Source of the DNA: Bolinopsis microptera
Taxonomy: Eukaryota > Ctenophora > Tentaculata > Lobata > Bolinopsidae
NCBI RefSeq assembly: GCF_026151205.1
Contig: NC_087076.1
Coordinates: 9,772,902 to 9,836,901 of the forward strand
Length of the DNA: 64,000 nucleotides
Direction: 5' to 3'
A model generated the notes under the pieces. It did no database searches, was not told the DNA's origin, and saw only the letters and a list, made by a program, of their open reading frames with translations. The stretch's first letter is position 1. Every line of letters begins with the position of its first letter. Of the stretch, positions 1 to 64,000 are shown in pieces. Both the position numbers and the translations under genes were made by a program.

Positions 1-1177
1 ATAATTAACGAAAATTGTCCAATTGGTATTTCGAAAATCGGTAAAAAATTAAAATGTTGATTACGTAATCAACGACCAAACCCCCCCCCCCCCCCCCCCC
101 GTAATCAACCGTAAGCATTTGAAACCCCCCCTCGGCTGATTACGTAATATGTGATCGACCCCTAAATCATGATGCATGATGTGCAGTTGCATTGCCTCAT
201 TGTAGATATTATTTTGTTTTGTAGTTGTATTGTGCAAATGTAATTGTAAGATCAAATATATTTGATATTGATGTAAAATTTATTTGTATTTTGAAACAAT
301 AATAAGTTATTGACAGCCTGTGGTTGTACTTGTATGTTGTACTGCTACTTTGAGTCGTTATTTTTGCTTCCTACATTGTATAATATGTATATCAGATATA
401 TAATACAGTAAATGAGCAAAAACTAAAACATTGATTTACCGGCGCGGCCTTTACCTATGGCTATATTTATAACCTTTCTCCCATGATACAATTACAAATT
501 ACTCCGCAGTAAATTGGGCTTTTACCAATTACTTTATCTGGTACTGGTAGTAGCACTGCCACTAGTAGTAGCCTGCAAAGTTTGACTTTTATTACACGAA
601 CGGTGCGTCTCAGTTTTCTCTTATCGGAAATTTGATGCCATTACCATGCTAATGTCAGGCAAAAGTTAATATTTACCTTTTGCATTTTCAAAAGCTGAAC
701 ATTGATGATGTAATACTATGTCATTCTCTAACGTATACTTAGTCATGAGAGTCGGCAGCATTTTAGTTTGTTTCATTTTTTGTTTTACTTTAAAATTTAT
801 TATTATGATTTTACTGGATTAGAGAATCTACAAGTACAATTCCCAACTTGTATAGTCCAATCATGTTATTCTGGAATCGTCTTTTGATCGCCTTTTCAAC
901 CACCTTTCAATCGCAACCGATGTAGACAATGACATAATGAAGACAATGACATATCCGATATCTTTAGATCACAACAAATTTTCCTGCTGTGTTTCAATAA
1001 CTTGTTCTATGAATATAAATGTGCTGAAAGAATGGCATATTATGCAAAGTATTCATATCCTGCAACAGTACGCTGAGAAAATAGCACAAGTTTATGATCA
1101 AATTCAATGATGAGTCGCGTTGTGTAAATTTTGAGCGTATTATTTATGATTATCTAGTTTTTCCTTGTGTACTCAAA
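1..1177. other. Upstream non-coding region of the MACPF gene
   Basis: I see no convincing coding exon here. It contains the poly-C and TACGTA-repeat patch annotated separately near the left edge. The rest is AT-rich sequence that should include the promoter of the gene starting near 1178. No clear TATA box or initiator could be assigned. Confidence 0.5.
55..150. repeat. Palindromic TACGTA repeat around a poly-C tract
   Basis: An 18-bp perfect palindrome, gttgattacgtaatcaac, is followed by a run of about 21 C. A further cgtaatcaac copy and a gattacgtaat copy follow within 80 bp. Inverted and direct copies around a C-run look like the remains of a short foldback or MITE-type element. The sequence shows no coding capacity. 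Confidence 0.5.
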
Positions 1178-4100
1178 ATGTACCCAAATCAGGCGGTGTG
1201 CACCATGTACAGCTTGTTCGTCTTGCTTGTGCTAGGAGTATTGCTGGTACAGAAAACTGACTGTGATACGGTGACGTCGCTAGGGGAGGCATTCAACATT
1301 GGAACGGTTAGTCTGCCAATCATTTTGCATATTTAATATAATCTGCCTTTTTGTTATTTCCGTTTGAATTTTGATGTCCCCTCCCCCTCCAACCGCCACT
1401 TTGCACATAAAGCTTTTAACCGTTTTATATGCCAGCGTAACACGTCCCCTCCCCCATAAGCTGCTTACAATCTCTAGACTCTAGTACAGGATTTTGTGTC
1501 ATAATATTTTGCTACTCAGCGACCTGTTTCCCCGGCCGGTCGAATGTAATTCATTTGTACAGCTCGTGTTACCTGTACATGCCTGAGCTGCTTATCTCTG
1601 GCAAAATCTGAAACTCATTACACGACTCAGTCTGCATAACTCTGTACACTAAGAGTAAGAACTTACTCGAAATTCAAAAAGTAAGACCTAATTATATTTA
1701 TAATGCTAGACTACCCAAAATTATGTCCGTTCACATGGAAATGTCCGCCAAAATTGAAAATAAGATCCGATAATATATATATAATATATATATATTTGAG
1801 ACATTCAGTGAAACAGTAAAACACGAAATTCACATTGAGCTATCGATTGTGTAATCTTTACATGTCTCATTCTGAAAGCAAGTTTATTAAAATAACTGTT
1901 CTATGAAGTAAATTAAAAACATGACAAAAATAGATCAATACTGAGATGGGAAATTTGTGAGTAAGTCTCATTCAATCATAAGATATAAACAAAAGATGCA
2001 GAGGTGAAAGTAAACATCAAAATGCAAGTGTCTGTGGAAAGATTAATATTAAAGCATATCATATAAAGGTCAATTTTTTATTTCATTAAGAGCACTACGT
2101 TTATTAAGTCCTCCAAAATCACTGAGGGTCATAAGCTGGTTTTGCCAAAATGATTCTCTTTCTTTAGCAACCCTACTTCTATCTTCTAAGATTAAACATT
2201 TTATAAAATCTAGCTTTTCAAAAATAATAACCTCTATCTGATCGGATAACTCATTGTCAAACGTTTTTAAGGGCTCTTTGGTAAGATTATGGAACTGGTT
2301 ATCGTTAAAATGACAAGAAATTTCACAACTCCTAACCGCTTTCCTAATATGTGATTTGTGGTTCTGCCATCTGGTCTTAAAATTGTTAACTGTGCTTCCT
2401 ACTGAAGCACGTCTGCAGACTTTATCCCTTACTAGATAGCACACCCCTACTGTGTTGCAGTCTAGTTGTCCAATGATGTTAACAGTGTACCCCGAGTGGT
2501 AGCTCTGAGCTGTTTTTGATTCACAAATATACATTCTACAGGCTTTACATCTGGAGTTACAATGATAACATCCCCCCTCTTCTATACTAGTAGGCAGAGC
2601 CACATTTTCAGTGTTAGAGTTTAAAGCTATAACATTACTATCTTCATGATACTTACGATCTTCTGAAAGTTTACTCGGAACTAAAGTTTCTTTGATAGTT
2701 TTATTACCACGATATGAAACAAATACTTTACTAGGCTGGATCACAGACTTTAAAAGAGGGTCTAGGCCAAGGATAAATTTATTCTTGTTAACTATTTTAC
2801 CAATTGGAGGTAAGTTAGGGTCAAAATCACAAACTAAAGGAAAACATCTTTCACTCTTCTTAATATTAGAGCTTGTAAGGTTTTTTGAAATCAGATCATC
2901 CCGTTTAAGTAACTCAACTTTCTCAAAGGATTTATGGATAAGATCTTTATTGTAATTCCTATCGTCTAGATATTCACTAAATTCAATTTTACATTTCAAA
3001 TACTCTTCTTCCTCTGAACAGTTTTTGAACACTCGATGTGCTACTCCATATGGAATATTCTCTGCTATGTGTGTAGGGTGGCAGGATTGTGGGAGTAAAT
3101 AGCTATGGGCATCACTAGGTTTGCAGTACGTCCTAGTTTCTAGCTTGCAATTTTTCGAGTAAATAAACAGGTCTAGAAATTCAGTCCCCTCTGTAGAAGG
3201 TGTCGACATTGTAAACTTGAGGTTTGGATGGTATTGATTGAGCCAAAGTAGGAACTGGTCTAGCTTCTCCAGTGACTCAGTCCAGGTGATGTATATATAT
3301 ATTATAATTATATATACAAGGTATGATTATAATTATATGATCCTTATCACCAGATAGAATTAGACGGGGTTGTAACTGGAGGGAAAAGCGTGTTCACCAA
3401 CCTGGCCCCCTCTTGTTTCCATAAGGAAGAACTGAAAGAGACCACTAAAAACTACAAAGTCTACACCGATCACCAAGAGTTTGTTCACGTAAGAATTTGC
3501 AACAAATTTTATTTTGGACGGCCGTAATTTATAAAAAACGCAAAGAATTTCTCAATTATTAGTCATTACCACCCAAAATCATGCAGTCGTAAGACGTACG
3601 CCGAGGGTTTAAAGTACATTTCACTCTTTTATTTTACACTGATATTAATGTTTATAAACCAACTGTTTGTTAGTAATAGTAACGATATACACAGGAGATA
3701 GCATTGAGCGTAGGGCTGACATCTAAAGAACTCGGAGGTAAAGGAGATATTAGCACCAAGTACCTGAAGTCAAGAAGTACAGAGACTTCTGGAACCGTGG
3801 TCGAGGTTTGTTTTTATTATTAATGTATTAGTATACAGGATTAAACAGGATTAAACAGGATTAAACAGGATTATCATATGCATATGTGTCTTAATCATAT
3901 ATCTGATCGGTAGATTACTAATTCGGTTGAAATGTTTTGACTATGATAAGGCTGAATCAACATACAGCTGAGTCAAATGTTCATAGAATTTTTATTGGAG
4001 TTGTGGTTGCTTAAGGTCATTGTTTTGACCATAACGTGTTGATAATTAACTGTACCAGGTGATATATTTGAGAGAAAGAGAAACAATATCGGACGAATGC

Positions 4101-6356
4101 CTCGAGGAGTCCACATTTGATTCCCAAATCAAACATGACCTTAACAAGCTACCTTACCCGATCAGGAAACCTCACCAGCGAGCACGATGGCTGCCTTATG
4201 ATGCGTTCATCCACAAGTTAGTTCTTTTAATAAACTTCTATTGGTTATAGGTTAAAGCATTTAAATGATATTTACTGGTATCCTCTTTAAAGCTGATCCA
4301 TTGCAACATTCATATCGACCGTTAGCGAATTGATCTGATATAGGCTAACCATAGGTGGGGAAGTCATATTCTTAAATCAACTGATTCTGGAGCAAAAGCT
4401 ATCTTTCATACAACCAAAACCAAGGAATCGACAACGGACAAAATGGAATTGAAAATTAAGGTAGGAAAACAAATTTGAAAAATTGCAATAGTTATACAGA
4501 TACCTAAATTGTAAATTAAGTGATACATTATTTTATCAATATTGGCAGTTGAAGTATGCAGTAGTATTATTAATTTCTAATTTGGGATCCCAATTGACTG
4601 TTTGCAATAGTATAACTAAGTAATCCTGTCTTGTGCTATTAACAGTATATAACAGTTAACACTAAACTCACTAATGTCGCTGTAGAGAAATCAGCCAAAA
4701 CTGCGAAATTGCGGTCCAGGAAAGCATTTTGGTGATGTTCAAAGTTTTGTCTTTGGTAATTCAGCTTCTGATCTTACAATTAAACAGTGTTTTATATTGA
4801 TACTTGAAAAGTTGAAAGTAGGATCAAACTTTAGCTTTATATTTGCAGCTGTGTGCCAAGTTTCCTGAGCTAGCTTTAGATGGTTGTGTGGATACAGGGC
4901 CCAAGACATCTACCAAAAAAGAGACCTCAGATGAATCAGACGAAGTGTTTGTGATAGGTAATCTAATACAAAGATCTCACTTATCGGATATATATATTTT
5001 TGGGTATGTTTTAAATGTCGAACCATATTTTTAGATAAAAGTGAAACAAAAGGATATGTCCGGATACCATACTATTACTAATAAAAACATAACCAAACCA
5101 GGAGGATCGATACCAACCCAAGACAAGTTGAGAGCAGGGCAGTTCACTCCGGAGGTATTGGATTTGTTGGCAGCAGAGGCAGCTGAGCACCAGGCCCCGA
5201 TAAAGCACCAGTGGTTTAGCTTACCTGAGGTGAGAGTTATATAATACTATTCCGGTTTAATTTACTTGTAAAACTCAAACATTCCAATTATAATAAAAAC
5301 AAGAAAAGGAGCTTCAACGCTTTGTTCCCAATCACGTCAAATTTCAAATTAGAGTCAATTCAGAGTTCGATTTTCGAATCCAAAACCAGAATCCGAATCC
5401 AAAACCAAACCAAAACCCCTGGCCTAGTGGCTAGTGGCAATAATCATAACCCGATCTACAACAGCTGCTGCTGAACCGAGCTATGTTTGACGCGGAGGAT
5501 GGGGAGATCCAGCGAGCCACCGCTCTGCTGTCTTACTACAAGGGATACCACGTGTTTGGGTGTGACCACCACGTGGTAGAGAAACAGAACCACACCGTCT
5601 TCGTTAACGAGGGGGACGACGAATTCCCCATTTACAAGTGCTTACAGGTTCCGTATCTTGCCAATATATTCTTATTTTTTATGTATAGTACGGCAGTCAC
5701 CTCATTCACCACTTAATTAAACATCTAACCACGTATTAAGACTCGTTTATGTAACTGTTCAAATGTTTTTCAACATCACTCTTTTTAGCTGAGACCCGGG
5801 TGTATGAGTGATACTGACTGTATAAACTGGCCTGTCAAATACATGGGACCGTGTTATTGTGCTGGTAAAAGCTGCATGGCTATCAAAAAGGAGGGAAAAC
5901 AGGGCACACAATCAGCGGTATTTTAAGAATTATTTAATTTATCAATAATAGTTAATAATAATTAGTAATAATAACTATTGATTATTTTCATTTGCACGGC
6001 CGGTATAACCGAACTGGTTATCTAAATAAGAACACGTGGTGTTATACCGTGTACTGTGCCTCCTACTACCCGCTTCTATCAAACAGGAACTGATAAGAAG
6101 GTCCAGCCCAGTGGGGAAGTTCCACGACCCAATTAACTCGCTGTGTAATTGGAGCGGTCAAGGAGGCTGTTCCTGCGATAGAGGAGAATTGGAGGAAGTG
6201 TGGCCCCTGGGGTCCATCCTTCTCAGGAGCACGAGAGTTGAGAAACCTGTTAATTGGCTCCTCGTGTTGTTTGTAGTAGGGATTGTGGTGATGTTAGCTG
6301 GGTTCGGGTTCTGGGTTAAGAAGAGATCGGACAAATCTAAAGCTAAACCTGAATGA
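1178..6356 (+). CDS. MACPF/perforin-like single-pass membrane protein (ten exons)
   Basis: Exons read from GT-AG sites and frame continuity: 1178 (or ATG 1205)-1306, 3354-3488, 3695-3805, 4059-4216, 4355-4460, 4849-4950, 5035-5229, 5465-5647, 5789-5917, 6087-6356. From ATG 1205 all ten join in frame to about 496 residues. The N-terminus is a signal peptide (MYSLFVLLVLGVLLV). The middle carries the MACPF signature FIHKWGSHIL, matching the family's Y/W-G-T/S-H core, preceded by a Gly-Gly stretch (VVTGGKS). The end of the domain is QAPIKHQWFSLPELL. A Cys-rich segment (GCMSDTDC, CYCAGKSC) and a C-terminal membrane segment (NWLLVLFVVGIVVML) follow, with a short basic tail. MACPF proteins form pores. 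A membrane anchor recalls macrophage-expressed protein 1 (perforin-2), but assignment to that subfamily is inference. A donor at 4951 (gtgata) is needed to keep frame. The gene converges with DIP2. Confidence 0.75.
2070..3290 (-). mobile_element. 5'-truncated Penelope-like element (3' part of RT plus GIY-YIG)
   Basis: This open frame lies antisense in intron 1 of the MACPF gene. It continues upstream of its first ATG (3209) to about 3285, where it stops at a TA-repeat. It begins inside the reverse transcriptase, with WLNQYHPNLKFT followed by KLETRTYCKPSDAHSYL and the SCHP motif typical of PLE RT thumb regions. A Cys cluster (CYHCNSRCKAC) and a GIY-YIG-type endonuclease follow (CYLVRDKVC, ASVGST, then R and NHKS). 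The catalytic RT palm is missing, so it cannot transpose. No stop codon interrupts the remaining 400 codons, suggesting recent insertion. It ends at 2070. Confidence 0.85.
3836..3873. repeat. 10-bp tandem repeat (aggattaaac)
   Basis: Nearly four copies of aggattaaac lie just downstream of MACPF exon 3, inside an intron. Confidence 0.8.
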
Positions 6357-7706
6357 TACTGAGTTATTCTTTTTAACAGTTGTTGTAAGACGAGGAGTTA
6401 AACGAAGTAATTTCTTGATGCTTTCTGTTTTATTTTGAATTTGTGAAGTTAAATTTTGATAATTATGTCTGATTTTTTATTTTTGTAACATTTTGATAAT
6501 ATTGATTGTGTTTTAAGTTTATTTTGCAGCAGAAATCGATGTTGTTCATTTTAATATCATCAAGGTAAACACAAATATCACTGAAATTATAATATCTTAT
6601 CATCAAAACCAAAAATAAATAAGTACAAAGTTATCATTAAAAAAGACAAAATTCTTGATCATCAAAACAAAACTGCCGAGCTGGCAGCCCAAGATGGAGC
6701 ACCGAACTGGACGCAGATTCCGGCGACAGGAGCCCACAATAATAAATGTACAAGGGCGCTAGATAAATCTTAGCCTGCAGCGGGGAAAATTCACTTCCAG
6801 TGATCAAACGATATCAAAGTATTGGTTAACAGACCCAATTTTAACGATAGAACTGAAGAAAATTAATTAAATAGATAAGCAAAAGATTGGTTTATTGAGA
6901 ACTGAAAAACTTTTGAATTCAGCAGATGAAATTATTTAGTCGTACTTAAAGTTTAAAACTAGATTCTGTGCTAGATCAAATTAATGACTCAAATCATAAA
7001 CGTAATGGCAGTGCTAAAAAGCATATGATAACAATTACCATTGGTCTAAATCCCTTTAGATATGAAAGTAAACATAGTCACTTCTGTGGACAGCACGTGT
7101 CGTTCTTCGTCTTTATAATAAGTAAACAGATTAAGTTGGTATTGCGAAAATTATAAAAACTATTTCGGTCAGTTTAAATCATATTATTTGGTTTTCTTTT
7201 ACCGTTTCTTAAAATAAATTGCTCCCTAAACAATCAATATTATACAGATTGTCCAAAAGGGACAAAACTAAAGAAGAAAAAAAAGGTCCACTAAGACGTT
7301 ATTTACAGTTTTATAGCTTCAGAAAGAAATACGATATAAATGGGGCTATACATACGTCAATACCACAGTCTGTCGCTTCAGTCATAAAAATTGACCTTTA
7401 TTTTCTGTTCTCTGACGGGGACCTACATTCCACATTACCGAGGAATGTGCTGGTCCCTCGCTTACTGTTTTTGTAGTCATCCAATCTGGCTAGGCTTGAT
7501 CAAACACACCAGAGATCCATCAGTCCGCGCGCTACATCAGTTCGATCTACGCGTGCTACATCGACTGTTAGCTATCCTAACAACCATATTCAAAACGTCT
7601 TCACATCACGTGTTGTCCTCTATCCGGGCACATGAGTTAAAACTCTCCTATTAGTTTTTAATAATACAATTCACACGTTATACACATGTCACGTGACATT
7701 GGAACG
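6357..7706. other. Region between the 3' ends of the MACPF gene and DIP2
   Basis: This 1.35-kb gap holds the 3' untranslated parts of two convergent genes. An AATAAA lies on the plus strand at 6614-6619, about 260 bp after the MACPF stop. An AATAAA lies on the minus strand at 7397-7402, about 305 bp after the DIP2 stop. These are plausible polyadenylation signals. Open frames here (such as 7219-7476 and 7391-7654) show no recognisable domain and look fortuitous. Confidence 0.5.
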
Positions 7707-10700
7707 CTACATATTATATGTGATGTAGATCGGGTCCAGACTGTCCGCTAAGAAGCCGTCTCTAAGGTGCATGCGCTGTTTCTCTCCTCTGGAGTTGATG
7801 GGAAGGGTTCCCGGATCAACCACTACCACCACACCGACCACTAAGTGGTGCTCTTCAGCTACACTTGATGTCACCAGGGGTATCACGTTCATTGCCTCTG
7901 ATTCGGGGCCTGAATATTCGACTACTGCTACTAGCAGCTGCTGCCATGTGAAGACGGCGCTGAAATTAAGAATGTTAATCAGGGAAATATATTTAACTTC
8001 ATGTTTACGTCAGCGAATATCTCAATTATCAATTATATAAACCATGTATTACTGCGGTGTTACAGTTATCTAAGAACCAACCTGTTAGTTATCCGCTGAG
8101 TGCACCTTGATATGGTACTCTCTATATCTATAGGATAGTATCTCATTCCTCTGAGATGGAGAGTCTCGTCTATCAGTCCCAGCACGTACACTTCCGCGTT
8201 CTGCGCCGTGCCTGAAATGGGGGTCAGGTCAGGATTTGGTTCGTCCGGTTAAGATAGTAATAGTTCAAATTCATAAAGGAGAATAATATGACGAATATTT
8301 AATTAGCAATCGCTAATTGGTATTCATTATGATTAATACTAATTCTTTTCAACTTTTTATGAATTTGATTGATAGTAGTCGAGAACACCATTATAAACAA
8401 TATTTTTCTCGGTAGCAACTTTGTTCATAATTCTAATTCTATGTAATGAAACCGTTTGATACCTACCCGGAACGACCAAGCAACAAAATCAAGAACTATT
8501 TGCCGGCTAGACGATTTAGATTTTAACCATTTAAATCAATCTTTTGTAGTATTTTAAATCTTGATTTGATTCATTTGGTATTATTTTATTTTATTTTTAT
8601 TTGTTTAAATTGTTGACCATCGTTCGAATAGCATTAAATTGGTATTTATGTCCTGATGTGCTTCGCCTATAGTTCACCCGATGTACATACTACATAGTTC
8701 TCGATAATTATAGACAGTTTTGAGAATGAAATCTAAACGGGTAGATACTGATAGTGAATAAAAACGAAGCAGCAACTAAATATCATGGTCGCAAAATAAC
8801 AAATAACTATTTCCTATACAGCGGTCTATATAAATCTACAAATAACAAATCAAATCATGATAGGCATATTCAATACTGTTTCAAGTTATAAGACATACAC
8901 AATTCTTCGCATAAGAAAATCCCGGAAAGAATTGGCAAAAGACAGAACCTTTATACGCTATGAACATAAGAAAACATTAGCTTAACGGCGGGCAGAAGGC
9001 AAATCCCTAGCCCAGTACACAAGCCTTAACATCTCGTACTCGTAGAATTAGCATCAGATTTCATCTTTCTCTGAGCCAAATGAAGATTGCTCCTCTTAAC
9101 GTGTCCCACATCACAACAATTCCCCTTAACCTGGTGCAACTCTGCAGTGCTTCTCATTGTATCGTACACATGACTACCCTTACTCATTCTCATCATGTCG
9201 GTCCTCTGGTGATGTGACGTCACAAACCTCCTTATTCCCTCTACACAGTACTTCCTAACATTAGGCATCCTCCAGAAGTAAAGAACAGGATTTATAGCAG
9301 AGTTAGCTGCTAGAAGTAGGGTTGAAGTTGCTGTTTCGTAGTAAAACTGCGTGTCAAACGCGAAGAAATCGTAATGATCGACTCCATCCGTGAATTTAGA
9401 GTAGGTTCCTAGGATACAGCTGACGACGAGAGGAACGTTACAAACACCGTACAGCAAGGCAAACAGAAGGATGGTTCTTGTGGCTCTGTTTTTAGACTGT
9501 TGCTGCTCAGATTGCAGCCTTCACCCCGTATTCTGGTGAGCATGAGAGCGGAGAGGATGCAGCTTGTTGCTACCACGAATGTTGGGATCACAAACGTTAT
9601 TATTTGGCTGATTTCCAGCAGGAGGAAGACGGCGCCGTTAAATGATTCCGACACAAACATGGCACAGCTGGCTATCTCAGTGTAGAACCTGTAGTGGACC
9701 CCCATGAAACTGAGCCCGGCCCACTGACCCACCTGTACCAGTAGATACACCACAACTACCATCACCAGATACCTTATCTTCTGTGTGGCAAAGGGGAGCA
9801 TCAGAGAGTAAGTCCTGGTGACACACAGACACACCACAAAGAAAATACTAGATCTAACAGCCACACCCCAGAGGAAGACCCAGCCAGAGCAAGTGTACTC
9901 ACTCCGGAAGAGAGGTCCATCTGATCGGTACGAGAGGTAGGATATGCCCACCGGCAGCACCATCAAACTGATCACAGTGTCTGTCACTGTCACCATCATG
10001 TAAACTGTGCTGGAAATGTCCCGTTTTTTGGACCAGAAGTAGAGGAAACTTGCTATGTTGCCTGATGTCCCAATGATAAAGCAGACAAGACAGATTATAC
10101 CGTAGGTGATGTCCAGAACGAGGTTGAAGTGCATTGGGATCATTGCAGGAGAGCTGATTGGTTCTGAGGTTTCCATCCTGGCCAATGTCTCTGAGTTGAT
10201 AATTTGATTCAACTAAAACGTTAAACAATTTTGAGGATGCCAAAGGATCAAAAACAGATTAATGTACTATGTATGTAAAAATTGAGTCCTTTCTGGTCCA
10301 CTCTGCTTATAAAAACGGATGACAAATTCTAGCCAAATACGCTTATAAATTCAAATATTTATAACACGCTACGACAAAAAAAACATACACAAAAAAATAT
10401 GTTCAAGCCATTCAAGCGTTACTTAAAAGATTAAATTGTAAATCATCCAATAATATTAAATCCGCTACCAAATGATAGCGAGATCTTAATTAAATTCAAA
10501 TTAGAAAAATATTTTACCAATCCAACTTAAATGGAGGCTAATAAACAAACGTTATTTGGTCGAGCCAAGTTAATTCTGTGTCGAACAATTTTCGACATTC
10601 CCAGAATTTCAAAGCTCTTAACAATAGAAATAACACAATGCAGCATCCAAAATGTCAGACTGGCAACGATAACATTGTTCAGACGGAATGCTGTGTAAAA

Positions 10701-13700
10701 AAGACGAGCGAATACAAAGAACACTTGCACGCACATTGGCGACTAAAAAACGTGGTTCACGATATTATATTTTGTCTCATGCTTCCCTTCTGACTGAAAA
10801 CTTAAAACCCAACCCTAAACCAAATCCAAGCTCTTATCCTAGATTTAACCAGAACTCTGTTAGTCTCAATTTTCCAAAAGATCACTCTATTGGAAACCCT
10901 AGCACAGAAAACGTTCCAGGGATCTAACAAGGAGCTGAGTCTCGATGATGATCTGATATGTATATTAAGGACGTTGAGACCGGAAGAATACAAAGAGGAC
11001 TCATGATTATTCGCATCGGAAGAAGGGCTACGGACCACAAAAAAGATGAATAAATTCAACCTTGAAGATCTGTTTAACACTCTGACTAATCCTCTTGGAT
11101 GAGGATCTCGAGGTGTATGTAAACTCAACAGGGCGAACCCCTGAAACACTAACCCTTATCCTTAACTCTTACTTTAACAGAAGCTTACAAAGTAAACTTC
11201 GCCGCATACTATTTTGCCGTAGTAGGTATGGTGAGAGTGCCCTTTAATCGTGTGCAGATAAATAACAAAGGGGCACAAAGGGGATTGACGAATAACCAAT
11301 CCTCTATATTTAACCACATAATTGCAACCACAAAAGATAACCGTCGCGTCGAATTAAATCCTCGAGGTATAAGTCCATACGCAAAATTAAACCCCCGAAA
11401 GTTGTCACGCCTAGATAAACAGAGCGGCGGTCCAATCTTTTAGTTGCATAGTCTACTGACCAAACGTAAACGTCAGTAAAGTTACAAAAGGTTACCTAGT
11501 AATATGTTGAAAGTTAAATATTTCTTCTAGCAACTGCTTTGTTGAATGGAATTATACATATAATATGCGGCTAATAAACAACTTGTCTAGTTATTCAAAA
11601 TGTAAAGAACCGTTTACTGAGCCCAACATAAACTAATCGATGGTCCAGCATCGAGCAAAAGGAGGTTCATATTTAGCAGATTTTGTAGCATTAAAACATT
11701 TCACTAGTCAGTAGTATCTATTTCTAAGACGTAGTACGTGAATAAATTTATCTGGTTTATCCGTTTAAACTTAGCATAGACATTTAACGGACAACTTGGT
11801 TCATCTCTAAAATATAAGTAACTACAAAGCACTGGCACAAACCACTAATGTGGCAAGTTCTGCAAACAGAACAATACAGATAGCAATTACAGAGTGGTAT
11901 TGGTAACAAGCCTGTAGCGCAGGTAGACATTGTTAATTCATGAATAAACATGTGCAAAGTGAGCCGATCTGGCGCAGAACAAGTTAACCTCTGTTAGTAT
12001 GTGAGATTTAGTAAGAGTAACTCCCCAACATTCCTCAAATTAAAGGAATAGGCAGGTCGTTACTTTAAAAAACATGTTTTAAATACTTATCGGCGTCTCC
12101 AAATGCTCAAATAATTCCATTAGTAAGTAAAACTAAAACAAAAAAGCTTTCAGCTTAAAAACGAGCCTCTAACATTACATGAACTGACGATTATGCGAGT
12201 TTAGCATCGCACAAACGCAGCTGTGAGGAAAATACCATTGTTATGTTACAACATTTATAATCACATTTAAAGATAGTTACTAAGAGTTCAAGTTGAGCTC
12301 ATATCAGAGCAAGTCGCAGCAGAAGTCGGTAATCCCGCTAATTGTAATTACGTGGCCCTTAAATCCGGCTCTTGACGGCAATTAGGCGCCGCAAAATACA
12401 GGGTTGACGGTCATTTAGAGTTGGGTTGTTCCAGTTTGACCTGTCACAGACCGAGCTGGAAAGAAATTTACATTTCTGAGGAAAACGTGGACATGACTGA
12501 GCACGCAGCAAAATCACCAAGCTGAAACCATGACTGGTTTCAAGAAATCCGTCAATCGAACTAGGATTGACCGAGGCTAGGATTGACCGAGGCTGTCCAT
12601 GTCGGAGGCAATTATTCCGCCGAGGCCTCATGCGAATTAGCTTTCCTGGGTTCTGACCGGAGAAAGATCACCATTCCTTGGCCGAAGTCGAAAAAGTTCA
12701 CTGAGTTTTGAATGTATATTATGAATGTATAGATTATGATTTTAGCTGATTCAGATACTAATTAATAATATAATGTATTGGTTTTGTATATTAGAGCTTT
12801 AGCCACAGGTAGGTTGGTCTGCACGGAGCCCCACAGTTTCAATTCCTTGTTTAACTAGCCGTACAGCAAGGATATCCACTGTGCTCACCAGGTTAGGCAC
12901 ATAACCAACACTACCCTGCTAAAGTTAGCTATATACTATGGTTTTCTCGAAAGTATTTCCTTGTATTTGACTTTCGTCAAGAAAGTACTCTTACTTTCGG
13001 TTCAGATGTTATATAAGCTAGCCTTTATGTGGTAATATTATGTACTCCAGGCTAGGGAACCTCTTGGAGCAAACCCAAACAGATACAGCCGGTGATACTG
13101 AAGATATCCACAAGGATTTGCGACTACGGTCTAGAAGGCATCCGCAAGACTACAGTCATCCCCTGTTCGATGAAATCAAAACAAGATTGACGGGATTCGT
13201 CACAAACCCAAATCCTGACGAACCACATTCAAACCTTACTGATGCCGAACAGAGAGGAAAGGGCTGGGTCTTGAAATCAATAGAGGATCAAAGTATATTC
13301 GTCACGAGTGCGGACAAAGGTGGAGCTACGCTGCTTTTGGACTATAGGACCGTGATGGATACAGTTAAATCTGAACTGGAGAAGGAGACAAAATTTACAA
13401 AATTGGAGATAAGTGTAGGAGTGAAAATGGAGCAGACTCAATTGAAAGTGAAGGAAGCAGTCCTCAAACATCATCATCTGAACATCATCTCTGAGGAGGT
13501 AAAGAAGCGAATCACAGGTATAAATGACAAGGGGAACATGGTCCACGCACCTGAAATCCGCCCTGAAATACCATATGCGTACCCTTTATACAAGGTTCAC
13601 AAACTATCTCAAGAACAAATCGAGGCAAAGACTATACCACCTGTCAGATTAGTTCACGCAACTAAAGGAGGGCCCCTTTATCGTTTAGAGAAGTTTGTGA

Positions 13701-16700
13701 GCCCGTACGTCACTCAGATCAGCAGAAAATACTGTGAGGAGGAGTTCATCTTGGATACCCCAGACATTATTTCTCAGATCAACAGCTACAACAAGGAGAC
13801 GCTAAAGGGCGCTTCTAGAAACTTGCAGCTCTTTACTCTAGACGTGGCAGCATTATATCCTAGCATCAGGCCTGAACTAGCGCTTACTGCTCTTGAGGAT
13901 GCCCTCAATAGTGATACCAACTTCTCACAAGAGCTAAAAGCGGCTTTGCATGAGTTCACTGACCTGATTTTCCGGGAGTCCTTTGTCACTTATCAGGGAG
14001 AGGGATACATTAACAAGGAGGGTATCCCGACGGGAAATTGTATCTCAAGACAAGTGGCAGATGTGACGATGCATTGGCTATTGTTTAAACAGATCAAAGG
14101 AAAGATGAAAAACTGGAGTTTGGTAGACCTCTGGAGGAGATTTATTGATGATGTACTTGGGGTGTGGTTAGGAACAGTCCGACAGTTCAATCTATTCGTG
14201 GAGCAACTGAACAAACTGGCAGAACCATTTGGAATCAGATTTGCTGACCAACAAATCGGTAAAACTGTTAATTTCCTTGACATCACTCTAACCTTGGATA
14301 CTTACAACCAGATCCAATATAGACTCTACAGAAAGGAGACAGATGCTAGGAATTACTTGCGAACGGATAGCTTTCATCCTCACCATGTATTCGAATCTGT
14401 GGCGTTTTCCCAGATGATACGAATCATAGAAAGGAACTCGCAAGACTCAACCTGTGTAGAAGACTTAATGGAGCTGAAAGCAGATTTATCTAAAAGCGGA
14501 CATAACAGCGTTAAGTTAGAGGAGATCGAGCCGAGAGCAGTTGTCAGAGTACTGGAGAACACCCACGGAGCCAACAGGTCTAAGGAGAGTGAGAACGCTG
14601 ATAACTTAGTCTTTTCAGTACAACACTCTTCGGACAACATTCAGCTGAAGAAGTTGATTCACGAACTTGGACCGGACATCAGGAGGATATGTGGAGATAT
14701 ACGTGTGATATTTGCCACACGAAAACATCCTTCAATCGGAAACAGGGTAGTGAAGAATCGACAACTTGGAAATAAGGCTGAATGTCCCCAAAAAACATCA
14801 CAGAAGTGCTCAGCCCCTGGATGCAAGACTTGCCCGGTATTGTTCGATCTTGACTCTAAGATCATGGTCAACGGCATGGAGCTTAATCTAGACGAATCCC
14901 TCACGTGCAAAGATAAGCACATTATTTACGTTGCACAATGCCAGCAGTGTAGGGCTATTGAGGGATCTGAGGACACTTACTTTGGGCAGACGTTGACTCC
15001 ATTCCACATTAGGCTCAATGGGCACCGGAACAAGTTCAACATTGACGACCGTGCCCTCTACGAGCACTCAGCCTTATCAATGCATTGTTACGATGTACAC
15101 AAGGACACTTTCAGTTTTGACTGTTTCAAATTCGGGATTGTGAAAAAGACTAAACCTTCCCTATTAGATAGGGAAGAGGCTAGATTTTGTGCAAAGTTTA
15201 GAACTAATGTTTGGGGTTTAAATAGGATGGAAATTAAAAGGTAGTTTTTTTGTGGTTTTTACCAATATCTGTAATTAATTAATTTTAACAATTTTGTGCC
15301 AATTTTGCGTCATTTTTCTTTATAAATTTTATCTACCACGCTATCAGTGAAACAATTTTATCGTATTCCAATTTCTGATCGACTTTCATGATATTCTCTA
15401 ATCATGACCTTTTTATAAATTTTTGAATCTCTTTGACTGAGTATTATGATTGATTTTATCTGACTAATTTATTTCTTTTTTGTAGGCTCTAGCGATGTAA
15501 TAAACGAAGTTTCCAAGCCAAATTTGTGTGTTTCCCTTCGTGTCCAAAATCAATCATAATATTATGTAATATTAATTCAAGCGTGTTTAATATACCCAAT
15601 CTAATTATGTGCATGCTAATTATATTTGAAGTTAAGTCATTAACCTAACAAGTTTTCTCAGACCAAAATAAGGTGGAGGCCCGATATCAAGTGAGACGTG
15701 TAATACTGAGCTGAGATCCGAGTAATTGCTACTTTGGAGACGTGTAATACTGAGCTGAAATCCGAGTAATTGCTACTTTGGAGACGTGTAATACTGAGCT
15801 GAAATCCGAGTAATTGCTACTTTGGAGATCGTCACAGACTCAGACAATATGACATCCCAGACTCTGATAGTAATATGAAATGAAATGAAAAACAGTATTT
15901 ATACCCCGCCCTTATCCCATGTGCTTTCTTAGAAACTTAAAAGTAAAATAATATAAAAACAAATTTAAGTTACAATATACGGCTATAAAAGCTTGATCTT
16001 GTCATAAGTAATCTAACAAAAGAGAAAATGGTCGGCTATATAAACTATTTTCACAACTACAATTAAACTTGTTTATTGAGGATGTTACAGAAGGAATTGA
16101 TTTAATGTAATCCTTTTCGCGTTCTGTGATGGCGTTTCTCTTGTCTCATATATTGAGTTTTAAAATTGTAAACTAAATAACAAACAAAAACAACAGTAAA
16201 CATTGTTTCCACCCATCTACTTTCCAGCCATCCGCTCAAGGATGTAGAGTGCAGTGTAGACACTAGACATAGAGGAATTACCATGACAGGATCAAATAGC
16301 ATCTAGGCATGAACTGTAATTACAACTTCGTATCCGGTAATTAGCATAGCATGATGCCTGTTAATTATTATACTTTCATCACTAATTAATATTATTTTAG
16401 TAAACTCTGCCGGCAGATGTTGCTATTAAACTGTTCACCTTTGATCTGTGGGTCCATTTTATTTTCACTCCAGCTAAAGCCACGTTTATTATGGCCGTCG
16501 GCCGATGAGCTGAACCAATTTGTACGTTCGAGAATAAATAGATTAATTAAATGTGCATCTCTAATTAATCACCTTGAAGCTTCTGGAAGCTTCTAGAACC
16601 TTCAAGAGGAATTCAAACTTGAAGAAGACCTGTAATACTGAGTTACAAGACTCACTTTTTGATCCGATAGTAGATTTGGGCGCTAGCGATATGAAGCCGA

Positions 16701-19700
16701 GATATCCTGTCTTGGACCAGGAACCATTAGCTGTGGGTATGGACAGGTTGAAGTGGTCGGGGGTGGGGTCTGTGGCTGTACTGGATAGACAGTAGTAGCC
16801 GCTACAGTTGTGTAAACTCGATATCCACAGCTGAAACAAGGAATTGTTATCACGTGGTCCACATATTTATTATATTACCATCATTTGTTTCTCTTGGTAA
16901 TGTCTTCCATTCTATTCAGCTCAGGCAAGGTCTCTAATTCAAATGTCATTTAAGACTTTTGTAGTCTACCGTAAGTTGTCATTAATCAATTAAATTCACT
17001 AGTGAACTGTTTAAACTTGCTAATTGCACATCATTCACAAAGGTACGCACCTCTCCGAGTTGGTTAGGTGGACACTGCTCCTTCTTGTCCAAGGACACAG
17101 CTATAAGTTTACAGCCAGGCAACAAAGTACCAGACTGCATAAGCGCCACTGAGTGAGGGGAGCCCTTGTCCACTGTCACGATCTTGTCCATGCGCAGTGC
17201 GCGTAGGTCCACGTGGGTAGTCGAGGGTGGAGCATGAGACGCACCCTGTGGAGAAAGAGTTAATAAAGAAAGAGAAAGAGAAATACAGAAGAAAGAGAAA
17301 GAGAAATACAATTTATTATTCCTTGGCACTTACACTACTGAATACACCTGCGAAATGTCGAGTATCCGAGATTTGAATGGCTAATAAGCAGTTACATCAC
17401 TGCTTGGAGTGTGATAACATTATTTTCCCAACTTTGAGTTGTGAAAATAGTTTTATCCAACGAGTTCGACGAGGTGGATAAAACGAGTTACACATGTTCA
17501 TGTTATCACACTCCAAGCAGTGATGTAAATTCATTCTCCGATGATCTACGAAATGATGCTAGCGAACGCAGCATTTACATCGGAAAATAATGGCTGATAA
17601 TATTATATAGGCCCCATTAGCCTGCAATCAGTGCAAATCACTTCAGCTACTGTTTTGTTTACACCTGCCTAGCAATCGTGGAAGTTAGGCAGTCTGTGGT
17701 CATTACGACCAGAGATTGCTATTAACCTAGGAGGTCACTGTCTAATCAAGTAATGCCGTCTGTAATTAATCGATAAGCATTACCGCAAGTTCTAGAGTTC
17801 TGTTTAAGAACAGTATTTAAATTCCATAATTAAGAATCATCAAAACCATAATTATACGGTTCGGTGGATACCGGAAGTGCTAAGTGGTTTGACGTGCACA
17901 ATTGCACAGGATTCAAAATCTTCATTACTCTTACAGCTCTCTTATTATTGTTGTTGTTGTTCTCGTATTACCTATAGGCTTATAATTAACGTACTTTAGT
18001 TCGACATGTACTCTGGTTCGATAACTAAAGTTTACCAGAAATCACCCCTGTCGACCTACAGTGCGTGTTGAACTAGAGTACCATCAGCACCAAACATTTG
18101 ATTGCAGGATGTTTTGAAGATAGAGCTGCATCAAGATTATGATTGAACTGCGTGCAGCTGATGAATCATTCAAGTTTTAACGATATTTGTATAGTAAATC
18201 AGTACTTGCTTTGTGACTTTATTCTATTATGTTATAGAATATAGAGCGTTATATGTGCAGTTTGCTGAAATATGGTCGTCGTATTCTTACACGTAAGATA
18301 ATTCAACTGGAAACATTACCATCTTATGACCAGTAACCACGATATCAGCAACGCGTGAGAGCAAATACTTATCTCAAGCTGGTAACATCATCACTTCACA
18401 ACTTATTCTGCATAATAAGATGAATTTTGTTTTTGTTTATTCTCCTCAATTTCTTTGTAATTGTTGGGTTAAGTGACCAATTGAAAAGCGTGAATTACTG
18501 CTATAGAATATTCTTCGTAGGTTTTTCTAGAAGAAGCGTGCCAAGGTTTAATTAATTATAGTAGAATGTTAATCATGATATGATCACGTTAGCTACTCTC
18601 ATTAGTAGATATTAACTTCGTTAACATCACTAGTATGTCCCTGTTTCATTCAAGCAATAAGTTCGAGAGAAGCTAAATAAAAGCTCATTAAAGCTCATCA
18701 TTATCCGAGTTTAAATGTTTCGTAACTCGGGTTCGATCTAATGTTTCCTAACTTCAAACCATTAATAACGTTAACAATCTCACTTACCCTGCAACACATA
18801 TCATTAATAAGGATAAGCATTTAGCCGACTATTAGCCGGCTATTAGCCGTTTAGAAGCCAGCAACTTCACTTACCCTGCAGCACATGCCGATGTTAGCTC
18901 TGCACCCGAATGTGGTTGATATACACTCTGATGGTAGTCCCAGTTCCGAGGCCAGAGTTGAGAAGTTATTGATAAGGGAGCTCTTGGGTCGCTCCTCTGC
19001 TACGATAAGACACGTCCTGATAGAACCAAGGTCCAGACCCTTTAACTGAAATAGTGAAATAGTGAAATAGCGAAATAGTTAAATAGTGAATTAGTGAAAA
19101 AATGAAATAGTGGCTCGTATTTAATATAGGGTTTTCAGTTTTCACTACCATCAGTCATTGACAGTCATGACGACAACTAAGTGGGTGACACAATCTCCCT
19201 TTAAATTGAATAAAGCACAAACCTTGAGGCCGTCCATGTTGCTGGCTAGTTCCTTGGTGCACTGCTCCAACACAGTATAAGACATGAAACTGTCCCGGAC
19301 TTTGTACTGGGACACAGCTTGTAACCAAAGTGAGGGACTTGTCTCCAACTCGGAGGGAGGAACCAAGATAGAGTGGTGTCCTGCGTACACCCTGAAGAAG
19401 AGGGTGTCATTAAATGGTGCTCAAATCGGTACTTTTAGTGACACCACTTTACAATGACGTGTCGCTGGAGAGTGTAACTCACGCACTATATCGTGTAACT
19501 CACGCGCTATATCGTGTAACTGACACACTATATAGTGATTATTGTCAGATATCTAGTTGTAGACCAATAGAGACAGTTTCGCTTGGCAAGCAGCTAATCC
19601 TACTTGTGCTATAACATGTGTTCATATTCAAGAATGCCTGAAGATACTGGTACAACTGAAGAAATTGTGGTAGTAATGAATTTGTTTGTCAAGTTTGGAT

Positions 19701-22700
19701 TCCGTTAGTTCGGAATATTATTACGAATATTCTCTGCTTTATGTTACGTCAGATAGACACGTTAAGGCTGCAGTTGGAAAGCACTGTTCTTTCAGTAGAT
19801 CTTAACGCATAATATTTTTTCTAACTACTACTATCCAGCTATAGACGTGGGTAATGCAATGGCGAGGTCATGACGCAGGACGAGACTACTTGGACATTGT
19901 TGGTAGAGCCCGCAAGATGATTGGTTCATACTTTTCACGTGTCACGTGTTAAACGCAAATTTGCGGCAACTATTCCTACCTCCACGTGCGTCTACCGTTA
20001 GACTGTAGTTTTAAGATCTTGTGATTTCGCAACGTAGATTTTAGGCTTCTGTTGGGTCTGTTATACTCTCCTAGTAACCAATAAGTAACAAAGTAGTAAC
20101 CAAATAGTAACCAAATAGTAACCAAATAGTAACCAAATAGTAACCAAATAGTAACCAAATAGTAACCAAATAGTAACCAAATAGTAACCAAATAGTAACC
20201 AAATAGTAACCAAATAGTAACCAAATAGTAACCAAATAGTAACCAGGTTAAGTAGTAACCAATTCCACCCAAGAAGAGATTACTACACCAGCTCCCCCAT
20301 ACTTGTACTGTATTATCCCTGATTTGGGCGTGTGTTCCTGGTAAAGTTCACGGCAGCTTAATGACACTGTCGCCCTAGTTCCAGACAGAACGTAGGAACT
20401 CCATTAATCTACCAAGTAACAACTCTCTCTCTCTCTCTCTCTCTCTCTGATTAATACTGGTTAGAGTGCTCGTGCTCTCTCCCCACTACCATGGTAGTTA
20501 TGCTCGTGTTCACTCTTCACTTCCGATGGTTACAAGGTTTATGTTCACTCCTTGTATTGGTCTCTGCGGCGGATCACGATGTTTCATTTTTATCGTATTA
20601 AACTGATTTACCTACTAGCTGGTACCTTCTTTTAACAATAATCGATATAGCGATATGACTTTTTACAATCTTTTATCAGTTACAATCTTGTATTCAGTTA
20701 CAATCTTTTAACAGTAACAATCTTTATTCTAGCTTTTGCAACACTTTAATTGCTCTCTTATCGGTAGTGTTATCTCAATCTGCTGTTACACCGACACGTC
20801 GTGCTGTACGCCTTACCTTTTGTAAAATGAATTTTTCGTCGAACATCTGAACAGATTTGAAAAGGAGTTATCGTCAGCAATGAATGAGATTTTGAAGATG
20901 TCAAAAGCACAAATCGTTACAGAACTGAACCATTCGAGATTAATGGCCGTAAATAAAGATCCCTTGGCTACTGCAGTCTGCAGTTGAGAATCTTTCTAAG
21001 CTGATGACTAGTAATCTTGAACTATGTAAATGTGCGGCCAGTACGATAGACAAACTTAAATCAGATCAGCTTAACTATCAGAAAGACCAGATTAAACAGC
21101 AACACTCGACTCTTTTAAAACAACTGTTCATACCGAGATGAAAACAGCGTGGAGCGACATCGTGAAGAAGAACTGCGAGACATCTACAAGTACTCCGTCG
21201 ATCAACAGTATATAAACAGCTGTAAAAACCGTAGTTGAAGATGACATCCGTAGTAAAAATTTCATTATCTACGGTGTACCGGAGAATTACTCCCCTGATC
21301 CACACTTAGTGGCAGAAGAAGTGATCGAATTGATTTGGGAATCATCAGGGTGTGATCCTAAAGTTGTGGCAGCAAATTCTATCGGGACTAAAACAACTTC
21401 AGGCAGTGGTAAACCGAGACCGTTAAAAGTGACATCGGCCTTGTGCGGAATCAGTAAAAATGGTTCTTGCTCGAGCAAGAAATCTGAAGAAATCTAAATG
21501 TACAGGGTACCACACATGGACCATGGTACATCACACCTGACAGAAGCAAGGAGGAGAGAGCAGCTCATCAGAAACTTGTTGTCAAAGTAAAGGAAATGAT
21601 CACTGCTCAGCCAACAAAGTATCATAATATTAGAGACGGCAAGATTTTCAGTGTAGATAAGGTTAAGGTGTAACATCCAGTGTTTTTGATATCTATATAA
21701 TTACTTTGAATTAAATGTGTGTATGGCTCTTATTTATAGCTGATGCGTCATGCGTGTATTTGTTGATTTCGGCCGATAACGAGGAACGTTTAATTGTGAG
21801 TTATAAAACTGCAACCGTGATTTTAACTCAGGTATGTGATGACTTGTGGAGCACACATCGCTGAATAGCAATCGCGAAGCAGGTCTCACCAAGGCTAGGT
21901 ATATCTAGGGTTTTCTTTTTCTGAGGACGCTTTGCCAGTAGTTTTACTTTTTGTGTTGTGTGCTACGGTACAGCGTTTCAATTTTTGGATATAGTGGTAT
22001 GTTCTATTACAGATATCTATATTTATCTAATTCTAATGTAATATTTCAATATTATATTATATAATATATTATATAATATATATAATATATATATATTATA
22101 TATATATTGTACAACTTTCGTCTTGGTAGATTCCAAACACAAGGAAAGTTTTCCTTTTGGTTGGTAATATACTCAATGATGGAAGTACAGTGTATTGGCT
22201 ATGCCCCGCTTACTAGTTTAGCTCTTTCTAGTCCCCTGCTACACGGCATGTAAACAGGGATTGGCTAGTTAGAGGCGGTCCGTGTAGGCCTTACACTGTG
22301 CTTTCAGCAATACTCATAGTAAACATTAACCAGTGTACCAAAAGCTGGTCCCCAAACAATCATTTTTATCGTATTAAACTGATTTACCTACTAGCTGGTA
22401 CATTCTTTTTAACAATAATTGATATAGCGATATGACTTTTTAGAAGAACCACTTGGTCACCTTTTTTTCGGGACACCTTGTAATATTATCAATTCCTTAC
22501 CCGAAGAACAACTCCTCTCTGTCATAATCGTACAAGATGGATCAATATTTTATAATATTTATTATATCCAAGCTTTTTATCCAGCTTTTTATTTAGCATT
22601 ATTATCATTATAACAGTACTGCAACCATCATTAACAGTGTCAGTTGTCACAAACCGTTACACCACGTGGTATTGCTAGTCGCGTGATCACACCACGTGGT

Positions 22701-25700
22701 ATTGCTAGTCACGTGATCACACCACGTGGTATTGCTAGTCACGTGATCACACCACGTGGTATTGCTAGTCACGTGATCACGATCAAGAAATGTCATATGA
22801 CTGGACCAACTGCTAGCGAGCTACTCGTTATATAAACTGACGGTTGAGCTGTTAAAATTGATAATACCCACCCTATTTTTTGTGCTCTGTGCGGTTAGAA
22901 AGTCTAAAATAGAAAACTTGACACCTTTTTACCTGGACAGATACTTCATGTATGATGATCACACACTACCGCGTCACTACTGTGTGAAAAGTCACCTTTG
23001 AGGATAATGTTTATGTTTTTTGAGTATCTTATCACACCAAAATGTTCATAAAATTATTATTTGCTATCAAAAATAGGTAATGTCACAACTTAGTAGCACA
23101 GGATGGTCCAAAAAATGGCGACCAAGTGGTCAGTATTTATATGTAATTTACATAAGCTGTGGTGTGCAACCCCCTTGAATGAATTAGAGGTCTGAACATA
23201 TTTGCACAGATTCCAGAGACTGTGAAATTCATTCATTCGATGAGGGCGTGGCAGTCACATGATGTTTCTGGCTAATTTTCATGTTATCGGCTTGAGCTTG
23301 GTTCCAAGTGAAGATAATGTTAGACTGACCTTGATACTGCTCGAATACCTCACATGAGTCGCGTAATGATCAATTCATTGAGAGTGTCATGTGCTGATTG
23401 AGCAATGGGCATAAGCTGTTTAAGTAATCCAATCAAGCCCCATGCTTGAGGAAAAACCAATATGCCAGATGGAAAAGTTCCTGATGAGGATTGAATCACT
23501 CAGTCGCTTTACTTTGGGTCTTAACCATAAAATGAAAGCAACCCCAGTACCCACTGTTCTAACCTCTGTTTTTGTACGTGTAGTGACTGATGAACAAATT
23601 TGATTAGTTTCATTACTTCCACTGCTAATCTCTGATCACAATGGTATATTGCACCAGATTACGGTTAATGATAATTCACAGTAACGTACTAACCCCGGCT
23701 ATTAGCTGTGATAGTAGTGATGCACCGACCTCTGATGTTGCCTGGTAGTTGACCTGGTGAAGGTAGGTGGACCACTAAGTAGACCACTAAACTATCCAAG
23801 AGGTTTGATATTGCATGATTAGCTCAGTGAGATCATGGTTTTAATTTCATTATTTTGTCTCCCCCTATCTGATCGGTAAGCACCGGCAACCACCAGTGAA
23901 ACCAGCGTACCGGTAACAACCGGTTACTAACCAGTTATAAGACACTCCGTGCTTTGATGGACGCATGTTTTTTAGCTTCTACGCAACTTTTGAGTTCGAG
24001 GCGTGTTTTCACGAGAAGACGCTTGCGTTATCAGTGATATCTCTAGAGAGCTATATTTCGTTTTGGTTGCTAACCAGATCTTGCAAAGTCTTGTAAATCC
24101 CATAAGATGTTGTAAATAAGATTGCAAAGCCATCTAGCTTGTTCAGTGTACACTTCTCTGAGCTGAGGAGCCATTTGGCCGGTCATCTAACCACATAACT
24201 GCAGAATCACGTCATAGTAAAATAGTATATCATGACGACGATTAGGGCAGATACGGTTGCCTCCATGATTGGCAAATTGTAGCAGCTAATTGTAAGAGGT
24301 TGGTAATTAATGCCAAAAATATCAAATTGAAATTATTACAACTGATCAACCCTCGTGGCTCGTGCAGTAAACACTTTGAACACTGTTCAATTCGTAGCTG
24401 GCTGGATATCATAATCCATGAGAACTTCATTCAACGAATTATGACTCACCATGTATTTGATATTTAACTTGATAAGTGTTTTTTTTTCTGGGTAAAAACG
24501 AATACCTCCGAATTGCTCATAGAGTTAATTTTCACTTTTCGTTGTGATAATCTATTCAAGTTTTGCTATAAAACATTTTCAAAACCGATCTTTCGGTTAA
24601 CATTAAATTTTGCATCTATCCGAGGAACTGATTATTTAACATGGATTACAAATAGCTGATATAATATCTCAAGATACCCCCTCAAATATACAGCAGTCAT
24701 CATCTACTTGACCATAGAGCAATTAGAAACAGGAGATGGTAAACCTGAAACCTACCAACATCAATTGTAGGACCAGGTCGCGGTAGGGTCTGTCCACCCA
24801 CCATTATCATCATAACAAGGCCATTCATACCATTCATACGTGCTGTTTTCAGGCTAATTTGATTGTTCAGTGCAAAGGTAGCCGCTACAGTACAAAGTAA
24901 TCATATCGAGCCAGACACATAGTTGCAGGTCCTGGATCAGAGTACATAAAATGAGATACATATAATCATGATAATATCTGGCGCTGATGATACCTTTCGT
25001 AGGTTTCAATCTAGGTTGTGGTATTTGTGGGGTTTGAATTCAATGTTAGGACATCAGTGTTCCAACGAACTAGTGAGATATTAAAACTTTCGAATGTTAA
25101 TGCATATATATTTATTATATGTATGGAATAGGATGATCAAGTTTTGTTGTCCCCAATTGTTATTGATAAAAATTCCAAAACCTGACTTTATTTTACCACG
25201 ATTTAAAACTATAAGTATATCTTGCTTTAAATGCGTCATGGAGCTTTAAAATACAAACATAATGGTCGCTATTTCTTGATACAAACCCAATGGTTACAAT
25301 TACAAGTGCAATTACAAGTGTAATTTGTAAGTGAGACTTTTAAAAGATCAAACCTCACTGATCCTCAATATATCCCAGCTAAATGTGCATCTCATGACTG
25401 GGTTACCAGCCATCCCGACCTGGACCCTGGACCTTAAAAACACCACCTCTACTCCAAACTTCACGGAGGTGATCTCAGTAGACTTCGTTGTGGGAACCCT
25501 CTACCTGCTGTGTCTGCTTGTACCTGGTCATTACCGGGGTGGATGTCCTGCTTTGTGGTACTGCTTCTATCATTGCTTTTAATTTGTTCAGCGAGAGAAG
25601 TCCACTGCTGTTCGGCTATTCCTGGTGAGTTTATTAAGAGTATCCCAATCTTTTCAGCCGTTATCCTGTTCAGCTCTCTATTATACCCTCGATGGTTTTA

Positions 25701-28700
25701 TAGCATTAGTAATCTGTTAGATCCCTCACAAACCACCCTTCCAGGTTCTGTATAGGCTGGAGGATCATATTCAAGTCTCTACAGCGACTCTCAGTATTCC
25801 TGGTACTGGTCCTGAGTATCTCCCGTACCACCGTTCTGGTCATCCCACTACACCACGTACGTAAGAAGACCGTCCTGGGCTCCATTGTGGGCTACCTGAC
25901 CTACCTGCTCCTGGAGAATATCATCCTGGAGCGCGAGGAGACCATAACATACGACAGGATCGATGTGTACTGCTACGAGGAGGACAACCCCAGACTAGTA
26001 TCAGTACTGAATGATTCCCTCCACGTGGCGACCCTGGGGCTCCCTCTCATTCCTATAGTTATTAGCTGTATCGTGTCCGTGTACCACGTGCGTCACTCCA
26101 ACCACCTCTCCGCGCACAGCGACGTGGCGGGCTCTGTAATGAAGCGCCGCGCGACCGTCACCGTCATCATGCTGACACTAACCTACTTGTTGTTCAACAT
26201 TCCACTGATAGCTAATCTGGTGGTGTGGATTGTAACGGTTAACCACTACGGAGGGTGGCCTGGTCCTGTATACGCTACAAACACCTTCCTCTACATGTAC
26301 TGTTGGAACCTGACGGATGTCTTGTTTGTGGGCCTGAACGCTGCTGTTAACCCTATCATTTACTTCCTGAGATTCCCTAACTGTCAGAGGTGGATTGTTG
26401 GTAAGTTGAGGGGGGTGTTTGATAGAGTTGGGAGTGAGAGGGAGGTGAGGGAAGTGAGGAGGTGCTCCGACTTTCGTGTTGACAAGTGTTCTATGATACT
26501 GAGTAAGGACTATACCGACACCCCCTACTCTGATATGAAGATGAGGAAGATAACAGAGCAAAGTCATGTGATCCCGTCATGTGACCTGCCCAGTATTGTT
26601 ACACCTGATGGTGTTATCATCAGAGAAAACAGCCTGGGTAAGGAACTGGACACTGTTAGTAATGAGTCTACTGGTGTGAACTCTGTGTATAGTAATAGAT
26701 CAGCTAATGAAGCAGATCCCCGAGAGAGTTAGACTCGTAGCTACTGACGGTGTACCAGTACTGATGGTAGTGTTGGTACGGATGGTAGTGTTGGTACTGA
26801 TGGTGTACCGGTACTGACGGTGTACCGTTACTGATGGTAGTGTTAGTACTGACGGTGTACCGGTACTGACGGTGTACCGTTACTGACATGATGGTAGTGT
26901 TGGTACGGATAATAGTGTTGGTACGGATGGTAGTGTTGGTACGGATGGTAGTGTTGGTACGGATGGTAGTGCTGGTACTGATGGTAGTGTTGGTACTGAT
27001 GGTAGTGTTGGTACGGATGGTAGTGTTGGTACGGATGGTAGTGTTGGTGGAGGTATCAGTAATGTGTATATCAGACTGTTTTACAAGGAGTAGCAGTGAG
27101 ATGCAGACAGATCATCCTCATGCTATCCTCTCGTGGGCCATCCAGGCCCAGCTTCTCTAAAAAAAGGGAAAAAAGGAGTAGTAGAGCAACGCCAGCATCT
27201 GGTCATTACACAAAAACTACTAAACACTCAATTTTCACTTCTTCTCTTCCTTATCCCTAGCACCAGATAATCATCGAACTTAACCACTGTACAGAAAGTA
27301 TACAACTATCAGTGCTAATAAATGGAAGTACATTTTAGAAAAAGTTTGCTAATTATTCCCGTTTTATTATTGTTATTCCCACTAAATGTTTATTCAATTT
27401 CCTATAGCTATAATCTTTTTGTTATAACAATAGCTTTTGGTATTGATGACCATGTTTAATCTATCATTTTACAACTGGTTGATACTCACAGCAGAACAGA
27501 AAAGAGAATGTAAATTATTAATACTCTATCCATGATACAATAAGTCTAGAAACATATCCAATAAATACATAAGTAACATACCCAGCAAGGCACCATAAGA
27601 CGAAGCCCATACCACTGAAGGGGTCCAGAGAAAGGGCTAGATGCCGTGAAGGGTAGAGCTCACACGCGCTCTTTAGTGCGCGACAGTATCCGTTACAGGC
27701 AGCGTGGGACATCTGGGGAAATGGGGGTTAGTTGGGGAGATTGGGAGATTGGGGTTAGGTGGACGGGGGAAATGATGTGTATCATAGAATTTCAGTGAGA
27801 TTTTGTAAATGTTTTTAATTTGTCAGAAGATTCGATAAATAGCAGGATTTAATAAGTAAGATTTAACGAGCGAAGCTGGCAAACAAACCTTGACTCCAGT
27901 GAGGAGACCGTTAGAGTTAACAGAAAAGTCCAGGTAAGCAATCATCTCTGGAGTGGGAGGTTTGTAAATGGTCACTTTCTTCTTGTTCACTGCGTCGTCT
28001 GTCTCGATAAACATGGGCCACTTCTTGGGGTCCACTACTTGTGACCCTGCCTGAAATTTGTCGTGTTTTGGAGCAAGTTTTTTAAATCATAAAAAGAATT
28101 ATATGTCCGGTAAATAGTTAGTTCTACAAAATAAAAAATTTGATTTTTTCCGTTCACCCTTATGTAATTAATGAAGATGTGTTATTATTCTGTCTTACCT
28201 TGCTGGTCATCAACTTCATAACACCATGCGTGGTCAAAATAGCCATGATATTACAACACTCCATCATCATCTTCAGGGTTGGCAGTGCGGCCAACAGATT
28301 GTCAGCGGAGGGTGGTCTGATGCACACTGGTACTAGCCCCGCGTACACGCAACCGTAAAACGCGGAGATCAGCTCCTGAGAAAGTTACAAATGTTAAGGT
28401 TACTGGACCATTTCTTCTGTATTCCCAAATTCATCTAAATCTTGGCCAGAATTTCTGAGAGAGAAGGAAGGTAATACAAAAGAGAAGATGAGTCTAACCA
28501 GTCCTGCAGGAAAGAGAAGTGCCACGTTATCTCCAGAGTTAAGTTTAGCTTTCTCCAGAGTGAACCCTGCTATCCGTTCCGCTTTGCGGTGCAGCTGTGA
28601 GCACGTGTACTTGTGTCCTACGTGAGCCTGAAAGGGTTCTGTTAGATATAGCTACACGTGTAACTCTCCATTTCACTTCAAAGTGGATTCGGACAGATGG

Positions 28701-31700
28701 ACCAAACTAGCAGCCCAATTTCCAAACAGACGATCACACAATTTTCCTGTTTTCTTGACAAGTGGTTTGTGTCGATAGATTTCCTTTCTTTTTATATTTC
28801 TAACACCAGCTATCAAAACAATATTATCACCATACTTATCCATGAAGTAATGACTAAAATATCTCGCGTACCTTGCTGTCTAGCAGAGAAAAGAGAACGT
28901 GTTCAGGGGTCTTCTGAGCGCGGAACCTCAGCGTCTCCGACAGGAACTCAAACTTCTTGGCAGCGTCCTGGTCGTCGAAACTAATGTCTAGGGGTGTCCC
29001 CGACGCCTCCACGCTCCTGCCTCCACTCTTGAGTGCCATGTGCATGTGCATGTTAACTGGCAGCTCTGAAGAGAAAATGTATCATCATCAGAACTAACAT
29101 TATACTTTCCGGCAAAATATCAGGACATTTCCTGTAGTGCCAACGCTAAAATGACAGCGGTAAACAATCGGGAACAGAAATAAACTTACCGTTCAAGTTT
29201 TTGGGTTTTGGTAAGTTGGTTATACATCGATAAGGGAACATAAGTATGTTTGATGGGTTGAGTTGTCCTTTCATAAATTTGTCTTTCGTTTCTTTTATGT
29301 TCAGACTTCCGTCACTGCACTGTAATAGGGGTGTTTAGAAATAACCTAAATCTGAGTTCTCTATTTAACTCCAAAAATTCAAGAATAATCACCCCATTCC
29401 AAACAATTTGACAAGTATCAACAAACCTTCGGAAGTCCGGAGGGAGCCACCAAGAGGATGCCGTACACAACAACTTGATGGATACTCTCAATAGCTTGCT
29501 GAACGTGGGACATCCACTGGAAGGACTGTTCGTCGCTAAAGTTGTTACTTTGTTCTGCCACCACCACTATCCTCTCCTCTCTTAATAAGGGAACCTGGAG
29601 ATGATAAAGGAGATAAACATGGAGCTGAGGATGTTCATTTAGTCACTAAAATCAAGTTAATATCTCAAACTTTTAATTATAATTGTTCCAATTTTTTCTC
29701 TCGACAACTCACAGAAAATATGGCAACTCTGAGTCTGTGAACAAAGCTGGGAGGTTCGACCGCCAAAACGGTAGCTCGGAGGTCCTCACTGTTGTGGACC
29801 CTCCCACCCAGTTTGATCATTCCCGCTACTGTCCCGGACACAAAGACTGATCCGGCTGCGTTCACGAAACCGAGGAGACCTGTTTTAGCGTAGGCATGGT
29901 TACCAACCGGCCTGCCTTCTTTGTCGAGTGGGATGACCTGCAAGGAGCAATGTTATCAAGATAATACTTTGTTCGGGACTAAAGAAGTAAAAAGTGTAAT
30001 TTAAATACATATAACATGTGGTATTTTTACAGCTACGCCTAATAAACCAAACGCTATCGAACACTCGCTCAACAAACCTTAAAGTACTGTTCAGATTTGC
30101 CAGAAAGCCCAAAGTAGCCAGATCCACAGCTGATGCTACTGATACAGATCTCACCAATCTCGTCTGTTTTACACATCATAGATCCTTCCAGTTTCAGGAT
30201 GACCAGGTTCACTAGAAGGTTACTAATTTTATGATATTATTTTTTTCAAAAATCACACTGTGAAAGCTAAAAGAATTTAAACCTCACCAAAGGCGTAATT
30301 TCAAACAGACAAATAGCAAAGTCGGGTGATTTGCCTTATTCATCCCGACCCTACCCAGCATTTCTTGCAAATCTCGCATCTCTTAAATAACGTACCTCCA
30401 GGGAGAACATTCCCACAGTCCTGTAAACTCAGACTGGTGAGATTGGCGTCCTCGTCGTACTTAACAACGTTGTAACTTAGAGCTGATAGGGATAGTACTC
30501 CCCGGTGTCCTATATCGCTCCTCGGCCTGGGAACACAGTTGTTTATAGAGGTGGACACTAACTTACAGCTAATTAAATTGTTAATTATAATTTGTGGGTT
30601 GTTTCTTTTTTTAAGTATGTTAGTTGAATTGCGGCACAGACTGGCTAGTAGCCAGGCTAGTTTTGCTCGATGTAAAACTCTCGTACATTACCATTCAATC
30701 TTATAATGGGTTTGGCCAGTGTGAAAGCCTATCAGGTGCACCATTTTTTCATGGCTTCCTTTGTAATTCAAAATCTGTATGTACCCAAAATATAGTGCTC
30801 TTAAAGAGAACAGTACACGACACCAAACGTTACACGCTACTTTAATAAACATTTTAAAGTTTTATCAGTACTAAAAGTTTAAAACTTTACACGATACTTT
30901 TATAAAGATTTACTTTACGTTACACGATACTTTAATAAATTATATAACTTTTATTAACAGTAAAAGTATAACCCGATACACTTTAAACACCATTGTACGA
31001 AAGATCCAAACCCAGGATACCCTGACTGGAAAGGGGAGGCGGTGCTACACTTGTGTTCTGTGGACTTTTCAGAACATACGAAGAATGGTTCCTGGCACCT
31101 GTCAAACTAACCCCATGCTTCACTGGTGACACAATCAGGCTACCTGCTTTGTCGGCGGGAAATGGTTGAGCAGCCCTCAACAATTTTCCCGTTTTTCTTC
31201 TTCTTTCTCAGACTCGCCGACGGATCAATGATTGGCGAGTAAATCGGAGACGGAGTCTCGTGAACTATCGATCTAAATATTGCAGGTATTAATGCTTCAT
31301 GACGTTATGAGTGAAGCATGATGACGTCACGTTAATGACGTCACCAGCAGTGCTGATTGTGCCACCAGGACACACAAAAAGACCCTTCAGACAATATCCT
31401 CGCCCTAGTAGCAGCAGTACCTCAGTGACCTGGACGCCTTCATGGTCTCAAATCTCAACTCCTCAACCTCGGACTTCCTCCGTCGTTTCTTAGTCTTGGT
31501 ACTGTACTTGACCTGTCTGCCCCTGCTGTAACTCCCAGGTGACATGTTGGTCTCGTACACACTACCCGGACTCAGGGGTACACTTCCGTACTCGCTTCTC
31601 TCTGTTCTGTGTAGCGAACGATGATAATTCCTCCTTTTTTTAAGCAGGAACACAACAGTTGAATAGAGATTAGAGAACCTTTATGGGACATGGCAACCCA

Positions 31701-34700
31701 GCTATACACTATGTAGGCTTCTGCCCCCGAATGTTTAGCTTCAAACCCCTTTATTCGTGTAATTTGTAATAATTATATTCAAATAAAACAGCTGTAAAAA
31801 CTCCACAACACACATTACCTCCTCAGAGCGAATGTAAGAGAGTTAGGACTGTAAGCACAGGGACACATGGCGGCTGGGTCTAGGCCTTTAGTTTGGAGAC
31901 TCGACTGGAAACTGTCACACGTGTAAACCGTCCCTGAATTTGGCTGGGTTAGCATCGTAGATGTTAATATGGTGTTGCGATAAATTATCCGAATTTTTAG
32001 ATAACATAGATGAAAATTCAGTGTCATGGGATCACTTGAAGGTCAGTGTTGTGTAGTTTTTGGGTTTCTGATCACATTTTTGACCAGGTTCCTTTGTAAA
32101 TTGTATTATGTTAGGTGCAAAGTTCTGGATCAGAACGTGTAATGTAATATTACTAGTATTCATCGTATGTGAATATTAACAAATATTCACAAATTCTTGG
32201 GCAGTGCGATAAGTTGTCATGCTCTAACTATTGCAATATTTTGTTATGTATTGCTGATGTTAACGTTGCAATTAATTAAATAACTAAGTTCTGACGTACG
32301 GCTAGAATATACTGAAAACTTTAAATTGAACACATCAATCTTACTGCACATGTAACTTAGAAACTTAATATACTCGAACCCATTCTCTCCTTAGAAAAAT
32401 AAATAAATAGATTTAGCAATAATGAATTCACTTAAAATCTAAAAATTCACAAAAACTCACATGGTTGGTATCCATCCGATACTAATATCATTTCAAGACA
32501 AGCCAAGTTGATATCTTTTGGCATTTGTGTAACTTTCAGAGCGTTCAACATCGCTCTTGATGATGTAACCGCGAATTGAGCTGAAATAAGGACATCATTA
32601 TAATCAATTAAACCGCTAATTAAATCAATTAAATTTTCTGATGTCGTCACTGTTATTAACATAGCATAAGACAGGAACTTGGTAATATTTTGTATAAAAA
32701 GAATGGCAGACTACAACTTGGTAGTGCCCATGGGTTGCAGCAACTGGAGGGACTGGGCCTGTGTAGTTTTGAGTTCACCTCAACAGTGCGTACCCCCACC
32801 TGGGGTGCATCTGGAGGTTTTGGTGGGTACCTTATGACATGTAGTAACAGATCTGCCTATCGCAGGGACGAGCGATCAATGTTGGATGCATAGAGTACAC
32901 AAAGCAACCCAGCACAGTGCGCGCAAAAGTTGGATATATAGGGAGGAAAGGTAGAAAATATTTCCTTGTGTTTGAGTATTGACAAATGTTAATTGTCGCT
33001 ATTTGTTGAGTTAACCAATAATAATTAACCGGAGAGTTGGGAGTTTCATATCATTTAATTTATTACGTTATTTTATCAAATTATACAATGCACCGAGTTA
33101 ATCCAGAAATAAACCAGTTTATCGTAACATTAGCCTCACATTGACATGCTTACATTTAATACACTGACCAGTTACTTTGCACAACCACACACTACTCTAT
33201 TCAGTTGTATGCAATTTCCTAGTAACTACACAGTACATACTGATATTTCATCCGAGTACAAAACTCGATTACATGCACGATTGACGTACACTACAAATTT
33301 GTAGTTAATGTTGCTGGAGAAAGCCAGGAGCGGGAGGTTGCCCGTTTTTCGACACTTCAGATGCGCGCAGTTTGCTTGGCAGGCAAAGTTGATAAACTTG
33401 ACAAATCTAATTAGTGGCGGTGGAGCAAATTTCTTGCTAAAATTAGCCAGTAACGGCGAGCTTTATGGTTTCTTCAGAGAGGAAATAATGAGAGTAGACA
33501 GTGACTGGTGACACTGTAGACACAAAATATTTATACAAGCCAATTTTAGAGTGGTTGAGTTTAGCGAAAAAATAACTCCAGAGTGACTATAGTGAAGTCT
33601 GTGAAGCGCAATTATTTCTTAGTCTCCACATCGAAAATACATTTCTTATCATTTTATTATTTGTTATGTACATTTCCCTGCATATTTTTCATTTTGTACA
33701 ATTCCCGTATTTCCCAGTACAATTCCCTTATTTCCAAGTACAATTTCCATATTCCCCAGTATATTACCCATAATTCCCAGTATATTTCCCATACACTCTA
33801 CCTTTGTGTTTAGTGATAACTTGTAACCAAGCAGCGGGGTGATTGCGGGACAGGAGAGGAGGGATGAATATCGTGTTAGCTCCAGAATAGATAGGTCCAA
33901 GAACGGACATTGCTAATCCCACCTGTAGCAGCGAGGAGTTAGCTAAATACTCAGGTAAATGTCTGATTATAATTAATTTAACTAAAATTACTGTTTAAAA
34001 ACGTTTACTAATTATTTAAAATGTTGATACGTTTACAGAAGTGAGGACGCTCAAAAATTGCTGTTGGTCACCGTGTTTTGATCATTGTGGAGGAAAACAG
34101 ATCGGAGATGGAAGCCAATACTTTCTGATTTAATAAATTAATATTCCCTTTCCTTTTTGAATATCGAGTGTAAAGTCTCACCTCTCGTTTAGGGTCAACA
34201 AGACTGACGATTATTTTTCCTCTGTCGTATCCGCACGCTTGTGACACTGCCTTTGTGTTGGTGACAAGAGCAGCTCGGGATAGGGTTACACCCATTACCT
34301 CACCATTTCGAGCTGTCGTATACTGAGGAGGACTCTATTAACAACGGGAAGTTGAAACCTTTAAAGTAGGAAAATTATTTCAGGAAGAAACACCTGTTAC
34401 CGGATACAAACTTATCGTTTGTCTCATAATATAAATTAAAATAACCTCGATATAAGCAGTGCTGTGAGGGCTCTGTCGGGAGGGTGGTATCCACTCTTTA
34501 GGAGGTTTAGGACAGCTATCAGTCTGATACCACACCAGTTTGGGCCACCCTTTCAGCTGGACCACCTTGTGATCTGAGGGGTCCTTGGGAAGGGCTTTGT
34601 ACCCTGTCTCGCTTGTCAGGGCTAGTTGGACCCCACAGGAACCCAGTAGGAACCCTAGCTGTTGTGCTCCTGGTTCCTGAAAATAATGGGTATCAGGGGG

Positions 34701-37565
34701 TGGGAAATATATTCTATTATCTGGTTGTTTCAGAGGAAACAGAGGAATTTTATGAGAGTTTTTACATTTGGGGCAATATCTCTATACTGTACTGATTAAT
34801 ATTTGATAAAATTTAAAAAACAAAAAATAAACTCCTTGGTTATAAAACACTAACCATGTTGGAAATAGGTGCCTCAACAGGGACTGGGACAAGGTTAGCA
34901 AAGAGGCAGGCAAAGAAAGCGGCAGCGAAGGCGCCAGGGTCTTGCGAAGGGTAGATCAGGGCTACTCGGTCTCCTTTTTTCAGGATAACATCTCCTTTCT
35001 CTTTCATCATGTACTTGGACATTATACCGTAAGCTATCTTCTGTGTTCTGCTTAGCAGCTTTGCTGAAAGATTATGGTTTTAAGAAAGATGTTGTTATAG
35101 GTGATTCGGCAAGAGTTGGGTTTAATATGTTTATAAAACAAAATTAACATAAGAAAATTATGTGGGGAATATTAAAATCTCCAAACGTACCATATGATAC
35201 ATGAGATGAAACTTTTCCGTTGTTATCGAGGATGGTGAACGCAATAGCTTTCCCTGTTTGGGTGCCGTGTTTATGTAAAGCTTCCTCTATACTTCGTGCT
35301 TGTCCTTCTACTTCCTGAAGAAATGGGTTAATTAAATACCTATAACCTAATTAATATGCAAATAACTTTATTATGAATGTTTAATGTTTATCTGTCGATC
35401 GAGGTGATTCAAGAAATGATTTAATAAATCAATAATAATCGTTTTAGCTTTTCAGAGGAAAGATTTTTGCTGAAACTGCAGGCTAGCAAAATGTTAACTT
35501 CTTCAGACAAGACTAAGATTAGGTAAGGTAATTAGTTAATTAGATAATTGAGATTAAACTCAAGAAAGCATGCAAGTATGTGTATTAAAACACAGCAAGT
35601 TTGTGTATTAAAACACAGCTTTACAGTGAGTAGTGATAATTGGAATCATTAGTGATAAGGACACTGAAATTAAGAAGTTGCATTCCATATGTTTTAGCGC
35701 AGAAATCCAGGTTAATAATCATTCAAGATGACAAGGTATTTGAAGACAAGGTGTTTTAAAAGACAAATTAAGAGACAAAGTGACACTAAGTCATGTGACA
35801 TACGTCATCCCAGTAACTCGGTGAGTCATCCTCCTGGACACGGGGTAATTTAACTCATTTCATTGAACAGATTATATAATATAAACATATAATAAACATA
35901 TAATACACGGATATAGATCCGGATTTGTATCTATATATCATTCGGATAACGGATACTTGAGATTTTGGAAAATTAATGGCGATCGAATTAATAGTAACAA
36001 ATGATAGTATACTCATTATTTTCCATCACAAACATGACTGTGTAGTGTTAATATTAAACGGCACGGGCGGAATTGTTAATTAAGCAAGCATATTATCAAG
36101 TTATTTGGCAAGTTCCTTACCTCGAAGTCAGGACCACTCAATACTTCTGAACAAGGACCTTCTGGTTTGGGAGCATTAGGGTCCACTTCGGGAGCGGGAA
36201 CTGAAGAGATATTATTTAAACTCATAAATTTAATTAATTGGAGTTGTTAGCGCACGCTATGATGTATATTCATGAAATCCTTGTATACCAATATAACGAG
36301 CTTCTAAGGTGACGCAAATGGAAAGGATGATGCAGCTCATATCATGGTACCGTAAGTAGCACAAGTATCACTTATTATTACTCCACAACCAATGACATGA
36401 CAAAAATAATAACACATTCAGCAATAATTACTTTCAAATAGTTCATCATCTGAGACGTAGTGTTGTTTTTTCTTTGGTCGCTGAAAATATAGAAATTAAT
36501 ACTTGATGATGTTTACAAATTTCATAAAAATTTCATTAACATTAAGTCACCTTATTGTGGTGTGAAATGAATAAAGAGTTGAAATGTTCTGTGTTTGAAT
36601 GTATTGGCGGCACCGACGGTAAATTCGAGAACATCCACTAAGCAGTCCCACCGCTAACTGACAACCTCCCAAAAACACCCGATATTAACCCAATCAATAG
36701 TTGAATGTTCACTACTTTTTCTACTGACTTAATAGTAGGCGTAAGGCGTTGATGATTAAAAAAGACGAAGAGAACTGAAATTATCTGTTATTATCTGCAA
36801 TTATCATTAGTTGCAACAACATGATAATCTCAGTTCTCATCGTCCTGCTTATCATCTAATTTCTAAAGCTCAATCCCATGATAGGACACGTGGCCGGGCT
36901 CAAACCGTACCTTCCGTTTAGTACTGCCACGTGATGCCCATATATGGATTATACCGTACCTTCCGTTTAGTGCTGCTATTAAGAGTATCCTCACTCTTAG
37001 TCCTGGTGTGCTTCTTACGCGAGGGAGTAGCAGGAGGCAGGCAGGGCTGGGACCCATACTCGCTGGAGTTCATCTTCTTGGATATGAGACTTTGCATGTC
37101 ATTCTCAATCTGTCTCCTCAACGTCATGCTGAACTCAGCTAACTGACGCTGTACAATGTCCGCCACGTCTGTGGAACACACGGACAGGGAGTCCGGGTTG
37201 AGAGCCTCATTGAGAGCCTGGGTAACCCGCCTCTCCCTGTTAACATCACTGAAATCAAGCAGGGAGGCAGCAGAGCCGATACTGTGTGTATCTGCATCGT
37301 CATCATCGTCCTTGTTATTGTTCTCGTCACTACTCTCCTCCTCATCCTGGTCCTCCCCTATAGTACTGGGGCTCCCCACCGTGCTACCACTCTCACTGGA
37401 CCCTGTTTCTGTGGCCTCCTCCTCTGAGGTTTCCTCCTCGCTGCTAGAGTCCTGGATTTCGTAGTGGAACTTGTTCTTCAGTTCCGTGATCACTGGTTGG
37501 GAGATGGTATTGTGGGAACGGTTTATCGTGGCGTACTCCACTTCATCTTCTGCGAACTGATCCAT
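7707..37565 (-). CDS. DIP2: DIP2 (disco-interacting protein 2) homologue, 28 exons
   Basis: Exons in transcript order (all join in frame, 4,785 nt): 37565-36960, 36480-36432, 36200-36121, 35314-35191, 35063-34855, 34676-34446, 34322-34182, 33922-33802, 32580-32461, 31933-31819, 31606-31421, 31272-31144, 30526-30396, 30211-30078, 29937-29713, 29594-29427, 29319-29190, 29065-28872, 28627-28499, 28375-28199, 28050-27889, 27712-27582, 19391-19223, 19045-18875, 17245-17051, 16830-16656, 8211-8082, 7959-7707. Two FAAL-like ANL (adenylate-forming-like) domains follow an acidic N-terminus: about residues 250-960 (GDRVALIYPSQDP, GFLLGSCGV, STAYIEYT, KTGLLGFV) and 966-1594 (AYLDFSVNSNG, VYAGHHSILVPPSELET, VVAEERP-like LIVAEERP, RGMRYYPIDIEST). 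The C-terminus INSRGEKQRMHLRDGFLAD is the family hallmark. DIP2 proteins act in lipid/diacylglycerol balance and neuronal morphology in other animals. I see no DMAP1-binding domain in exon 1. Exons 11-12 add about 105 residues absent from vertebrate DIP2. Introns 22 and 26 exceed 8 kb and host other genes. Confidence 0.95.
9026..10212 (-). pseudogene. Class A (rhodopsin-like) GPCR nested in DIP2 intron 26, frameshifted
   Basis: The first frame (10212-9409) gives an N-terminus and TM1-TM5: TM1 has a GTSGNI core. A Cys (YTCSGW) precedes TM3, where TRT stands in place of the DRY motif. A second-loop Cys (IASCAMF) and TM5 follow. The second frame (open from about 9520 to 9026) gives the TM6 entry KNRATRTILLFALLYGV and TM7 with SAINPVLYFWR, the NPxxY motif. 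One frame change between about 9520 and 9480, in the third intracellular loop, separates them. No intron of realistic size fits. It is therefore a pseudogene, a polymorphic null, or a sequence error. It lies on the same strand as DIP2, without its own introns. Ligand unknown. It resembles the other nested GPCR at 25.3-26.7 kb. Confidence 0.8.
10213..13039. other. DIP2 intron 26, stretch between GPCR and PLE
   Basis: I see no gene here. Overlapping short frames on both strands around 10.6-11.1 kb show no domain. A 17-bp direct duplication (ctaggattgaccgaggc) occurs near 12560-12593. The last 200-400 bp before 13040 are probably the 5' untranslated part of the PLE that follows. Confidence 0.45.
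13040..15244 (+). mobile_element. Penelope-like retroelement with an intact ORF (RT plus GIY-YIG)
   Basis: One uninterrupted 734-codon frame sits in DIP2 intron 26, antisense to DIP2. An N-terminal region with SADKGGATLLLDY leads into a reverse transcriptase: motif A LFTLDVAALYPSI, motif B GIPTGNCISRQVAD, and motif C FIDDVLG, where Phe replaces the usual Tyr of YxDD. The thumb has the KTVNFLDITL and YRLYRKETDARNYLRTDSFHP blocks. A Cys/His cluster (CPQKTSQKCSAPGCKTC) precedes the GIY-YIG endonuclease (HIIYVAQCQQC, YFGQT, IRLNGHR). Length and domain order fit full-length endonuclease-positive PLEs. I could not see flanking terminal repeats or a hammerhead ribozyme. An intact frame suggests recent arrival. 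The ATG is the first in frame but the true start is uncertain. Confidence 0.9.
15245..16655. other. Remainder of DIP2 intron 26 before exon 26
   Basis: The first 300-400 bp are probably the PLE 3' untranslated region. A three-copy 44-bp repeat follows (annotated separately). No coding sequence is recognisable. The frame at 16102-16302 has no domain. Confidence 0.4.
15693..15824. repeat. Three-copy 44-bp tandem repeat
   Basis: Three consecutive copies begin at 15693, 15737 and 15781. Each starts gagacgtgtaatactgagct and ends attgctactttg. Only one position differs between copies 1 and 2. It lies within DIP2 intron 26. Confidence 0.95.
17392..17528. repeat. Hairpin/MITE-like inverted repeat with perfect 29-bp arms
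   Basis: The arm at 17392-17420 (ttacatcactgcttggagtg...) is the exact reverse complement of 17500-17528. Inside is a second pair, gttttatcca and tggataaaac, so the transcript could fold into a two-tier stem. It lies in DIP2 intron 24. No coding sequence is present, so it is best read as a miniature inverted-repeat element. Confidence 0.8.
19046..19110. repeat. Short 9-10 bp tandem repeat (gaaatagt)
   Basis: Six or seven imperfect copies of gaaatagt begin right at the acceptor side of DIP2 exon 24, and on the minus strand form part of the polypyrimidine-rich 3' end of intron 23. Confidence 0.7.
19471..19537. repeat. 22-bp tandem repeat, three copies
   Basis: Copies of roughly cgtgtaactcacgcactata recur three times, about 80 bp into DIP2 intron 22. 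Confidence 0.8.
20090..20245. repeat. 11-bp minisatellite (aaccaaatagt), about 14 copies
   Basis: Fourteen nearly identical copies of aaccaaatagt run in DIP2 intron 22. Because 11 is not a multiple of three, translation on the minus strand gives an 11-residue pattern, which creates a spurious open frame. Confidence 0.95.
20424..20449. repeat. (CT)n microsatellite
   Basis: About 12 CT dinucleotides are seen directly in the sequence. Confidence 0.95.
20584..20664 (+). repeat. Left copy of an 82-bp direct repeat
   Basis: The segment tcatttttatcgtattaaac through gatatgacttttta matches 22360-22442 with only a few differences. The two copies flank a 1.7-kb block that contains a LINE ORF1 remnant. 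Confidence 0.9.
20876..21672 (+). pseudogene. Degenerate non-LTR retrotransposon ORF1 (coiled coil plus RRM-like)
   Basis: Broken frames give a helical, charged segment (SNLELCKC, TIDKLKSDQLNYQKDQIKQQ) and then an RRM-like block (RSKNFIIYGVPENY, GKPRPLKV). A C-terminal block follows (ITPDRSKEERAAHQKLVVKV, KYHNIRDGKIFSVDKVKV) and ends at a stop at 21672. This order is typical of ORF1 proteins of CR1/L2/L1-type LINEs, which bind RNA. At least two frame changes and a stop interrupt it, and no endonuclease or RT follows, so it is a dead fragment. It lies antisense in DIP2 intron 22. Confidence 0.75.
22046..22110. repeat. AT-rich palindromic (TATA)n tract
   Basis: About 65 bp of alternating AT/ATAT with self-complementary blocks lies downstream of the LINE ORF1 remnant. 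Confidence 0.9.
22360..22442 (+). repeat. Right copy of the 82-bp direct repeat
   Basis: It matches 20584-20664. About 30 bp downstream, the sequence cgggacaccttgtaat resembles the ends of some Tc1/mariner-group transposons. Confidence 0.9.
22443..25330. other. DIP2 intron 22, stretch before the second GPCR
   Basis: Apart from the E-box minisatellite at 22661-22780, I see no gene or clear transposon. The region is AT-rich with scattered short frames lacking domains. Confidence 0.4.
22661..22780. repeat. 30-bp minisatellite, four copies, carrying CACGTG E-boxes
   Basis: Four consecutive copies contain ccacgtgg and, except in copy 1, tcacgtga. That gives seven CACGTG palindromes in 120 bp. 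CACGTG is the canonical site of Myc/Max/USF/Clock-type bHLH factors. It is in DIP2 intron 22, about 2.7 kb upstream of the nested GPCR on the same strand. Confidence 0.9.
25331..26732 (+). pseudogene. Class A GPCR nested antisense in DIP2 intron 22, frameshifted
   Basis: Two exons are seen: about 25331 (or ATG 25397)-25624 and 25745-26732, joined by a phase-2 intron with gtgagt donor and cag acceptor. Exon 1 gives an extracellular end with N-glycosylation sites (KNTTS, PNFTE) and TM1. It then needs a one-base frame change between about 25505 and 25523 to continue into TM2 (ITGVDVLLCGTASIIAFNLF). Exon 2 carries the TM3 Cys (FCIGW), SRT in place of DRY, and a second-loop Cys (DVYCYEE). TM6 and TM7 follow, the latter with AAVNPIIYFLRFPNC (NPxxY), then a long cytoplasmic tail. 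It is similar to the GPCR at 9.0-10.2 kb in the TM3 and TM7 motifs. Ligand unknown. The frameshift makes a pseudogene likely, but a sequence error is possible. Confidence 0.75.
26742..27052. repeat. 18-bp minisatellite (ggtagtgttggtactgat)
   Basis: About 16 imperfect copies, with ctgacggtgtaccg variants at the left, start immediately after the GPCR stop codon. It gives spurious open frames on both strands. Confidence 0.95.
33697..33795. repeat. Imperfect 17-bp tandem repeat abutting DIP2 exon 8
   Basis: Copies of roughly gtacaattcccgtatttccca recur five or six times. They end within 10 bp of the exon 8 donor (33801), so they form the first 100 bp of intron 8 on the minus strand. Confidence 0.8.
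36904..36975 (-). promoter_or_regulatory. Duplicated splice-donor segment at the end of DIP2 exon 1
   Basis: The 19-bp plus-strand segment accgtaccttccgtttagt occurs at 36904 and again at 36953. On the minus strand each reads ...actaaacggaag followed by gtacggt, a splice donor. The upstream copy (exon end 36960) keeps the DIP2 frame. If the downstream copy were used, an in-frame TAA just before it would end translation. This is a possible source of unproductive splicing, which is an inference. Confidence 0.7.
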
Positions 37566-39856
37566 CACACGTGCACCTGCGCGGTTTGTTGCACGTGCAC
37601 CGTTCTTGTATGTAACTTACACCCCGTGCCGAGGAACCTAAACTATGACATTCTGCGCAGGATGAAGGATATCATGTCGTGAATTAATCAAACAGCGAAA
37701 TTAATAAAATAAAACAAATTACGTAGTTGTACAGATGGTATAAGTTCACAAAGCGCCCTCATTGGAGAGGAAGATAAAGAGAGACACACTGTACCGGAGT
37801 AGAGCGGGCATTTAGTGTATGTATTTACCGTGTGTTACGAATAAGGATGTGCAGACTACAGTTAAACAACAGATTATGCAAATACATGTCCATTTTTGTG
37901 AGATTGAGCCACTATTTGGCCCCTCTAGGCCTACCCGGAAGAAGACGGAAAGTTTGACAGCGGTGTTCAACTGAGGCGCTAATAAAATAGCGAGCGTAGG
38001 ACTATTTTAGGGTTATTAATGCGAGACAGTGAACCGCAAGCTGTCTGTAGTTGACACCAGCCATTGGGCATAACATGCGGCACTGCCAATAGGATTACGG
38101 CAAACATACCACGTGACACAAATCAACCAATCAGAGCACAGTATTCACACCACGTGACGGCAAATAGCCAATGGGAGGAGGGTAAGAGTGCATGCGGACA
38201 AGCAGCGCGTAATTAGAGCTACTAATTAGACACAGTGATACAGCTGTATCGCAGTACTTTAAATGGTAAACTGACGGTCATTCGTGTGATTTCTTATGAT
38301 AACTGTTATCTGGACTAGTTGCATAAACCTCAATCACTCTCACATGACCATGATGAATCAGTTAGAAAGTAGAATAAGGTGGCAATAAAGGTGGCAATAA
38401 AGGTGGCAAACAACTTAAATACACTTCTTCCACCGACAACCTCAACAAACCGACACGTAATAAGCACAGCAGGAAATAATAATTATTAAATCAATTGGAT
38501 CTGGCATACTACAGTATCAAAGCTTGATATATAAAAGCAGAAACTAAAGCTAGCCTACAGTTACAAAATATGTATGTCTGCTACACAAATATATATCTCG
38601 AATATTTTCTATAAATACATAATCCTCCGAGAACTTTAAATTTATCATAATATGTAGAAAAGTGAAAAGAGTGGGCATTGCTTACGAATTTTGAACTTTT
38701 TAAACGTGCTAATCGAGATATAATTGATGATAATTAATGAAAATTAACAAAAACACTCGAGCACTAGAAACTCGCGAGTGGCGTAATTGTATGACAAACA
38801 CCTTAAGAATTAATTGTTGTATTAATGAAGGGAAATGTCTTCAAGTATCTACTACGAAAATCCACAACGCATAAGAAATCTTCGAATAAATTAAACGTCC
38901 AAATAAGAACTAAATATCTTAAACGAATTATAAAAACTAGGGCTTGTACGAACAACCACTATTGGTTATCTAGAAATACTTTCAGAATAACGGGCCCAGG
39001 TGTCGGTGATAACCAACAAAATTATGTCACACAAATCTCTTCAAAGCGTCTCATTTCTAAATATTTCAGAAATTACTAAACTGTCTAAGTTCCTAATGTT
39101 CTATTAATATTTACAATACTCTTTAAAATATCTGAGGTGAGAAACAGGTAAAAATTAAAGGCTACATCAGTAATACAAATTAACTAAGTATGCTAAATAT
39201 AAACGTTTATTAGATTGTAGTCAAACTGAAAGAATGCGATAAAAAAGCCGTCATTTATAGAAAACTCGAATCGACAACTAAAGTGAAAATAGCCATTTTA
39301 CGAGGAATCTTAGAATAAAGATAATCCGTCAGATGAATATATCAGTGTTAGTACGATAAGAAGTTGAAGTGTACAAAAGAGACATGGCCCTCAAACAGCG
39401 TGTGAAGCTGTAACTTTTTACTCTTCGCACTAATACGTTAGATCAGTATGCATATAAATCAACGTCATACTATGTTAAACATTCGTTTTAAGGGACTTAT
39501 TAAAGGACGAAAAAATAAATGTAATATGAAATCGTTACAAAATTGTTAAAATTTGATAAAAAATGTTAGAAATATATCTGGGGTATAGGGTTTGACTAAA
39601 TAGAATATACTTAAAAAATGCTATATAAAATGTACTTTAAATACTTTGAATACCTCTTCAATAACGTAATAAGGGTAACCTAAAATTCCTAACGCTAACG
39701 CTTTAAAACGACCTAAATACAATATCTGTACAATAAACTAATAAACTTAACTAACAACTACTTCGCAGATAAACAATGTAGATCGGGTCAATGTCTACAA
39801 ACCACCTTAACACCTAAATAACTTTGCAGTTAACATGCTCTAAAAGTGTTAACCCT
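37566..39856. other. DIP2 upstream region and gene-poor gap to the Ral-like gene
   Basis: The first 600 bp hold the DIP2 5' untranslated region and the promoter candidate listed separately. From 38.3 to 39.85 kb I see AT-rich sequence without domains. Part of it should be the 3' untranslated region of the Ral-like gene on the minus strand. Confidence 0.45.
38055..38180 (-). promoter_or_regulatory. Candidate DIP2 promoter with CCAAT boxes and E-boxes
   Basis: About 500-600 bp upstream of the DIP2 ATG, four CCAAT motifs occur in both orientations (ccattgg, ccaatagg, accaatcag, gccaatggg). Two CACGTG sequences lie within the same 125 bp. Such clusters are typical of TATA-less promoters bound by NF-Y and bHLH factors. 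The strand and start site are inferred from the position upstream of DIP2. Confidence 0.5.
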
Positions 39857-40483
39857 CTACACGAGTCCACACAGGTACTTCTTGAGCCGGCCGCTAAACT
39901 TCTTCTTCCTACACCGATCCTCCTCTATCTCTTGAAAAGGGTCACGTGACTTCACCACCATTCCCGTCAGTCTCAGGAACGCTTCTGTCACGTCGTGATT
40001 CGTCTTGGCAGAGGTCTCCATGTACTGTACTCCCAGGTTCTGAGCGAGCTGCTCTGCCGCGCCGCGCTCAATCTGACGAGAGCCCGTCATGTCGCTCTTA
40101 TTACCCACCATCAGAAAAGGAAGGAGAGGTGGTACAGTGCCTTTAGCTATCTTCACCTGACTGAACAGTTCCTGTACGTGACTGAAACTGTCCGTGTCAG
40201 TCAGACTGAACACGCAGAGGAACCCCTCGCCGTTACGGAGGAAGGTGTCCCGCACGCTCGCGTAGTCCTCCTGTCCTGCTGTGTCCGTGATCTGAACGTT
40301 TACTTCACTGCCCTGGTGGGTCACATACGTTTGGTAGCTGTCCACTTTGGTTGGTTCGTAGTCCTCCACAAATTCTTGGTACAAGAAATGTAGAGAGAGA
40401 GCACTTTTACCGACGCCTGGTGCTCCGATTACTGTTATGTTGAAGCGGGGATCAGCAGAGTTCATCTTTTCAATTCTCCCCAT
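39857..40483 (-). CDS. Ral: Ral-like Ras-family small GTPase, single exon
   Basis: A 208-residue intact frame carries all five G boxes: P-loop GAPGVGKS (G1), the switch I/effector region YEPTKVDSYQ (G2), DTAGQED (G3), NKSD (G4) and ETSAKT (G5). The run FVEDYEPTK-DSY is characteristic of Ral proteins. The basic tail KKKFSGRLKKYLCGLV ends in a CAAX box (CGLV), so it should be prenylated and membrane-bound. Ral GTPases act through the exocyst in membrane traffic. Differences from typical Ral (a Pro in the P-loop, a divergent C-terminus) suggest a diverged paralogue. No intron is present, so a retrocopy origin is possible. A good acceptor (ttttcccag) sits two bases before the ATG, which may mean a 5' non-coding exon. 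A second Met lies six codons in. Confidence 0.88.
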   Translation of the reverse strand: MGRIEKMNSADPRFNITVIGAPGVGKSALSLHFLYQEFVEDYEPTKVDSYQTYVTHQGSEVNVQITDTAGQEDYASVRDTFLRNGEGFLCVFSLTDTDSFSHVQELFSQVKIAKGTVPPLLPFLMVGNKSDMTGSRQIERGAAEQLAQNLGVQYMETSAKTNHDVTEAFLRLTGMVVKSRDPFQEIEEDRCRKKKFSGRLKKYLCGLV

Positions 40484-43400
40484 AGCTGGGAAAATCCAAC
40501 GAGCTATTAGATGTGCACATATTAGATAAAATCGGGCTAAATAACAGTCAATAGGGTAGGGAAGACGGTTAAAAACCAGATTTCCAGTGATAATTTAACA
40601 TACTCTAAAGGATTAACGGAGAATATGGGGCCAACAAAAAAACTAGAAATGGTTGGGAAAAATTGAATTTTACGAGCCAGCCTTACGTTAAAACTGTATG
40701 CCTTAAAATAACAGCCTATGTGCACCAATATCGATATTTCGAGACAAACGAATATAAAAAAATTTGACCCTGTCATGCAACTGCAAATAAATTTAATAAT
40801 AGCAACCAAAAATAGCGCACCGACACTTAATCACTTATGCTGCCGAATGAAAAAATGAAATTCCTGGCGGGATTAATGCATACAGCTGGTGCATGTGGCC
40901 TGAATGACAGAATTGAATTATTCGCGGGATTCTATTTTAGCCGGATAAACCAATTAGCGTGCCAGTGAAAATGCCTCCGAGTTGGGAAATGCTATCTTTA
41001 TCTATAGATATTATCCTTTTACTGATTTGATGATTTCGAATCATTAATCTGGCGAAAGTGCTGGATCTTCTTCTGCTCAATGTTCAGTCTACGATCGCAA
41101 GTTTGTTAATTAAATCTGCTTATATTGCGGAAAATATCAATGTGAAAAGTGAAAATGCGTAAGTACATGTCTAAAAATAGTAAATGTAATTGGTAAAACC
41201 ATACAACAATTGTCGTTATCTTGAAATAATGCCAGATTCTTGACAACTAATTAAATTTTAAGATGTCAAAAGACTTCAAATATTCCTAGGCTTGGTAAGT
41301 AATACAGCTGCTGGAACTTACGGTAGACTTTGAGCTTTCGTATGATAATACATAACAAAATAGTAGGTAACAATGACTTCTCAAAACTAATAGACTGCTT
41401 TCAAAATATTACTAAATCTACTCGATCAAAGGTGCGGCCCAAACTTGCGAATAAAACTATGGTAGCGAAATGTTTCACCTCAATTCACACTAAAAATGGG
41501 AGAGAAATGAAGGAGTGCAAGTTTAGAGGCACTTCAAAAGGCATCCTCTGGATAGTGTACAAATTAGCAGTAGAAGCCGGAGCAGTGTTCATTCTCCGTC
41601 GTGTCTGAAGTACTAGTAACCAGGCAGTACTCGGTACTTTTATCCGATACAAGCCACCGGGGTGTTGGTTATGTAACTTGTATGCATAGAGGCCTCAGTG
41701 TAAAGAAATGGGGGAAATTAGATGTTTAAAACGTACAAGGCAAGTAGTACAAGGATTATATATAATCCAGTCAAAGAAATGTAGCGTCGTAGCATACAAA
41801 GAAATGTTGTTAAGTAAGGTAAATATTGGATACTGAGTACCAACGTCTTCGTAGCTGACGTAATGGAACCCGCATCATGAATAATGAATACATCAACACA
41901 GCTCCCTCATACTCATGTTGATATTAAATTACTGCGCTAATATATATAGTAGCAAGTAGCGATCACCCGATCATGTTAAGTTTCTGGTAACTCGTAAACA
42001 GTGGGTGTTTTCAAACGAGAATTTAATAAGCAAATATAACAGCAAATCTATTCGTACTTTTGGAAGATGTTTTATATTTTAAAAAGTTATCACTCTCAGG
42101 GAGACGTTTACTAAAAAACTCAATCTTGAAAGTAAATAATTTTTCAGCAGCACAAAAGCAGGTTGTAAACGAGAGATATTCGCTGGTACCGAGCCGATAT
42201 CGCATTCCAGCAGCGCTTTTTAAATAGAATTTAATGACATGGTGATTAGTGAGGTAAGCTTTATTTAAGTTGAGTGTGAACAATTTGCTGATTGGTCCGG
42301 GTTTAAGTATACAAAACATATTATTCTAGCATGCATAATTATTTTGAATATTTCCAAACCTGTAGCGTGTGTAGGAGAGCTTGGATTTTGTTGGAGACTT
42401 GCCCGCTATGACTGTTCGGCGCTGAAATGTCGTTTCTTAATTTCTACAATGATGGGAAAATATACTCGCGAGGACACGCTGTGAAGATGACAACGTTGGA
42501 TGGTTACTATGTCGCCGCGCGCTACATATATGTTTCTCTAAACGATCTGTTTGATGCCTTTGTTGTGGATGCCGTAATCTCAAACACAAAAGAAACCTAT
42601 GCCATGAGTTCACGAACCTAGATTGTTGCCATATCTAACTGAACTGAGATGAGTTCTCATATTTTCCAAGGTGTCAGGCGTCGTGAGAGGTAGTGGGGTC
42701 TGTTCCCCGTCATCACTGAAACAAATAACACCTCTAGGTTTTGGAACAGTGTGAAAAACCTTTCTACCTAAAGTCGAGGGGAAGAAACGGAGCTGTTGAC
42801 CGTTTTCCCGCTCTGAAGTCTAGACAAATTCACTTGGTGACAAATTGTCATCAGAGTGTACTAAATATTCCAATCAACTAGTGTAATGCTGTAAAGTTGC
42901 TTGAATCGTACATGCTAAGTTGTTAAGGATACCTGACAGATTACATTTGATTGATTAACATCATGCTACACTCAGACATACACATGTATTAATCATACAT
43001 ACATTCTTGCAGGCATCTGTAACACATTCGACCCGTGAAGTTTGTTCACTTATAATTTCTGGTTTCTTACATGGATGTTGGATTTGTATCTTATACATTT
43101 CCAGCGATAACATCGACAAACCCGTTGATTCAAGAATCAAGTCTCAAGATAACACTGATCTACATGAATACATCATTAACAGCTTATATAAACACTGACA
43201 AAACCCATATAATTTCCATGCAACATTTAATGGGGCATAAGAATTACACGGTTTAATGAAACAATAAATGTAAAAGCCATGTTCTGGAGGTTTCCATGGG
43301 AACCAACCTATCAGGAGGGGCGTCAGTGGGTGGAGGGGGTATTAGTAACATCGGCCTGAAACACGTGACACACGTTTAAATCACGTGACACACGATTTAA

Positions 43401-44949
43401 ATACACAAACTGTTTCATATATTAGGGGTTTTGTTAAAGTTGTTGTTTGCCCGTTAAACATTACACTTTGCAGATCGTGATAAACGTGACGGCGATGTTT
43501 ACATTGAAAACGTTTGTTAAGGTCTAACACATATTTTGGTCTATTTAAAACTGCGCACAAAAAGAGAAGAAACATAAATTTGGAGAAATAATTATTATTG
43601 TATTATATACACTATACATTGTACATGACAAGATTCATATCATTGTTTTGCATGATGTGTGTACCTGGTGTACCAGGTTACTCAGAAGGGGAACTACAGT
43701 AAGAATTAGCAATTAGCAGTAAAACACCAACATCTGGACAGGTTAATCCGAGATAAAAACAGAGCAAAGTGGGCAACATTTTGAATTTTTATGTCTAACG
43801 ATGGTATTAATATGTATTGGAGTTCGGACCAACTCACTCCCACAATAATCTAAATATCGAGTTTAACTGGTTCAAAGTTCAAAGTTTCACTGCATTTCAC
43901 AATTATAGTCAAGTTTTTCATAGTTTTGGCTCACTGCCATCATCTTCACAAACGAATAATTATTTACCAGACCCCGTTAAACTGACTAATCGTACACTAC
44001 ATGATTAACACAAAGGTGGCAAGTCATTTGTAATTCTCAGTGTAAACGCTAACAAGTCACATGGATTAATCAAGAATGTCCTCATTGAATCATAAGATTA
44101 CAATGATATGTTAAACTTGTAATCTAATATTCTCTCAAGTCGCAATTACGATAACACACATTACTGTTATTAGAAGTAAAAAGAGTGGCAGTCAAATACT
44201 AAAGTCAATGTGTAAGATGTAACGGGAGGTTTATCAGAACATCGTCAAGTTTTCAAGATCAACTGTAACCGAGCTAATAGTCACCTGTGTTTACCGCTTA
44301 ATTTCCACTTAACTGCACAAAATGCTGACAACAATACGCATTAAAATACAAAACGATTTAATATATTGTATTATTACAAAAGAAAGCACGTTGGAAGTTT
44401 TGAAGCGTTTGATTAAGATCTATTTTTATCTAACTGCGTGTTATCATGTATTACATGTGCATTGTGCATATTAAAGTTTACATGCCTGCATAATATTATT
44501 AACAGCTCCTTACTTTGCAAAGTTACAGGGGCTGTTTTCTGGGCAAATGCAATTAATTTACTTAACAGCAGGGTTAAGTAAATTGCGTAAAGTAGTTGTT
44601 AAAATACTCCGTAATTAAGTTATTTAACAACTTAACAGCAGGGTTAGTGTTTATTAAACTACTTAAATGTTAATGCCGCGAATATATCAAGAGACGTGGA
44701 AATAGCTGGTAATGTGTCTTCCTTCAAATCAAAATATGCCAATTATATGAAAACTGACGACGGCTTACAAAAAAGTTCAAATCTTATATAGTTATATCAC
44801 TGAGACGTGAGAATCTTTGGTCAAATAGTATCAGTGTTTAGGGTGATCACTTTAAATCATTTTGGACCTAATCAAAGAAAACCATCACGTGTATTAGGAT
44901 TTTAAGAATTTCGAGTGATAACAAATAAAAATGCTAATATAAACCTCAC
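40484..44949. other. Gene-poor region upstream of the Ral-like gene
   Basis: Open frames here (41330-41608, 42023-42319, 42427-42621 and others) show no recognisable domain, no composition bias and no splice context. I treat them as chance frames. A short hairpin (caattaatttacttaa... with its complement) lies at about 44549-44583, and a 17-bp direct repeat (acttaacagcagggtta) at 44560 and 44629. Confidence 0.4.
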
Positions 44950-45125
44950 CTTGGCCTTGGCAGTTCAATCCCATCGGTATCGTAGCTCGGATTGCTTTTC
45001 TTCTGAATCTTCTTGGGAGCGGCTGAACTTCTTTTTTCTACGTGCAAGTTAGGCGTTTCCTCCTGCGCGGCCAGAATCTGCTGCACCGCCGCTATACGGC
45101 TAACTAGGAGGGAAAACAACGTCAT
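44950..45125 (-). CDS. Candidate first coding exon of an unidentified gene
   Basis: The ATG at 45125-45123 opens a 58-codon frame (MTLFSLLVSRIAAVQQILAA, then a Lys/Ser/Pro-rich part) that runs to a strong donor, aag|gtgagg, at 44950/44949. The charged composition and clean donor suggest a real N-terminal exon. I could not find a partner exon in frame. Joining to the Ral-like exon or to DIP2 exon 1 gives early stops. Function unknown. It could be a chance frame. Confidence 0.3.
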
Positions 45126-48000
<2,875 letters not shown>

Positions 48001-48530
48001 GGTGAAGTGTTGTGTAGTAGTGAAGTATAGAGGTGTAGTAGTGTAGTGTAGACTGTAGAGGTGTAGTTTAGACTGTAACTAGAGGTGTATTAGTGTAGTG
48101 TAGAGGTGTATCAGTGTAGTGTAGAGTTGTGGTAGCTGTAGTGTAGACTGTAGAGTTGTGGTAGTGTAGTGTAGACTGTAGTGGTGTAGTAGTGTAGTGT
48201 AGACTGTAGAGGTGTAGTAGTGTAGTGTAGACTGTAGAGGTGTAGTTTAGACTGTAACTAGAGGTGTATTAGTGTAGTGTACAGGTGTATTAGTGTAGTG
48301 TAGAGTTGTGGTAGTGTAGTGTAGACTGTAGAGGTGTAGTAGTGTAGTGTAGACTGTAGAGGTGTAGTAGTGTAGTGTAGACTGTAGAGGTGTAGTAGTG
48401 TAGTGTAGACTGTAGAGGTGTAGTAGTGTAGTGTAGACTGTAGAGGTGTAGTAGTGTAGTGTAGACTGTAGAGGTGTAGTAGTGTAGTGTAGACTGTAGA
48501 GGTGTAGTAGTGTAGTGTAGAGTTGTGGTA
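48001..48530. repeat. 28-bp minisatellite (gtgtagactgtagaggtgta...)
   Basis: About 17-18 copies of a 28-bp unit built from gtgtagactgtagaggtg and tagtagta occur. The right half is highly uniform and the left half is degenerate. On the minus strand it reads as a Tyr/Thr/Leu-rich repeat frame with no coding meaning. Confidence 0.95.
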
Positions 48531-48641
48531 TTGTAATTAATGTAGTTTTATCTACAATAACAATACAAGTGTTGCATAGAGGCGTGGTATATAACACAAT
48601 ATACTGGATAACAATCATGTGAAATTATGGTAATTATTCTT

Positions 48642-48668
48642 CTCCCCCCCCGGCCCCCCCCCCCCCCA
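48642..48668. repeat. Poly-C tract
   Basis: A nearly pure C run interrupted by one GG. Confidence 0.95.
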
Positions 48669-48796
48669 GGCCACAATGTCTACTACGATTATTATGCAGA
48701 TAATTTATTCCAAACTTGAGATAAACCTGCGTCCCGCAGCCCTAAGCAATCTTGCTTTGTACATTACACAGGTATGTGTATAGTATGTGTATATCC

Positions 48797-50178
48797 TTAA
48801 GGGGGGGGGTTCACCCTGATTTTTTTGTGAAACTTGGTTTCGAGATAGCAGTTGACCAACAAACTAGGACCAGTGACCAAACTTTTGAGGGGGTCCCGGA
48901 CCCCAACCGCCAAACGGTGCCCGCGGGGCTGCCACGCCCATATTTGGTCCAAATCAGGCCCAATTTAGCCAAATACCCTGAACATGCCCAAAACCCAGAT
49001 TTTAGGTGCTTTACTTGTAGCTAGTGGTCCCCTGAACTCGTATATGAAGTTTCATCAAGATTGGACAAAAAATGACTGAGTTATGAGCTAAAAACTATAT
49101 GCCCATATTTGGGCATACGCACTAAATTTGATCGATTTTGGCCCATAAATTGGTCAAATATCAATATTTTTGAATGAAACTAACTTTATATGAAAGGTAA
49201 GCCTAAACTACACATTCTCTATGATTATCAGCTCAATATCTACCTAACTGTGGATTCTGTGTCCAAATAATCGCAAAAAATGAACAAAATCGCCCATATC
49301 TCAGTTCGCGATATTTGCAAAACTGACTTCGCTCAAAACAATAGAACTCAATAGGGTTTCAATATTTTTTCATGAAATTTTCAGAATCAACGTAGAATTG
49401 TCTCATGACCTTAAGTTTTGGGACAGAATTTTGAGTTAGGCCTTTAAAAAAATTTGGCGGCCAAATTCTGAAAAATGCCCGGCAAATTTTAGAATTTGGC
49501 CGCCAAATTTTTTTAAAGGCCTAACTTAAAATTCTGTCCCAAAACTTAAGGTCATGAGACAATTCTACGTTGATTCTGAAAATTTCATGAAAAAATATTG
49601 AAACCCTATTGAGTTCTATTGTTTTGAGCGAAGTCAGTTTTGCAAATATCGCGAACTGAGATATGGGCGATTTTGTTCATTTTTTGCGATTATTTGGACA
49701 CAGAATCCACAGTTAGGTAGATATTGAGCTGATAATCATAGAGAATGTGTAGTTTAGGCTTACCTTTCATATAAAGTTAGTTTCATTCAAAAATATTGAT
49801 ATTTGACCAATTTATGGGCCAAAATCGATCAAATTTAGTGCGTATGCCCAAATATGGGCATATAGTTTTTAGCTCATAACTCAGTCATTTTTTGTCCAAT
49901 CTTGATGAAACTTCATATACGAGTTCAGGGGACCACTAGCTACAAGTAAAGCACCTAAAATCTGGGTTTTGGGCATGTTCAGGGTATTTGGCTAAATTGG
50001 GCCTGATTTGGACCAAATATGGGCGTGGCAGCCCCGCGGGCACCGTTTGGCGGTTGGGGTCCGGGACCCCCTCAAAAGTTTGGTCACTGGTCTTAGTTTG
50101 TTGGTCAACTGCTATCTCGAAACCAAGTTTCACAAAAAAATCAGGGTGAACCCCCCCCCCCCCCCCCCCCCCCCTTAA
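48797..50178. mobile_element. Foldback/palindromic element between TTAA target sites
   Basis: Two arms of about 670-680 bp (48801-49469 and 49491-50174) are near-perfect reverse complements around a 21-bp spacer. In the stretches I compared base by base there is roughly one difference per 50-100 bp. The outer ends are a G-run/C-run (9 G left, 24 C right) followed by gttcaccctg and its complement. TTAA occurs directly outside both ends (48797-48800, 50175-50178), the target duplication used by piggyBac-group transposases. The open frames on each arm are mirror images and encode nothing recognisable. It is non-autonomous. The class assignment rests only on TTAA and the inverted ends. Confidence 0.85.
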
Positions 50179-50763
50179 CGAATGTTACTCAGCTCAGAAT
50201 ACATACTGACATGATTGTCATTAAAAATAACAAATAACAAATTTCTTTCAAAACTAGCTGCTCTGATTTAATGTCACTGCCAGTGACACCTTTATATTGT
50301 AATCATATAACATATGCTATAATATAAACAAGTTTATAATATAAACCAAGTTCTTATTGCCTTAGTTAGGAGTTGATAAATATTGCTCTGTCATTAATTC
50401 TGCGATATGATCCAATAGTGTAACCGTTTACGTTACATAAAACGGAGCATAAGAAAATTAGAAAGGGGAAAAAGTTGCCGTAACAATTCTCAAAGCGATT
50501 AACTCTAATTTGGGGTGTAAACTCTGTAACGGTCCTGTTGACCACTGAGAATCGTTCTTAAGGGTCCTTATATCAATATCTCAGATTTCTGGCCGTGCTT
50601 ACGTTACAAATATTAGGACGGTACAGAGTGAACTTTGGTGGTGAGGTTTGGTGGTGTTGTTAGGAGTTAGGCCAGGGAGTATGATGTAAGGTTAATAAAT
50701 AAAAAACGGTAGATATCATGGGCATTAAAGTAAAATTCGCCAACTACAAATGTGAAACTAAAT

Positions 50764-51380
50764 GAGCTTGACGCTTGAAAGCTTCCCCTGGAAACTGCCA
50801 GAGCTACAACATCATTTATCTATTCCAATGTAGTGTCTGTGGAAAGGCTTACGTCGGTCGCACAACTCGATCTCTACGGGTTAGAACTGGAGAACATAGG
50901 GTCAAATATTATAAACTTTTAAATGGTGATAAGGTAGATGAAACAAGTGATGAATATAGTTTGGGTTTACATTTGTTGGATCATGGTTTTAGACAAAGGG
51001 AAGATTTTAACAAAATTTTTAATGTGTCAATTATTGATAATTCTAGTCCTAAAACTTTGGATGTCCGTGAACATAAATATATTCAACTACTCAAGACTTT
51101 AAAACCTTTGGGAATTAACACTATAAATCCTTTTGGCCTTCCTTTACTCCTAACATCTTAATTTTAACTTTATAACCGTTTTAAGAGTGTTCAGATTTTT
51201 AAAGGAATTTTGGGTTTTACTAACTTTTTACAATTTCTAGGGCTTATGTCACTGAAGATGACGCCTTGCAACATGTTTGACGATAGCCTGTAGATTGATA
51301 GTTTGATCTCAGTATTTACAACAATTCATCTAGTTTGATTGATTCAAAGGGAAACAAATTCCTCTGGAGCTTGACGCTTG
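50764..51380 (+). mobile_element. 5'-truncated PLE fragment (GIY-YIG domain) with 14-bp target duplication
   Basis: The frame 50775-51161 encodes the end of a PLE protein: a canonical GIY-YIG endonuclease (YNIIYLFQCSVCGKAYVGRT, then RVRTGEH) and the C-terminal KTLKPLGINTINPFG segment typical of PLEs. The RT is absent. The 14-mer gagcttgacgcttg occurs at both 50764-50777 and 51367-51380, so the inserted DNA is 50778-51366 (589 bp). It includes about 200 bp of 3' untranslated sequence. The frame is intact where present, so insertion is probably recent. Confidence 0.85.
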
Positions 51381-51425
51381 TTCTAAATAGCTTGTTAGTT
51401 ATATATTGGAGATCTGCAGTAGTGC

Positions 51426-51733
51426 CTGAACCACACTGGCTGAACCACACTAGCTGAACCACACTGGCTGAACCACACTGGCTGAACCACACTGGCTGAA
51501 CCACACTGGCTGAACCACACTGGCTCAACCACACTGGCTGAACCACACTGGCTGAACCACACTGACTGAACCACACTGGCTGAACCACACTGGCTGAACC
51601 ACACTGGCTGAACCACACTGACTCAACCACACTGGCTCAACCACACTGGCTGAACCACACTGGCTGAACCACACTAGCTGAACCACACTGGCTGAACCAC
51701 ACTGGCTGAACCACACTGGCTGAACCACACTGG
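51426..51733. repeat. 14-bp minisatellite (ctgaaccacactgg), 22 copies
   Basis: Twenty-two copies with occasional single-base changes start 46 bp after the right target duplication of the PLE fragment. Spurious repeat frames occur on the minus strand. Confidence 0.97.
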
Positions 51734-54018
51734 ATTCCTAGAATGAAGTCCACTCTGTTAACATATGATCAAATGTGGTCGGGACTAACAGTAGGTTCAG
51801 CAGTATTTCAGGAATGTATAGTATACTAGTACAGTACACTACAATGTACAATGTAGATGTACTGAAGGGGTATCCTAAGAAGATTCTTGATCTTTTGGCA
51901 GGGCCCCTAGATAAACTGTACTTTTATTAGGAGGAGAATACACGGACAGCAACATAATGACATTCACTGTAAGAAATACTCGTGCGTCATTTCTGACGGG
52001 GTAATTAAAACGAACTCCCTTTTTATTAACTAAAGGACAAATTATCACTAACTGATTTGAGGATTACGAGAACCACGTGCACAGTACGTGTTATTAACTA
52101 TCAGAGCTAGAATTTACTTTGTGACGGTGAGTACGTGACATGATCTTCAGAGACAGATAATCTCAATATCATCCCTCATTAGCCTCCAATTAGAGGCCTC
52201 TAAATGGTATAATGGCTCATAATGGCGCATAATACTCTCAACCCCATGAGGCCCTTCTGTAGGACTCAATTGCAACTAATGTTTGTTTGAGAGATTAATG
52301 ATGATCACCTGAGAGTGACGAGTGTGGTAGGTGGGAATTATATTTAACTACAGAACATGTGGGATGTTAGGGGTGGGAGGCAATGCACAAATCTAGGATA
52401 AATTGTTGCACTTTTAATTAACAAGGTTAGTGGGTATCACCTCCCAACAACAAGCAACATCAGAAGGGGATTCTTACAATCATTAATTAAGACTAATTAG
52501 TTTAATTATTATACTAATTATTACCTAGCATGACAGAGGAGCAGCCAAACTCTCGACACGAACTGAAGGTCGGAGGAAATAATATCACAACAAATATCCC
52601 CAGCTGACTAACAAAATCTAACTAACTCTTCCATAGGTTGCGAGTTCTGCGTGCCTGCGTACCGGTCTACAACTATAAAATATATAGAACTATTTATAAA
52701 TATTGATCTCACAATTAACTCCAAATTCGGGCAAAACTTGCTTTGACTCTGCATCTTAAGACCCACCACCACGCTACTTAATCTATAAATACATCATGAT
52801 ATTATATTCTATTGAACTCTTAACCTGCTTATAATATTAAAATTAAATTGCAGGACACATATAGCTTGTTAACCATGTACCCTAAGAAAACCATTCAAGG
52901 CGATGTTATTTCTGTAACATTCCCTGTGTAAGTGCATATATGGCCAATATTCCAGATTTTTAATAGCATCAAGTGAGTTTATTATGTAAAGTAAGAAATT
53001 TTAGTTTCAATCGCATAATCTTTCTTCAGATTATAAAACATGCTCTCTGTAACAGCCCATAAATTGCAGAAGTCTGATTTTACTACCGTACATACCCACT
53101 CTATATATTATACAAGCTTAAAAAGAAACACAAAACACAAAAGGGGTAATATAATAAACTATAAAAAGAGATTAATTGACCAATTTATTAACTGATAATC
53201 AGTGATATGGGTAACCAAAACAGTAACCAGTCACTAAAACAGTAACCAAGCCAGTAACCAGTCACTAAAACGGAATGAGAAGTATACCATTAACAGAGAA
53301 GAAGGTCACCATTTAAGCAACTTTACCTCGACAACTACTATATCGACTACTTACTGAATCTATTACTGATTGTCAATTTGCCGTTACTTTAATATTATAT
53401 CTGTAATAACGGTAATGTAGTTACGTCATCATAACATCTTAATGTTTTAACCGACAAATTGATATTAAGTATCCTGATTTAAATGCCCCACAAATGATCT
53501 GAGTGACCAATCACGGTGGTAGTGCATATACTGACGCAGGTATTGTGGATATGGTCAATGACTTGCGTGTGTGGCATTTAATGCTATTTTCGGCTAAAAT
53601 GGTTTTAAAGCTTTTAAAGATTTTAGCGTCACGAAAATGTCCCGAAGCAGCAGAATAACTTTATATACGAACCTTGAGCTTTGTACTCTGGTGGAGAGCT
53701 GCGGTATATTTTTTTGACACATGACAGTGATTCTGGGGTTTGATTGGTCAATAGTGGACGCTGATTGGTAAATCACTGTCACGTGTCACAAAATACGCCT
53801 GACCTCCCCACCAGAATCCAAATATAGAGAGTAAAATATCACAGAGCTCTGGAAAGAGGGATTGATCCGGAATATTATAATATAATATTATACAAATATG
53901 ATATATAACAAAACAAAACATCATGTGAGGGAAACTTTAGCCTACAGAAACACAGCTGGCGTCCACTACTACGACTACCTGTGCTAGATAGAACTACCAT
54001 TGTACAGTTACAAGTTAC
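51734..54018. other. Non-coding region with a degenerate MITE
   Basis: No gene is recognised. A few copies of cagtaaccag occur at about 53220-53270. The imperfect inverted repeat at 53685-53816 is listed separately. Confidence 0.4.
53685..53816. repeat. Imperfect inverted repeat (MITE-like)
   Basis: The left arm, with tctggtgga and tgacacatgacagtgatt, pairs with a right arm, aatcactgtcacgtgtca through ccaccaga, across a loop of about 40 bp. Arms of about 46 bp are roughly 75-80% matched by eye. No coding sequence is present. Confidence 0.65.
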
Positions 54019-54175
54019 AGGGAATGTACTGACCGGGGAATGTACTGACCGGGGAATGTACTGACAGGGAATGTACTGACCGGGGAATGTACTGACCGGG
54101 GAATGTACTGACCGGGGAATGTACTGACCGGGAATGTACTGACTGGGAATGTACTGACCGGGGAATGTACTGACC
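54019..54175. repeat. 16-bp minisatellite (ggggaatgtactgacc)
   Basis: About ten copies of 14-16 bp are seen, with variation in the number of G. The following segment atgtcgtctgtctcttg (54223) recurs at about 54354 with a similar context. Confidence 0.93.
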
Positions 54176-54671
54176 GTTATTGAAAGAGTGCTCATCGCAG
54201 GACGTCGTGCGCTCCTTTAGGAATGTCGTCTGTCTCTTGGAATCTAATGAATCTGAAACATAAACATAGTTAGTGTTTACTTACCTAACAAAGTTAACAG
54301 AGGTATTCGCTGTATTTACGCGGCTAATTTCACAGTACCAAGACACTACCAAATGTCGTCTGTCTCTTGAAATGTAATGAATGAGCATCGTTAACACACT
54401 GAACTAATAACACAGGGAACGCTGACACAATTATTTGTCGACTCTAATCGGTCATATTTCACATCACCGAGAAACTGCCAGTTAGGATTAACTTTATTTG
54501 TTGAAGAGGTTACAGCTGGTGGAGTCACTAGGTTAGAGGAGACTCATTACTCTCTATAATATACTGAACACAATAGAGAACAGTGTTTTGAAGTGTGCCA
54601 TGTGTGTGTGATGAGGAGTTCTTAGTAATCAGTGCTCCTTACACTTAATGAGGAGCAGACTGGTCTCCCTC

Positions 54672-54868
54672 AATCCCCCGCCACCCCGCCAACCCCCCCC
54701 CCCCCCCCCCACCCCGTCCCCGTCCCCGTCCCCCGTCCCCCCGTTATAATATGACGCATATTCAATAATGATTTACTACTGAGGGATTCAGTCACTGCAA
54801 TTAGTGGAAGAGGGGCTATACATACTACTTAATATACCCATAGACCCTTCGGGGGGGGGGGGGGGCAC
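54672..54868. repeat. C-rich block followed by a G-run
   Basis: A polyC and ccccgt-repeat block lies at about 54672-54742. A run of about 17 G lies at about 54849-54866. The two could pair with each other or form quadruplexes, which is an inference. Confidence 0.85.
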
Positions 54869-55023
54869 GGGGATTATGTAGTATGTAGAGATTATATAAT
54901 ATATACAATAAGCGGGGTATTGTGGTACTGAGCACTTGATCTATCCTAAAAATAAGGCACCTTCAGTTATGAGTAGTAATGATAAATCTCTCTCTCTCTA
55001 AAATCATACAGTTGTCTTATATA

Positions 55024-55345
55024 AAGTTCACTTTTTCTGCAAACGATCGGCGAAGAGTCGGCAGAAGACGAACTGCGAGGAACGAAGAAAACATCACCTT
55101 GGTTGTTTGTGACGTGATGGATACACCTAAAATTGGCAACCGAAAACGAGCTCCTGCATTAGACCTCAGCAGAACATCCCTTCAACGAATCCTAAAGCGA
55201 GATCTTTCTAACCGGGCATATCGGATCACAAAGAAACACCAACTTTTAGACCGTGATTCCTGATTTTCCTGAAAAAGTCACGATCTGGTGCGCCATCAGT
55301 TCTCGTGGAATCCTAGGACCTTACTGTTACATTCAGAATTTGGTG
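55024..55345 (+). pseudogene. Tc1/mariner-group transposase remnant
   Basis: The frame gives a helix-turn-helix-like segment (RTARNEENITLV, LDLSRTSLQRILKRDL, AYRITKKHQLLDRD). After a stop and a jump comes a block resembling the DDE catalytic core: FPEKVTIWCAISSRGILGPY. The order fits an IS630/Tc1/mariner-type transposase with an internal deletion. It cannot be functional. It lies directly left of the LINE, so the LINE may have inserted into or next to it. Confidence 0.65.
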
Positions 55346-55470
55346 TTTCCCTGTCTAGCAAAGTCATTATCGGTATCCAATCAATCATGATCAGGTCGTC
55401 ATCTCCTCAGTATGTTTGGTAAAGCCTAATGAACCTCATTAATACACGCTAACACCTTACTCTTGATCAG

Positions 55471-55921
55471 ATTGGGTGACGAGATCACTAGCAACAGAGA
55501 AGCCTCAACTAATATATGTACATCTCGGCATCAATGATATACACAAAGGAGAGGACATCCCCAAAATCGTCGACAACTTCAAGATCTTTAATGAAATGTT
55601 AGAACTAGTATCTCCCACCACCAGACTGGTCATCTCTTGCCCCTACTAAACGGAAAAACCTATCAGAACCGACACGTCTTTTCCTTGAGGAGATCCCTGT
55701 CCTTATTGGTCAATCAGCAGCAAGACGAGGACCCTAAAACAAAAAGGATTTTCCTTCAGAGAAATGATAAGTTCTTCATTAACACGCAGTCCACTCCCAA
55801 GCAGAACTCGATGTACTTCCGCGATAATCTCCATCTATCAGACAGAGGAATGCATGCAATCACCAACACCATGAGAGACACCCTCGACAAGATCTTCAGA
55901 GAGTTTGAGCTTCCATTCTAA
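55471..55921 (+). pseudogene. LINE ORF1 with SGNH esterase-like domain, one frame change
   Basis: An N-terminal frame (55471-55636) contains QLIYVHLGINDIHKG, with the GxND-type block III of SGNH hydrolases. After a one-base shift near 55636 the second frame runs to the stop at 55921 and contains FRDNLHLSDRGM, the DxxH block V. Esterase domains of this kind are known in ORF1 of CR1/L2-clade LINEs, where they may bind lipid or membranes. The N-terminal block with the catalytic Ser is not seen, so the copy is 5' truncated. Confidence 0.7.
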
Positions 55922-55951
55922 ATTTTAGTCTTCAACCACCAACCCAACCTC

Positions 55952-58900
55952 TTGAAAAATACTATGAATTTACAATCCAAAATTATAAGCTGGAACATCC
56001 AATCAACAAATACAAATTTTGGCTCTAAGTTTGATGACCCTCAATTTTGTGCCGTCTTTGACAAGTTTCCTTTTGTCTGCCTTCAAGAAATAAGACAACC
56101 GGTCAAACACTCGGGCTTCAGGTCCTTCAATAAAACCCGCCGGGACAAAAAACATGGTGGCGTATGCATCATGGTCCAAAACGAAATAGTCAAAGGCGTA
56201 AAACTTGAAAAATCCACAATTGAAGATGTTGTTGCCTGTAAACTTGAAAAAAATTACTTTGGCGTAGATAATGATATATTCATTGTTAACTCATACATTA
56301 AGCCAGCTAACACTTCCTCTAAAAACTCAGATATCTCGGGCTTTGACACCATCCGTGAACTGGACCAATTTCTTAATGTTCTTCTAAGTAAAGGCGATGT
56401 AATTACCTGTGGTGACTTCAACTCGCGTATCGGCCATGACATTGACTTCATCAAAGGAGAGAAATGTGGCTACGAGAGCTTCATTCCCCTGCCAGAAGAC
56501 TACACCCCCCAAGAACTCCCAACCAGGAACTCAAAGGACAAAAAGTCGAACAATTACAAAAGACCCTTTCTAGAAATGCTTGTCAATAATGAACTCCATA
56601 TTCTCAATGGGAGAACTTTAGGAGACTCATATGGTGACTTCACTTGTATCCAGACCAGCGGTGCCAGCGTTGTTGACTACTTTATTATATCACCAAACTG
56701 CAGTAAGTATGTATGTCATATGACAATCCAGCCGTTCACTTGCTTTTCTGATCATAAACCACTACTCCTGGCACTCAACTTCTCTCCTTCCAACATTCTT
56801 GTAAACACAAAGGCACTCCATGAAACTTACGCTCGAGCCCCACTTCGTTACAAAATAACTCCTGATAGCCTTTCAAGCTTACGGGATACAATGATGGACC
56901 CACTTGTGGAAGAATGTTCCAAAACCCTCTTAGAAACAGATTATCCCGAAGATCTCCTAGGTACATACAAATTGAACGAAGATATCACAGTTCACTTGAA
57001 CAAAATAGCAGACAAATGTCTCCAAAAGACCAAACATCCCAAAATAACCAAAAAGGGATCCATAAATAAACAACCCTGGTTCACACAAGCCACTAGAGAA
57101 GCTAAAATATCCTGTACTCGTGCAGCTCAAATTGTTTCTGATTTCCCCAATAGCGATTATCTTCGAAAAAATTTTTACCAAGTAAAAAATACGTACAAAA
57201 GTTTAATTGACCGTACCAAAAACAAATATCTTGACAAACTGAATACAGATATCGAATCTGGTAAAATTCTAAACTGGAAACAATTCAAAAAACTGAAAAA
57301 ATTTAAAGGAAGAGTTGACAAATTTGATTGCCATGACATGGACAACTTTCAAAAATTCTTTGGTAAACTTTATGCCAATGCACATAGCACCATAACTGTA
57401 GAGAATAAGGAAGAAATGCTTCAAAATGCAGAGGCTATTAACAATAATTGCCAACCATCCCCTGCACAATCAATACTCAATGGCCAGATCTCTGTGGACG
57501 AAATATCTACTGCGCTCTCTTCACTCAAAAACGGCAAAAGTTCCTCGGAGGATATGATATGCAATGAAATACTGAAGACCTTGTCCACAACAAATACGCA
57601 ACTCCTTTGCAAAGTATTTAACCGCTGTTTGGACACTGGAACTTACCCGTTGAACAACAGCATTATAACACCCCTACACAAAAAAGGCGACAAAGATAAT
57701 CCCGACAATTACAGAGCAATTGCTGTGAGTAGTACAATCGGGAAACTATTCTCGACCATTATGCTAAACAGGATAATCAAGTTCAAAAATGAATACAACC
57801 CGGACCCCATAAATCAACTTGGCTTCGCTAAAGGAGCTCAAACATATGACCACATACTCACACTCAACACCATTACGTCTAAATACAAAAAGCTCAAGGT
57901 TCCCGTCTATGCTGTTTTCGTGGACTTCCGGAAAGCTTTCGACTCTGTTTGTCGTGAAGCTCTTTTCTTAAAGTTAGCTAAACTAGGTATCACTGGCAAA
58001 ACATTTAATGTTCTTAAACATATGTATAAAAATTCCACTGGCCAGATAAAGCTATCTGGATTTGTCAGCGAAAAATTTGATATCAATAAAGGAACTGAAC
58101 AGGTCATCCACTTTCCCCTGATCTTTTTAAAATATACATTAGAGATCTTTCCCCTCGACTAGAATTTGATAACTGTCCAAAACTAATGAACCAACTTATC
58201 AGTCACTTACTATGGGCAGATGATCTGATACTCTTGGCACTGGACCCCAAAACCCTCCAAAAGCAACTCGATGCTTTGAACAATTTCTGCTTGGAATGGG
58301 GCGTCGAAATTAATGCAGATAAAACTAAACTCACGAAATTTAATTCCCGCTTCGATAATTATCAGCCGGTTCCCCTCAAAATAGGTAATCACTTGTTAGA
58401 AGAAGTCGAGTCATACTGTTATCTAGGAATCGAAATACACAAATCTGGCACATTCACAAATGCCCGAACTGAGCTCAAAAAGAAAGCCATGCGTGCACTT
58501 TATGGCATGAAAAGCTCAGTAAACAAATCCAAATTATCATTCCGTTCTCTAACAACACTCTTTGACGCTCTTATTAAACCTATCGTTCTTTACGGAGCGC
58601 CTATTTACACACCTAATATGGCTATCATAAAACACATAACAAAACAAGTCGATCTCAATATGGATCCCGACACAAAAACAAAATTTCAAACTAGTATCCT
58701 CAAGAAAATTAGTCTTCTGAACAGCGAAAAAGTTCACCTTCACTTTCTTAAATGGTCACTGGGTGTAAATCGTAAAACCAGCAACGCAGGCGTCTGGGGT
58801 GAGTCAGGCCGCTACCCATTAATCTATGAATGTATTAACCTCACTCTCAAATATACCCAACGCTTGAAAAATCTCAAAGATAACTCCCTTGTATCCTTAG

Positions 58901-59724
58901 CTTTCAAAGAACAGATGAACATGAAATTGGACTGGTACAGGGGTTTGGAGCCTGTCCTCGCGCTAGACCCATGTTTCTCTACCGATCATGTCACAGCCTA
59001 CCGCACACTCAAAAACAATCACTCCAAGTCAATTTTCGAAAGAAACCCGAGTATCGCAAAACCACCAAAAGAGGACTTTCTTATTCACAACGGTTTCAAG
59101 AAACGAATTCCTCCGCAATCAACACAACCCATCGGGAGTAAAATATTCACACCACACGTCATTACTAAAACTTTGAAAAGTAGCTTTAGAGAATATTGGG
59201 GGTCCTATATCAACACTTCTCGGAAATTAGAATTCTATCGTGACCTAAAATCCAAATTTAACAAAGAGTATTACCTAGACAGTGTCATTAAATATGCAGA
59301 CCGTGCTAATATCACAAGACTGCGGATCAGTGCACATCGACTCGAAATTGAACTTGGCCGATACAATCAAACTCCTCGCGATGAGCGAATATGCTCCTGG
59401 TGCAATATAGTCTTAGGTTCGGGTATTATTGAGAATGAAGATCACTTCCTTAACCATTGTGATCTTAACGCTGCATCAAGGCGAAAAGTCCTAGACAAGA
59501 TCCAATCAATCATATCAAATTCAATCAAACCATCTGCGTCATCTTGTTCTGTTTACACTGTCATCCCTGGAGCAAACGTCCTCAAATTCATCAGCAGCAA
59601 CAGTGAAATCATTGAATTAATCACGAATGAAAGTCAAGTCCACCTCACGAGAGTCGTTGCTAGATTTGCCACTACGTGTTTTAACAACCGCAAGAAATTC
59701 GTCGACTCTCTGGCCAGTACATGA
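55952..59724 (+). pseudogene. LINE ORF2: APE endonuclease and reverse transcriptase, one frame change
   Basis: The first frame (55952-58162, 736 codons) starts with an APE-type endonuclease: SWNIQS, CLQEI, CGDFNSRIG, VVDYFI and SDHKPLL. The RT follows (LKNGKSSSEDMI, IITPLHKKGDKDNPDNYRAI, LGFAKGAQTYDH, and motif A VYAVFVDFRKAFDSV). A one-base shift at about 58098-58102 breaks the frame before the expected GxPLSP-type motif B. The second frame (58186-59724) resumes at motif C with LLWADDLILLA (WADD for YADD). It continues through the thumb to a zinc-knuckle-like CSWCN...HFLNHC near the C-terminus. Apart from this single shift the coding region is open, so inactivation looks recent. About 30 bp separate ORF1 and ORF2. 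Confidence 0.85.
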
Positions 59725-59990
59725 ACACTGAAAATCACTGTACCAGCGCTTTTTTTCTTTTCGCGCAACAAAGAGTGCAAAGTGGCCTGGCTCAAGCATT
59801 AGAGCATTACCAAGGCGATTGTAAACAAAATATTTTTTGTCAAAATATTTATGTTTCACTTTAGTTTAAGTTATATTAATATAATAAATTCAAATCTTAT
59901 GATATTGTTATTATCTTAACAGTTACTATTGTAGCTTAAGATTTTAAATTTGTATTCCTTGTATTCCTTGTATTCCTATTCCTGATTGAG
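59725..59990 (+). mobile_element. LINE 3' untranslated tail with short tandem repeat
   Basis: After the ORF2 stop about 225 bp of non-coding sequence ends in gtattccttgtattccttgt, a short tandem repeat of the kind that ends many CR1/L2-like LINEs in place of a poly-A tail. The exact 3' end was not fixed because I found no target duplication. Confidence 0.5.
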
Positions 59991-59999
59991 TGCAGAGAT

Positions 60000-60352
60000 C
60001 ACTGACTGAGTGCTTGGATCACGTATCCGAGGAATTTTGAAATGGTCATAACGCAGCCAAATTTTGAACGATGAACCTGAAACTTTGGGAAAGGTTTTAA
60101 ATTATCAAGCCAAATGTGTGCACAAAATTTGGAGTTCTTAGCTTAAAGCGTTCTCATTTTATGAAGACAATAGTGAAAAAGAGGGAGTGTCACGCCACGC
60201 CCACTGTAATTGGGCTTACGAAACTTTCAGGAAATCTAAGTTTGACCCATATCTATAATCTCTGAAATTTTGGTGCAATTTGGAGACGAATTACGTGAGT
60301 TATTAAGAGGTTGCGTGTGGGTAGTCACTTTTGGGCCACCCTGTATAATATA
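60000..60352. mobile_element. Possible DNA-transposon remnant ending in gggccaccctgtata
   Basis: This block is non-coding. It ends at 60335-60352 in ttttgggccaccctgtata, which resembles terminal sequences of some Tc1/mariner-group elements. With the transposase remnant at 55.0-55.3 kb on the other side of the LINE, it could be the rest of a transposon split by the LINE. The matching left terminus was not found. Confidence 0.35.
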
Positions 60353-62825
60353 TGTACTATCGCTAAAACTATAAAGGCCCTTCACACTTTGTTTCTGTCT
60401 GGTTCTAATGTACCGTCACAATAGTGACTTTAATATACTATCAGTTGGTCAGGTGACCAACTGAGTGGGGTGGTTTTATGATAAAGTGAAATAAAAGTGA
60501 AATAAAAGTGAAATAGAAGTGAAATGAAAGTGAAATGAAAGTGAAATGAAAGTGAAATAAAAGTGAAATATAAGTGAAATAGTTAAGTGATTAACAGCAG
60601 ATAAAATGTGTAGTCGAGGATTCTTCGATGAGAAAATAAGGATGTATTAAATAACGCACTGTTTTTAAACATAAAAAATGTATGTACCGTAATGACGAAG
60701 GAAAATTCTAGAATCTTGTCAATATATAGAACCTTAAACCATACAGAGAGAGAGAGAGAGAGAGTGAGAGAGATGACAACGTTTAACATTGTTTTCTAGA
60801 AATTTCTCAGTTATATTAAACATGAGTAGTGGTTCAATGTAACGGTGGTAGGTGATAGTAGGTGAGAGTAGGTGATCATGATAGTAGGTGTTGGCAGGGA
60901 GTTAATGACAGTGGATAATTTGAGTAAATGCTTTAAATGATGAAAGACTACGTAACAGTCTAAGTAATTAGATATTATCAATCAGTTCAACTTTAGATAT
61001 CGGACTGTATCATGAGTTGTATAATGTGTATTGCTAATACAACGACCTCCTGCCTGAACTCTATAACTTATATACTAACAACTAATTGCGGAGAAGCTGT
61101 ACTGCTTCTTAAAGGTGTACAACGTTCAACTGCGAAACAGTCACAAAGTAGTCACTACTAACAAGCAAAACAGTCACTACTAGTATAGCGCCAAACGTCT
61201 ACCTGGTATACTATTTCATGAGTTACAATTGTGACGAGTGAACCAGCTACTTCTACTAAATCTACCCGCTTATAACATATTAGTTATAACTGTATTTCTT
61301 CACTTATAACGTATAAGTAATAACTAAAATTTACCGCTCATTTGTTATACTTGTTAATTGTGATGATGTCGCCTACTAACCATTAAGGTTGTGGGGGAGG
61401 TTTTCAACCTGTATCCGCATCACTTCACGTCCTACTTCCACCTTTACAACTTTAAAAGCCTTCTAAACATTAGAACATGCAATCATACCACGGGTAAAAA
61501 TGAGATATAAAATATTGAGGATAAAAAGTAAATTGTAAAAATCATATCGCAAGGCAACGACAATTCGGTTTTAATGCAACGGTATAAAGGAACGTGGTAC
61601 GTAGCCAAGCTGTGATGTTTCCACAGGGACCACATCAACTCTAAGCTGTATCAAAACAAAATCAAATTCGCAACGAAGTAGCAAATTATTACTGTTTAAG
61701 TATTAACTTTAAAGATAAGAAATCGAATCAATTGTGAAGAGAGCGAACGACAAATAACCCAAAATACAACGAAGTGAGAACAAAGCCAGGTCTTATTGTG
61801 GGACTACAAACTGTACATGTAACTAAATTAATCAGTCAGAAAAGGGGTCTGTGAATATGATCACTAGTACGATGACGTCACACTCTCTCAAACTGGTCAC
61901 CCTCACACACGAGCAGTGTAAACTTATAACACTCTATACTGGTCCCCCTCCTGGATTAGCGGTATTTTTAGACAAGAGAATTATCATAATATACACAGAC
62001 ACTTGTTGTGGGACGGCGACATTGTGACACTGACACCCGTCGTGGGACGGCGACACTGTAACCAGCCCTCCGTGACACAATGTCACAGTCTATTTCAGGT
62101 ACTCACTACAAGCTTTATAATGTTAAAGTTTTAACACATTATCAGCTACAAATAAGTCCGATAAAATACCTTTCACAGTGCCCCTGTACATAATATATAC
62201 TGTATATATAATATCTACACCTAGTTTCATTTGTCAGTTTCATTGGTAACCCTATAATATGATACAACACTTCCACTAGAGTGTCGGAGTGACAATTACA
62301 GACTGCATTATCTGATAATAGAATTGAAATGTGCCACAACTAAAACATCTTAATGCTAGGGTGCCAAGGTGTGGTGGAGGATTACTTACAAGGTTCAGCT
62401 GCCCTGTTACGTAATCACTAAATCGTGTGGTGGACGTGCTTTGTAGGTTTTTAGGTGCGAGTGTACTGGGCAGCGCAAGAATAGCTCAATATAAAGTAGA
62501 ATCATGAACTTCATGACATTATATTTTAAAATATAACTAACAGTTTAGCGTGGCGTTTTCTCGTTTCCCCAGCAATATTAATACTCCGCATAACGTCTGT
62601 TTCTCAACCTCTCCCGATGACGGACTCGACTCCATGACCATTTATTAAACTGTGCACACACTATTTTATTGGATCCGTGACATGATTCATGACAACGAGT
62701 ACCTCTATCAAATTGAACCATATTTTGACCAAAAAAGGATTCAAAAGTTGAATATTGCATGGTTCGACCTGGTCGCATGTATTTAAATGGGTCCAGGGTA
62801 TTTATATTCGAATAATCAGCAGTCT
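60353..62825. other. Non-coding region with simple repeats
   Basis: No gene is recognised. It contains the gtgaaataaa repeat (60482-60590), a GA repeat (about 60746-60770) and a short aggtgatagt repeat near 60850-60890. Confidence 0.4.
60482..60590. repeat. 11-bp tandem repeat (agtgaaataaa)
   Basis: About ten copies of agtgaaataaa/agtgaaatgaa are seen directly. Confidence 0.95.
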
Positions 62826-63218
62826 CTATAGCAAACTATAGCAAACTATAGCAAACTACAGCAAAATATAGCAAACTATAGCAAACTACATCAAAATATA
62901 GCAAACTATAGCAAACTACAACAAATATAGCAAACTATAGCAAACTATAGCAAACTATAGCAAACTATAGCAAACTATAGCAAACTACAACAAACTACAT
63001 CAAACTACAGCAAACTATAGCAAACTATAGCAAACTACAGCAAACTATAGCAAACTACAGCAAACTATAGCAAACTACAGCAAACTATAACAAACTATAG
63101 CAAACTACAGCAAAATATAGCAAACTATAGCAAACTATAGCAAGCTATAGCAAACTACAGCAAAATATAGCAAACTATAGCAAACTACAGCAAAATATAG
63201 CAAACTATAGCAAACTAC
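62826..63218. repeat. 10-bp minisatellite (tatagcaaac), about 39 copies
   Basis: About 39 copies of a 10-bp unit alternate between tatagcaaac and tacagcaaac, with a few caaaatatag variants. The period of 10 is close to one turn of B-DNA. Confidence 0.97.
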
Positions 63219-64000
63219 ACACTACCACCTTTACACCTTCCCGCAGGAACGACCCAACATCAACAACAAAGACTAACAAGGTTCATTTTCATGTTAAAAA
63301 GTGCGGCTAACCAAAATAGGAATGATGCGGTCCCCCTCAACACACGACATCTACAACATGTATATCACACAGAGTATAATCAGAGATGTTAAAACTTGGA
63401 GCAACAGCTCCGCCTATAACAAACACGCAGATAGGACCAACAAACGCTGCGTGTTGTGACGTCAGGTTTTCAAGCTGATACACTGATTATTGACAGTCGT
63501 GGAATTCGAGATATTCACCGTTTATCAAAGGGTAAGTTGACCTTGAAGTTTTCACGTGTAATAAAAACCCAGGAAACCAATTAAGATAATGACATTCCGA
63601 GGGGTTATTTATCAAGGTAAATACAAGTTGGTGGCGTGGAGGTGAAATTAGGTGGAACAATCCGCTGGACACTGGAGAGACTTCTAGAAGCTTCCATATT
63701 CCTGGTATTGGATGACGACACTACTGCAAATATACAGGTCTCTAATATCAGCTGAAATAATGAGTCATCGCTGTTATCAGTGGTAATTAACGTAGCGTAG
63801 AAGGTTGCCGAATTTTGGAATATTTGTATATCTCTTTGGGCTATGTTGGGAAGCCGTGTAGAGTTGTGGGAAAAACAAATGGAAGATAGGAAAAGGTGTA
63901 GTATAAGGTGTATTAGAAGGTGTAGTAGAAGGTGTAGCAGCACCGTAAAGATCCCTAACTAAGTGGTGTTATCTCTCCGTTCTACAGGGCGTTGTACTGT
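63219..64000. other. Right-edge non-coding region
   Basis: No gene is recognised. A short aaggtgtagtag repeat lies at about 63892-63940 and produces a Leu/His-rich chance frame on the minus strand. A gene could begin beyond the edge. Confidence 0.4.

Follow-up and report, generated by a model that had tools for sequence, protein, structure and literature searches.

Several described systems offer points of comparison for the palindrome analysed here, and piggyBac-like transposons, which target TTAA, are one of them. Kolobok elements and their non-autonomous copies, in the available text of PMC9587614 and PMC6004289, resemble the present element in duplicating TTAA, in their 5'-RR...YY-3' termini, in giving rise to non-autonomous derivatives and, it may be, in a transposase motif of the C/DxxH type. 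Kolobok elements have a left and a right end, however, whereas the element described here has two left ends and forms a full palindrome with a central hairpin and terminal G homopolymers. Galileo of Drosophila shares the long inverted repeats, copies that lack a transposase and consist of two repeats, and a model in which repair copies one end into the other (PMC3573991), but it belongs to another superfamily, P, and its copies are described as bounded by 7-bp sites, whereas here the sites are TTAA and the join lies at a parental hairpin. A fold-back structure built on long inverted repeats is also known from Foldback elements and from the root-knot nematode element Tm1 (PMC3169594). Their ends are different, and no internal tandem repeats were seen as the basis of the present arm. 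The piggyBac-like MITEs of corals, according to the available portion of PMC2872659, are short non-autonomous elements linked to piggyBac-like transposons and form tandem arrays, to which the repeated copies at L031 and L060 may be likened; they contain a conserved internal region, whereas the present element is a pure palindrome with other termini and another transposase. Finally, the fold-back inverted duplications of yeast start from a short inverted repeat that, once folded, serves as the primer for an inverted copy (PMC10622511), although that case concerns chromosome rearrangements under defined mutants and not a transposon.

The palindrome lies in a window of 64,000 nucleotides of Bolinopsis microptera DNA (Table 1), and its existence is confirmed. 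The original prediction of arms of about 670 bp with few mismatches holds, the arms without their outer tracts having five mismatches per 670 bp (left-arm positions 48867, 49433, 49470, 49474 and 49475); with the tracts, an inverted-repeat search pairs 48801-49479 with 49481-50159 at 99% complementarity and 1 nt apart. The 21-bp spacer given earlier is the same structure counted otherwise, since three of the five mismatches sit at the palindrome centre and, if taken as spacer, define 49470-49490. Direct reading also agreed with the earlier account of TTAA exactly outside both ends and of terminal tracts of unequal length. As RNA, the element is predicted to fold into one near-continuous hairpin of -1279 kcal/mol, a value for a sequence of over 1000 bases that has no shuffled sequences beside it for comparison. 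Lacking a transposase gene, consisting mostly of inverted repeats and being present in many copies, it fits the MITE or fold-back class. No match was returned by an Rfam search of the window or by a search of a phage collection with the window arm. Elsewhere in the window, two neighbouring open frames with endonuclease and reverse-transcriptase domains (55952-59724) appear to make up a LINE-like retrotransposon, and 46458-46820 is occupied by a CA repeat, 363 bp long, that matches its repeat unit at 99%.

Table 1. Components of the palindromic element, in window coordinates
Feature	Position	Strand	Basis
TTAA, left copy of the target-site duplication	48797..48800	.	direct reading of sequence
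Left terminal tract, 9 G	48801..48809	+	direct reading of sequence
Left arm (670 bp), homologue of the parental left end	48810..49479	+	sequence comparison
Central hairpin with 24-nt arms on either side of a single base, 49480	49456..49504	.	sequence comparison
Right arm, 670 bp, the same left end inverted	49481..50150	-	inverted-repeat search
Right terminal tract of 24 C, read as G on the minus strand	50151..50174	-	direct reading of sequence
TTAA, right copy of the target-site duplication	50175..50178	.	direct reading of sequence

The element belongs to a dispersed family. Compared with the genome (264.65 Mb, 232 contigs), the window arm yielded 85 arm matches from the 40 candidates scored out of 2003. 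An end motif of 25 bases has 614 occurrences at no more than two mismatches (303 and 311 by strand), its reversed control having none in the same genome. The check proposed with the original prediction, whether other copies lack TTAA at their boundaries, found it immediately beyond the G tract at 72 of the 86 family ends scored. These ends were taken from loci L001-L066 minus 17 that repeated a site already included; the motif TTCACCCTG[AG][AT]T recognised 88 of them, ends that had lost it being outside the count, and two with a tract shorter than 4 bases were set aside. Among the 14 ends with no adjoining TTAA, the right end of L011 has its TTAA after a 162-base tract, beyond the limit of the script, one end each of L027 and L051 reads TTAA, then GA, then the G run, and 11 have different sequence at that place. 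Where exactly one left and one right end were scored, TTAA stands on both sides at 28 of 33 loci.

Family members vary in completeness and arrangement. Five loci (L062, L063, L065, L067 and L068) are palindromes in which one arm, or each of them, is cut short towards the centre while both G tracts are retained, which suggests a hairpin shortened by deletion. At L031 (C3:17646500-17652700) and L060 (C1:12160400-12161100), element copies and fragments are clustered with repeated junctions, in the manner of tandem arrays. Two sets of candidates for full-length copies were rejected: the widely spaced inverted ends of L057, L058 and L059 proved to be arms interrupted by extra DNA, a reverse-transcriptase fragment in L057 and, in L058 and L059, DNA in which no transposase was recognised by eye; and of the elements ending in GGCTGGGGG, a sequence present at some family ends, those fetched as possible parents (L067, L068, L069) were palindromes or deleted palindromes.

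For insertion itself, the flanks of 18 copies were joined around a single TTAA and searched against the genome. Among the best 40 of 909 candidates, 2 of the 18 flank pairs had ungapped empty sites carrying one TTAA, at 99-100% identity, in at least 39 places for L003 and in one for L048; L003 is inserted within another repeat, the other copies of which represent the empty site, and this repeat took nearly all of the 40 scored candidates, the other 16 flank pairs being hardly covered. These ungapped matches to flanks joined at one TTAA show that TTAA is duplicated upon insertion. The exact position of the cut is what we infer from this, as a 2-bp duplication inside a fixed TTAA, by an element ending in A...T, would look identical. 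Together, the TTAA ends and the empty sites bear out the claim of a mobile fold-back element that targets TTAA.

The parent was located through its transposase. A profile search of the genome with Pfam PF20700 gave 18 matches, three of which were examined for ends; this profile, labelled Mutator-like by Pfam itself, was assumed to cover Kolobok transposases, an assumption that guided the search. Two matches (C1:1679927 and C1:1717649) lie 2.5 kb inside end motifs at C1:1677428 and C1:1715149. The first parent copy (L072, positions 104 to 4985) is 4.9 kb long and bounded by TTAA sites, and its right end has only the G run and TTCA in common with its left end. A second copy 38 kb away (L073) has the same flanks and so arose by duplication of the L072 insertion. 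It lies beside pieces of an HMG-CoA reductase gene, and one base is missing from its right TTAA. The left 663 bp of both copies are 93.8% identical to the window arm. The C11 parent (L074, L075) spans 5.4 kb end to end and has TTAA, 9 G and TTCACCC on the left and TTAA, 9 G and TTCATGT on the right. In the C9 parent (L076) the left end is the same as in those of C1 and C11, with an arm 94.0% identical to that of the window over 670 bp; its right end was not found within the 1 kb examined. No arm was present in L070 or L071. The parent's left end, TTAA-G-run-TTCACCC, is thus the left end of the palindrome, whereas its right end, TTAA-G-run-TTCATGT, differs and has no counterpart in the window palindrome. 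A search with the parent interior (40 of 84 candidates scored) gave four long matches, the L072, L073, C11 and C9 copies, and 37 further matches to the hairpin alone. The parent is accordingly known from three independent insertions (C1, C11 and C9), that on C1 being also segmentally duplicated, and no single open frame was seen for its gene in the copies examined.

The junction between parent and palindrome is a hairpin. The arm shared by L072 and L073 stops at an inverted repeat of 24 nt with a single base in its middle; this hairpin (L072:781-829), about 670 bp from the left terminus, corresponds by sequence comparison to the centre of the window palindrome. Beyond it the parent continues into its own body, whereas the palindromes reverse direction there and retrace the arm as far as a second left terminus. 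Two of the three parent insertions (C11 and C9) contain a partial inverted arm, which reaches down to arm position 172 and is followed by about 170 nt and then by the body, while the C1 parent is without it; L072 may be a deletion product of the C11/C9 form, or the C11/C9 form may be an aborted turn-back. Because the parent is still present in the same genome, the origin of the palindrome can be read from sequence, and the window element is probably a non-autonomous full palindrome made of two left ends of a 4.9-5.4-kb Kolobok-type parent, formed by fold-back and moved by the transposase of that parent.

Under this scheme, a break or stalled synthesis in the parent would allow the hairpin to fold on itself and serve as a primer, from which the left end would be copied right through its terminus, giving a product of left end, hairpin and left end. 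The parent transposase would recognise the left end, so that the left-left element could be excised and inserted at TTAA with no right end. Later copying between the arms would keep them alike in at least some copies, and the G tracts would change in length in place. Fold-back priming has a precedent in breaks near natural inverted repeats in yeast, according to the available part of PMC10622511, and repair copying that extends one end into the other has been proposed for Galileo in the accessible portion of PMC3573991.

Against a fold-back origin from the parent count the numbers: four long parent-interior matches (40 of 84 candidates) stand against hundreds of palindromes. The palindrome may instead have come first, the parent capturing its left end from a palindromic element, for example through recombination beside a transposase gene; two of the three parent insertions do have a long part of a palindrome at their left side, and parents are greatly outnumbered. 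We nevertheless think this order improbable, as the compound left end is old in the parent, the inverted arm and the next ~170 nt being common to the C9 and C11 copies at 92.9% identity. The C1 parent, with a short hairpin only, is explained equally easily by either order; as that parent has no inverted arm and the gene no single open frame, the order of events given here is tentative.

The identity of the mobilising transposase was the point on which the original prediction, correct as to a fold-back element that is mobile, recent and duplicates TTAA, probably went wrong in naming the piggyBac group. Long elements with matching ends (C1 and C11) carry pieces of PF20700 transposase. The first piece, which includes DGSW, matches the profile with 56.0 bits, and the second reaches 17.6 bits, below the cut-off of 26.5; the piece with CVEH, when searched against profiles, gave no PF20700 match and only WH1 at E = 0.062. 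DGSW and the CxxH-like CVEH were recognised by eye in different pieces of the same element, and no third catalytic acid was recognised beside them. The pieces may be exons or the remains of a decayed gene. Between C1 and C11, dN is 0.040 and dS 0.121 for the 140-aa DGSW piece (23 differences), and 0.024 and 0.234 for the 124-aa CVEH piece (22 differences), which, for the few sites compared, suggests that the pieces are under constraint. MuDR or Mutator elements produce target duplications of about 8-11 bp, which does not agree with the 4-bp TTAA here or with joined flanks that match empty sites ungapped. The termini of the window element, L072 and the C11 parent are GG...CC and thus follow the 5'-RR...YY-3' rule, which the available text of PMC9587614 gives for Kolobok in contrast to piggyBac, the same source listing the C/DxxH motif as common to Kolobok, hAT, P, MuDR and Dada. 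TTAA duplication (72 of 86 ends, 2 of 18 empty sites), purine-purine termini and the CxxH-like motif are the grounds on which element and parent are provisionally named Kolobok.

TTAA duplication would suit piggyBac equally, and the genome does contain 26 matches to PF13843, the best four of which cover the whole profile, so a fold-back element of the piggyBac group, moved by a piggyBac transposase of the same genome, has to be considered. It is nonetheless unlikely: the long elements with matching ends at C1 and C11 have PF20700 pieces and not PF13843, exact end motifs (first 100 of 614 motif places) occur less than 10 kb from two of six PF20700 matches on C1-C4 but from none of the five PF13843 matches there, and the GG...CC termini are unlike the piggyBac kind in the accessible part of PMC9587614. 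The four full-profile copies (C11:19206792, C12:12037630, C3:2419766 and C9:2752794) lie in open frames of 678 or 681 aa and, having near-equal scores, were perhaps recently active.

Harbinger elements duplicate 3 bp. Still less credit is due to a Harbinger-like transposase as the mobilising gene, although at L051 a DDE_Tnp_4 (PF13359) frame (1198-1845, E = 1.7e-32) begins directly after a truncated arm and hairpin: this is one copy only, its partner right end was not recognised, three other TTAA-G-run insertions have PF20700 instead, and the target here is TTAA. An arm 6.8 kb further on in L051 pairs with a short opposite arm beside it and looks like a separate deleted copy. An assembly fold-back, although long palindromes are a known type of artefact, can be dismissed, the arms differing, the copies being many and TTAA standing on both sides; since the flanks of copies elsewhere are unrelated to each other on the two sides and empty sites are ungapped, both chance and assembly fold-back are excluded for the family.

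The terminal homopolymers are a weaker guide to history than they seemed. At TTAA-flanked ends the G tracts range from 6 to 162 bases, and the end motif TTAAGGCTGGGGGTTCACC occurs at family ends in 25 exact places and three with one mismatch, its reversed control giving four matches at no more than one mismatch; the homopolymer may derive from GGCTGGGGG. The genome contains 22,667 ends of G-runs of at least 12 in 264.65 Mb (clustered runs counted apart), of which only 400 are followed by TTCACCC and belong to the palindrome family, so that poly-G looks largely like a host trait. In the duplicated C1 copies the left tract has 30 versus 9 G and the right tract 77 (with one A in it) versus 20, figures that depend, as all homopolymer lengths do, on sequencing quality; tract length therefore appears to change in place. 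Both observations weaken tract length as a mark of transposition, and unequal terminal tracts, which had been read as a sign of recency, are not one in themselves. For a genome whose GC content in the window is ~38-39%, poly-G/C tracts are extremely common; two examples in the window lie at 48644-48667 and 54667-54742.

A better sign of recent mobility comes from the arms. Among L035, L036, L038, L039, L040 and L048, an arm may have only 1 difference in ~670 from an arm of another copy, which upholds that part of the earlier reading, whereas 5 to 14 differences separate the paired arms within a copy; because differences between copies are smaller than those within, the palindromes spread as units. 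The idea that arms are generally more alike within than between elements fared unevenly, the nearest arm lying in another element for many. Among 22 complete palindromes, 21 private substitutions are present in both arms, where ~0.2 would be expected by coincidence, and 123 in one arm only; "private" is judged on the sampled copies alone, so unsampled sisters could account for part of them. Copying between the arms of a palindrome is thereby suggested. Arm and inverted arm are separated by 10 differences in 499 sites in the C11 parent, whereas the arms of the C11 and C9 parents differ at 68 of 669. The corresponding pair in the C9 parent shows 51 differences in 499 sites, which counts against inter-arm copying, as do the many palindromes whose nearest arm lies in another element. 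No column sets the arm apart from the inverted arm in both parents. It is tempting to see the parent's left end as a self-renewing palindrome, in which hairpin-templated copying resets the arms and sheds left-left elements that need no right end, but this we regard as doubtful.

In the full-text literature searched, a scope outside which most subscription literature and Repbase lie, no title or beginning of an abstract dealt with a Kolobok-type palindrome of two left ends. The origin of palindromic transposons is usually inferred with no parent at hand, whereas a single genome here contains the palindromes, the parents, parental copies with part of an inverted arm, and the hairpin where the arms join, so that three points become testable one by one: origin by fold-back, whether a right end is needed, and inter-arm copying. 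The stability of palindromes could also be studied on these many natural 1.35-kb examples, and if self-renewal were true, break repair or transposition, beyond youth alone, would keep 1.35-kb palindromes near perfect.
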